NCBI GenBank assembly: GCA_021904315.1
Contig: CM038912.1
Span: 19,789,501 to 19,853,500, forward strand
DNA: 64,000 nucleotides
DNA from: Sphagnum magellanicum
Taxonomy: Eukaryota; Streptophyta; Sphagnopsida; Sphagnales; Sphagnaceae
Direction of reading: 5' to 3'
Both the position numbers and the translations under genes were made by a program. The notes under the pieces are model-generated. The model was given only the letters and a program-made list of their open reading frames with translations. It was not told the origin of the DNA and searched no databases. Of the stretch, positions 1 to 64,000 are shown piece after piece (position 1 is the first letter of the stretch; every line of letters starts with the position of its first letter).

Positions 1-9
1 TATGGCTTG

Positions 10-2493
10 TCATGCACTACCTGTTGATGCAGCAGAATCAAAACCTGAATCAGAAGATGTTGACAAGATTTGGCACGTGCGAGAAATTTTGCATTTCTTG
101 AGAGTGAAAGGCAATAGTGATTTCTTCTGCAACACTTCACGAATGTCAACTGAAGTGGGAATGGATTTTTCTGCTTCACTTTCAGTATATGTTCTTTCAT
201 CATTGCTGCTGAGAGTTCCAGCAGTTTCAGAAGAACTGAAACCCATTTTCAAGCTGTTTGCACTTCCAAAAAACTGTTGAAACTCTGGAACTGCTACCAT
301 ACCCTCGGTACTAGATGTCTTGTCATCTTTAGAGACTCTTTTGCAGATCCCATTGCTATCCACAGGCCCATCACTGCAGTGATCTATGTCCAAAGAGAAG
401 ATTTTCTCAAATGTATACAGAGGAATGTTCCCATTTTCACAAGTGCTGGAAAACTGCCTACTTCCCTCGACCAGGGAAGAAAAATCAAGAGGTTGAATGA
501 TATTCCTTTCTTTTTTGCTGTCAAGCTCATGAATCAGCTGTGCTCCAAGGCAGCTCTCCAAAGATGACACAGGCCTTGGCAAAGCCTGCATGTATCTTGT
601 TTGCCGAGCAAAAGCCCTCCCTTTGCGAGATCTATTTGGAGTTTGGACCCTCCTTGCAAGGCTGCCTCTTTGTCTGACATCTCCAGAAGGTAGACCAGAA
701 GACCCAAAGCGCTTTAACCTCAAGTGAGAGTCTGACCATGCATGCAAACCCACTGTAAGACAGTTGGAGTGGCTTTCTGTATCCTCGGATGTGTGTTCCT
801 TGCCTTCCATTGGTGGCTTCTCGCAAAGTGAAGCCCAGGATCCTTCCTGCAGGTTAAAAACAGAACTCTTTGGTCAGTCCTCTCCCATCCATTTACCAGA
901 GAAGGTTGACAATGGAACTCTCCTTTTGCCCCACATCTTGACATTTTTTTCAGATCCTGATGCATCAGAAGCTTCCTCCCTCTTCTCTCTCTTATTATGC
1001 AGGTTCTTACAAATCAAACAGAGAAGTTTAAGTGGGATGATTCTGGTATCAGAGACTCTTCTGTAAATGCAGCTAATAAGATTAATGGGATGAGTCATTT
1101 GTTGTTTTTGGCAGATTCCTGTAGAATGCCACCAATATGCAACTTCTGCGATTACCATCCACCAAAGCCCTAAAGTCCTCTACACTTTCTCTGAGTACTT
1201 CCCTACTCTCCCCCTCCTGGTACATATATTCACAGCCATCACCATAGAGCTCTCCATATGTCAGGAGAAATTCTTTGCATTGATGTGAGGTGGGTATGAG
1301 CTCCACAGGAGTATTGAAGAGGGGGAGTTGACATGACCATCAAACCAAGTTTTACAAGAGGCAGATGGTTAGTCTGATCAGAAGAAGAAACTATACAGTT
1401 AAACAGTTGAAGGTGTCCCTTCCACTGTGTGCTCCTGGCATCTCTAAAGATACCCAGAGCTTACTGAAACTAACAGCAGAACATATCTAAATGCATCTAG
1501 CTCTGAACCAGCATTCTATAAAGGGCAGTACAAACATAACAGCTCTTCAGACCTTGAATTTAATCCTGCAAATCTCTCCTCCAAGACAAGTGCACAAAAC
1601 CAGGCACTTGAGCAAGTAGTAGATCTTTCCTCAGTTATACCCAAGAATCTTCATCAGAAGCACCACTGGACTACAGCTAAGAATTTTATGCTGGAGAAAA
1701 TGCTATTCACAAACCCATTAGTGTGCTAGAATGTTAGCAGCTTTCCAAAAGCCAAAGATCCATCCATGCCCATCATTTCTTTAAGAAGATTTCTTCTTCC
1801 TTTCTGCAGGGGCATTCCTGTGGATATTATGATTCTCCCTGTTTCTTTCAACTCCAATAAACCTCAACAACCTCCCTCTGCAATGTAATGGTGAGCTTCC
1901 ATTACAAAGAGATCAAGACTTCTTCATTGTGATGCTCCGTGGCACAAAAGCTAGAATGTCACAAAGTCTTGAACAAGAAGAATTACATTGCTGTAGCTTT
2001 GAAACTGAAATCAATGAAAGGAATAACACAAATTATTTCCACAGTGAGCTTCATTCGGAGAATTGAAGAACAGAGGAAAATGTGGCAATGAATATGTTGT
2101 GGTTCTGCGACTTCACTGGAGTTAACGTTTCCATGCAATTCTGTGTTTCGGAATACCTTATAATCCTTCCTTGTGAGGTCGTATGCTGGATCATCATCAG
2201 AGACCTGTCCAAGGATCATTGAAGGCAAGTAATAAATAAGGAACGAAGATCAGGGCTCCCAATTGATAACAAGGCGCGTACCTCACATAGAACCAGAGCT
2301 TCTCTAAGGCGCGAGATTCTCGTATTATAATGAATCGCGCTTGTTCAAAACTCTTCCCAGCCACTGACGTCGTCGAAGTGAGTACCTGTTGTTGAGAACA
2401 TGCATTGCTACTGCTGCACGAGGTTCCGTAATTATATCCAGCAGGAATATCATCAGTTCGTCATGCGCATGCTGCTACCTCCTCCTCCTCCAT
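10..2493 (-). CDS. Unknown-function plant gene, six-exon model
   Basis: I do not recognise the product. The best in-frame model on the minus strand is exons 2493-2479, 2385-2287, 2204-2157, 1300-1119, 1060-897 and 842-10, giving 446 codons and a TGA at 12-10. The strongest parts are the last exon (277 codons open, Ser/Lys-rich, low complexity) and exon 4, which encodes an acidic stretch containing LYGDGCEYMYQEGESREVL followed by DFRALVDGNRRSC. Exon 5 continues with RVSDTRIIPLKLLCLICKN and then a Lys/Arg/Glu-rich stretch. No signal peptide or membrane segment is visible; the charged, Ser-rich composition suggests a soluble, perhaps nuclear, protein (inference). Weak points: exon 1 is only five codons; the exon 2 donor could instead be AG|GT at 2282; the exon 4/5 junction needs a GA-AG intron of 58 nt; exon 6 needs the second of two nearby AG acceptors. 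More exons may lie between 1301 and 2156. It could also be a decaying gene. Confidence 0.45.
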
Positions 2494-4480
2494 TTCTGTC
2501 TAGCTACGGCAAGAATAGAACTGGATCATCACAGACATTCATAGCTACAGGACTCTCTGTTCCTCCTCCACCTTCGCAACGGTTATGCGACACCACAGAG
2601 CATCAGATCATCTCGTATTGACAATCATTCTTCCCCGCAGAAATCTCGTCTCCATCTCGTTCAAAAAATGCGCAATAGCTCTAGCTCCCTTGATCTCTCA
2701 CTCTATGCGATGGATACTGTTGGATATGGTCCAATATTAGCTCAATGCACCGTTCGTTTCCCTGTCTTGGACACACCTGGAGACAAAACATATGATACGA
2801 CAAAACTGAAAGCTCGCGCTCTAGGTCCTCCCAGCTTCTCTCTGCAGCACATGAAAGCACACCATTGGATATCGAAAATGTCTCCAGAATAATTATAGCA
2901 GCAGCCTTGCTATTTCACCGCTCATCGGTTTTCTTTCAATCAGCAACTATTCTCTTTCTATCCCCCTTCTTGCTGTCCTGAAGCCAAGAAAAACAAAAAC
3001 ATTCTCCCGCCTTTCCGCAACATCCAATGAATGAGACGGCACGCTTTCTACCATCATAACAAATCTCCTCACTCCGTCACTTGCGGTTTCTCCTCTTTCG
3101 TATCTGATTTTTTTCCCCCTTGCAGAGTACAAAATTCTCCTTGCAAAACAAAGCTCCGTCTATCTCCTCGTTGAAGTTGCGGCTGTTTTAGTAAGGTTTC
3201 TGAGCCAAAAAAACTTTTGAAGAAAAGTTGCAGATAACTGGGGGGGAAACTTTTACCCGGGCCACAAAAAATTTGCTGTTGCATGCGCCTTCTGATTGGG
3301 ATCAAAGCTCGTCGAGATGAAGATACGCAATAGTAGCAGGACAAATGGCGCACATCCCTGTCCTGCAAAACAGTCTCGCGTCCCTCTCTCTCCCTCGGTG
3401 TGCGCTGCAATTTGTTTCGCGCGCTGCACTTGTGCACGCTTGCTGGCTCGCCCGGACCCGATTCGGGTCACCCGCTGAAGCCACCGGCTGTTTCTCAGGG
3501 TTTCCGAACCCTTATCCGTGGAAGGCTGGAGCATCTTCTTTTCTTTTCCCTTTCTTTCCCCTTTTTTTTTCATTTTGTCGTTTTCTTTTCTATTTTAGTT
3601 TTTCTTTTGGGGGTAAGTAGGTATGTGCCTCTAACTTGGCCACCTTATTAACCCTAAATGCAAATTTTTAGCCATTTTTTCTATGAAAATTCCCCAAAAC
3701 AATATATATTATTATCAACCCAATGAGCTTGTTATTTAATTTAATGCTAGCTTCCCAAAAGAGAATTTGCATTAAATGGCAACAGGTTGAAAGAAAATGT
3801 ACAAAATTTAAAAAGCTGGTAAGAAAAATGCTTCACTCTAAAATCCAAGTGAAAATGTGGCGAATTTTTTTCGAAATATGGCGATTTTTTCCCCAAAAAA
3901 ACCAGAGAATATGGCAAAATGTTCCTTTTTCCATTTTATTTTTTTTGCATTTATGAGAAATTTCACACACAAAAAATGCAGTATAATTATATAATCAAGT
4001 TTCAACCCATTTTCTCTTCACATTTTTGGTGTCCAAATTTTGGTTTCACAAACATCCAAAAAGGCTTTGGCCAATGGGCAACATTGAAAATCAATGGAGG
4101 AAATTTTATGTTTTGAATTTGGAACAATTGGTTTTGGCAAAATAGTTTGTATAGTTTCATTTTGTGGAATTTTAATAGTTTCAGATAGATGTTGTTTGCT
4201 GATTTTTTAATCAACACCAAAAACCAACCCACAATAAACCACTAAAAATGTTGTAAATAAATACTAAAAGTAAATATTATTGCAAATAAAAATTTCTCTC
4301 CTCTATTGACCAACACACGTCAACAACCTCATTGCCATGTTTTGCCAAAAAAATTTAAAAATTAAAACATTAACGGCTATTGCCATTAGAGCCCACCAAT
4401 ATGAGCAATGGAACCACCAGCCACCCCACCTACCCATGTGGACCACTTTTACTTACCACTTTGGAAAGAAACAAAAAACA
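2494..4480. other. Promoter side of unknown gene, then AT-rich spacer
   Basis: No gene is seen here. From 2494 to about 3560 the DNA keeps CpG dinucleotides and has a mixed composition, as expected for the 5' flank of the minus-strand gene ending at 2493; a short palindrome (GACCCGA, one base, TCGGGTC) lies at 3456-3470. From about 3560 the sequence becomes T-rich and then AT-rich with almost no CpG. The segment around 3850-3930 contains short 'atggcgaattttt'-like phrases that resemble a dispersed repeat also seen near 52.1 and 52.9 kb. No reading frame is supported. Confidence 0.5.
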
Positions 4481-5700
4481 AAAAGAAAAGAGTGAAACTC
4501 CATAAGCCCTAAAAATCTTAAACCCTAAATCCTGGAAACCCTACTGCCGCCGCGCACCATTTCTATATTCTTGCGTGCTTCGAGGATCTCTCATCTATTA
4601 AGTCTCGCGCACTCCGTTAGTATCTCACACCTTTTGTTTTTTCTCTTCTTGTGAGCTCTAACTTGGATCCTTGTTGTAGTTTATTGTGTGTCTGCACCTG
4701 GTGTGAAATGATTTCTGCATTAGTGTTGCTTGTTCTCTAGAGTGTTGGCGCGAGGTAATCAATTGTCGGCAACAGGGTGTTTGGCATCCTTGGCCTGGCT
4801 TCGCGGCCTAGATCCTGATTTGATTCGAGTGTTCTTGAAGTGTTCGCTGATTCTTCTTTTCTTTGTCGAGAGGGATAGGAAGGCGTGTCTAGGAATGGGG
4901 TATGGCATGCTTCATTGCGCCTGAGGCGTAGTGGAGGCATAGTTATCCTTTGGGATAGGCCGTGCTCACTTAAAATGTTTCGCCTACTTTGTATGTGGTC
5001 TTTTTGTTTTTATCGAAAGCTTTTGCTTGCAATAGTAATCGTCGTCAAACTGGTCTGCTGAATTTTCTTTCCATAAAAGGCGATGGTTTGGGACTCTTGG
5101 TGGGATTGCTTTAACAAACTTTGTACAGCTAGTCTCTGATAGAGAAGGTGTTAGCAGGTTTTGGGCGATTTTGTAGTTTTGTCTTTTATACATCCTTTCC
5201 ATGCCCAGTATAAATGTGTTTCGTTCATGGCGGGGGTTGGCGCCCTTGGCTGGGTGCTGCCTTTACTGGTTGGAGCAGCGTGCTTGTGCTGTAGAATCCG
5301 CTGTAAACGCCAAAAAGTGACTTGCTGCGTGTGATTGGCGCAAGTCTCCACGTAGTGGGGGTCGCATATTCCATTGCCCTGGGGAGCAGCGTCGCTGCAT
5401 TTACCCTTTGGGACAGACCATGTGACCCACACTTGAATCACTTTTGCATGTCTGATTTATAATCGTTCCGCGTATCGACGGGCTAGTAACCAGCGAGAGC
5501 GAGTGGCGGGGCACGAGAGCTCGCTGAGGTGCAGCAGGGCCTCTAGATGTTTCTTGTACTGGTCCGACTGAAGTCATAGGCCAATAAACCAGTACAAGAA
5601 ATTTCTCGATGCCCTGCTGGGTTCGGCCAGTGGTTTCTAAGTTTCGCCAGGAGTGGTCAATTATATGAAGGTTTCCTTGGGGGAGAAAAATGCAAGAAAT
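4480..5700 (+). ncRNA. Candidate primary microRNA transcription unit
   Basis: A CpG-retaining island in AT-rich surroundings begins with teloboxes (AAACCCTAAA at 4520-4529 and GAAACCCTAC at 4535-4544) and a TATA-like CTATATT at 4563-4569, a combination common at plant promoters. No coding frame of any substance follows; the frames present are short and unrelated to known proteins. The unit contains two related segments (about 4924-4975 and 5350-5440) and ends with a strong foldback at 5532-5619. I infer a plus-strand, possibly spliced, non-coding transcript; a GAG|GTAATC donor-like site occurs near 4753. The transcription start, splicing and 3' end are not determined. Confidence 0.45.
5532..5619 (+). 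ncRNA. Putative plant microRNA precursor hairpin
   Basis: The 32-nt arms 5532-5563 and 5588-5619 pair along their whole length with three single mismatches (C-U, U-C, U-U) and one G-U wobble, leaving a 24-nt loop (5564-5587). There are no bulges. The loop-proximal 14 pairs (UUUCUUGUACUGGU with its complement) are perfect, followed outward by the mismatched part and then by nine perfect pairs at the base. This symmetry and stem length meet the usual structural criteria for a plant MIR foldback. The arms do not match any conserved plant miRNA I know (156, 160, 162, 166-169, 390, 395, 396, 399, 482, 529, 535 families). Either strand of the hairpin could be the transcribed one; plus is preferred because of the upstream telobox/TATA region. 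A small foldback transposon is the main alternative. Confidence 0.55.
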
Positions 5701-6790
5701 TTAGCCATTGAAAACCCTTCTGCATGGCGATCAGTGCAATTGAAATGAGAATCTTGCTTACGACATGTCTACAATATGAAGTGTGGCTATAATTTTGTTT
5801 TATATTGTCACTTGGGCAAACATGTAATGAACACACACGTCTCTGTAAATTTTAGCTAGGTTAAGGCTTGCAATCTAAACTTTTTTGAATAGTGTACAGG
5901 CATATTTAACTTTGACATTTGAGAACCATGCTTCAAAGAGGAAAACAACTTATAGCACTCATCTACCAATATGCATGGTACATGCCCCTTGTCTAAAACT
6001 ATGAAAATTTATACAAAAACAGGTGAAATGGGCATGATATTCATCAGAACAAAACAATTATCTATTGTCCCAAATTCTAGTCCCAATCTTCCAAAACATA
6101 TATGAAGTCTATACATAGAAGCTACGTTGTGTGACAGGAAACACCCATCAAAATATTAAAATATCTTTACTTCACTCATGAAAAGCACCAACAAAGTGTC
6201 CAGCTTGTAGTATCCAAATCAAAAATTAGTTAAAACTTATCTAACCTAGCATAATATCCCAACCAAGTAAACTCTCCACAAATTCTTTACCAATTACTCT
6301 ATTCCAACTAATCATAAATACAGCTGCCAATATAAATGCAATAAACGAATTACACATGCATGAGGTAAGCTTGATTGTATGTGACCCAATTTCCATTTCC
6401 CTTCAACATAGTTACCCTTGCATCATTAGAAAGTACAGCTGTCAGACAACCCATGTGATGTATTGTGACATAGTTCGAATTCAAATTTCCATGACACAAT
6501 ACCAAATGCACATTGAATGGTCAGTTCACAAATCTACCAGCCAAAAAACAACTTCAGTGGACTGCACTCAATTCAAAACATCAACACAAACACCTTTCTA
6601 GAGCAGATGATATATCCAGTCCTCTCAGTCAACAGACTTACTTCTTGGCACCTTCAACTTTTCATTCTCCTTTTGTTGAACTTCCCATTCTCGAATATGG
6701 AACATAATCTGCAGAAGACACTCAAAATAAAGTCAGTTATCTCTTCTATGACCAATGACTGTACCAGCAGTAGCTAAATTGGTAATCAAA
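5700..6790. other. Intergenic, 3' flank of the acyltransferase gene
   Basis: No gene is visible between the hairpin unit and the stop codon of the acyltransferase gene at 6791. The DNA is AT-rich and without tandem repeats. The 3' untranslated region and polyadenylation site of the minus-strand acyltransferase gene must lie in the right part, but I cannot place them. Confidence 0.4.
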
Positions 6791-9700
6791 CTACAGATTG
6801 AGAGTTCTGAGAACAAGGATGATAACCTTGGTCCCAATGTACATAGAGAAGACAATTCCAAACAGAAGAGGTATATCTGCAGACATCCACACCATCCTTC
6901 AAAAATTCAGCATTCATCCAGTTAGTCTTAAGCCCCTTTCCTGGGACTCAATAGTTCAGGGTGTAGGTTCACTAGCAAGACTGAAGTAACTCCATTCTGG
7001 CCTTAGAACCCAAGCAATTAATGACATGAAGCAGATTAGATCGTAAGAAATAACATGTGGACTTCAAATTTACATTAAATACTTGTTCCAAGTTTAGGTT
7101 TTCTAGATTTCCTCCAGAAAGCCCCCTCTCTACCGTAATCAGGCATACTGCAAAGGAAATCTGTACACAATACATTGCATCACATAGCCTCCCTCCATAC
7201 ACTATGCCTGTGTTATAGAGCAAACATTAGAACGAAAGAGTACACAGTATAGAAGAAAGTGAAGGTGCAGGACTATTCATACTTTGAAGTGAAAGCATTC
7301 TGGAGAACAGCATGTGCATGCCTGCTGGACCCACCACAAAGCCAACCAGATTCGCTGTCTGCAACCAAAAAAAAAAAGACAAGAGGAAGCTTCTTGTTCT
7401 TAGGGGAGGGAAAAAAGACAGGCTACATTTCAAGAGACACAATCAACAAAGTTAAGTTCCAACCTAAACAAGGATGGACACAGACTTTAACACTCTTGTC
7501 TTGAACAAAGTCTTCAAGAACTCTAGAGAATGAAAACATAAAACAAAAATATGATGGTCCGAGACTTCTAACAGAAGCACAAATGGACAATATGAAATTG
7601 CTCGGACATCATGTTTTCTGTATCCTCTTTAGTCATCTTCACTATGGCAGCTGCTTAGATGTGCAGACTAATGCCATAGCCATGGAGACATTTTGAAGCA
7701 AACATTACTAATGTTTGAAAACAGAGTAATATGTCAACCACAGCACAGCAATTTCAAGATTACCCACCATTAGGCCAGTTGTGTTGAAAGACCCTGCCAA
7801 TGCACAACATTCCCTGAACAGTGGTGAATTTCTGAAGCCCTCCATCTGAAGACACCAAATAAACCAAGGATCAACTTCAAAAGTTCTACACCTGGTAGCA
7901 ATCTCTTCAAAAGTTTTCTACCTAGTAGCTTTCTCTTCAAAAGTTTCCTACCTAGGTAGAGAACTTTTGAACCTATGTCAACAAACTGGCCACTCCATAA
8001 GAACCTCAACGGAATGAAGGGAATATCATAGATATGCACCCGATGAGATTTTACAATCGATTTCACAACCAACTCTGGAACCCACAGTAGACAGGTGACC
8101 CATGCCCATGATAGAAGCTTCCTGCACATAAAAGCATCTCAGAACACATACATACAATTGTAGAAACTTCAAATGTGACAAACTTTCAAAATCCCCACAT
8201 CACAGAGAGGAGGTTAAGCTCAGAATATCAAAGAGAAAATGCTCAATAAAGATGTAGGAGTTATGTCATAAGCTCACCATTCAAGATCATGCCAGATTGC
8301 CACAAATGTGAAGATGATCCAGACATTGATGAGCCTCCACTTTGAACCCCCCAGTGGAATATACAAATACCTTCAAGCCCAACAACCAGATAAAGAACAT
8401 GAGGAGAAAGTTTGTTTCTTTGCCCGGACTGTCAGTGAAATCATCAAAGGAAATTAAAGAAGTGGCATGAAACTTAAACATGGTTGCACAGAATACCACC
8501 ACCCATTTTTGCACACCCTCTCAAAAAATTTCAATCCTTCCAAAGCTTGACACTTCACATCAATTTGAAAACACTTGCATGTACCCTTCGAACTGCAAAA
8601 CCTGGTTTGTGCTTTTTTCCATATGGATATTTTGAACATTCTGATTCACCTGACCAAATAGCGATTGTAGGAAGAATGCCAGCCCTTCCAAAATCCTTCC
8701 AAATCATAGCAATTGTTCATGCAGCGGGTCATGTTCTCAGGTGCCTCAATTCCATTGACCTTCATCAACATGCTAACACAAAAGTTTTAGTTATGGATCT
8801 GTACTCATCCCACAGAGCCTTACCCTCCAACTTAAGCACAACAAATAAAATGTCTCAAAAATTAAGCTTTCGCAAGCATGTATATACAAAGTCGTCTGTC
8901 TGGGATTTTGACAAACCAGTGTCCAGAACCGGAAGAAGCGCCAAATTAGGAGAAATTTGAGCCACATGAAGTTCAAGACCTGTGAGGACAAGGAAACTTA
9001 CCATTTATCAGAACTGTCTGAACAGGGACACAAATCCACAATGAGACTTGCTACCAGAGAGAGTCCTCTCACAAGAGTCATGAAAATAAGAAAAGACCAA
9101 AAAAAGAGCTGACAAGATTCGAATCCATACCCCATATCCAATCAGAAATATCTCTGTGGGAGATAGCATTTGCCAAACCCCACTGCAAACCAGAACTCAT
9201 ATAGTTAAAGGTTAACTATGCAATCCTGACTCCCACAAAAGGAAATAACAAAAAGTTATGCTGGTAACTATGCTTAAAAGGAAATTGCCACTTCAGAGTT
9301 GCCCTTTGAGGACCTAACTGAGCTATTTACCTGATGGCCAAGGTGTTGAAATAACAAAATTGGGTGAGAACTTCCATGAGCAAGAAGCAAGCAAGCCACC
9401 GCAGCCCATATACTGCAATCTGTGTTCCACTGTATGTTCTTTGTGGCTTCTCCAACTGAAAAAACGATCATAAAATTTAGTCAGGGTCTCATGTAACAAA
9501 AGACTAAAGCAAAGCAGTTTTCATCATCCAGCAAACCAGGGTCGGGTCAATGACTGAAACCTGTGAGGCAAATGCATTGAAGGAGACAATAGGTCCAGCT
9601 AAGTACAACGGTGCATATAGAACATAGGCCAGGTACATGACCACTTCATACTGAAACAATGGTACAGGCCTTTCCTGGACACCAACAAAATACACATCAG

Positions 9701-12274
9701 TCCATGTCCTAACAGTTAGATGAATGCCAAACACTTGGAACTTGAAGCACAACACAGAACTTACATTGCTTGAAATATTACAAAAGGTACAGTCAAACCA
9801 CGGACCAACAATTGCACTTTTGTCTTATGATTATTGCGAGGCTGTCATGGTTTTCTTTAGGAGAATCCTTACCTGCCTTGCTAAATAACAACCAGCTTTA
9901 GAATCTTCAGAAGCTTCAAGTGTACAAAGGTCACACTGTTGTGCATGCTTCTGCAAAGTGAACCCCACAACAGAGATGTATGGAGAAGGATCAGTTCATG
10001 ATTCAACCCTTCCATCCAAATGCAGACAGATCACACCTAGTGGCAAGCAAACCTAGAGTCTCATGAAAAGGCCTAAGCTTCTGTTCTGCACTGCAGTCAG
10101 AGGCTCTGAGATCAAAACAGTGGAAGAAGAGAACAGCAACAGACCTCCCAGTTTATGATTGAAGGACCAAGAGAGGACAGACCTCCCAATTGACTGTGGA
10201 AGGTCGCAATATGCGTGCCCAGTGGTAATCAAGACTGAAGCTCAACATTCGCAAGATCACTGCACCCAAAACAGAAGATGCCCTTGAGTATTGTATCAGT
10301 TGTAATTAATACCCAATGATCAAACAAAGCTGGCTTAGTCCAAGCAACCATTTTTTGTGCAGAAACTTACCAAAATTAAAGCTTATCTGCCATCGCATCA
10401 CTCCCCGGTATTGATCCAAGTGAGCCAGTTGCTCTCTGCTCAGTCATCCCACAATGAAAATATCCAAACCTGTCAGCCTGACAAATTACTCCCTAATTTA
10501 GTACATACAAGAATGCAACCTTTTGGTAATGAGCATCATGTAATGGTCTCATTTATAGCCACAGAGGTGGGGAGCAACTTACCCAAAAGAAGAGAATCTA
10601 TAGCCTTCGTATACACGGTTTGCAACAAGGAAACCTATGTTAAATGTCCAAATCAGAATGGGCAAAGCTCGTGTCCCACCAAATGCCTGCTCATCCCCAC
10701 AAACTCAATACTGTAAATGCCAGTTTCCCAACTTCCTAGGTAAGAGAATGGCCATTGATAGAGAAAACAATGGGATGATATCAGCATGACATCTCTCAAA
10801 GATAAGATCTGTGCCATGAGTCAATACTCAGACTCTCTCATAATACACAAAAACAATGGTTTCAATTCTTTCAATTCACTGATGGCACTCAAGATGCCCA
10901 AATGGAGAGTTTCACCACATATTCATCGAAGGAGCCTCCAAAAGACACAGAGCAGCTAGCTCAAAATGTTGGCAAAACTCCTTGATGCACAATTCCTACC
11001 TCTAGAACATTTTTTGGGAATGGAAACCCAAATAACACAGTGATGGAGATACAGAAATCTCTCCAGTGGTGGTAGACACTGAAGCTTATGCAAGATCAAA
11101 CTACCTATCAAGCAGGACAACAAATAAAATGAGGTACATGTACCTTTGTAATAGCAAAATTGCTGATTGCAATGGCCAGGATGAACACAACACTGCCAAA
11201 CCATCAACAAGCAAATTGTAGACAGATTAGACAAGCTTTACAGAACAAAGCTGAACTTGCAATATCAAGTCCCAAACACAGTTGCCTCCCACAAAAGTCT
11301 TCTGAAGTCTTGCAATTGCAGTGTTCGATTTGCGAAACATCCTGATGTGTTATGTTCCCTGCTTAGGAAAGAGGCAATGTCTTGAAAAGCATCTCTTACC
11401 AAGCTCCATGCAAATAAGTGATGTATGACAATGACACAATTAGCCAGAACCATGCCATTGCCCTTCCAGATAGGTGGAGACCTGCTTTCAAGCCTCCTGC
11501 CAAGATTGTGAATATGGCCATGACTCCAGTCAGCGCTGGCAAACCAGCACGAAATGTTCGCCATTGACTGTCTGACAGGTCCTGAAACAACAAAAGCATT
11601 GATCACTTCAGTGCATGCTCTCTCCTTTGTGAATCAAACTCCAAAACCATCCCAACAGGTAAGAAATTGTGCAACTGTGCAACCAGAAAGGAGTTCAATA
11701 GAAACAGAGTACCATCAATTGATTCATAATCCAGCCTTGCCGTAATCCATTCAACCATCCTGCTTTCGGCCCTTTTGAATACTCTGATTCCACACCAAAC
11801 AGAATACAAAGAAACCCTTAAACACTGTCAGATCCTTTCCCTTTGAACCTCTTTCAGTGATTCTTAAATCTCTTTCGGTGATTCTTGTGGGAAATTATTG
11901 AATCTCTTTCAGTGATTATTGCGAGAAATTTCCACCTGCGACTTCCAGGAGCTCAAATTTCCCTAAACCCTTCGAAACCCTAAAACCCTTAAACCCTTGC
12001 AATATAGTACGAGCTTTCGAGCCCACACTCACGTTTATTTCTCTCTTGACCTGACCTTGCGAGTTCTGCTTTTCACAAAAGGAGATGAGAATGCCAGAGC
12101 ACTAGAAACATGTGAGAAACGAAAACGGAAGAAAGAAGGCGAAAGAAATTTTGAAACACACTTACCCTCAGAAATTCTCACACTGCGGTACACTACAAAG
12201 CACTGGAAGACCACTGCATAAGCTATCAAAAACCAGAGCTCCACCCGCCTCCACGAATTCTTCGCTACCGCCAT
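6791..12274 (-). CDS. GUP1: GUP1/HHAT-like membrane-bound O-acyltransferase (MBOAT)
   Basis: Eighteen exons join in frame into 537 codons with GT-AG sites at every junction: 12274-12166, 11783-11713, 11581-11400, 11192-11144, 10686-10583, 10435-10371, 10259-10183, 9950-9873, 9674-9561, 9455-9331, 9182-9131, 8979-8917, 8759-8650, 8370-8278, 8121-8040, 7845-7768, 7358-7283, 6876-6791. The length equals that of plant GUP1-type MBOATs. The protein is polytopic: hydrophobic segments begin near residue 11 and recur to the C-terminus. Diagnostic stretches are [52 protein letters not shown] (His391) and [10 protein letters not shown] (His427, the MBOAT-invariant histidine). Family members sit in the ER/Golgi membrane and acylate proteins (HHAT) or GPI-anchor lipids (yeast Gup1); the plant substrate is not deducible here. 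The ATG at 12274 is the first in frame before MAVAKNSW. Introns 1 and 15 hold short direct repeats. The gene looks intact. Confidence 0.93.
7868..7975. repeat. Three-copy short repeat in acyltransferase intron
   Basis: Inside the intron between exons 15 and 16 the phrase CTTCAAAAGTTTTCTACCTA recurs three times at roughly 30-bp spacing with small changes, and is followed by a partial inverted copy ending in ACTTTTGA. It is local slippage-type repetition and does not touch the exons. Confidence 0.6.
11839..12000. repeat. Short repeats and teloboxes in intron 1 of acyltransferase gene
   Basis: Three copies of a TCTCTTTCRGTGATTMTT-like phrase lie between about 11848 and 11920 and are followed at about 11960-11998 by telobox-like runs (AAACCCTAAAACCC). 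Teloboxes near the 5' end of plant genes often mark growth-linked promoters or first introns; here the region lies in intron 1 of the minus-strand gene, so an intronic regulatory role is possible but not shown. Confidence 0.5.
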
Positions 12275-12600
12275 TTTTTGCCTGCGATCCTTCAAGCATT
12301 CACATCCCTTAACCTAGGGGAGAAAAAAATGCTGCAAAAATCGGAATACCGAACCCCCCAAAAAAAAACATTGAACTCGGAAACCAGGGCAAGGTAAATA
12401 ACTTAAGACCCCCCAGAAATCGGCGGATTGCAGCGAAGAAAACAAACAGAAATGCGGTTGTTAGTAGTTGGTGTGGTGGAGACTGCGAGCGATGGTGGCG
12501 AGAAGCACGGAAGGAGAGAGAATACACAGTTCTCGAGAGGAGAGAAACGACACCTCGTTCCAAGGATTTCAGGATCTCAGTGAGATCCTGAAACGTCTAG
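12275..12600 (-). promoter_or_regulatory. 5' leader and promoter of the acyltransferase gene
   Basis: This CpG-retaining block directly precedes the start codon at 12274. It contains a 27-bp perfect palindrome at 12567-12593 (two 13-nt arms around one base). Right of about 12600 the composition changes abruptly to AT-rich, CpG-poor repeat DNA, so 12600 is a good estimate for the edge of the gene territory. No TATA box is obvious. Confidence 0.45.
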
Positions 12601-15300
12601 GTGGCTTTACCAATTCAATTAAGAAATTAATATTTCTTTGTAATTATGGAATTATTTTACTTTTTGGGAGGAATAATTTTAATATGATGGCTATTATGCA
12701 TTGTTTTAGACACCATGCACCCATGCTTTCACAACTTTGACCATTACAAAGCTTCACAATGTGCCCCCAACAAGGACATTAAGTGTTATATTTTTAAATT
12801 ACTTACGTCAAACAAAGAATTTTTTGTGTATCAAGTGAGGGAATTTTCTTTTTCTTTTTTTTTCTTTTTTTGATGTGCACATACTTTAATTTCTTCATAT
12901 TTATTTTATTTATTTATTTGCATTCAATGTCAATATTTTATGTTTAGAGTACTTGAATATTCGTAAACTCGAAGTTAGAAAGGAAATTTAGAAAGGAAAT
13001 AAAGATAGTTTTTCCAAAGGTGGATTACTTGCACATGCAAAAGCAGATAAATCAAAGCCTTTTAACAATCTATTTTGTTATGTGTAGGGTCAACACATTT
13101 TGTGACCAATGCAATTTTCATTATAGTTTAGACATTTGAGATTCTAGGATTAGATAATGACAATTATTAAAACAACTTATAATTCAACATATTAATATAT
13201 ATTAATCAATGTAAGTTCAATTTTTAATTAGTTCCTTGATACACAAATGGAACAATACATAACAAATCATCACATCATGCAAATATTTCGTTCTACTTAT
13301 ATGTGCATCATATATGTTTTAAATGCACAACATTTAATTATGCAAAAAATATAAAATCATGAAAAAATAATTTTTATATTTTTTTTATCATTAAATTGTG
13401 AAATGGGAAGCTTGTGATATAAAAATAACAAAAACTTAACATTTTCCTATGATCTTGCAATATTTAACATGTTTAGCATCTCACATACAATAAAGTATAA
13501 ATTGATTATCCCTAACCCATTGTAGATGGTAGGCCTAGCAAATTTATTATGGTTCTCTTAATTGTATAGATCATGTTGATATAATTGATGATTCCTTGAA
13601 TCAATGACCCCTTGGAGAGTTGAAGTGAAGAGACATGGTAAGGTGTTTAATTTCAAACAACTTGAATTAGGAAAAAGATTTGACATAACCATGTAAACAA
13701 GAAATTCATTAGCCATAAAAAAAAACCTAACAAAAAATCAAACACTAACTTTTTCAAAAACAAGGGCAAGCTCTTGTGAAGACTAGTTTCAAGAAGCATT
13801 CAATAATACCTATAATAGAAAAGGATGTGTCACTTTATATCAAAAACATAACACCATAGAATGAACCCCAAAAGGACCCCAAAAAGGTTTATGTGCTTTT
13901 GAAAATGTATCAAATGCCTTTACAAAGACATGAATTTGATCCAACCTTGTTTTAGTTGTTTTCTCTTATGACAATAGATCGTCAAGTAAAATGAAAGAGA
14001 TGGGTTGGACGTTTCAACCTCATGATGACACTAGATTACCACACCTAAAGAAAGAGCTAGCTAGGTTAAAGGTCTTAGGTCACCCATTGGGCCAAGCTAA
14101 GGTCCTTGATCAAGATGCGAATGATGGTGGAAGTTATGATAGGAGTAAGACAAAGTTGTTAGAATGAAAATGGACGCATCTATAAAAATAAAGACCAATA
14201 GTTCACATACCAACATTATAAGAAATCTTATATTTTGCAAATAATCAATTGAGACTACATGTGGTTATGTGTCATTTGTGACCATTTTTTCAACTGTTAA
14301 CTATGTTTGAAAATTGTGATTATTTTGTGATTATGTTATGACTACATTGCAACTATTGAAGGCTTCATTCTTCTATGTGGACATGCAAGTTCATAGCTTA
14401 AAGCTTAATGTGATTTTGATCCACCTACATGGACGAATATGTCCATAGATGAATGATTTCATATGGATGAATTTCATTTATGAGTTGGATTCATTGGATA
14501 AATAAATCATTGGATGAAATTCATCCTTGTGAGTTCTTCATAGTCCCATCCCAGAGCTCTAGCACACTCTCCTACCCCAAAAGTGCTATGAGTTAAGGAA
14601 CGTGCCCCAACTCTCCTTCTTTTGTTATTTTGCTTTCAAACCCACCTTAAAATCTTTTGAAGAGTTTGGGGGCACATCAATCTTGAAAATAAACGTGACT
14701 ACCCATAGAACATTGTGTTTTTTGTGGCTTAGGATTTGTTCATGTGTGGGCAGTTAGGATGTCTTGTTACAAACATGTGTACCATGTACATTGGTGTTAT
14801 GCATAACACTTTGGCATGTCTACTAAGCGTGGAATCAAGGATTGCGAAGTAGATTGAAAGGTTTGACATCCCAAAATTTGAAGCAAGAAGAGGTTGGCAA
14901 CCCCATAAATCAGTAAAAGGTGTGTTTTAACTTCTAATGTTGAACTTTATTTGATGCAGGCTTTCCATTTTTGTTCTAATAGGTTGGTTGTCTTATTATT
15001 GTCTACATTTAGTGTGAGTTGTGAATCTAAATTGTGTTTGAATGTTTAATGACGTACATGCACATGTAAGTTGGAAAATGCATGTAGATAGCTTCACCTT
15101 GTCCATATGTAAGCATTTTCTTCGTTATAACTAAAGTTGGGTTTGTAAACATTACATTAAAAAGTCAATCATGTACATGAATTATCATTATTATGGACAA
15201 TTGCAACTATTTGTTAACTAACATGTATAGTCCTAGATGATGAGTACATATGGCACCCATTTTGTGCATAGGTTTAAAGAAAAAGTTAGCAATGTAATCT
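12600..15300. other. AT-rich decayed repeat DNA
   Basis: No gene is seen. The sequence is AT-rich with almost no CpG. A recognisable piece is the old LTR fragment around 14525-14660 listed separately; the rest is unassigned. Confidence 0.5.
14525..14660 (+). mobile_element. Decayed LTR fragment, same family as the 37.7-38.7 kb insertion
   Basis: The reverse complement of this stretch aligns over about 120 bp with the left end of the insertion at 37722-38739. Both share the order GGAG-AGT, GCACG-TCC, CTAGAGCTC/TTAGAGCTC and GGGATGGGACTA. The differences are largely CpG to TpG or CpA changes (for example CTCCGGGA becomes CTCTGGGA), so this copy is older and methylation-decayed. The opposite end of the element is not recognised. 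Orientation of the LTR is plus if the other copy is minus. Confidence 0.6.
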
Positions 15301-15314
15301 CAAATCAAAAATTG

Positions 15315-16440
15315 GAATCCTTAATCATCATTATGAAGTTTTTAATATGTAACCTAGAGTACCTAGTAAGCATTTTGGAGCCTTTAATTAACATTTTGGG
15401 TTCCTTAATTATGAACCAAAGTTTGTAGTCAACATTTTATAGTTCTTAATTAGGAGCCAAAGTCCTTAATCAACATTATGGGTTCCTTAATTAAGAACAT
15501 GAATCCTTAATCAACATTTTGGGTTCCTTAAATAGGAACCAAAGTCCTTAATTAACAACATGAGTTCGATAATTAGGAACCAAAATCTTTAATCAACATT
15601 ATGGAATCTTTTTAATTAAAAACCAAAATCCTTAATCAACATTATGGAATCTTTAATTAAGACCTATAATCATTCATTAACATTATAGGTTCCTTAATTA
15701 GGAACCAAAGTCCTTGGTCAACATTCTGGAGTCCTTAATTAAGAATTAAAATCCTTAATAAGCATTATGGGTTCCATAAGTAGAAACCAAAGTCCTTAAT
15801 CAACATTATGGAATCTTTAATTAGGAACGAAAATCTTTAATCAACATTCTAAGTTTCTTAATTAGGAACCATAATCCTTAATCAACATTATGGGTTCCTT
15901 AAATAGGAACTAGGGTTCATAATCAACATTATGGGTTCCATAATTAAGAACTAGAATTTTTAATCAACATTATGGAGTCCTTAATTAGGAATTATAATCC
16001 TTAATCAACATCCTAGGTTCCTTAATTAGGAATTAGAGTCCTTAATCAACATTTTAAGTTCTTTAATTAAGAACCAAAGTCCTCAGTCAGCATTTTGGAG
16101 TTTTTAATTAGGAACCAAAATCCTTAGTCAGCATTATGGGTTCCATAATTAAAAATCAAAGCCTTTAATCAACATTATGGAGTCCTTAATTAGGAACCAA
16201 AATCTTTAATCAATACTTTGGGTTCCTTAAATAGGAACTAGAATCTTTAATCAACATTTTGGGTTCTTTAAATAGGAACCAAAGTCCTTAATCAACATTT
16301 TTGGTTCCTTAAATAGGAACTAGAGTCCTTAATTAACAATATGGAGTCTTTAATCACATTCTAAAGTCCTTAATAACAATCTAAATTCCTTAATTAGTAT
16401 TGTAAATTCCATAAGCAACAATCTAGAGTCCTTAAGTATT
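15315..16440. repeat. 41-bp minisatellite array
   Basis: About 27 diverged head-to-tail copies of a unit of roughly 41 bp. The unit alternates TCCTTAATCAACATTATG with GGTTCCTTAATTAGGAACC. The second half is close to a perfect palindrome, so each unit can fold back on itself. Copies differ by scattered substitutions and small indels, and edges are ragged on both sides. No coding frame is maintained (41 is not a multiple of three). Confidence 0.9.
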
Positions 16441-17869
16441 ACATTTTATAAGTATAAAAATTAAGTTAATTGCATAAGAATCTTCCAAGGATTTAAATAG
16501 TATTTATGATGGATTCTAAGTTTTATAAATGTACATAGTCTACATTTTTATTTATTAAATAGGATTTGATAATACATGTGAGTCCATATGTGATGCACTT
16601 AGTATGTATTATTAGATAAACAAATTACATATGTAGTACATAGGGTTGTTTGATAATGAATTATCAGGAATAATTATTTTCATGTTCTTGTTGCAATTAG
16701 GTTGCCATTTATATTTGCATGTTTTTGTTAATATGCATGTTTTCCACACTTTTCACATTATGCAAGGGCCCAAGTCTTGGTGTCAATCAATTTTGATCTC
16801 AAGCCTCCATTTTGACCACCACCTCCAAAGGAAAAGCTCACAACTCCTAGTCCAAGCATGGGGAGTATCCACATGAAACCAATTGAAGCCACAAACCATA
16901 AGTGTTGCCTTGAAGAAGTCAAGGTTTCATCTTTAAATAAAACATTTAAAATTGTGGCAATTGAAAATCCAACATTTAAATTGGCATCAAAATGCAAATT
17001 AGATTTCATGGGGGTGTCAAAATTGGATGTACTACAAGGAATAGGGCAAACAAAGCCACACCTTAACTACTATTTTTAAAACTTATGAAGTATAAAAACA
17101 ATCCAATGAAGTATAAAAACTTTCAACTCTAAGCTAGAAGTCTAGAGGTTTCATCACACTTGGGGGTACCTTCTCATTTTATGTCTTTATAACTATTACC
17201 ACAAACCTTCAAATTTTAGGTTATTGAGTTTGAAATTTTTTTTACTCTAGAATAAAGTTTTTTCCTCCTAACCTTTTCTCCTTGTGAGGGCTTTTTTCCA
17301 AGTTTTTTTTCTATTCCTCCAAACACACACACTTTCTTCTCTCATGTCACATGTTGAACACACCTCCAAAAAAATCCTCTAAAAAAGGGAGGAAAAAGGA
17401 GACTTGAAAGATGATAAAATTTATAGGGATAATCCAAGAATCTCCTTCTCTAATGACAAAGAGGAGTTAAATTTTATCCTCCTTTGTTCACCAATTAAGC
17501 TTTTCTCATTCATTTGTTGAAAGTCATAATTTGCACCTTAAATCTCCCTTAAAGATTAAATAATTTGAGTGTTGATGTGTTTTGACCATGTTTAATGGTT
17601 TAGGGGGATGAAAATGTCATAATTTAATAAAATTTCAAAGCAATCTTTTCTTCCATTCAATTCAAGATGAACACATATGATAATTTATGGTAATTAATTG
17701 GGTATGTTATGGAGATTTTATCTTAGGATAAACTCCAAAGTTGCCTTGCTTCCTATTTCAATGCAATACACTTATAAAAGCAAAAAACATGTTGAATAGT
17801 AATGAAAACTATGAATTTTTTTAGATATGTTTTTTTGTGACATTTTAAGTTATTCTAATCATTCCATTT
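16440..17869. other. AT-rich repeat-derived DNA, no gene
   Basis: Nothing coding is supported. Short frames around 16646-17079 have no recognisable domain. The composition matches the surrounding CpG-depleted retrotransposon DNA. Confidence 0.4.
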
Positions 17870-18515
17870 GTGTAAAATGACTTATATGAATGTTGAGGAA
17901 TCCAAATTTAAAATTAATTAAATTTAATTTTGGGTTTTGGTTTTAGTTTAAAAGACATTTGAATTTGAACATTGATTAGTTGTGTTAAATGTGGTTAATT
18001 TTGCAAAGGACTAAGTAAAAGATTCTTTTAATGAAATAATTTTGATGGTAAATTACTATCATGATTTACCACCCACATTCAAAAAACACTCACAATTTAA
18101 AAGATATGTAATTTTAAAAAAAAATAATTTCAAGAATCCTTTACCACATGTAAATGGGGTTTAATGTGCATGACATATAAAACAAAGTTGTAGTTTATAA
18201 TACAAGAAACAAAAACTTAAAATAGTTAGCATATTTTGATATGATTTAAAATTATGATAAATTCTCAAAATGGAATGCAAGATCTGGCAAAATTTACACA
18301 CTTTGAAAATTCATATTTATTCAACAATGATTAACACCAAAAATGCGATCTATTGGGGAAATCACATGTATTTTAGTAACAAGTTGCAAAAGATTTCATT
18401 CAAAAATTATTTGATATGAAAAAATGAATTAAAAACTAAAAAAGACTCACAATCCTTTTGTAAAGTAATCTTGTTGGTTCCTATTTGTGTATTTGCACCC
18501 ATTTGGTGAAAAAGG
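17870..18515 (+). mobile_element. Old LTR, copy 1 of a pair with 44141-44785
   Basis: About 640 bp that align in order and on the same strand with 44141-44785, with many substitutions and small indels. Shared landmarks are TGTG(C)TAAATGA-TTATATGAA at the start, ATGTAAATGGG near the middle, TATTTAATATGATTTGAAATTATGATA-like sequence, and TTGCACCCATTTGG near the right end. The copy at 44.1 kb directly follows an integrase gene, which identifies the family as a Ty3/gypsy LTR. Whether this copy belongs to the degenerate element to its right is unknown. Confidence 0.6.
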
Positions 18516-21500
18516 TGTTTGGAGGTTTTTTCCAAGGTTTAATGCAAGGTGTGTGGAATGCGGGCACAACACATAAATCCAAGTTCACATTTGTGTCAAT
18601 ATGCATTACCATCCTTACACACATGTGGTGGAGTGCCACATTTTATTCTAGCATTTGCAAGGGCTATCCATGGATGATAACCATGAATTTTGTCAAATTC
18701 ATGAAGCTAAGATTGAAAATTGGCATCGATATTAGTTGTCCAACTACTTTTCTATTACATAGGGATATTTTTTTTCATCTACTGGTGTAGTTACATCAAA
18801 TTGTCCCTTAGTTGGAACCACAACTCCATCCACAACAATTACCATTATTAGCACTCCTTCCATGAGTGGGCAATAGGTTTTTCCCATTTTTAACCTTATC
18901 GCAAAAAAATTAAGGGAGTTATGAACTAACTATAAAGGAATTAGGACCAAAAAAAAAACATTTTGTAAAAATTTCAACATAGACCCCATGAAAATTTGTG
19001 GGAGGCATATGCTTGGATGCAACAATTGATCAATGCGATTTAGGGGTCATAGAAGCCAAGGAAATCCAATTTTGGTATGGCATTTTGGACAAGGATTCTA
19101 GGTGATGTGTATGAGATATTGTGTTACATTAGTTGACATAATCAACCTTGGTATGAATGTTTCAAGTTTTAAAACACATTGAATTCAACATGATCAAGGA
19201 AATGGTGGTAACCTTTGGTTTCAACTAAGATAATTTGAAGAACTCCTTGGGACCTTTGGGCCATCAAACACATGATTAGCCAACCAAAGTTATATTGTAA
19301 AAAAACAAGGAACCCAAATAGGAATATGGGAATGGTTCCTTGTCACATTCTGCAAAACAAGGGGGAGAAGACAAATGTTGAAGATGTGATGGGTCTCATT
19401 AAAAAAATGATTAACTTAATCCTCTTTAAGCCACTACCACCAAACCTAATCCCAATCACCTTTGTTCTCACTATAAGGTTTAAGGTCATGACACAAACCA
19501 TTGGTTTACAATACACCTTGAACTTCAATAGGGCCAATCCCAAATGAGATATCTAGGGAAATCCCAAGGTTTTTGCAAGGACCAAAAAAGGAAAGGTGTG
19601 GCCAACAAAAGGTCGTTGACCAAACTAAGTTCAAACCATACTATTATTATTGAAACATGATTTGTATGATTGGAAGTTTTGGTGGCAAATATGGCATCCA
19701 ACATGGTGGCACATGCATGTGAAATCCAATTTGCTCAAGTTTCATGGATGTCTTGAAATCAAATAAACACATTTTTTTGGGTTCAAACTCATGATTTTTT
19801 TACGGGGCTGGATTTTTAAGGCCATTGGCCCCAAATGATGACATGTTGGATATTCTTGGGGATCATGTTTCATGGCATAATTAGTGGTGGAAACTTAATC
19901 AAGGTTTCAATAATAGCACTAGTGATTAGGGCAAATGCTTGTGTTGAAACCATGAGGCATTGATGAAAGCTAGTTGGATCATCAACATGGGGAGGCCCAA
20001 TGTTCAGTTTGCCCACCATAACCCTTTGTGTTGGCAAACATCACAACAACACATCCCGGGTTTTACAATTGGTTAATAAAATGAATATTGTTTTTTTTAC
20101 TACAATTGTAACTTCAAGTTCATGTTAATGACTATGTAGTTGTAAAGAACATCAGGGTGCCAAATGACATTATGGTTTTGTGATTGTAGTTGATATCACA
20201 ATTTGATGGTTTTACACAAATATCAAATTTTCAAAAATGTATTTTAATGTATTTTTAATCATCCAAAATTAGGTAATAACAAAATTCCATCGATTCTTGC
20301 AACTTTTGATAAATAATAACAACTTGTGGTCATGTGATGTCGATGAGGCATGCCACATGGAATAAGGTTGACTAGTAGTTGCAACACTTCATGACTTGTG
20401 ACACTAACTTCGCATCATGACTCATGTCATTGATTTGATGAATTAATCTCATTTATTAACTAGTTGAAAATATTGTTGTCCTTTGCAATTAATAATGACG
20501 CGATTTTCCATGTGATGATGACATGGCATACCATTTGGCAACAAGGTGTCACAAATTTTCATTGTAATCCATGATTTTTTGTGACACCATAAGTTTTTTT
20601 GTATCTTGAATTTATGACACCAATATTTATCATGGCATGCCATAATTTTTTGTGTGCCACGAGGTTTTTGAAGTCATGATCATGTGTGTGAATTCACATG
20701 CATGTGCATGCATATTAAACAATATATTATTATTTTGTAATTATGACTACAATATTAATAATCATTTTGAAAAAGGTGACACATAATTCTTTGATTTTTT
20801 AACTACTTAACACACTAACTAGGTTAACATGCCTACTAAGTTAACTTATGTATGTAGGCTATTTAATAAAACTTTAATTTGTAATATAGGCTACTTTATA
20901 AGTTACTTAATTAGACATACGAAATTTACTACATCCAATATGTTTAAATAAACCTAGAATAGGTTACCTTACTAATAGGTTAACTTAAGTAGGCTTGCCT
21001 AGGTTCCTAATTTTAGGTTTCTTACCAAGTTAACATCTATAGTTTTATTACAAGATATTTTATTAAGTCTGTAACCACTTCAAGTTTGTGCAACTAGATG
21101 CGACTATGATGTGATTAAATGCAACATAATTATCCTAGAATTTTTTTAGCCTAAGAATGTTAAAGTTAACATAAGCTAGGTTAATAAGTAGTATAGGTTG
21201 ACAAATTAGTTCATCTTAAATCAACCTAGGGAGGTTTAGGTCTAGGCTAGGTTGGTAGGTAATAGGTAGGTTAATTTGGGTCCACTTAGGGTGGCCAAGG
21301 TTAATTCAAAGCTAGAAAGTTTAAGCTTTATAGCTTTGTGTTAAAAATAATTAGTATGAAAAATGTGGTAGTGCAATCGATGAAGAATTGAACCCCAGAG
21401 TGAAGGTGAAGGGTTCAAGTCTTCATTTTTGTAACCTATGATACCTAGGCCATTTAGCTTAGGTTAGGTAGCTTAGTTTAGATTTTTTGGGCTAAAAATC

Positions 21501-22500
21501 CAATGTTTGTTTTTAATCTAGGCCACTTAGCCTAGGTTAGGTAGTCTAAGTTGCTTAACATAACTTAATTAAGTTAAGTTAAATTGACTATTGGCTAGGT
21601 GAACTAAACTAGGTTGCCTAGCCTAACTAGGTTAGGCTAGGTTGACTTTTGGTTGCACTAGCTACATGGGTTAAATTAGATTGACTTTTAGTCATGTGTA
21701 ATGATTCATAATGTGTTTATAGATTTTTGACACATGTCATCCATCCATCAAAGCATCTTTTGTAACATTTAGTTGAATAAAACGACTAAGTTGAAATGAC
21801 ATGCATTTTACAAGTCATACCAAGGTTAATGATGACATGAAATTTCATTATTATAAAAATAATAATTAAATCATAGACATTAAAATGACTAGGTTTGCGA
21901 TTGAACATCCCTTGCAACTAAATGGGTGAAATGACATGGGTTTAGCAACTCACTAGTCACTAGTCGCATATGTCCTTTTTGTCTAATATGTAGTTGTAAA
22001 AGCTAGTTACAAAACCCAAAATGTGTTGTTATGCATAATTTCCAACCTTATGGGGGTGTTTACTTTTGGTGGTGTATCGGTTATGGCTAAGAGAAAACCT
22101 AGTTCCAACTTTGGAACAAAGGCACTAATTAATTTGTTAAGGGCAACAACGATGGTATGTCAAACATCATTGTTTTCCAACACAATTTTGGTTGTTTTCG
22201 GTTTTCAATTGGTGATAGTGTGTCATTTGGTAACCACATTATGTAAAGATAACATCACAAGGGTGTCAACCAAACTAATTGGTGATTTAGGACTAGTTAT
22301 AACATCTCAAAATGTGAACCCAAAGCCAACCCACCATTTGTTGTGGAAATGCCACCTTAACATGCCCAATAACCAAACTCTAACAAACTTTAAGAATTCC
22401 TAGCATAACCACCCATTGACCAAGCAAGTGTTTTTCTCAATGTGGTCATGGTACATAATGAGGATGGAGGTTTTTTAGTTGAAAGGGTTATTGGGATGAC
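18515..22500. other. Decayed retrotransposon interior with CTAGG-rich insert
   Basis: From 18.5 to about 20.05 kb the DNA looks like stop-riddled element-internal sequence without a domain I can name. From about 20.1 to 22.0 kb it is rich in TAGGTTAGGT/CCTAGG phrases and holds one tRNA-like repeat copy (listed separately); this segment may be an insertion. After about 22.03 kb the sequence again resembles the 5' part of the Ty3/gypsy pol described next. Confidence 0.4.
21362..21450 (+). repeat. tRNA-like (SINE-type) repeat, copy A
   Basis: The copy reads GTGGTAGTGCAATCGATGA, then after about 30 bases GGGTTCAAGTC, then GTAACCTATG. The first part resembles the tRNA internal promoter box A and the second box B, at tRNA-like spacing. 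It is embedded in CTAGG-rich sequence like the other copies. Confidence 0.5.
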
Positions 22501-25500
22501 GTTATTGACTCCAAAGGATTTTATTGGATTCAGTTGTTCAATTTCTGATGTTGGTAAAATGGCAATGGAAGGTATAGGTTTGACCAATGCTAATTTGGAA
22601 CCATGTTCATACAAAATCTTAATGTCAATGGGTGAGTCCAAGAAGGCTTGGGGATTAACTAAACATGAGGTTGTGATCTAGGTTAATCCCACCTAACCGA
22701 CGAACTACACCAAAACACAAGCATGGGTAATGGTTACACATGTTACATCATATGATGTATTGGTTGGAAGGGCAATTTTGTACCCTCTAGGGGTTACCTT
22801 GGACTTTAGGGAAGAAACTGCCCATTATTGACTAGAATGGCAAATAAGAAATAGTTGTAAGGTTTTTTTGCTAATTACTTTCATTAGGGGGCAGGTGCAA
22901 AAATACAACAAGTTAATTATGCTTTTTGAATTTTCAAGGCTTCCCTAAAGGTTTGATTTATTGGAAGGCAACATCCATGATTAGGATAAACCCCCTAATA
23001 TTAAAATGGAGATGTTAAATGCATTTGGGCGTCTAGTCATTTAGGCTTCGCCACTTGATCCCATACCACCATAGGAGACTTTGCCATAGTTGCATGCATT
23101 AATTAAACACTTCATCCTTTAGCTTGGCACACTCTATTGTCATCAAACCCATAATTATTCATGGATCTAGGACTAGAACCACCATGTTTCTAGCCATTGG
23201 ACACCAAGGTTACTTAATGAAATATTCCCACGGATGTGATATGTTTGTTGCAATTTTTTTGAGGGGATTAGTTCAAGCCTTGTTGTGGGTTTTAAATTTA
23301 ACATCAAAGTATAACAATATCATTACATGGAAAACAATACACAAGCTTAATAACATGCCTCCATGCACCACATTATGGTGTTGCAACAACAACATCCTGA
23401 TTTGTTGCCCACATCGACAATTCAAGGTTACCAGTGTTCTTTATTAAGTAACATCACCTTGTTGGGGGTGCATGATTTGGACAAGATAGGACTAGTATAT
23501 CTAATCATTTCAACATGGTCATGTCAAGAGCTATCACAAGCTAACATAGGTCATGGCCTTTTAAACCTCAAATCATGATTTTTTGGGAGCTAATTTGTGT
23601 GTTATAGTATTTGTAAACCATATAAATGCACCCATGTGTATACATGTTGGAGAATGTCCCACCTTTGGGGGATTTTAGCCAACTATGTTGGCAAAATGGC
23701 ACCATATTTGAGTTTGGATTGGGGAGCTAATGTAGGTGAATGCTACATCAATTGGTTCACATTCCCATTGATTTCAATGGATGTGGATTAACCTAACACC
23801 ATTAGAGGTGATTCAAAGTGCATATCAATTTATTCCAAGGTGACCCGGATGTTTGGTGGATGACATATTGGATTTGGACATCATTCATGTGTAGTCCAAT
23901 GTATATGATGACCGACCACCTTTGGTTGTGCTTAATAGAGTTGGGCTTTCACAATAAGCCATACAATTTTTTTTGAATTTTTCACATTCTCATGCATTTT
24001 GGGATGGAAGACCTAAGGTGGTTTAAGATTGCAAAGTCTTTGCACATGGAGGAACCCAATGTAGATGAAAGGATTTGTAGCCATGGGTTTTCACATCAGC
24101 ACCACAATTGTTTGTAGGTGGATTTTGGGGTAGTTCATGAACTTGAACTACCTCACAGGGATATTCAATTTATGTTTAACAAAGTAAAGATGTTTTGCCC
24201 ATTATTCCCTACCCACCCATCTTCCTATTTTTGTTGTTTCACCCACATTTGAAACATTTATGTTGGTGCAAAGGGGGAATTGTCCTTGTTAGTTATAAAA
24301 TTATTTAAAACACCATGAAGGATTTTTAGGTGTTAGGAAATGAGTTGGTCATGTGGGGGCACTACTTCACATTTTGGGCACCCTCCCATGTTCTATATAA
24401 TAATCACATGCAATGCCCTTAACTTTGAGGATTGGGAACAATTCGTCCCCCTAGCCCAAAATGCACATGATTGCAAAGACTTGGGAACTAGATATTGGCC
24501 CAACATTTATAGGAGGTGAAGTGCTGGAAATATGATAGTTATTATAAAGTTATATTGGATGTTTTGCCAACAATTTGAAAGATTTAGGTGAATTGAAAGG
24601 ACAAAAGGTTTGAATTATATTAGAAGATAATAATCCAATTTTCAGGTAACCTTTTTGATTTAACGAGGTGGAGATGGCCTTGATTCAGGCCTAGATAACA
24701 AAATTGTTGGATGTTGGTTTGGTATAATTATGTAGGGGTGAATATGCTTCAACAACAATGATGTTAATAAAAAAAAATCTCTTTGGTAACTAAATGCTAC
24801 ATGTATGATGATTATTGTCTTGTGTATAAACAAACCTAGTTAGACAAATATGCCATGCCCTTGCTAAAAAAGATCTTTTATCCCCTTGGATAGGCTAAGG
24901 TTTTCAATATTTTGGACCTATAATCTAATTACCATCAATCATCATTGAAAGAAGGTGACAAGGTCAAGATGACATTTTGGGAAATTGATATTCATGGGAA
25001 GGATTGTTTGTATAAATTACAAATTTTACCATTTGATTTGAAGAACATCCTTGCAAAATTTCAATAAATTATGGATCGGGTGTTACTAGGTTTTAATTTT
25101 GCCAAATGTCACATTAATGACATCATTGTGTTGAGTTTGACATCTAGGGATCACATGCACTATATGGAAAGGTGTAAAATTTATAGATCGTTACCTTAAG
25201 CTTCACCCAAACAAATGTTAATTCTTTTATACTACTCAAGTGCAATACTTGAGTCATATGATTTATCCATGTGGATTGGGGGTTCAAAAGGCCAAAGTTT
25301 AGGCCATCTCATAGGTTTTCCAACTAACAGATGTTAATTAATTACGAACGTTCTTAAGCTTATGTAATTCTTATCGAAGATTTATCAAAGGGTTTAATAA
25401 CATTACCAAACCTTTGACCCAATTTATGCAACTTGATCAAAATTATGTGTCAGGTGAGGTGGAAAAACAAACCTTTCAAGGGTTGAAGGTTCGGCTATCA

Positions 25501-27330
25501 TTAACCTTTATGTTATAACAACCCATATTAGGATGATTGTTCTAATTACATATTGATTAAAATACTTTAGGGTTGGGAGTTATGCTTATCCAATTTGATA
25601 ATGGTGGTTAAAAGTTTGTCTTGGCATATGTTAATCGATCCAACAATAAAACAAAGGCCAAATACAATTCATATGAGGAGTGCTTGTAATTATTTGAATG
25701 ATTTCATCATTTTGATGTTATTTTGATGGTAGTCCACTCACCTTGGTTATTGATTGCTAACCCTTCAAAAAATTTATGGAATTAAATTAACTCATAAAGA
25801 AAGTTGGCTAGATGGGCATTTATACTACAAAAATATGATTTTGATATAATTAATAGGGTTGGTAAGGTTAATCAAGATGTTGATGGGTGGAGTTGAAATT
25901 TGAGTTCTAACAAGGAGGATACCATTGGGGTTTGGTGGCATGGTGATGTGGATTTGGAAGGAGTACTAAGATGGCATGTTTATGCATACATGTGTACCAT
26001 GTTGGGATGTTCTAGGGAAGTACTTCATGCAATAATGAATAATAGGGATTCACAAGAGGGGGAGATAGAACTAGAAAGTAATGGTATTCAATATATGCAT
26101 GATGATTCATAAATTATTGCATATTTGCAAGTAGGTGAAGTTTGAATTTGATTAACACTCAAGGAATGAGATCGTGTTGTGCATAGAACGAGACAATTCA
26201 AATGGGAAGGTAATTCCCTACTATGGGTGTGGATAGATATATGAGTACAATTAATGCCCAAAACAACATGAAGGCCTTGTATGACATTTTCATGAAGAGT
26301 TGAGTCATATTAAGATTTGACAGACATAATTTGCTCCAAATACATTATTAGTGGTGAGGGATGCAACTACATGTTCCATATTTTATTTCATATAGTGTGT
26401 GATTAAGTTCAAGCATCATTTAATGCACATACATTTCATGTACATCCCTTATCAATTATGGGGCTAAATTATTGATGGAATATGTTTTTTGCAAGCCCAT
26501 TAAGTTCGACACTTCAACATGATCAATATGTTTTGGTCATGATTGAATGTTTTTTCAAGTGGTTACAGTTCATGTCATTGCCAAATTATAGTAATGAAGG
26601 AACTACATATGCATTTTTGGTTAAATGCTTAGAAAGTTTGGTGTTTTAATTGAACTTTTCATTCAACAAGATAAGAAATTTCATGGGAAATATGAAAAGT
26701 TGTGCGTGAAGGCATTGATAAATCATTAGACAACTTCACAAGACCATCCTAAGGTTAACTAAACAAATGGTGAAGACAATGAAGTGAAGACTATGCAAAT
26801 ATAGCCTCCAAAAAGGTCATACTAAAAATTGAAACTTATAATTACCATGGTTGGCCATGGGAAATAAGTTCAATTGACAAGCCCTCATCATTTTCATCAT
26901 ATTTTTTATTGTTCAAGCATGATTACAAACTACCAACCTCCATTTGACATGATGTTATGGCAGTAATGAGTTCGGATGATCTTATAATGTGGTTTTAGGC
27001 ATGTGAACAAAGAACAATTTTATTCATAGATGTGATGCCAATGATTATGGAAATTTTAACAATTGTTCAACACCAAAATATTTTTCAATATGCCACAATT
27101 TGTGGTGGTGGTTATTAGGTTTGAATTTGTAGGTTCAAATTTGGAGATTTTGTGTACCTATATAATAAACAATATCAACTATTTTGGATGTGATTGCAAG
27201 ACATTTTATTCTATGTGTAAAATGTTCTTTTTTTAACAATGTTGTTAAAGGGTTGAAAGGATCATATGGAAAGATCACATGAATAATTGTGCGCCATGTC
27301 ATCTTACACATGTGGATGGTCATATTAACC
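22020..27330 (+). mobile_element. Degenerate Ty3/gypsy retrotransposon carrying a cytosine-5 methyltransferase domain
   Basis: Reading across frames and stops, pol-like domains occur in the order protease, DNA methyltransferase, reverse transcriptase, RNase H, integrase. Protease: LLDS at about 22520 (the active-site glycine is replaced by valine) and SYDVLVGRAILYPLGVTLDF at about 22745-22805. Methyltransferase: about 23220-24110 (separate entry). Reverse transcriptase: DKYAMPL-like start at about 24845, NYHQSSLKEGDKVKMTFW at about 24930, PFDLKN at about 25030, MDRVLLGFNFAKCHINDIIV at about 25070-25130 with the YIDD box changed to HIND. RNase H and its tail: about 25240-25895, ending LARWAFILQKYDFDII. 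Integrase core: about 26480-26800. Stops lie mostly where CAA, CAG or CGA are expected, consistent with CpG/CHG methylation decay. The element is dead; LTR ends are not identified with certainty. Confidence 0.85.
23220..24110 (+). pseudogene. DNA cytosine-5 methyltransferase domain inside the retrotransposon
   Basis: Three frames together show the ordered motifs of a C5 cytosine methyltransferase. HDLDKIGLVYLIISTWSCQE at about 23471-23530 matches motif IV: the catalytic Cys of the Pro-Cys pair is kept, while Pro reads as Ser through one C-to-T change. The following 'LSQANIGHGL' fits the S-x-A-x-x-G-x-G-L stretch after the catalytic loop. MLENVPPLGD at 23644-23673 matches motif VI (Glu-Asn-Val). 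EEPNVDERICSHGF near 24049-24090 matches the conserved late Glu-x-x-Arg-x-x-G-F segment. A glycine-poor remnant of motif I is seen near 23240-23290. The domain lies between retroviral-type protease and reverse transcriptase on the same strand, so it was part of the element's polyprotein, not a host gene. Several frame breaks and stops make it non-functional. Confidence 0.75.
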
Positions 27331-29220
27331 TTTTTTGGTTGTTGTTCTTGCTAAATTTTGTTGTATGTTGTGTGAACAAGCCATAAGGGCTACCATCATG
27401 TTGATTTGTGATTAGTGTTCATGAGGTTGGCATATGGGATGTTTAACACCATCATTGTACAAGATATTAGTCAGCAAATGGTTTTGTCTTCAATATACCA
27501 AACAAACTTAAGATTTTATTCTTGTAATTAGATGATAAGAAATGCCCTAAGTTTTTCTCCAATAGGACACCCATTTGGTTAAGGATTTTGGGGATTATAG
27601 TTAGATGACTAGCAATGGGGCTTTGATTTGCACAAAGCCTATTGATCTTCTCACCTTAAAATTGATGTATTTATTTTTAAAAAACGTTCTACTAAGTTTT
27701 TCATGCAACTATTGAACTTTGAAGGACCTTAGCCCCAAATAAGGGGACAATTTGGATAAGATACATCAGATTGTTGAAGCTACCATCACATTATGCATTT
27801 GAAAACCCTTCATTTAAGGGTCAGATTTAATTTAAAGAATTAAAAGAAAGTTAGATAAATGATAACCATTTTTCCATATTTTAACAATGGAAAAACCATT
27901 CAACAACATTTGATGGTGCTTAAGATAAGCCTCTACCAACGTTGAAAAGAAACAAACAACTAGATCCAACAAGGTGCAATTATCTTCGTTTCGCATGAGG
28001 AAATGCTAAGTCTAATTAAATACAAAGTTGAAGGCTTGACTTCAACTAAGAGGAGTAACATGGGGGCTTCAATCAAAATCCCATAATGTTAATGAATATG
28101 TCAATGATGTCATTGGCATTTTTTTAAACTTGAAAAGCCTGTCATGACCTTGACTTTGGACTTGTGACTAAAGCTAGAGCAAGACAAACAATTAGAGTCA
28201 AAAACAATGCCAAAACATGACATGTTCAAACACACTTCCAAGATGAGGTGAGTTGGAAATGTGTGAAAGTCCAAAGGAGGATTCCAACACTTGCAAATGC
28301 ATTCCCACTTTGAAAGTTTGGAATCCCATTCCCTCCACTACTACATCGTTGAGCAATGGCATGTTATGACTTTCCATTGTGTACAAAGTACATGTCAAGT
28401 TTGCAGAACAACTTGAATCATGAATGCTAAAAACCCCTTGAGGTTTGTCGAAAGACACTTTTCTATTTTCTCTCTCATTCTTTGAAGTTTTTGTGAATGA
28501 TGAAGATAAGAGTTCCCGAGCACTTGGAGATGAAATAAAAGAAGCAAGATGGAAATATGGATATGCATCAAAACCCTTTTACATTGGTACAAATGTGTAG
28601 CAACTTGGAATGCCACCACATGGGGCTAACAACCACCAAGAGCTCTCACCCCATTGTCATGTTCACTACTTCTTCGTCAACGTCAATACAGTTTCCATGA
28701 TTCTTGAAGCAGTTTCTCACCTTAAGAGCTAGAAAAAACTACCCAAATGCAAAACTGAAAATGAGAACACAAAAGCTTCTTTTTGAAACTAGGGAAAGAG
28801 GTGTCACCTAGTCCCAAAAATGGTAGGGTGCCATCAGTAACTAGAAGTTGTCTATGTTTTGTTGCAGGCTGTCACCACCACAATCACAATTGCCGCATTC
28901 TGTGACCCCAATAGCCATACCATGAAATCAAGTTCAAAACACAAAGAGATCGTGGATGTATCAAAAAGCCAGATTCCAAGGTCGCCACAAGGACCACCAA
29001 GAATCCAATTGTGCCTCTAACGTCATGTGATCCATAAAATTCCTTAACATCCCAACCTTCCATGACCCAAATGCAACAACCCCCTACTCTCAATCGCTCA
29101 GCAAGCAACTCTCAAGTTTGGATTGAAATTATTGCATTTTGGGATGATAAAAGATTTCATCAAAAATGGTGGTGTTGAAAAACACCATTTGCATAATTCA
29201 AACAAGAAGCTTTGTTTCGG
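27330..29220. other. Element remnants and 3' flank of histone H1 copy A
   Basis: 27.33-28.1 kb continues the CpG-poor repeat DNA, including a GGGGACAATTTGG phrase near 27745 that could be a polypurine tract. From about 28.2 kb the composition is more balanced, and 29.1-29.22 kb should include the 3' untranslated region of H1 copy A. Minus-strand frames at 28198-28620 have no recognisable domain and no supporting context, so no gene is called. Confidence 0.4.
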
Positions 29221-29224
29221 TACC

Positions 29225-30304
29225 TCACTTCTTTGCTTTCTTTGCTGGAGATGGGCCCCCTGTCTTGCTTCTTTTACCAGGCTTTCCAACTTTTGCTGGC
29301 TTGGACTTTGCTGCTTTCACTGATTTTGTCAACTTCTTTGGGGTTACAACTTTCTTTGAAGGAGTCTTTCTCACAGCAGCAGGTTTCCTTGCTGAAGATG
29401 AGGCAGCCTTTCTTGCAGGAGCAACCTTCTCTTCAGTTTTCTTGGTTGCTGGAGCAGGCGCCTTGCGTACCTTCACAGCAGCTTTCGGAGACTTGGGTGA
29501 CTTTGTGTCTGGTTTTGAGGATACCTTTGATACTTTTGTGGTCTTCACTGGCTTAGCAGCTGTGACTGTCTTGGGAGATTTTGTTGAAGCAGCTCCATTT
29601 GCCAGCTTGGACTTTGCAGGTTTCTTTGCTGTTTTGGTAGTTGTAGTAGTAGTAGCCTTGGGAGCTTTGGTCGCCTCCTTTGTCACCTCCTTCGTCCCAG
29701 CAGCAGCTGGTGTGGGCAGCTTGGGAGCTTTTGTTGGCTTCTTGAGTTCATCTGAAAGCTTAAAAGAGTTCTTAACCTTGTACACCTTGCCCTGCTTTGT
29801 CAAGTTCCGAAGCTGGACCGACAAAATCTTCTTGAAATTTGGAGGCAACCCTGTCTTGTAAATGTCCTCAAGATACTTGGCAATCGCATACTGGCTCGAT
29901 CCTGTTCGCTCCTTCAAAGTCCCAATCGCATCCTTCACCATCTAGAGAAAGAAGAAAGAAACCCCCCACCAAAAAAAAAAAAAAACAGCACCCAACACAG
30001 CATGCATGTTAGATACCAACCAATCCCACCATTGCATGTCTGTTCTGCTGCGTAAATCTAAAGCCAATTTCAAAGGTTGTGTTGCATCAATCAATGTTGA
30101 AGAGGAGAAGGAAGATGCATAAGCTGAGAGAACCCATGGTTTCAAAAAGCAGAAAGATGGAAGGGAGAAGTTGGTGCATACCAACAGGTAAGAGGGATGA
30201 GCCAGGGGCACACTGGCAGACTTGGTAGTCTTGGGTTTCTTCTTCTCCTTGGTAAGTTTCGCCTTCTTTTCTTTGGAGGATTTCTCGGGCTTGTCAGCAG
30301 CCAT
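29225..30304 (-). CDS. H1: Linker histone H1, copy A
   Basis: Two exons, 30304-30182 (41 codons) and 29941-29225 (238 codons plus TGA), with a 240-nt intron (TTG|GTATGC donor, TTCTCTAG|ATG acceptor); 279 residues in all. Linker histones bind the nucleosome dyad and linker DNA and compact chromatin in the nucleus. The order is a short Lys/Glu-rich N-tail, the H15 globular domain starting at HPSYLL (residues 36-41) and running over the junction through MVKDAIGTLKERTGSSQYAI to YKVKNSFKLSDE (about residue 110), then a long Lys/Ala/Pro-rich tail. The tail has several S/TPxK-type CDK sites (KSPK, TPKK, SPAKK) and ends GPSPAKKAKK. The intron interrupts the globular domain just after HPSYLL, as in plant H1 genes. 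The ATG at 30304 is the only one giving the tail plus globular domain. The paralogue at 55.8-58.1 kb differs at 8 of about 74 residues in the exon 2 part of the globular domain. The gene appears intact. Confidence 0.96.
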
Positions 30305-31130
30305 CGCAACAGATTTCCAATACCACCCACCGCCCTCTCAACTGCTGATAGATACGGCATGAGAATCATCAGTTGTAGTAGCCATGGTGAGCAACACAAA
30401 AATAAAACAAAAAAAACCTCCAATACACAACCTCCTTTACAAATACAAAAACCTCTCACGTACCGAAAAGAATAACAACACACCATAGACCAGAGAAAAA
30501 GCCACAGAAACGAGAACAAGAAGAGCGTGAAGGAGAAAGGGGAAGAAAAAACAAGGACTACATACATACCCAGGAGAAGGAAAAAACAAAAAACTCGGCG
30601 CCTCTTCTCTCTCTCTTCTTCGCAATGCAGAAACGGATCTCCCAGTTGACACACCGCCACAGCCGTCACAGACGCCGGAGGCACTGCAGATACAAGAAAC
30701 CCCAAGAGCTGAAAATGCGGACTCCAAGCACCTAGGGTCCGAAGGGAAGGGGGGACAGGGGTGCGGGGAAAAGAAAGGAGCAAAACACACCACCGAGAGT
30801 GCAAGAGCCACACACAAGCGTTTGCAACAGTGTAAAGCGCAAATTCAAGAGTTAGAGCAAGACCCAAGCGAGGCAAAGCGTAGAGCAAGAGGCCAAGAGA
30901 CTCAAGACAAGCAACAAAAGGATCCAGAGAGCGCGAAAAGAGCAAGAAAGAAGAAAAGGAACCAAGCGGAGATACGCAACAAACAACAGCGGACTTCGCG
31001 TCTCTCCTTCTCTCTTCCTCTGCTCTCTCGTCTGCTCTCCTGCTGCACTGCCGTTCCCTTCCCGTTCTGTCCCTCGTTCTCATGTTCTCTCTTTCTCGTT
31101 CCCTTATTCTCCGTTCCCTCAACCGAGTTC
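30305..31130 (-). promoter_or_regulatory. 5' leader and promoter region of H1 copy A
   Basis: CpG-retaining, on the coding strand pyrimidine-rich (CTCTCTTC runs around 30600 and 31000-31130 read as GAGAA on the plus strand in part). A G-run cluster on the plus strand at about 30741-30772 could fold as a G-quadruplex on the template strand. No TATA box is placed with confidence. Overlapping long frames here are low-complexity Arg/Ser or Leu/Phe artefacts. Confidence 0.4.
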
Positions 31131-32385
31131 CCTTGTTCCCAGTTCCCCTGATCAGGTTCCCTTTGTTCTCCGTTTTCTGTTTCTTTTTTGTAATTTATCT
31201 TTTTATTCACGCACGTGGTTCGGTTAAGAGTCTAGGTTTTTCCTTTTCTTTTTCCTCTCCATTTCTTTTACCTTTTGTGGTTGGGGCACCCTTTTTTTAA
31301 ATTTTGGTGGCGATATATAGCCAAAAAGCTATATTAAAAATTTGAAGTTCTAAAAATCAACTGCTTTTTTAGATTTTCGATAACAGAATTCGACCTAAAT
31401 TTTTTTTTAAAAAATCACCAGATTTTTATACATTGTTCAAGTATGTAGCCAGAAATAAAGAAAGATGTTTTAAAAAGTCTGACTTCATATTTAGCTTATA
31501 GTAGCCAAATCTGGCTAAATCTTCATGTGGATCATCGCCGTTTTGGCTACATCACAAAATTGACCTCAAAAAAAAAAAAAAAACACTGGGTTCGGGTTCC
31601 CTCTGGGCTTTAGCTTCTGAGGTTGGTTTTTAAATAGGATTTTTGGATGAAATTTGAATGTATGTGGATTATTTTGAATGGAAATTTTGGTATGGATGAG
31701 GTAGTTTTTGGTCCCATTGTATCTTCTTTGTAAAAATCTTGGGCCTTTAATTCCATTCCCATTCCCTTCTCATTCTCTCCCAAGTTCCCATGTTCACTTA
31801 GTTCCCCAATTCATGTTCCCTTGTTTCATTCTTTTTACTTATCTTTTATCCAAGCAAATAATTTGGCAAGAGTCTAGATTTTCTCTTTTCTTTTTCCTCT
31901 CCATTTCTTTCCCCTTTATGGTTGGGGTTGTTTTGGGCTTTAGCTTCCTAGGTTGTTTTCATAGGGGATTTCGGATGAAATTTTTAGGTTCTTTTGATCA
32001 TTTTGGATGAAAACTTTGGTACGAATGTGTTCTTTTGTCTCATTGTATCTTCCTTTCGAAATCTTTGGCGTTTTTTTTTCCCCATTACTGTTCACTTCTC
32101 GTTCTTTCCCATGTTCCCCAATTCATGTTCCCATGTTCCCCATTCCTTGTTTCATTATTTTCTTCGTCTTTTATTCAAGCACATGGTTTTGGTAAGAGTC
32201 CAGGTTTTTCTTTTTCTTTTTCCTCTCCATTTCTTTCACCTTTATAGTTGCAAGTGAGGTTTCTTTGGGCTTAGCTTCCAATTGATTTTGTTTTTATGGA
32301 AGTTTTGGGTATAGCTACAATATTTTTGTCTCATTGTATCTACTTGCAAAAATCTTGGGCCTTTATTTTCATATGTAAAATTGAT
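31060..32385. repeat. Diverged tandem segments upstream of H1 copy A
   Basis: A block of about 330 bp recurs. Its order is GGGCTTTAGCTTCC, TCATTGTATCTTC, AAATCTTGGGCC, runs of CATGTTCCC, TTTTATTCAAGCA, AGAGTCTAGGTTTT, CCTCTCCATTTCTTT and ATGGTTGGGG. Copies run at about 31590-31925 and 31925-32255; a partial copy of the second half is at 31060-31290 and a partial copy of the first half at 32255-32365. A 300-bp piece at about 31300-31590 with TAGCCAAATCTGGCTA splits the first copy. The array begins in the presumed promoter of H1 copy A. Confidence 0.7.
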
Positions 32386-33556
32386 TTTTAACCCAATGGG
32401 TCACATAACCAACAAAAAAAAATTTCCCTTTTTTCTTTTCTCAATTTGATTTTGATTTTTTTGCATTGAATTCACATTGCATCTTTAAAGGATATCACGC
32501 TCCAAATTTGAGAGTATAAGAGGGAAAATGAGTACAAGTGATTAAATGCAACGAAAAAAAAAAGAGATAATTTGTGAGTTCATTGAAGCATGGACAAATT
32601 CAAGAGCAAAACTAAGAGACATAATACAATTTATGTATTAAAAAAACTAGCAAGGCTAGTAAAGCAATATGAATTTAACTAACAATAAATTGTTAAAAAC
32701 TATTAATAATTTTTCAATTAATTAATAAATACAGTCATGCATGTGAAACCTGAATTTCATGTAATGAATTTAGAAAGTTTTATTCATGCTTCTATACCTA
32801 CATTCATGTGACCAAGTTCTTGATTGATCCATGGAGAACTTTTTAATGATCATAAATGATGGGAAACACCTTTAGAACTTGCAAGGAACATGTGACTTTT
32901 CCATATTATGTGTATATTACATTTGTTGAAAATTACATGGAATAAAATAGGGCACCCACAACTACCTATTCCTTCTAAACAATGTTGTATAAAAGATGAA
33001 TGAAAACTAAAACACAACAAAACATTGATGAATGAATGATCCAAATAACTTATCAATTGTTTCAATATTGTAAGAGAGCATTCCTTCATTAAAATATATG
33101 TTTTGTCATATTTTGTGAAATTTATGTGTTTTGTGATTGCTTTGTAATTTTGATTATGAAGGTTCTAACTAATTAGATTAAATTATGGATTTTTTGGGCA
33201 ATTAAATTGTAGTTTCCACTTCTTTTGTTATTTTACTAGTTGATCAAAGATAGGTGTCAATTATTACTTAAATTAGGTAGGTAGCTTTGGCCCATTTATT
33301 TATTTAGCCTTACATCTCCACCTAACTATTACCTAGGCTAAGTAGGTAGCCTAGGGTTACCTAGGTCTACATATTTTATATGTAGGTTCACTTACTTATC
33401 TAGGTCTAAATCTACCTAGGTTTGTACCTTATACCTATGTCTATCTATTTAATTATAGACCTATATTTACCTATTAACCTATTTTCAACCTGATTACTTA
33501 CATATGTAAATAAACATGTGAAATCAAAAATTTAACAAGATTCAAATCATTTTTTT

Positions 33557-33650
33557 GTGATGTAGTTCATTGGTAAGGATTTGGTTTATCATTATTGAAG
33601 TGATAAATTTGCTTCTTTATATTTGTAACCTATGTGCATGCCTAAAGGAT
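33557..33650 (+). repeat. tRNA-like (SINE-type) repeat, copy B
   Basis: Reads TGATGTAGTTCATTGGTAAGG, a spacer, then a decayed box B region and ATTTGTAACCTATGTGCATG, parallel to copy A and to the reverse complements of copies E and F. Box B is badly mutated here. Confidence 0.45.
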
Positions 33651-34940
33651 TAAAATAATTAAGTAGGTTAGACTAAGTTACCACCTACTTACTTACTTGC
33701 CTTTTTACAAACTATTTAGACCTATTTATTATCTACTTACCTAAATGAATTTATAATAAAAAATGATTCAGATTTAAGTAAAAATTCAACTAATCAAATA
33801 GTTCACAATTTGCCAATAAAAATGATCGGTCAAATAAGCTCCTATTTTTCCAATTAAAAAAACCATCCTAATAACAATGGTAGTTCAAATTGATTTGTCC
33901 AAATTGACAAGGTGGTTATTTTTTTTAATGAATGTTGTTTTGGGTATTTTAATATTGATTTTATTAGCTTAAAAAATCTATTTTTATAATAGTGCATTGA
34001 GATCTCCCAAACCATGGTGCTTCTTGTCGCACTCTTGGTATTGTTGGAAGGTCCTCAATGAGTAGGGGTGCACCAAATTGGTTTTAAAATGTTTCAACCT
34101 ACTATGGAGAAGTTATTGAATATTGAACAAAAAATTCATTGAATTCATTTAAATCAAAACAAAAAAGTATAAGGGAATTTGGGCCCAATTTTGGTGTTAT
34201 TAGAAAGCCCTTGGTGAATAAGATTTATTGAAGGTGATTTTGGAAAAGTTTAGACATGAAATGCAAGAAATATTGAATTTTGAATAGTTTTTGTCATTGG
34301 AAATTTAATTAAGTTACAAAAGATGGTTTTGAAACGAAAGAATAATTGGGTAATTAGTTCACACTTGGGCTAATGGCACAAGCTACATTAGGGAGTAATG
34401 ATATTAAAGACCCACATGAGTTCACTACTTGATTACAAAGGTCAAGGGGTGAACATTTGAACTAAATGTCTATGAAGGTTTGACAAATAATATTACATAT
34501 CAAACTTGGTGATAATGGGATGTGAAAAAAGGTTATCAAAATAAAACCAAGTTGAATTCATGAACACATCAAAATGCACAAAACAAGCAAAGAGAACAAT
34601 GAATGCATTTTGAATCAAATTAATGCATAGACAAGCCACAAACCCAAAAGGTTCACAATGGTCTAGGCTTGGGACAAGTTACTGCTCTTCTCTTTATAAT
34701 ATATTTTATAGTTTTTTGTATAAGCTACATTGAATGAACCAATTTTGGGAATGTGGTGTATTCAATAGTTCAAAATTAGTTCAATCTGGATAGTTTAATC
34801 CAAATTCATGAGTTTAGTCCAAATTCATTTACCTACATAATTGTACTTACATATTTAGTTGTACCTTGCTACCTACCTACCTAGGTTAAATAATAGGCAA
34901 GTAAATAATAGGGACTTTACTTAACCTTTAAACCAACCCC

Positions 34941-35033
34941 TAAGGTGTAAGTGTAAAAAGTTAAACCTTTCACCTTCACAAGGATACATTTAAAAAATTA
35001 TTGACCATTTACGAATTGTTGTGTGGTAGCCTA
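34941..35033 (-). repeat. tRNA-like (SINE-type) repeat, copy C
   Basis: The minus strand reads TACCACACAACAATTCGTAAATGG, then GAAGGTGAAAGGTTTAACTTTTTACACTTACA. The GAAGGTGAAGGGTT core is shared with copies A and D. Box A is poorly kept. Confidence 0.4.
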
Positions 35034-35217
35034 GAGGTAATAAATGAAATTTTGGTCAATTATGTGATGCCATGTGGTAATCAAAACTTAATCAAATAAG
35101 TCTATTCCACTTAACCTAGGCGTTGGAAGCCTAGGCAACCTAGCCTAAATCATTTAGCTACCTAGAATAAATAAAAAATTAGTATTAGTCTAACCACTTA
35201 GGTGATGACCCTAGGTA

Positions 35218-35302
35218 TTATTGTAGGTTACAAATGTGAAGACTTTAACCCCTCACACTTCACATTGGGGGTCCAAAACCCTAACCACTACACCACAACT
35301 TT
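35218..35302 (-). repeat. tRNA-like (SINE-type) repeat, copy D
   Basis: The minus strand reads TGTGGTGTAGTGGTTAGGG, then CCCCCAATGTGAAGTGTGAG and GGGTTAAAGTCTTC, then TTTGTAACCTACAATA. GGTGTAGTGGTTAGGG is a good tRNA box A and D-loop, and GGGTTAAAGTC is close to box B. This is the best preserved copy at the 5' end. Confidence 0.55.
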
Positions 35303-35464
35303 GTATTTGTTAGACATCTTGTATTCACAAAAACTTATAAATATTAACATAATTTAACCTAAATCACCCTAGGTCAACCTCAGTTGATTTACTTTAACTT
35401 ATGTTATTAACCAAGTCCAACCTACATTAAGCTAACTTAAGTTTATTTTTAAAACCCAAGTTAG

Positions 35465-36390
35465 TGACTAAATATGGTTTAGACTAAACCTAATGGCTAT
35501 ACCCAACGGGTTAACTTAATGATTAAACGTAATAACTAAATGTAATGACTACATTTAATGGTTAAATATAATAGCTAAACTTAATTGTTAAATTTAATGG
35601 CTAAACCTAATGGTTAAAGTTAATGGTTAAACTTATAAATGTTTAAATTTAGTGGTTAAACTTAACAACTAAACATAGTTGCTAAATTTAATGGCTAAAT
35701 CCATTAGCCAAACCCAATGCCAAAATTTAACAATGCTTAAACCTAGTGGTTAAACCTAACAACTAAACTTAGTGGTTAAACTTTATGGTTAAATTCATTA
35801 GCTAAACCTAATGTTAAAACATAGGCAAAAATGACTAGCTAAATTTATCGACTACCTAATGGCTAAACCTAACAATTAAACATGGTGGTTAAATTTAATG
35901 GCTAAACCTAATGGTCAAACTTAATGACTGAACTTAAATTAAACCTAATGGTTAAACCTAAATTAAACATAATGGTTAAACTTAAATGTTAAACCTATAG
36001 ATTAAACTTAAAGGCTAAACCTAAATTAAACTTAAAGGTTAAATGTAAAGGCTAAACCCATAAGTTAAATTTAAGCTAAACTAAAAAACTAAGTCTACGT
36101 TCAACCAAGAAGCTAAAATTAAGCTAAATAAGAACGTTGAACATAAAAGCTAAATTCATAAGTCATTTAAGTTAAACTCAAAAATTAAACCTAGATTAAT
36201 CTAGAGGTTAAACCTAAGTTAAATGTAAAAAGCTAAACTTAGGCTAAATTCAAAAACTAAATTTAAAGAAAACCTAAAGGCTTAACTTACAAACTACTTA
36301 GATTAAACTTAGACATCAATTTTAAAGGTTAAACCTAAGTTAAATTTAAAAATCAAACCTATGTTAAATCTAAACTTGTTTCCTATAGGT
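35465..36390. repeat. TAAACCTAATGGTTAAAC-type repeat field
   Basis: About 900 bp made of short, irregular repeats of TAAACCTAATGG/TTAAACTTAATGG words, about 9-18 bp per unit, gradually changing to TAAACTTAAAGG on the right. The period is not fixed, which suggests repeated slippage and not unequal exchange of a single unit. It carries no coding frame. Confidence 0.8.
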
Positions 36391-36399
36391 TAAGCAAAG

Positions 36400-37440
36400 G
36401 ACCTTTGGTAGGAACTTACTCAAGTCAAAATTTGGACAAGTGTGGGAACTAAAATCTAAAATGGTAACATTGTTATCCTAATTATAATTTTTTTTATGAT
36501 GTAGTCATTAGATTTTCGATGGGATCACTAGGGAGTATCTTGAAAGCACATGTTGTTGTAAAAGACATCTTATTATACGTTCTTGTGTGTTTGTTATAAC
36601 GTTAAACTTAGAAGTGTCTATCTTTCATTCATTGTGGAAACTTACATGTTTATGTGAATCCATGTTTTTAATATAACAATGTTGAACATGCAAACTTTAA
36701 GAATTTTCAAGTGTTAAATAGAACCTTCAATTAAGCAAATTCCATTTAATATTTTAATGTCAAAATGGAATTCACCTTTCTTTCATTTGTTTAATGTGAT
36801 TTATTTCCCCTACAACTAAGATAATATGTGGTGCTTGATCTAAGTGCTCTCAACATTCCACCACACATTCATCTAAACATGATCCATTGTAGTATTAGAA
36901 ACCTATTGTTTTGAACATTTTAGTATATTCATGGTGTCACCCAACATGTGTACTTCTAATCTAAATTATATGCCATCTTGACAAGAGTTCTGAAATTGGT
37001 GATTCTTGTGCAAAGAGCTTTGATTATTAACATTACCTTTTTGAGTTGTGTGGCCAAGTTGTCTATATTTTGCTAGGTACAATATTGCTTCCTATGTCAT
37101 GGGTGTGTTATGTTGTTTAATTTCATAATCACTTATCATTCAAAAAACCAAGGGAAACCAAATGCATTATCATGTCATTCATATTTGGCCTAGAAATAAT
37201 GAGACATTACTTTCGACCAACAAAAGTCCATCTTCTTGAACAATTACATCTTATGTTAGGAAAAAGAAAAAGTCTTATGAATAATGTATTTCTTGAATAA
37301 ATACAATACAACCTTCAAGATGATTCTTTTGCAAAGAATTTGAACCAACATTTACTTCAAAATAATGACAATGGTGACATCTATGATTTTGAAAATTTTG
37401 AAGACTTAATTTATTACAAGGGATTTTTTTATGTTATTTC
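36400..37440. other. Retrotransposon-derived spacer
   Basis: CpG-poor AT-rich DNA without a recognisable domain; the right end leads into the integrase region of the chromovirus relic. A TGTTGTTTAATTTCATAATC-type low-complexity phrase recurs. No gene is supported. Confidence 0.35.
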
Positions 37441-39850
37441 AAGGTTGTCATGATTACACATCCTCCAAACACATCATGACCTTCCATTTGCAAAATATTT
37501 TAGAATCAACAAAACTTTCAAATTTATTTCAAGGGATTTTTGGTGGCCACAAATGTGGAAGTTTGTAAAAAAATTCATCTACACTTATGTGTGCTTAAAA
37601 AAAACACCATGCCATTAGACATATGGTTTGTTACACCCATTCCTAGTTCGAGAAAGTCAATGTTCATATTTTTTTATGGACTTCAAATGACGCACTCCCA
37701 ACTCCTTAAAGGGCTCAAATGTGAGCCCAAGTAGAAAGCAGCGGAAAAGGAGGAGTCAGAGCACGCTCCCTAGTTCACAACACTTTGAGGGGTAGAGGGG
37801 CGTGTTAGAGCTCCGGGATGGGACTAGGAAGAGTTGACAAGCTTTAATCACTCACACGGGCCTGCACACAACCCACACAAAGTGGTTAGTGCAAAGTTGG
37901 AGCACCCTTGGTGCTAGGACGAGCCACGGGCAACACGGACACACAAGACTCACCACGGCCCGGACTTGAGGGAAGCCACCACCTTCCCCCTTATAGTATA
38001 CTCTGCAACTCTCCACGGAGGCTACATCCAAATGGCTATTTTTCCCGGGACTCCCGAGTGGGAGTCCCGAAATCGCGCCAAATGGGACTCCCAGGACTTT
38101 GGAGCCCCATAACTTTGCGAGCAGACCTCGGATCGCGATGCGGTCTAAAGCAAAGTTGTAGATCTCGTCGAGACCTTTCCAACGGTATGTCGCACGTTCT
38201 CTGCAGCCAAGTATTTCGGGTCGATTCCCGACTTTTAATGGTTGGGAGTCAAAACTGGCAAACTCCCGGGAATTCGACTCCCAACACTTCTTTTGGCCAT
38301 AACTTGTGTTTCAGATGTCCAAATGAGCAATGCGAGCCCATTTTAGATATTTACGTTTTAACAGCTTTCTAATGATATAAAGAACGCCACAAGAAATTCA
38401 GGTTTGACCCCTGCAATTTTTCTCTGAAGTTTCAGGAGTCCACCGGGACTCCATCTCCCAAAGTGGGAGTTGCCTAAGGAGTGTGAGTGTTCACTCCCTC
38501 ACACTCCCTCACACTTTCTTACACTCCCGGGAGTGTGATGTGACTCCCGGGCTTTCTCTTGCCTTGACTCCCGGGCTTGCTCTTGCCTTAGCTCTCGGGC
38601 TTCCTCTTGCCTTAGCTCCCGAGCTTCCTCTTGCCTTATCTCCCAGGCTTCCTCTTGGCCCGCAACCTTACAACCCCTTTGTCTTTGGTCCCGGGCCCAA
38701 AGCTAGGGTTGCGACATCATCACAAATCCCCCATGTTCCAAATGCTACAATTCCATTCTTGTTGTGGTTGATTGGTTGACAAAGATGGTGCATTTTATTC
38801 CAACCACCAAGACCATGACAATTAAAAATACTATAATTTTTTTTTTAACAATATATATAGGTATCATGGCTTGCCATTAGACATTGTTTTAAATCATGGA
38901 TCTCAATTCATATCCACATTTTGGAAGGGAATATCCAAGTTTTTAGGGGTCCAAATCAATATTTATTTGACCAATCGTCCTCAAATAGATGGATAAACCA
39001 AAGGGTGAATCAAGTATTGGAACAATGCCTTTGATGTACGATGATCAATTACCATCAAGATGATGGGGTTGACCTTGTGCCTTTGGCCAAATTTGCACAT
39101 AACAATACATATCATTCATCATTTAGTCAAATTCCATTTTTACAAACTATGGAAGACACCTTAAGTTCATTTTGGCAATGAGTGGGACAAATAATCTGAT
39201 TGGAGATCTTAGTAAAAGGCTAAATAACTTTTGAGGCAAATTGATTATGATTGATTTCATGATCAATTTGGTTAGATTGGAGGGTATAAACACATTATGC
39301 ATAGTCATGTTAACTAACTTTCAAGGCAATCAAAAAAATATAACCTTGGTTACATTTCAAGAGGTTCAAGAATAATTAAAAAAACAAACTAATTGTCATC
39401 ATAGTCAACATCTAAATTGTAAAATTGGAAATCAAGTCTTGATGCAATATACCTTTGGTTACATTGTAAGAGATTGAAAAACAATATAAAAAACAAGTTA
39501 ACTATCATCATAGTCAATATCTAAACTATAAAATTGGAAATCAAGTCTAGGTATTTTATTGAAATCTATAATTTATAAGGCCTTCAAAGAAATTAGATTA
39601 CCAACAACTTGCACCATTTCATATTATTGACCGAGTAAACTTAATTGCATTCCAATTACAATTTTTCAAATCAACAAAAATCCATTTAGTATTTCATGTT
39701 TTAGTTTTTGAACCTTTTCATGAATCTACCATTCCTAAAAAATATATCCAACCACTTCCATGTACTAATTGAAATGGATGGTGAAGAAGAATTTGAGGTT
39801 GAAGAAATCTTGAATTTTTGATTTTTTTATAGGGCAAATTCATCTATGTG
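37440..39850 (+). mobile_element. Degenerate chromovirus (Ty3/gypsy) integrase and chromodomain, split by a nested insertion
   Basis: Left part (about 37440-37721): HHDLPFAKYF, FKFISRDFWWPQMWKFVKK and a 'MDF' stretch, matching the zinc-binding N-terminus and start of the integrase core. Right part (from 38745): ATIPFLLWLI, then TKMVHFIPTTKTMTIK, then a decayed catalytic region, AYNN-like tail, and FHVLVFEPFHESTIPKKYIQ followed by EEEFEVEEILNF near 39785-39820, a chromodomain start. The two parts join exactly across a duplicated AAATG once the 37722-38739 insertion is removed. Multiple stops show that the element is dead. It is a different lineage from the methyltransferase-bearing element. 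Confidence 0.85.
37722..38739 (-). mobile_element. Younger, CpG-rich LTR insertion nested in the chromovirus
   Basis: Flanked by a 5-bp duplication, AAATG (37717-37721 and 38740-38744). On the minus strand it begins with a purine-rich tract (GGAACATGGGGGATT, 38739-38725), then an LTR from TGTGATGATGTCGC (38724) to GGGCTCA (37722), so it has TG...CA ends and is about 1003 bp long. It contains many CGGG/CCCG words and inverted pieces such as GGGACTCCCGAGTGGGAGTCCC-like sequence at about 38045-38070. Its CpG content is far above that of the host element, so it inserted recently relative to the decay. Only the polypurine tract and one LTR remain. No coding capacity: frames inside are artefacts. 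Confidence 0.8.
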
Positions 39851-41271
39851 GTGATGTTTCCTAAATTTTACAATGCAATAGTTGCATTATAGAAGGTTAT
39901 GACTTATGCATTCTTTAACCTTTTGCACAAATTTATGTCAGTGTTTATTGATGATTTGAGCACCCAAACATCCAAGGTCGATGATATTGCCATGTTAAGG
40001 TTATGTTTTGATCAATGTCATTGCGTTGTTATGACATAACTTTACATCCAAAAATAATCCATCTGATTGTAGAACATGGTGTTTTGCTTTTATGTGATGT
40101 CGAAGGAAGGTAAGGAGCTTGATTTAGAAAAGATAAAGGTCATTGTGAGGCTTCAACTCCCAAGTGATATAAAAGGCACGTATAGAATCTTTGGCTACAT
40201 TGGATGGTATAGGCACATTATGCATGATTATGCAAATGCAATGAATCCTTTGACCAATCTCACAAAGAAAGGTGTCACTTACAATTGAACCTTTGAATGT
40301 CAAAAAGGTTTGTGTGCTTTGAAGGCCTAATTGAAAAGTTATTTTTGTTTCACTCTTCCCAAAGGGGATTTGCCTTTCCATGTCCATTGTATGTCTCAAA
40401 TGTTGTAGTAGGTAATGTGTAATGTCATCCTATTGGTGAAAACCATAGGGATTATGTTGGTGCCTTTTTTAGTAAACAATTCATTATTACTAATAAAAAA
40501 TATTCCACCACTAAACATGAATTTTTACCATGGTTTTCAATCTTTAAAGAATTCAACATTATTTGTTGTTGAATCCAATAGTTTTTTTTCTTGATCACAT
40601 CACCTTTAAGTATTTGGTGAACACGCTTAATTTTAATGGTAGGCTAGTTTGTTGGATCCTTCTTTTGGATGAATTTGATTACATGATGGAATCACAACAA
40701 GATATTTTTAATTCTATGATTCCATATATGACTAATTTTGTAGCGATATCGAACATTATATTACTAAAGGCCCTTAGTTGTAATGGACAAGTACTAAGGA
40801 CAAGAAATCATTGAGTGTTCAATGTGGCACTTTTCATCCTATAATCATTAAGGACAAGTCCTAACGATACTACAAAAACAAATTGTTTTAAATAGAAAAT
40901 CTAATCAAGAATTTGGACATGTGTAAAAAATACCATCTTACCAATATGGACAAGTCAATTTAGACTTATCCTACATGACTAAGGTGGTCATTTTGACTAA
41001 TAGACTATTGGATTATTTGACTGGTCATTTTGATTATATTGGATAATGAACCATTTGACTAGTCAAATTTCTATCCAATTTTTTTTCTAGATTATTACCC
41101 CAAAAAAATTGTGTAGGTAGGTCTAGGTAGGTAGGTTGTATATTGGTTTAGGTAGGTTGTAAAAAAATAAGTAAATAGGTGGTAACCTACCTAGCTTAAC
41201 CTAGATTATCTAACCTTTTAATTTAACCTAATATAACCTAACATACCTACCCTAAACCTTTAAACATGTAT

Positions 41272-41352
41272 ATAGGTTATAAGTATTATACATTGAACCC
41301 TTCACTTCCCTAATGATAAATCAAGTCCTTACCAATGGACTACACCTTCCAA
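41272..41352 (-). repeat. tRNA-like (SINE-type) repeat, copy E
   Basis: The minus strand reads GGTGTAGTCCATTGGTAAGG, then TTATCATTAGGGAAGTGAAG, then GGGTTCAATG and ATAACCTATATACATG. Box A and box B are both recognisable. Strongly similar to copies B and F. Confidence 0.5.
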
Positions 41353-42067
41353 AGTTGACAAAACTTGTCAACTTTTTTATTTCACTTATTTATTTCACAT
41401 CATTAGTTATGTAAATAAATAAGAAAGTTAGGTAATTAGTAGGTAGGTTACATGATGTTTGGTAAGTAGAAAGGTGGGTAAATGGGTAGGTATGTAAGTA
41501 AATAAATTGGTATGTAGGTAGGCCTAGGCTATTGCCTAACCTAATTAGTAATTATTTTAACCACTTAGGTAGCATAGGATGTCCCATTTGACTAAAACAC
41601 CATTGTCCATCTTGACTAAGGATGTCATTTTGCTTTGTCCAACTTGACTAGATGTTCCATTTGACATATAGTCAAATAGGTCACTTTAGTCAAGTTTACT
41701 AGTAAAAAATACACATGTCATTCAAAACTTGGGCTTGTAGTCAAAATGTACATGTCCACTCATAAAAAAGGATTTGTTAATCAATTTGAACCTTTTGAAA
41801 AACCATGAATTGTAATAGTGTAGATGATAAGTCATATATAATGTTAAGGTGTTATATAATGAATGATTAGAATATGATGGGGTTCAAACACTGGATCATT
41901 TGATTATTTGAATTTATACTTAGATTTTTTAAAAATTAGATTATTGTTTTTAAAAAATTAATAGGTAGGTAGGTAAGTAGTAACTAATTTAACCTACCTA
42001 ACTTGACATATGTAACCTACTTACCTAATTACATTAATTTACCTTATTTACCCTACCCTTTTAAAAA

Positions 42068-42150
42068 TGCACATAGGTTGCAAGTATAGGAATTGAAACT
42101 TTCATCTTCGCAATGATAAACCAAGTATTTACCAATGGTTTACAACATCA
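42068..42150 (-). repeat. tRNA-like (SINE-type) repeat, copy F
   Basis: The minus strand reads GATGTTGTAAACCATTGGTAA, then TTTATCATTGCGAAGATGAA and AGTTTCAATTCC, then TTGCAACCTATGTGCAT. It is the closest relative of copies B and E; box B has lost its second G. Confidence 0.45.
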
Positions 42151-44140
42151 AAAGATGTCCAATTTTGTTAAGGTTTTTATTTCACATGTTTATTCCATAT
42201 CATTACAACACTATGAGGAAGGTAATAGACAAGTTGTAGGATGATAGGTGGGAGGTAGGTAGGTTATAAGAATATGAAATTAAAGGTAGGTGAGTAATTA
42301 GGTAGGTTGACAAAGTAGGTAGGTGGGTGAGTGGGTAGGTAAGTAGGTGTGTAGGTAAAGAAGTAGGTTGATAGATAGGTGGGTGGGTAAATAAATAAGT
42401 AGGTATGTAGGTAGGTGGGGGGTAGGGTTGTCTATGTTCGTATCAAATAACTTTTAATCATTTGAAAATCATTGTAATGACAATTGGACTTCCATGTCAT
42501 TTTGTCATTAATCATGAATGCCATATAGATGAAATAAAAATGATTAAAATTGAGACCTTCCATTTTATTACCACTTCATCATCTATTAGTCACATGCCCC
42601 ACTAATATATGACATGATTTTTTACACAGTATCACACATATAGTCATTTAACATTTGTTGTCATAGATTTCTTGGTTGCAAAGAACAAAATTCCTTTTAG
42701 TGAATACAAATTAAGTCACATGCATGCATAACAAATTGACCATTTGTCAAAGCTTTCAAAAGAACTATATTTTGTACCCCTAAAAAATGACCTACATGAC
42801 ACAACTTGTTTATAATCAATGTTGTTCCTGCAACAATATAATCATATTTTTGACTTTTTGAACATTCAACAAATGCCATTAGTATTGTCTAAAAATGAAT
42901 GTTGCAAGATTCATGTAAATAGTAGTCATTTTGACTTGTATTTTATTTTATTTTTTATCAAAGGAATGTTAATGGATTTTTTAGGATAGTTTATTAAAAT
43001 GTTCCTTCCATTTTGGAAGCTTACCATGATAATGCATGCGATGGCCATTGTTGTAAATGGTGGATGGCACAAAAAGCCTTGCAATTTTGTTATTTTTGGC
43101 TAGCAATGTTAGTTGATGTTCATAGTCATGCCCACTATTGTGATGTTTATCAATGTTATGCACAAAATGACTTTCATCTATGGAATTATCATTGCACTTG
43201 TCCTTGCCATCAATGCCCTTTGAAAAATGGGGTATGAATTTCATTGGTCTAGTTTATTTTAGTTTGTCTATAGGCATGAAATACATCATTGTGGCCACCA
43301 AATACTCACAAAATGGGTAGAGGCCAAGCCAATTAAAGTTGATAATGTCAAGGTCATGACCATATTCTTGTATAAAGTATGAAAATGTCATAATTACATG
43401 GTTTGATTGTCCCAAAATCCTCATTAATGATGGGGTAAACATTTTTTGAATGAAACCATCAAAGACATGATTAATGTTTTCTATATCAACCATTTAGAAA
43501 CAACACCTTATCATCCCCAAACTAATTGTTAAATCAAATGTGTGAACCAAACTTTGGTGTGTATTTTGTAGAAAATGAAACATGATTCCAAAAAAAATTA
43601 GGATTCTAAATCGATAATAGCTTTATGGGTTTATAGGAACACTTATAAGGTCACCCCATGTGCTACACCATTCTCCTTTGTTTATGGCATTAACGTTATG
43701 TTGTTTATTGAGTTTGAAGTTCCTTCATGTCATATTGCCATTGATGAAAGATTGGATGAGTCATAAGTTTTAACAACAAACTTGAATGGTTGGAAAGGTT
43801 AAATGAAACTAGGTGTTTTAATGTTCAACATGTTGAAACTATGCGACATAGGCACAAGGTCCAGTTTGACAAAAGGCATAAGCCTTGAGCTTTAACATTA
43901 GGCATGTTGGTGATGTTACAAGATGCAAGGAAGTTAAAATTTAAAGGGAAATTTGATGCATTATGGTTAGGCCCATATGTTGTCAAGGAAGTTTTTATTA
44001 ATAATTTGGTCCAATTACATAGTTCGGGTGCAATCATAATCAAATGAGCCAGAAACCATGGTTGGATGACTAAAAAACTATCAATTTTTTCAAACACATT
44101 TATGTAATGCCATTTTAATGTCATGTTGATCAAGGAAATT

Positions 44141-44785
44141 TGTGCTAAATGATTTATATGAATTTTGGAGAATTCAAAAAATCCAATTAATTTAATAAAT
44201 TGAATTTTGGTTTTAGTAAAGGACTTTTGAACTTTAACACCCCAAAATTAGTTTTATGAAACACTAGGTTAAGGAATTTTTAATAAATTTTTTTTGATGA
44301 GATTTTTTTGAAATCATGATAACCTACCATCCACATATGAAAGCACTCATAATATAAAAATTGCGATACTTGAAATTTTTAGAAATTAAAAATATAATTT
44401 CAAAAATTTCAAGTTTCAAGAATCATTTGCTAGATGTAAATGGGTCATAATGTGTATGACATATGAAAAAGTATTGGCTTGTGATACAGAAAACTATATT
44501 TAAAAATAGTTATCATATTTTAATATGATTTGAAATTATGATAATTTCTCAAGACAAAACATAGAATATGGCAAAATTTGTACACTTTCTAAAAATACAT
44601 ACTTATTGAAAAAGAGTTAACACAAGTAATGTAATTTATTGGGAAAAATTTCAATATTTGAAAAAACATCTTGCAAAAAAATCCTTTCTATGAAAAAGTC
44701 AAAATGTTCAAATAGGGCCCATTTGTGGTCGAGTCCTTTATCATCTTTGACTCATTTGATTATGATTGCACCCATTTGGAAAATT
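44141..44785 (+). mobile_element. 3' LTR of the second-lineage Ty3/gypsy element
   Basis: Starts TGTGCTAAATGATTTATATG directly after a purine-rich CAAGGAAATT (polypurine tract) about 30 bp past the integrase tail. It is similar over its length to 17870-18515 on the same strand. The right boundary is uncertain; similarity fades near TTGCACCCATTTGG, and the true LTR could continue to about 45.0 kb. Confidence 0.6.
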
Positions 44786-47700
44786 CTAACTTTTTGACCC
44801 ATACCAATGTTGGTTGTTTCAAGGAATACAACTTGTCATGTATGTAAGTTTGGCATGTATTTGTGAAGAAGTGGATTTATTTTTATGGTTGTCCTTGTTT
44901 AGGTTTAAAATTCTTTAGCTTCAATCATCTTCCAACAATAGTTGTCAATGAAAATCATGTGAGGATCTTAGGTTCAAGGCATATGTGAAAACGTTGAAGG
45001 AATTTCATTAAAAAATAAAACATAAGAATGTGATTCAAGGAAGGAGGTTTTTTAAATCTTTAAAAATCTTTAAGCCTTTTTAATTTTAGTACGTCCATCC
45101 CAATTGGTAGCTTAAATATTTGAATCATGGGATTATATGTTAGTGGTTTGGGGTTCAAACTCATAAAATGTAGTTAGTGTTATCCATTAAGTTAATGATT
45201 AGAACAAGAAGTATTGGCTACTACCATATATGGGATATGTAGAGTTGAAGATCTTACACATTGAAGTTCTAATTTAATTACTTTTAGAACCTTTCCCCTT
45301 TCATCACATATTTTAATCATAGTCACCTAGTAGATCCAAACCATTAAAGGGCATATTTGAGTTTTTACATTCCATCCACCTTCAAGGGGTTTATATTTCT
45401 TAGTTTAAATCCATTCCATTCGAAGAGGAAGGTAGTTTTGAAATATATTTTTTTGTTATAGGCTCAAACTTGTTTCATAAAGGGAAAGTAAGGTGTTACA
45501 TTTCTTCTCAATATAATTTAAGCTCGCTTCGACAAAGAAGGATGGGTTTTACCATCTTTTATCTACATGCCCAAGCTTATTGCATTAGGGCATACATTTT
45601 CCTTTGGATCTTTTACCTCACTGTATTTCATGGACAAAGACACTTGCATAACTAAAGATGATGGATATGTTTTAACTTAACAATTACCCTAGATGATCAC
45701 CTTGTGTGAACCCTACCAACACCATTAATGCCTATTAAGTCTCACTATATTGGTATTTTGATAACATTAATAATTAAAAGCGAGTAAAGGTAGCACTTAA
45801 TAATTATTTTGGGTCAAAGCCATTTTAGTAGTTTAAACCTTTGATGGACCTTTTAATTTTATATTTGGGTTAATTAGTCAATCTTAAGGGTTGGAATTTT
45901 TTACTTTTGTAATGGAATGTAAAATATTGTCCTTTTAACATGTGTAAAGTTAAGCCCAAATAAACATGGAAATTAAACATTTTAAGAAGCCACATAACAC
46001 AAATAAAAACATTAGTTAGAACCATTCGAAACTTTAGAAATAGAACTTCCAAATGCAATTTACTTGAAACCAAGTAATAGTATGGGGGAACACAATCAAG
46101 TTTGTTGCTAGTAATTAGAAGTTTTAAAATACAAAAGGTTCCGCACAAGAAACCAAGCTTCTTTAGACTTTGTGTGCAATCTAAAGAAAGTCCTTTCCTA
46201 AACTCCTTAATTATCTTTAGAACAGTAGTTAATTATAGTACATTAGTATTTCCCCTTCGTCAATTATCTTAGATTCCTAAGAATTAAAAAAATATCAAAT
46301 AATATTAGGAAAATATTAAACATTTCATATAGGTGTTAGATGGTTAATTGGGCCTTCTAGCCAACAATAGTGGCTACAACTAAGGTTTAACAACCAAGAA
46401 ATGATGATAACATGATGGTTGGTGAAACAACCTTTAAACAACGCTTCAATTTCATTTGTAGAAGGGGATTCAACTTCCAAAAGTTAGGGATCGCATTGAT
46501 ATGGTGCATTGGCAAAGGAGACCTACATGAAAATCACAAGAATAGTTTCACAATTAACATTAGTTTCCATATGGTTACTTTGGTAAAAGTTGGAATTTCG
46601 CTTGAGATGTGGGGGGTGACTTTTTTAGTTTCTAATCCTCCATACTTGCAAAATCAAAGTACTTGAATTCAAATTTGGGATGTTGACTATCTAACTGTCA
46701 CATCTTTATAAGTTCATTATATCTAGATTTAAGGGAGGTGGCCTAACCTTTAGTTAAAATTTTTATAAAAAAATTATATCCTAAGCTTAAGCATAAGAAC
46801 CCCTTGAATACATCTCCATGATTTGAAGGGACAAACTATGTAATGAAAAAAATATTAACATTAGAATATAAGTCTAATGAGGTTAAAATTAGGCAAATTA
46901 ATTACTTAGAAAGGTCTAGGATAAACTTAGATTCATGTGTAAGATTTTTAGTGCTACAAAACCAATTGTTTGTGATGTATAGGATTTGACACACATTCAC
47001 GTGTTCTAAGGTTATTGTGGTTCAACATGGATGATAATAACTAGACCATGATCAAGTAGAATACTTAAAATCCAATAAAAAACTTATACAATTAAAACCT
47101 TAACCCACTATGAAAAAAAGAGTGTTTTGCAATTGGGCTTACATGACCATTTGCAACTCATTGTATTTCTACACCCATGAGTGCTATTGGACAAGTTGCA
47201 TGAATTGCAAGAAATGCAACTCATTCTATATACAATCTCACTTTAGTGCAACTTAGTCGCAACAACTCCTTTTCAGTTTTATTACGTAACTACATAACCA
47301 TAAGTAGGTAAGTTGGTAGCTCTTACATACCAACCTACCTATTTACTTAGGTAGACAAATAGGTAGGAAGGTAAAAGGATAGGTGAACTAAAGAATAACC
47401 ACATAATTTTTTTAATTTTGTTTTGTATTTTTCCTTTAGGGTTAAGCTTTTGTGTTCATCCCAACATGACACATGTATTTTAATGTGAGAATGCAAGAGA
47501 AGATGCCTCCTTTATATAGTTTGTGGATGAGATCTTGAAAACAAAACATATGGGTTAAATATTTTAATTGTAGCCTAATTACAATTGAGTTAAAACTACA
47601 AAAAAAATTTGTGTTTGATTTTAATTTTTTAATTAATCTAAAATGTATAATTAATCATTTGACATAATTATTTGAATTAAATATCTGATAATTAATTATT

Positions 47701-49380
47701 TAGATTGATTTTTTGAATTAATTAATATAACTTAGATAATTAGTTAGTTAGTTAGTTCAAATAATTAATTATCAAAATAATTATTTTCATAATTGATGAT
47801 CTGAAATCAAATAAAATTTAGTAATTAATCACTTAAATTTGTAAATTAAAAAAATTAATTAAAAAATTTAAATATCTAGTAAATTAGTGAATTTAATTAA
47901 TTAGCTATAAGGTAATTAATTATCTGATTTTAGATATTTATTTATTTAATATCTGAATTAACTAAAAAATTATTTAAAGTTGACTAAATAATTCATATAA
48001 TTTTAAAATTATTTAGTTTAATTAATCAAGTCATAACAATTAAATGTATTACATATTAATTATTAATTAATGAGTTATTAACAACTAGTGGTATCTAGGT
48101 CGCCACGCAATGGTATAGTTATGGCACAATAGTGGAACAATAATTGGCAACTAGTAGTATAGTGGCCATTTAGTGGTAACATAGTGGTTAACCAACTACA
48201 TGAACAAACTTAATAGTTGAAAACCAATTACAAAGTTTGTGTTTTATGGATAGTGGGAATGCAAACACATGGCACAATCACATGTATGAAAGTTGTACAC
48301 TAATTGCAAAAAAATGTTGTTCAATGTGTAGCTTGTTTTTAATAGTCTTAATTTAGTTGCACATTACAACTATAATGCAACTTCTCGAAAAATCAAATGT
48401 AGTTGTAGATTACATGCATAAATACGGTGTGTATAAATTATTGTATATAAATCACATTTAGAATTATGGTGCAACTACCAAACAACCAGTTTATTTTTTG
48501 ACATGAAAATTTATTTATTAAATCACCATATTTATAAAACGTAGTGTTGCACTTTGAGGGACGTAGTTGCAACACAATTGTATTTTAGTGGTTTTTGAAT
48601 TCTAGTTGCAGGGCAATGTGGCCTCTATGGACATGATTTCTCATAATGGCCATGGCTAAAGTTTATAAGGAAAGGATGAAGTAAATAGTCACACCTTTTG
48701 GTAAAAGGTGTTAATTTATTTGTAAAAGGAAAAAATTGTGAAGTTAAAAGGTTAATTTTCCACTTGGGATGAGGAGGATCATCCCTTGTGGGTGAGTTTT
48801 TTAAAACCAAATCTTTAAAGACAAGGCTTAATCTTACTCATAAAAATATCAAGATCAAGGAAAGAGGTGATGAAATGAAAGGAAGTAGTCAAATAGGATG
48901 AAAAGCTTAAAAATTATCCCAAGTCATCTAGTATCATTCTAATGTTGATTGGTGGGGAAGAAGTAGTGAAATAATATTGAATTTTTAATTGCTTGGGAGA
49001 ATACTTATCCTTGAGGGATTGGAAGAAAAGGAGGATGAATAACTTTCTTCAATTTTCATTGGATTAAGGAAGGAAGACTCCCATCATGGAAAATAGAGGA
49101 GATCATCATCAAGTTTAGGGGTGGAATTGGCTTTTAAGGGGGAAAACTTAGGAAAAGATAAGGAAGTTTGTTAAGAATTCTAGATTTTTGTTTGGATGTC
49201 TATTAATGAGGTTTTCAAATATTTCAACCATTAATGGATATCAATGAATGTGTATGTTGTATAAAGATGGAGGAGAATGTTGATTTTACTAAGTTTGGAA
49301 AAGGCCTTGGGAGTGGTAGGTTAGCCTAATAGCTTCTTCATGGCCATTCTTGATGCATGCTGAAGTTTGAATGTGTGATT
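44785..49380. other. CpG-poor repeat DNA, no gene
   Basis: No coding gene is supported. A tRNA-like stretch at 45091-45165 is listed separately. At about 47105 a CACTATGAAAAAAAGAGTG phrase could be a CACTA-type terminus. From 47.6 to 48.1 kb the sequence is an extreme TTAATTAATTA/AATTAATTA tract, and from 48.1 to 48.6 kb it carries repeated AGTTGCAACTA-like words. Confidence 0.4.
45091..45165 (+). repeat. tRNA-like sequence of a different type
   Basis: Reads TCCCAATTGGTAGCTTAAAT, then after about 30 bases TTTGGGGTTCAAACTC. The first resembles a box A/D-arm and the second a box B/T-arm. No clean acceptor stem closes, so it is a tRNA-derived repeat or relic, not a functional tRNA gene. Confidence 0.35.
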
Positions 49381-49384
49381 AAAC

Positions 49385-50060
49385 TAATATAAGAGAGAAA
49401 ATGGTATGTTTTGGTGTGGATGTTGTGGTTGTGTTTCAAGGCAAACATAAAGGCATGTTTTCACAATTAAAGGACGTGGAAGTGTTTCACATGGTTGGTG
49501 TTCATTGTGTTGCACATAGAACCAATCTTGTAATTAAAATTCTTTCATCTTTCCCCATGGTTTCTAGGAGTGAAGGTTGGTTGCAAAACCTACATGCATG
49601 TTTTAGTTAATCTCCTAGACAAACATTGGAGTTGTAGAAGCTTGCTAAGGTCTTGGATACAAAGGGGTTGAAATTTTTTCAAAATGTTAACACATGTTGG
49701 TTGAACTTATTGTCACCAAAAAAAATATTGTTGTAAGAATATTGTGCTTTGACATGGTCTACATGTTTTAAGAAACAAAAACATCTTTGGCAACTAAGAC
49801 AAACTTGAAAATCCTTTTTGATGTTGACATCATGTTGGTGTTACATTCTTTGATGCCATTTTTTCACATCATGCATGTGTCGATCAAATTTGTTCAAATG
49901 AGGGATGTTTATATTTGTGATTTTGTGATTGCCATGAAATTAACCCAAATGGGATTTTATCAATTGTACATAGATCCTTTGGTGAAATACTTGGATAATG
50001 ATTTCATGTCATTCAACAATGTTTTTGACCAAACCTCTGATTAGACTAAACTTTAGTGAT
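49385..50060 (+). pseudogene. hAT-like transposase relic
   Basis: A frame with MVGVHCVAHRTNLVIKILSS followed by FPMVSRSEGWLQNLHACFS matches the RNase H-fold core of plant hAT-related (ZNF862/DUF4371-type) transposases: an HC-x-AHR motif after a 'QGKHKGMFSQLKDV' stretch. After stops and a frame change, LMPFFHIMHVSIKFVQMRDV and YIDPLVKYLDNDFMSFNN continue the same domain. No terminal inverted repeats were identified. Not functional. Confidence 0.7.
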
Positions 50061-53000
50061 TGACAAACTTAACAAATAGGGGTTAAGTTTTCAGTTTACT
50101 ATTTTTTTAATCATCAATATTTGTTGCATATAAGAAGTATAACTATAAAAAATTTCTTGCCAATTTTTAAGGTTTCTATTTAAATGGTTGCGAATTGGGT
50201 GAGGGCACAATGCACAAAATTTGCAAAAGGTTTGACGAATGAATTGGTGATGTGTTTCCCTAATTAAGATCTTATGAATGTTTTAGGCGTTAAATTTATC
50301 CTTAATATTGGGTACAACTTGAAGTTGATAATATTTTTCCCATGCATCTATCTACTTGGGCTCTACATTGCTACACATTGTTAGTGATGATTTTCATTCT
50401 TATTATGTTTCCATACGATTATCAATAATTCATCATTATTTATGTCAATGTTAAATTTAATTTCAATTAATATAAATATCATGGACATGAAAATGCACAT
50501 GTTAATTTGTTTTTTCATATCCATGTTGGTGGGTAAAGAAAGGGGTGAAATAGTTATAAAGATAAAAGATAGTTATTAGGATAATAATGAGGTAGTTATA
50601 TATATAAAAGGTAGTTATTAGGAAGGAAGTGAGGTAGTTAGGATTGGAAATGGAGTAGATATTATTGGAAATGTCTCTAGAATTGTCCAAGGATGACCAT
50701 ACAAAGGATTATGCAAAATCAATAAAGAACCTACAAAAGATTATAAAAACCAACCATACACCGGTTCCTCAAGATTTTTGTCATTGGAAATTTGAAATAT
50801 GATTTTGATGTCTTTAAATTAATGGAGCCTAATGGGTTCTTGCTACCTTCTTTGTCGAATTTTCAAACCTTGGGTCCATGCAACCATTATGTTCAAAGTA
50901 GTTATGTTGCACAACTTTGCAACAGTTTTGGAGTTAGACAAAATGGTGATGAATATTGTCATTTGGTTGTGGTAGACTATTGAGATTTTATTAGTGTTAA
51001 AGCAAAAAAGTTCAAAGTTCATTAACATGCTTGAGATTGCATCTTATCAACTTATGGGGTTTGTGGAAGATGAATGGACTTTTAACACCCTTGGGTTTAT
51101 GAAATTCAACCTTCACAATTGTCTCCCTATGCACTTGGACTTGACTATCCATATACTTTCATAACAATTCTATACATTGGAAACTTTCCCATATGTACAA
51201 GCTATACACACATGGAAGGATAAGAAAACTAGATATTGATGTAAATATTAATGCATTTTTTCCAAGGGGGTTGTTGTTGGTAGCTTTGCAAGCATTTCCT
51301 AACATAGTCATCTCCAAGCTCTCACCTTGAGGCTTGACTTGTGTCTTGTTCTGTGTAGGCCAAGCTTGTTATGCCATTTTAATGTTTTTGTTTACATTCA
51401 TGTTTCATGATTAATTTAGATATTGTTGTGAAATGTGTTGTGTAATTGTCAACATGGTTGTAAGCTGTAATTGTTTAGGTTGCGTGGGGGTGTGGTTGGG
51501 TTGGACACTTTTGTTGCAATGGGTAAAGTTTTTCATTCTTTTATGAAAAATTGAGCTTTGCAAGTGACTTATTATTAAGCAAAATTATTCTTCATTCATA
51601 TCATGTTTTTGCTTTTGTAATTTAGTGCATTGCCAAAAATTGACTAAGTAATCTCTTGTGTTACCAACAAAATAAATCCATAATTTGAAGTGTTTGCCAA
51701 ATTAACTTATATACTTGGACAAGAGTAATGTTGTTGCCCAAGGTTCCAAACTAAGAAAAATCCTCTAGTTTTTGTCTCCCCCTCTTTCCTCATATGATCC
51801 TAATCCCATATGATTCCTAATAATATCATTACTTATTGATTATAGTATAGATAGCATGAACATGAAAAGACATATATGAATTTATGCCTTTTCATATCGA
51901 TGCACGAGAGTAGGCAAAAGAAGTGAGGTAGTTGGGCTTGGAAGAGAGGTAGGTATGAATGGCATGGATAGACAAACAACATTCCTTTTATAATAGAAGA
52001 TTTGTAGTATTGAAGATTTGACCTAGAGTATATTTACATACAATAACATGATAGTTTTTTTTGGGGGTGAAATATTTGTAAATCTTTATTTTGGAAAAAA
52101 ATCCAATGCAAAAAGGGTACAAAGGATTATTTTTAGAAAAATAGGCCCAAGTGACCACATTTTGAGGAAAAAAATTCAAAACTTTCCATATTAAAAAATA
52201 GGTTCCTAGAGGTAGCCAAAACATGGTAGGATTCTGAAAAATTGTCTACTTTCCTCTCTGACATGTAGCCAAATTTGGCTCATTCCTCGTGTGAATGATT
52301 GCCACTCCACATACCTCACAAGTTGAAAACCAAAACCCTGCACCACATGTTTTTTTTTTTGTGGCTATTTTGGGACACTTCTATGCCAAGTTTTTGTGTG
52401 TTAAGGTTTTCCATTTTCATGGAATAACTAATTTCGATCAATCTCACATGGGATTCCTTTCTAGCATTTTTGTGTCCATAGTTCAAACCAATGTTGGTTA
52501 GTTTCAGGCTTTGGTTAGGTTTTGACCTAGTCTTGAACCTCCGGAAAGGAAGAGAGGGGGGGGGAGGTGGGAGGAGGGTGGGGTTATGCTTTTGTAAGAA
52601 CCAAAACCGAATCATGCGACCAATTAAATCATAAATTCCGTGGCACTTGGTTGTGTATTGTAGGTGAGATTGACTTGATTAATTACTCCAACATGGGTTG
52701 AAATTTATTTTTGAAAAACATAAACTAACTTATAACATTTTTTGTGGGGTGAAATTTTGAATCATGGTGACCGAAAAAACACAAAAAGAAAAAAAAGAAA
52801 AGAAAAAGGGTAGTGAGATACATAGAAAGGATTGTTTTTGGCAAAAATGGGTCTGAAGTCGCCATATTTCATGGAATTTTTTTTGGGGGAAATTGCCAGA
52901 TTTAGACAATAAGTTCCAGCATGTCATCAAAATATAGTAGGATTCCTAAATTCTACTTTCCTCTTTGACATGTAGCCAAATATGGCTACCGTCTACCACC

Positions 53001-55240
53001 AACTTCACAAAATTGAAAAAGAAAAACCTTGGAACTAAGGTGGTTAGGAATTTGCAAAAGCCTCCTCAAAAGTTCACCTAAGGTTTAATCAAATTAGGAA
53101 AATGAGCCAAACCAGACTCAAGTTCCATCAAGTTAACAAAAATTACTCAAAACCCCAACTGAAGAAGGTTCTCTTTGCCTAATATTCCATCAAACTAAAG
53201 ATTAGGTACTTCTCAAACTGGAATTTTAATTGGGCTAAAGGGAAGCACGTCCACAATACCATATTGGAGAGCTTATACCAAATAGAAGCTTTATACTTGG
53301 GTGTATCCCTTTCTTGTCAAGGGCCAATCAAAGTGAGTCATTGCAAATAAAACTTTGGGATGCACTCACAACTAATTAATATGGATTGCAAATAGGTATA
53401 GCCATTAAGAGTATATATAATATACGCTTACATTTGCACCCCAAAACATTTGTAGATCATGAGCCCCATGATCATAGGAGGGGAAGGATTTTCATGCCTA
53501 CTTATAGGCATAGGATCCCTCCTCCCACTCTTAAGGAGTAGGCATAAGAGCCCTCCTCGTCTTTAGGAATGATATTTAAAAAGTTCAAGTGCCCTCCAAA
53601 TACACTTAGGATATTTCTTCAAGTGCGTTTACACGTAGGTTAAAACTCAAAGGTGGTGTCATTCTGAAAATGAGCAGCCTAGGACAAGGTGGTAGGTGAC
53701 TCCGACCCCGTATTTTGGGAATGTCCGTTGCCCTTGGGTGTTACCCACTATAAAACAAATGAGGCAAACATAAGCTCAAATACATGTAGATCACTAGGCA
53801 CTCCGAGTGAGAGTGATCTTACAATTTATGAATGGGAGAAACCTTAATTTCTTGGGTTAGGCTAGTGATTAAGGATTGCAAATTTAAATTAGGGTGCCCT
53901 TTTCATGGACCTTAGGAAATTCTATAACTCATTGGCACATACATACTTCTCATCAAAATAGTAAACATCGACATTTTCAACTTGTGATCCTACTGTTACA
54001 AATTGCCAAGGGATTTGAAAAGATATGAATAGGTTTATTGAAAAATTTCATTTCTTCCATTTTGAAGGTTTGTATTTGAAATACATGTGTTTTTTTATAT
54101 TGTGATTTGTGACTCTTATAATTTGAAAATTCCTCTGAAATTTTCTTATGCTTTAGTGGTTAGAATATGAACTATACATGAATTATCAATAAATATTACT
54201 TTTTGATAGATTAAAAAGAAAAGTACCTCTCTCCTACCAATGTGCAATATGACCTACACTTTGGGGCTACTAGAACTTGCACACTTATGTTTGTTGGCCT
54301 TGCGTACCAAGGCAAGAAGGATATTGTGTTTAGATTCATTATAGAGTATAGTAGCTTAAGGGATTTTGGCCCCTAGGCAATAATAATAGGTCTATGAGGA
54401 TTTTTGAAAGATGATATTTTGGCTTGTGTTGAAACTTGAGATTAGTTATAGAGTTATAATATCTTGGAGGGTTTTGGTTTCTTTTAGAAAGATTATATAT
54501 TTGCATGGTGAAATATTTGAGTTTTCATAATTCTTCTTTTGCCTTAAGATAATTTTAATGTAAATGGCAAAGTGACACACCCCTTGTTAGTTATACTTGT
54601 TGATCTTCAATAATATTGTGACCATAGCTAAAACTCGTTTTTACCAAGCTAATGTGATTACATCCTTCCATACAAACTTTGGAACAAAGTTGTATAGCAT
54701 TCATGTGACATTTAATTTCTTTTTTAGGCATTATTCTTGATAAATTTGCGATTCAATTTTTATAGTTGTCTTGATTATTTATTGAATAAAAGATATGGAA
54801 ATGAGTATGTGAGTAAACATAGTATGATATTCCATATATCTCATATAGGCATTTGTATAAGTTGAATTCTAAATGTTCTTATTGTACATAGCCAAGACAT
54901 CATGATCATATACTAAATCATATGGGCCAATATCTATCAACCATGAGTGAATCAATATCACGAGCGGAGAAATGCATCCCAAATGTTGAGTCCCATACAC
55001 AAAAAATTTAACTTTCTTCAAATATACAACTCCCAAGCTTCAAATGCAACAAACAAATGCTAGAGTGTTGTTGCTCATGATTGAAACCTGACATCCTGCA
55101 AGCTGTTGTTGCTCTGGAGCTTTTGTTTGTCATATGGTGTTTGAACCCATCATTCCTGGAATCAGTTGGTGCTGATTGATGGGTTCAAACACCAGCCAAC
55201 AAAAAAATTGAGGAAATCTGCTGCTTGGAAAAAAATTGAG
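50060..55240. other. CpG-poor repeat DNA, no gene
   Basis: No gene is supported. Short repeated phrases (GGTAGTTATTAGGA) occur at 50540-50650. A TAGCCAAATTTGGCTA-type repeat occurs near 52210-52290 and 52960-53000. A G-rich plus-strand cluster (52555-52582) is a potential G-quadruplex. 53.3-53.9 kb retains more CpG than its surroundings and may be a younger repeat fragment, including CACTATAAAAC at about 53748. Confidence 0.4.
55135..55194. repeat. Perfect 18-bp inverted repeat hairpin
   Basis: Arms 55135-55152 (TGGTGTTTGAACCCATCA) and 55177-55194 (its exact reverse complement) enclose a 24-nt loop. Outside the arms a weaker pairing of TTTTGTTTG with CAACAAAA extends the stem. It lies about 600 bp downstream of the H1 copy B stop codon. 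It could be a small foldback element or a hairpin RNA. Confidence 0.65.
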
Positions 55241-55249
55241 CAAAAACAA

Positions 55250-55500
55250 CCATTTAGATGTTAGTACAATGCATCAGACTCATTTGTGGGTTGGAAAAAT
55301 GAGCAAAAGTGACCCATTTACATGCAAGCACACTGCATGAGACTTCCAATCTGTTGGTTGGAGAAATTGAGCATTTAGACAGTGGCACACTGCATCGTGA
55401 CTTACAATCTGATGGTTGGAAAAATTGAGCAAAAATGAACCATTTAGATGGTAGCATACTGCATGAGACTTGCAATCTGCTGGTTGGAGAAATTGAGAAA
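55250..55500. repeat. Four-copy tandem repeat, about 60-70 bp
   Basis: Copies contain CACTGCATGAGACTTGCAAT, CTGGTTGGAGAAATTGAG and, in most, CAAAA-TGA-CCATTTA. They vary by presence of the CCATTTAGATGG part. The array lies in the 3' flank of H1 copy B and carries no conserved frame. Confidence 0.7.
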
Positions 55501-55815
55501 TTAAAGTATGAGTAAGTAATGTACAAGTTGAAAAATGCAGTCTGCAGAAGAAGAGAATTATCCATCTAGGAATGAACAACGCCTTCACAATTCCTCCAAA
55601 CACTGTGACCACGACACTCAACAAATGTTTTCTAAATGACCAAATTGAGGCAGCTCAATTTGGGTCTCGGAACGTCAGAAGAAAAGTACAAGAGGAAGGC
55701 TACTAAGGTTGCTCTGCATTTTACATCCAAGGATAGTACAAAAGCTTCCTCAGTTATGGCTAGTGTCCACAAATACAATTGGGTTTTTCCACACTTTTGA
55801 GAGCTTGAGAATGGT

Positions 55816-56789
55816 TTACTTCTTGGCTTTTTTGGCTGGAGATGCAGCAGTTGTCTTACTTGTTTTACCAGTCTTTGCAGCTTTCACAGTCTTGGGTTTT
55901 GCAGCTTTCACTGATTTTGGTGACTTCTTTGGGGTAACCACTTTCTTTGGAGCAGTCTTTCTCACAGCAGCAGGTTTTCTTGCAGGAGAAGCAGTCTTTT
56001 CTTCAACTTTCTTGGTTGTTGCAGCAGCAGGTGCCTTGCGTTTTCCAGCAGTTTTGGTAGCTTTGGCTGGCTTGGTCTCTGCTTTTGAGGCCTTGACAGA
56101 TTTTGGAGCTTTAGCTGGCTTAGCAGCTGCAGCTGTCTGAGAGGGAGACTTGGGCACTGTTGTTCCACTCAATGTCTTCTTCAAACGGCCTGCAGGTTTC
56201 TTTGCCACTTTGGTAGCCTTGGGGGCTTCACTATCCTTCACCTCTGTGATTGATACCACAGGTTTGGGGGCCTTAGTTGGCTTCTTGAGTTCATCAGAGA
56301 GCTTAAAAGAGTTCTTGACCTTGTAGATCTTCCCCTGCTTTGTCAAGTTCCGCAGTTGGATGCACAAAGTCTTCTTGAAGTTTGGTGGCAAGTTAGTCTT
56401 GTATGTGTCCTCAAGATACTTGGCAATTGCATATTGGCTTGACCCTGTTCTCTCCTTCAAGCTTCCGATAGCCTCCTTCACCATCTGGAGCAAAAATAAC
56501 CCCAACATTATTCATGACCACTCTCTAACCCAGTCATTCTCATTGTCAGGTTGCCCCCATCACAGACTGGCATCAGCTAGCATACAGTATACATCTGCTT
56601 GAAGTGTAACATGAGAGGTGGAACATGGCTACTAGAGTAAAATTGGCTCAGTTCAATGTGTCGACCTACACACTTATTCTACTGGAACCTCAGGACTAGA
56701 ATGTCATTCTTGAGAGACAGGAGATTGCAGCAGGTCATCTTCCAACAAACAGACATGAAAAGATGATCCACAACACTGACAGTGGATAG

Positions 56790-56845
<56 letters not shown>

Positions 56846-57794
56846 AATACACAAATCTGCAACTACAGCGTAGCTCCCCAACACATGAAAGCAGACCTGT
56901 AGGTTACAGAAAGAAGGCAAAAAAGAAAACAAAGTGGACTGATTGTAGACAAAAACTCTTGACATAAAAAGCATCACACACTAACAGAAAAGAAAAAACA
57001 AGAAAAAAAAACTATAATGAAGAACACACCCTGATTCCCAAACACAGACTTTGACTCCAGCTGCTTCTGTTTCTTGATCATAAGAATCCACAAAAAAGGA
57101 CTGACTTACTCTTGCCATCAGTAATAAAAGCTCTTATTGCCCATGCACAACAGCTGAAAGCTATGGAGATGGAATCCATTTCTCATCTCAAGAGGGAACT
57201 GCAGCTCAACAGCTGAAAGCTAGCAGATGGAACCCATTTCTCATCTCAAAAGGGAACTGCAGCTCAACAGCTGAAAATTATGGAGATGGAACCCATTTCT
57301 CATCTCAAGAGGGAACTGCAGCTCAACAGCTGAAAGCTATGGAGATGAAAACCATTTCTCATCTCCAGAGGGAACTGCAGCTCAACAGCTGAAAGCTATG
57401 GAGATGTAACCCATTCCTCATCTCAAGAGGAAAATGCAACATCAACGCCCACAAGACAAGAAGAAGAACTGCATCAACAATAAGAGAGAGGAAAAAAAAA
57501 CTCTTCTGGAAGAAAAGAAATCCTCTTCTTCAAGGCAGCATTCAAACCCCAATGAAGGCAAGGATGGTGAAATGGGTCCTTGAGTCCCTCATGGGTTCTC
57601 AAGTCCCTCATGGGTTCTTGAGTACCTCTTTTGCTTGCACACAATTTATCAGCAAAAAAGAGTCCATGACAACAAAGATGAGGAGAACTTGATGATAAGC
57701 TTTGTGATGAAGTTCTGCTTGTTAAGCTTGAGAGAAAAAAGTGTGCTCAAAAGCTTAGCAGCAAGCTATGGAGTTGGAAAACTGAAACGGGGAG

Positions 57795-57841
<47 letters not shown>

Positions 57842-58057
57842 TACCAGGAGGTAAGGGGGATGGGCAGTGGGGACTTTGGTAGCTTTGGGGGCCTTGGGTT
57901 TCTTGGGCTTCTTCTCCTTGGGAGCTTTCACTTTCTTCTCCTTTGGAACTTTCTCGGGCTTCTTCTCCTCGGGTTTCGCCTCTTCCACCACCTCAGAGGC
58001 CACTACCACCTCCGTCTCCTCAACTACCAGTGTGGCATCAGGTGCAGCAGCAGCCAT
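55816..58057 (-). CDS. H1: Linker histone H1, copy B
   Basis: Two exons, 58057-57845 (71 codons) and 56484-55816 (222 codons plus TAA), separated by a 1360-nt intron (CTG|GTACAT donor, GCTCCAG|ATG acceptor); 293 residues. It is a nuclear linker histone. The N-tail is longer and more acidic than in copy A (MAAAAPDATLVVEETEVVV, then a Lys/Pro/Glu run). The globular H15 domain starts at HPPYLL at the end of exon 1 and continues MVKEAIGSLKERTGSSQYAI to YKVKNSFKLSDE. The C-tail is Lys/Ala/Pro-rich with TPKK, SPKS and SPAKK sites and ends ASPAKKAKK. The intron sits at the same place as in copy A but is nearly six times longer. The chosen ATG is the first in frame; upstream codons continue open only from a TTG. 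The 5' leader is CT-rich and holds a G-run cluster. The gene appears intact. Confidence 0.96.
56485..57844 (-). other. Intron of H1 copy B with microsatellites and minisatellite
   Basis: Contains a (GA)n tract at 56794-56844, a five-copy minisatellite at about 57150-57440, and a (GA)n tract at 57798-57839 that ends a few bases from the exon 1 donor; read on the coding strand the intron begins GTACATCTCTCTCT. No coding capacity is seen. Confidence 0.8.
57150..57440. repeat. Five-copy minisatellite, about 59 bp per unit
   Basis: Each unit reads CAGCTGAAAGCTATGGAGAT, then GGAACCCATTTCTCATCTCA, then AGAGGGAACTGCAGCTCAA, with 1-6 differences per copy; the last copy is the most diverged. It lies wholly inside the H1 copy B intron. 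Confidence 0.9.
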
Positions 58058-58424
58058 TGCTTTGCTTTGCGCAACAACCACCCACAACGCAAAAAAAGCT
58101 TCCGAAAACTCCTCCTCTCAAAAAGAAAAGAACTCAGAAGACTAACACGACGACCGCGCCCCCCCCTCCCCCCCGCCCGGGGCTGCCCCTCTTCTTCTTT
58201 GTTCAGGAGACAAAGAAAACGCGTCACACGTTTGATGATTCTTCTTCTCTACAAAGCAAAAAAAAAAAAAAACGGTTTACTAACCTCCTTCCACCAAACA
58301 CAGCAGACACACAGGCAACGAGCAGAGATCTCCAGACTCAAGAGCTTGAAATGCGTGACTGCGACCACAGCTAGGGTACGTACAAACCAACCCCTACAGA
58401 ACACACACACAGACACAGACCACT

Positions 58425-58471
<47 letters not shown>

Positions 58472-58700
58472 CCAGTAGTACAGGACACACAAGCGAGTGT
58501 TTCGGGCGCCGTAAAGCACGGATTTGGGAAAAAGAACACAACCCAATGAGGAGATGGGTTACAGCAGCAGGAAATGAAGCTGAGAGAGCGCAAAAAATGA
58601 CGAGAGAGAGAGAGGGCAAGACACGCGAGGGAGTGCGCAACAGTCCTCCCCCGTCTTCCCTCTCTCTCTCTCTCTCTTCTCGCTCGCTTGTCCTCGCTTC
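58058..58700 (-). promoter_or_regulatory. 5' leader and promoter region of H1 copy B
   Basis: CpG-retaining block upstream of the start codon. Notable elements are a C-run cluster at 58158-58182 (G-runs on the coding strand), a (GA)n tract at 58428-58465, and a short CT tract at about 58660-58677. GA/CT tracts are common around plant transcription starts and are bound by BBR/BPC proteins in plants. The transcription start is not located. Confidence 0.45.
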
Positions 58701-58784
58701 CCCTTGCCGGATTGTTTGCCGTTGACGGTGACGGACGGTGACGGAGCCGCTGCCGTTCACTGCCGGGTGACTACAACTGCTCCC

Positions 58785-58822
58785 TAGATGGATGAATGGA
58801 TGGATGAATGGATGGATCAATC
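58785..58822. repeat. (ATGG)n microsatellite
   Basis: Interrupted GATGGATGAATGGATGGATG repeat of about 38 bp at the edge between the CpG-rich H1 copy B upstream block and AT-rich DNA. Confidence 0.9.
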
Positions 58823-58824
58823 AT

Positions 58825-61800
58825 ATATTATGACTAAAGAAAATAAATTAATTACGAGTTATAACTAAGAGAGAATTTTTGGGTAAACAAAAAAAGAAAA
58901 TCTGATGAATTTTTCCAAAAAAACAAGGAGCAAAATTTAGTCAATTCTAAGCTAAATTTTTTTCAAAAAATTTCCGATTGTTATTGCCGTGGATGTGTAG
59001 GTTTTGGGTGCACCCATCCAATTGATGGGTTGATTTGAAATCTACCCATCTACTTGTTGGGTTTCTTCTCAAAATATGAATGTTCGGTAACTGATTTAAT
59101 CATGGCTCTATATCATTTTTTATTTTTTTTTCTTGGGTTGTCACTTGCCTTTTTGTATGATGAGGTTCCATATCACTATGAAATGTAAAAAAGAATTCAT
59201 ATGACTAATTTTTAAAATAAAATTTGTTTGATAAATATACAAATAATTAGCTTCAATTCCTTTAAATATTATTATCTTAAAAAATTGAATTGAAAAATTG
59301 TGCAAAAATTGATTATAATAAAACACATCAATTTAAAAATAAATATAAAATTTGATATAAAATTCTTTTTTGAGATATAAATGTTTTAAATTAATTTGAT
59401 GTTATTTTTAAAAACTTCAATAATGTTGTGATGAAGATTTAATAACAAAAGTCATAATGAAATTGATTTTTAATTGATTAATTTGTTAATATTGTTGTTG
59501 CTTTTTATATTATAAAAAAATATTATTGCCCTAAAATAGTAGATATGCATGTATGATTTTAAGTTTTACGAAGCATGCATGGGGCAAAAACAATTAATTT
59601 TAATCTGAAAAATGATGATTTTTTCTTTTGAAAAAAAAAAGAATTTTATGGTGAAGTTCAAAGTTCAAATCCTTTTAACAATATTTTTTACCACTTGGAT
59701 GGGGGCGCTATCTCACCTTGACTTGGTTTGGCGTTTCAATTGGTTCATTTTTCAAAAAAATTATATTATTGTTGCTTTGGATGGGTGGGTGGGTTCACAC
59801 TAAAATTATTTGGTTTTCTTAACCACCCAATTTGGGGTGGTGTGGGTGTTTGTTACATATCATGTAGTGGCTCCACCATTAATTGAAATATTTCCCAATT
59901 TTTTTCTCAAAAACATTGAAAAATTCTTAGCCCATATTATTCAGTTGAAAATTTCAGAAAATTAACCTAATTAAAAGTCATGCATTGTATAGTGCAAATT
60001 TTTTAGTATGGGAGAAGGACCTACATTTACATTTAAAACTTTCATATTTCAAATATTTTTACAAAACATTTTTGCACTAAAAAAAATTTACAAAATATTT
60101 TAACATTTTTCAAAACATTTATAAAATATTTATATATATTTTAAAGTTGACAAAAAAACATGGAGATTTTCTTTTCAATTTGAAAAAATGTTTTGAAAAC
60201 ATGACAACTTATGAAATTTGTAAGGTCTTGTTGATTGAGATCTTATGTGGGTTGTTGCGAGATCTCGTGAGGTTATGTTAAGAAATAACGAAACAAGATC
60301 TTACATGGTTTATAACATCTTGTGAGGTTATGTTAAGAAATGATGCGAAAAAGACAATGGGACAATTTCGAGGGTTCTTTACTTGGAGAGTACAAGGCAC
60401 TTGGACTCGTTGCACATGAAGAAGTGCTCCTCACTTGGGGTTTGAACTCTCTTTCCATATTTTGATATACTTGATCGTGAAACTAAATATCGTAGTACCT
60501 TTACCATTCTGGCAATAATTTAATTATTTTTAGTAAATGCTGATTTTTTTTTTTCAAAATTAGCTGTCCACAATGTTGAAAGTTTTAAAATTATATAAAA
60601 ATAAAAATAAATAAATAAATAAATAAATGGCAAGAAAATGAAAGGATGATAAAGGTACTACAATAGTCCAATTAGACAACTATACACATAAAATAACAAT
60701 TATCTCTCTTCATAATAACAATATATATTCCTTACATGCTGAAAACTCCATAATTGAAAAACTCCTTTTGCCAAAGTTAAATTCTTAAAACACATTTAAT
60801 TATTTATAATGACAAAATTACTTCTTAAATCTGCTTAGGGACTAATGGTAGTGTGATGTCTAAATGGGCAAACTGAATGAGTAGTTGAGTAGAAAGGTAT
60901 AGTAAGGATGAAATGTGGATGGAGAAAAATAATTGAGGACAGTTAAGGATTGGGTTTAGGATGAATTATATCTTCATTGGGAGGGGGGGGGGGGGGGGGG
61001 GGGGGGCAGGCCCTAAATTTTTTTTGCATCATCCAGATTCTCTTGGGTCTATTAATTACAACCCAGGTCAATAGGAAAAAAAAAAAAAAAAAAACCCTAA
61101 TAAGTAGTGGGTCCACCCCCAAAAGGGTAGTTTTGTGAGGTGCTCAAAGGAATGGAAGTGGGCAATGGATTGATTCCTTCCATGTCAGGTAATATTCTGT
61201 TTGCATCAGGGCATCATCCATCACACCTTATTGTATTTAATGATTTGATACCTGACCCAATTTGAAGTAAACCCTAGTACCTTGCCAGCTTCCACACTAC
61301 CTACCTACCTACCTACCTATATATTATCTGTAAACATGATGAAATTAAATTAAAAAAAAGAAAAAGAAAAACCCCATTTTTCAAAAAGAACAGAAATTTT
61401 GTTAAAAAGGAAAGGTAAGGGAATCTTTTGGAGGGACTGCCCAGGAATATTCCATGTGGTGGACATGAATCTTCAAACATGTGTTGAAGCTGCCCCTATG
61501 GTAGTGAAACCCTAGTGAAACCCTAAAATACCTAGTTAGAGTTGTTGTTGTTCTTCTTGTTGGTAGCTTTTAGTCTCCCAATTGATTACCTTAACTTTGT
61601 ACTAGTGTGATATTTCAATTCAATTGAGTTGATTGTTTTGCACTCGACAATTAGGCAAAGGGAAACAACGGGTCCCAAATGCAAAAGAGGCTATTCGATT
61701 TCATCTTGTCCATCCATATTTGATTGGATTTGATATCTTGGCCGTCCGTGGGTGATCAATGGCTGAATACACCCATGGCTTGTATCAGTTTCTCTTGGCC

Positions 61801-64000
61801 TCCAAATGGGAACCAAGAGTGATCTAGAAGCACACAACTAGATACGCTTTTGGGTTGCTTTCATAACCTCAAGTCATCAATAGTCTTTGAGGATTCTTAG
61901 AGTAAAAAAGAATGGACCTTGCTTTGTGCTGTTTTTAAGGAGTCTAGTGATAAAAGTCTCTCAAAGACAAGAAGTTCCTGAGTTTATGGATGATATGATG
62001 AAAGTGGCCATGTGGCTCCTTGGCATGGATTAACCCATTAGTCTCATCTTTGTAAACTTTTGGACTTTAGGGTTAACTAATCCATGGATCCATTAGTAAT
62101 GACCTGTGATGATTTTTCTAGTGTAATTGGAGAGCATTTTACAAATCACATCTATATATATACATATATATATTCTATTCATCAGGTATTTCAAAAAACG
62201 GAATGCCCATTGAGGTAGTAGGTGTTCCATTTTTTTGAGATACACCACATAAAGACCATGCCCTCTCGGTTATGAGAAAAAACAAGAACCAACCAACATT
62301 GGTACAAATTCATATCATATTAAAAATCACTTACAATAGAGTTATCTGTAAAGTCCCACGATTAAGGGGGGCGAGAATGGTCAGTTTTGGCATAAAAGTG
62401 CATCAAACGTGTAACAGGAAATGAAAATTTTACAAAGCGAAATAACTAGGACCCAAACTAGTTTTTCCACCAATTTTGGCGGTAAACTGAGTTTCATCCT
62501 GTCTTTCCTTATTTCGAGCGCCCCCAGACAGAGCTGCTGCATATATTTTCAATGCTCCCACCTGTACAACTACTAGAATGAGTCTCAAACGTGGTGCATC
62601 AAATGCTGAAACTCATCACTTTCGTATTGAGATTTAATAAAATTTCCTTACTTTGCGGATAGCATTGAAAGATAGAACAGGGGGTCAAAGCACGCCCAAA
62701 AGACAGGGTGACTTTAGGGATGACTCTAATAACTAACTACACAATTTACATCAGATTAAGGTTTTGGATCTAATCACATTCCAGAAGCAACTGCAGTTAA
62801 GCTCTTGAATTTTGCAACTTGCTTCAAAGCTATTTAGCCTACATAGAGTGTGGTCACCCATTGAAAGAGGAGTACTATCTTTTTTCTGCTAAAAGCAGCA
62901 AAGCAAAGCAAAGCAAAGCAGTGTCTGACTCCACCCAGTAAACAACTCTTATGAAGCAAACACCAATGCAAATAACAAAAGTACAATGGGATTGCTAATT
63001 GAAAGCAAGGATCCACATTTTGAATTTGTAATGGAAGTGTACTGTAAAGTGTAAAAGTTTCTGATGAAAGTCTCTGTAACCAACTCTGACACAGATGATG
63101 ATGGCCTTCTTATTGTTCATTTATTTAACTATTAATTAATTAATTAATTAATAAATAATATTATTATTATTATTCATGCACCAACACTTAAGCTGAGCTC
63201 CCACTTGAAGACTCAGAGTTTTTCTTTTAAGGCTTTGTGTGATGGAGTATTAAAGTTGGCAATCATCCTGAAAATAATTTAGCCAAATTTGGCTACCAAG
63301 TAGATATGAAAGTAGAAAGAAAACAGAATCGTTCTATATTCTTGGCTACCTACTCAAACTTATCATTAAAAATTTGATGATTCGGAAATTTTTTTTCTTT
63401 GAAATCTTTTGAATTTGAGCCATTTTTTAATCCTTTATGTAGGTTGAAAATCATATTTTTCAGGATGAAAATTTTGGCAAAAATTTTGCTGTTAAAAGAA
63501 ACAATTGTGAAGGCTTATGGCCAGATATTTCAAGGAGGGTGGGTATCTATTTGTCGATTCTATTAATTAGTGTTAGGGTGCATTCCCAAGTCCAATTTTT
63601 TTCCAAACAATGAGCCACTTTGACTAGTGTGGCTTGTTGCCTTTGGCCCAAGTGTGAACTCGTTACCCAACTGAACTGAAATTTGAAATTTGATTTTGTA
63701 TTGAATTCCTAAAGCCAAAGATTACTCAAAATTCAATATCTATGGCACCAGGTCTAACAATTACAAAACTCACTTCCATAAATCCTACTCATTAAACACT
63801 TTCCAACAATACAAATACATGGCCCAATTGAATTTCCCTAAAATTTTCAGTTTTGATTTTATTGAATTTTCAATGAGAAAATTATTCATCACTCAATAAT
63901 TTTTGAATTGTAGGTCTAAACATTAAGAGACCACATCCATGAACCTATATTCATCAAGGGCTTTCCAATGGTACCAAGTGCATGATGAAGGGGTCGGGGT
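58825..64000. other. AT-rich intergenic DNA to the window end
   Basis: No gene is supported. Microsatellites: (AAAT)n at about 60603-60628, a run of 24 G at 60983-61006 followed 70 bp later by a poly-A run (about 61076-61094), CTAC repeats at about 61297-61318, AAGC repeats at about 62893-62920, and ATTA/TTA repeats at 63130-63173. A telobox-like pair occurs near 61505-61527. A TAGCCAAATTTGGCTA palindrome lies at about 63280. The 61.4-62.0 and 62.4-62.8 kb parts keep some CpG but show no coding frame. Confidence 0.4.

Follow-up and report, generated by a model that had tools for sequence, protein, structure and literature searches.

Results

Structure of the element in the window

The window, by which we mean the whole 64,000-nucleotide stretch of Sphagnum magellanicum DNA that was analyzed, contains a heavily mutated Ty3/gypsy element at positions 18643–27505 of the + strand, as delimited by tblastn with relatives of the same genome as queries (dbsize 64000, combined E-values). 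Its domains are colinear on this strand in the order gag, protease, C5 cytosine methyltransferase, reverse transcriptase (RT), RNase H, integrase and C-terminal PHD finger. The first-pass annotation, which was based on the sequence alone, had described protease, methyltransferase, RT, RNase H and integrase in this order on one strand between 22020 and 27330. The comparison with relatives bore out the order and the presence of the element, but the actual element is longer, with gag upstream and a PHD finger downstream of the proposed limits.

The gag remnant lies at 18643–19207 (+) in two pieces, 18643–18975 and 19043–19207, which were matched by the gag ORF of the related copy L019 (40 bits, combined E 2e-10). 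According to arithmetic on the tblastn coordinates, the spacing between gag and protease is ~2.1 kb greater in the window than in L019, and a repeat search of the window revealed a 40-nt imperfect terminal inverted repeat (70% complementarity) with arms at 20042–20081 and 21994–22033. An insert of ~2 kb (20042–22033) thus likely parts gag from protease in this copy. The end of gag or start of pol is represented at 22137–22256 (+) by a short, weak match to the L003 ORF, with an E-value of 0.03 alone and a combined value of 2e-16 when joined with the protease match. The aspartic protease remnant, of the gag-asp_proteas type, occupies 22550–22843 (+; E 7e-13 with family B and 2e-6 with family A, the two families described below). 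The methyltransferase remnant follows at 23225–24029 (+), distributed over three frames and matched by family B in two pieces, 23225–23584 and 23616–24029 (combined E 2.4e-32). Its late motifs are located at 24049–24160 (+), where EEPNVDER (24049–24072) and NLNYLTG (24140–24160) were paired by eye with EPNADERERAMGF and AMDLNCL of L019.

The RT remnant lies at 24476–25458 (+; tblastn combined E 5.9e-66), and the RNase H domain at 25456–25836 (+; positions computed from residue numbers) was recognized in one frame, with X at stops, by Pfam RT_RNaseH_2 (E 2.8e-9) and RT_RNaseH (E 4.5e-8). A query covering RNase H, integrase and PHD finger matched 25465–26883 and 26885–27505 with a combined E of 4.8e-97. 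This match includes the integrase remnant, with approximate limits 25840–27330 (+), whose equivalent in L009, L010 and L012 contains the Integrase_H2C2 and rve domains, and the remnant of the C-terminal PHD finger of pol (27359–27505, +), where the alignment runs to the final residue (713) of the L019 ORF and where L009 and L010 have a PHD domain. The best alignments of the protease, methyltransferase, RT and RNase H–PHD pieces scored 63–249 bits, whereas the best that the five queries reached on 30 dinucleotide-preserving shuffles of 21001–28500 was 23–27 bits. The gag match falls outside this stretch. No terminal repeats of the window copy were found, the search having scored within the range of 30 shuffles.

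Identification of the methyltransferase in the window copy

The window methyltransferase is readable by eye in three frames. The Cys-Gln of motif IV lies within 23519–23545, with the Pro before the Cys now Ser, the ENV of motif VI at 23650–23673 and the motif VIII region at 23757–23795; the Cys-Gln and ENV letters survive among many stops. With stops written as X, the three frames of the + strand gave no Pfam DNA_methylase match, RNase H being the sole domain found, and read-through or single-frame pieces of the methyltransferase gave none either. Likewise, no methyltransferase was matched by the read-through sequence in the PDB, or by the window methyltransferase sequence among 5.8 billion proteins. 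The first-pass annotation had proposed a DNA_methylase profile match at 23.2–24.1 kb as its own test, and by the letter the Pfam result speaks against the claim; the identification is rescued by the match to same-genome relatives (E 2e-32). The blank searches with the decayed sequence alone are what one would expect if the motifs were accidental words in decayed DNA beside a gypsy remnant. However, the match to methyltransferases of the same genome is colinear, its combined E-value contrasts with shuffles that reach 27 bits at most, and open relatives hold a methyltransferase at the same place in the same order. On the basis of these tblastn matches and this domain order we rejected a chance origin of the motifs, the probability of which we regard as negligible.

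Related copies in the same genome

In the 439-Mb genome, PF00145 has at least 124 matches at E 0.001 or better, host genes included, several of which sit within open frames of 1000–2379 amino acids. A family-B methyltransferase query located related methyltransferases at at least 125 places (126 matches among the best 125 of 1109 candidates scored), and a family-B RT query gave at least 117 places; both counts are lower bounds because 125 of 1109 and 117 of 4113 candidates were scored. Family A comprises L009–L018 and L024, with the motifs ECQ and ENT, and family B, to which the window copy belongs, comprises L019–L021, with PCQ and ENV. Open copies of the two families share ~41–43% identity in the methyltransferase.

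The Pfam order in L009 and L010 is gag-asp_proteas, DNA_methylase, RVT_1, RNase H, Integrase_H2C2, rve and PHD, and the L012 frame, which stops short of the PHD position, has the same order minus PHD. The order from protease to rve was therefore found in 3/3 polyproteins scanned; the first-pass annotation had named a shared order in several copies as support. A listed methyltransferase lies 0.2–1.5 kb upstream in 84 of the 117 RT places listed. When 14 of the remaining 33 places were fetched, 12 had a methyltransferase match, two of them partial or weak, and two were without. These counts indicate that the methyltransferase is a near-constant part of this RT lineage and not a chance neighbor; family copies lacking it are exceptional, and such copies with clean flanks had been named beforehand as grounds for abandoning the claim.

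Class of the methyltransferase

The family-B-clade protein P0003 matched 29 PDB sequences at E 0.01, each of them DNMT3A, 3B or 3C, and a profile of 18 such proteins gave E-values of 4e-23 for DNMT3A, 9e-9 for DRM-type plant enzymes and 2e-7 for HaeIII. The AlphaFold2 model of P0003 had a mean pLDDT of 68.6, with 142 of 472 residues below 50 and most core blocks at 80–93. In Foldseek, the best 50 of the 186 matches to this model at E 0.001 or better were all DNMT3 entries. The element domain shares its fold, motif order and best sequence matches with the catalytic domain of DNMT3A/DNMT3B, from which it differs in its sequence (20–22% identity in the Foldseek alignments listed) and in its position inside a retrotransposon polyprotein. 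The motifs run I-IV-VI-VIII-IX-X, unrearranged, in L019, and motifs IV, VI, VIII and later ones do likewise in the window; the order of DRM is not shared.

Of 109 aligned domains, 104 retain the catalytic Cys (4 gaps, 1 Tyr), 103 the Glu of motif VI and 101 the first Arg of motif VIII. The proline of motif IV is replaced by Glu in family A and in 25 of the other 99 rows (35/109 in all), a change that could weaken or alter catalysis. The motif IV/VI pairs among the 109 rows were PCQ/ENV in 49, ECQ/ENT in 24, ECQ/ENV in 4 and PCQ/ENT in 1. Coupling between P/E in motif IV and V/T in motif VI is strong by these counts, but is not established, because on the tree it is carried by two independent pairs, both on starred branches. 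Judged by profile, predicted fold and motifs, the element domain is a putative DNMT3-like C5 cytosine methyltransferase.

Ends and integration

Both ends were inspected in 19 copies and were present in 17. All 17 start with TGTCATG, and 16 end with CAYGACA (L014 has CACAACA), so that the relatives of the window element have TG...CA ends. Full copies are organized as A1-coding-B1-GC-A2-B2. This form was found in 6/17 copies (L010, L011, L012, L014, L015 and L019, L011 being counted as full with B1 and the start of A2 within L011 itself), and an exact 4-bp target duplication flanks 6/6 of them. The other 11/17 copies have a short form, A1-coding-B1, with an exact 4-bp duplication in 9/11, three of four letters in one and two of four in one. 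Exact duplications in 15/17 copies overall point to a DDE integrase. A1 and A2 are 98.6–99.0% identical in each of four copies compared. Judged by this identity and not by a clock, the insertions look recent. Similar split repeats are known from REM1 of Chlamydomonas.

Either integration itself or a deletion between B1 and B2 may have produced the short copies. It is possible, though we lean the other way, that they arose by direct integration of a one-repeat circle cut at its internal B-GC-A junction. The exact duplications at the A and B ends of nine short copies fit such an origin, and a G-run immediately before B1 together with a CACGACA-GC-TGTCATG junction, both seen in L012 and L019 (the two copies inspected for the G-run), suggests that B-GC-A is used as the terminal repeat in reverse transcription. 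However, recombination between the direct repeats B1 and B2 of a full copy yields the same structure, and if a two-repeat circle were open to cutting at both of its junctions, a mirror form should also occur. The left-duplicated form, A-B-A-coding-B, was found in 0/17 copies, and cutting of a two-repeat circle at either junction, which predicts it, was rejected.

The RT of the family-B copy L019 has as its nearest PDB match the Ty3 RT 4ol8 (E 1.9e-51), and the integrase follows RNase H, as befits a Ty3/gypsy element. No tyrosine recombinase family and no chromodomain was detected at E 0.01 in the three polyproteins, two of which carry the C-terminal PHD finger. To our knowledge, DIRS/PAT elements make no target duplication. 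The family thus appears to fall outside the DIRS/PAT class, having target duplications and no tyrosine recombinase, and, with a PHD finger and no chromodomain, it appears to fall outside the chromoviruses as well.

Selection and CpG content

Ka/Ks of the methyltransferase was below 0.5 in 44 of the 45 pairs of ten family-A copies and 0.61 in one; L015, in which a stop splits the domain, was omitted. In family B, Ka/Ks was 0.27–1.03 among four near-identical copies (6 pairs), 0.37–0.83 among six older copies (15 pairs) and 0.13–0.24 between the two groups, with Ks near saturation. The pairs are not independent. Within the family-B groups these values give no sign of recent selection.

The CpG decay reported in the first-pass annotation is real in the window element (CpG o/e 0.16, CWG o/e 0.16), but it is not specific. 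The mean CpG o/e was 0.34 in ten family-A copies and 0.31 in eight copia copies free of DNMT, which served as controls (Mann-Whitney p 0.08); copia elements also form arrays of near-identical copies in this genome. On the strength of this control we rejected CpG depletion as a mark of self-methylation: the loss is general here and provides no evidence of self-methylation.

Relatives in other organisms

At E 0.001, at least 81 database proteins were matched for family B (best 7998 word-sharing candidates scored) and 32 for family A; precomputed retroelement Pfam domains are present on 22/81 and 31/32 of them, respectively. Named hosts include Marchantia polymorpha, Calypogeia fissa, Sphagnum troendelagicum, S. 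jensenii, Closterium, Monoraphidium neglectum and Haematococcus lacustris, and one further host we take, from its gene tag, to be Chromochloris. The relatives therefore span liverworts, Sphagnum, Closterium and chlorophyte algae; no Klebsormidium name occurs among the database matches listed for either query. Two Marchantia-named proteins, P0008 and P0030, both combine DNA_methylase and RT domains. The last four of the 81 family-B matches resemble bacterial enzymes, one being named Mesorhizobium. Viral contigs contain 21 loci with distant DNA methylases, at 26–42% identity in the best segment.

A quick tree was built from 99 rows: of 112 domain rows, 17 (duplicates, patchy gene models) were dropped, and rows for the window copy, DNMT3A and bacterial enzymes were added. 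A clade of 15 rows (SH-aLRT 96) unites the window copy with family B of its genome and with sequences of Calypogeia and Marchantia. The window row has a long branch (1.38) and an odd letter make-up; with this reservation, the domain branches with element-borne methyltransferases, a placement that had been named beforehand as support.

Discussion

The window element is a dead copy of an old green-plant Ty3/gypsy family, an identity of which we are close to certain. Pol in this family contains a DNMT3-type methyltransferase, which lies between protease and RT, and ends with a PHD finger downstream of the integrase. Copies with open frames in this genome, together with liverwort proteins that contain the domain, uphold the earlier suggestion that a land-plant Ty3/gypsy lineage carries a methyltransferase in this position. 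The first-pass annotation also raised the idea that such an element could silence competitors, protect its own copies or steer integration. More than 100 relatives in the peat-moss genome, some with long intact frames, indicate that land plants do carry such elements.

We propose that the methyltransferase would accompany the pre-integration complex and would methylate, de novo, CG sites in the cDNA of the element itself or in its new insertion. The insertion would then enter chromatin already marked, and could in this way escape recognition, recombination or host harm. Chromodomains of chromoviruses tether integration; the PHD finger may tether it to histone H3 tails. The explanation as a whole, an element with a DNMT3-type methyltransferase and a PHD finger whose methyltransferase would mark its own cDNA or insertion, appears to us very probable. 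A role in self-methylation is the most likely one in view of the polyprotein context and the conservation of the domain; we would put the odds that its main target is the element itself somewhat below even. The Glu in motif IV and the lack of a sign of recent selection within the family-B groups both count against this explanation, and self-methylation leaves no special scar, the CpG depletion being no stronger than in copia.

Cytosine methylation silences transposons in plants. The methyltransferase might, in keeping with this, be a passenger or serve the host by holding transposition in check, persisting because self-damping elements do less harm, which is one of the options raised in the Discussion of PMC5890265. 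The low Ka/Ks in family A and the spread through green algae and bryophytes suit a benefit to the element at least equally, and we consider a passenger or restraint rather unlikely. Still less probable is an enzyme that modifies RNA, either the RNA of the element or its primer tRNA, and not DNA. The combination ECQ/ENT in family A and other copies (24/109 rows) departs from the usual PCQ/ENV and would be in line with an altered substrate, but both the profile and the fold comparison lead to the DNA-methylating DNMT3A/3B as nearest relatives and not to tRNA methyltransferases, and family B retains PCQ/ENV. Methylation of the element's own DNA remains our preferred reading.

Among described elements, KnitGypsy-Dnmt3 of Klebsormidium nitens (de Mendoza et al. 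2018, PMC5890265) comes closest to the present family. As far as it can be compared by description in the parts of that paper considered here, it shares with the present family a gypsy Pol with a non-rearranged Dnmt3-class methyltransferase. Purifying selection on its domain is described there; here, low Ka/Ks was seen in family A, and in family B between its two groups but not within them. Its A-coding-B-A-B repeats are there described as DIRS-like; here this form was found in 6/17 copies, the other 11/17 being A-coding-B. The present family differs in its hosts, which are a moss and, by homology, liverworts and chlorophytes, in its 4-bp target duplications, its second A-coding-B form and the ECQ/ENT motifs of family A, and in the PHD finger; the word ‘PHD’ is absent from the main text of PMC5890265. 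In yeast, the Klebsormidium gypsy DNMT produced no methylation, a result called inconclusive by its authors that nevertheless counts against our explanation, while both tested SymbioDIRS DNMTs showed de novo CG methylation (PMC5890265). SymbioDIRS-Dnmt3 of Symbiodinium also has a Dnmt3-class domain in Pol and split repeats, but is a DIRS element with a tyrosine recombinase (PMC5890265), in contrast to the DDE integrase (rve) and target duplications found here. REM1, a green-algal Ty3/gypsy element, differs in being described as a chromovirus with a truncated, reversed integrase (PMC2774666), in a paper from whose main text the word ‘methyltransferase’ is absent.

In the passages available to us, transposons with DNA methylases are said to be absent from land plants, such as tracheophytes (PMC6338049), and DNMT3 is placed in retrotransposons of streptophytes and dinoflagellates (PMC12344493). 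No report of DNMT-bearing retrotransposons in bryophytes was found in the open-licence literature, judged by the titles and abstract openings listed, or in passages of PMC12344493, PMC10538959, PMC9033089 and PMC8616336. What is new here is the land-plant members, the PHD finger and the exact 4-bp target duplications.

That homologues occur in peat moss and liverworts as well as in Closterium and chlorophytes suggests either an older origin or spread between hosts. In the sections of PMC5890265 considered here, the Klebsormidium case is treated as an acquisition in that lineage. It is conceivable, but somewhat doubtful, that one gypsy lineage captured DNMT3 a single time near the base of green plants and kept it as a core replication enzyme, with Klebsormidium as a twig and not an independent capture.

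If this single-capture reading is true, the element would both write and read its own epigenetic marks, by means of a methyltransferase, a PHD reader and an unusual split-repeat integration route. Bryophytes carry such DNMT-bearing elements in number, and the copies with open frames make the role of a self-carried methyltransferase in a retrotransposon testable.

Motif flavours and placement of the methyltransferase

Two main flavours of the methyltransferase domain were distinguished in the motif IV/VI columns of the alignment, whose 109 rows comprise database proteins and the own-genome loci L009-L024. PCQ was paired with ENV in 49 of the 109 rows and ECQ with ENT in 24, and mixed pairs were scarce (PCQ/ENT in 1/109, ECQ/ENV in 4/109). 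The methyltransferase tree placed P0015, a nominally bacterial DNA methyltransferase labelled as belonging to a Candidatus Obscuribacterales MAG, within the retrotransposon clade. This protein is probably encoded by eukaryotic DNA inside a metagenome bin.

Probable insert and neighbours of the element

Within the retrotransposon lies a probable AT-rich insert of ~2 kb (window 20042-22033), bounded by imperfect 40-nt terminal inverted repeats, which is possibly an old DNA transposon. A short way downstream of the element, reading by eye revealed a linker histone H1-like open frame (29225-29941, minus strand) whose long tail is rich in Lys, Ala and Pro. At 39932-40682, tblastn with queries from the DNMT-bearing families A and B picked up another gypsy-type RT/RNase H trace, fainter than the first; the RT of family A matched it at E 3e-5, and family B at E 0.004 with its RT and 9e-4 with its RNase H.

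CWG decay

Near-identical copia elements with open frames of ~1362 aa are clustered on many contigs of the same genome (for example, C9:8673884-8794455 and C19:7494503-7568461), and resemble the RLC5 centromere clusters reported for Sphagnum (PMC9946827). The CWG observed/expected ratio was merely 0.26-0.27 in one cluster member, L053, and in another locus, L046. While the open DNMT copies still had CWG ratios of 0.8-1.7, the ratio was 0.16 in the dead window copy (22137-27505), a loss as strong as that of CpG. Such a joint decay of CWG and CpG is what long-standing methylation at both CG and CHG sites would be expected to leave.
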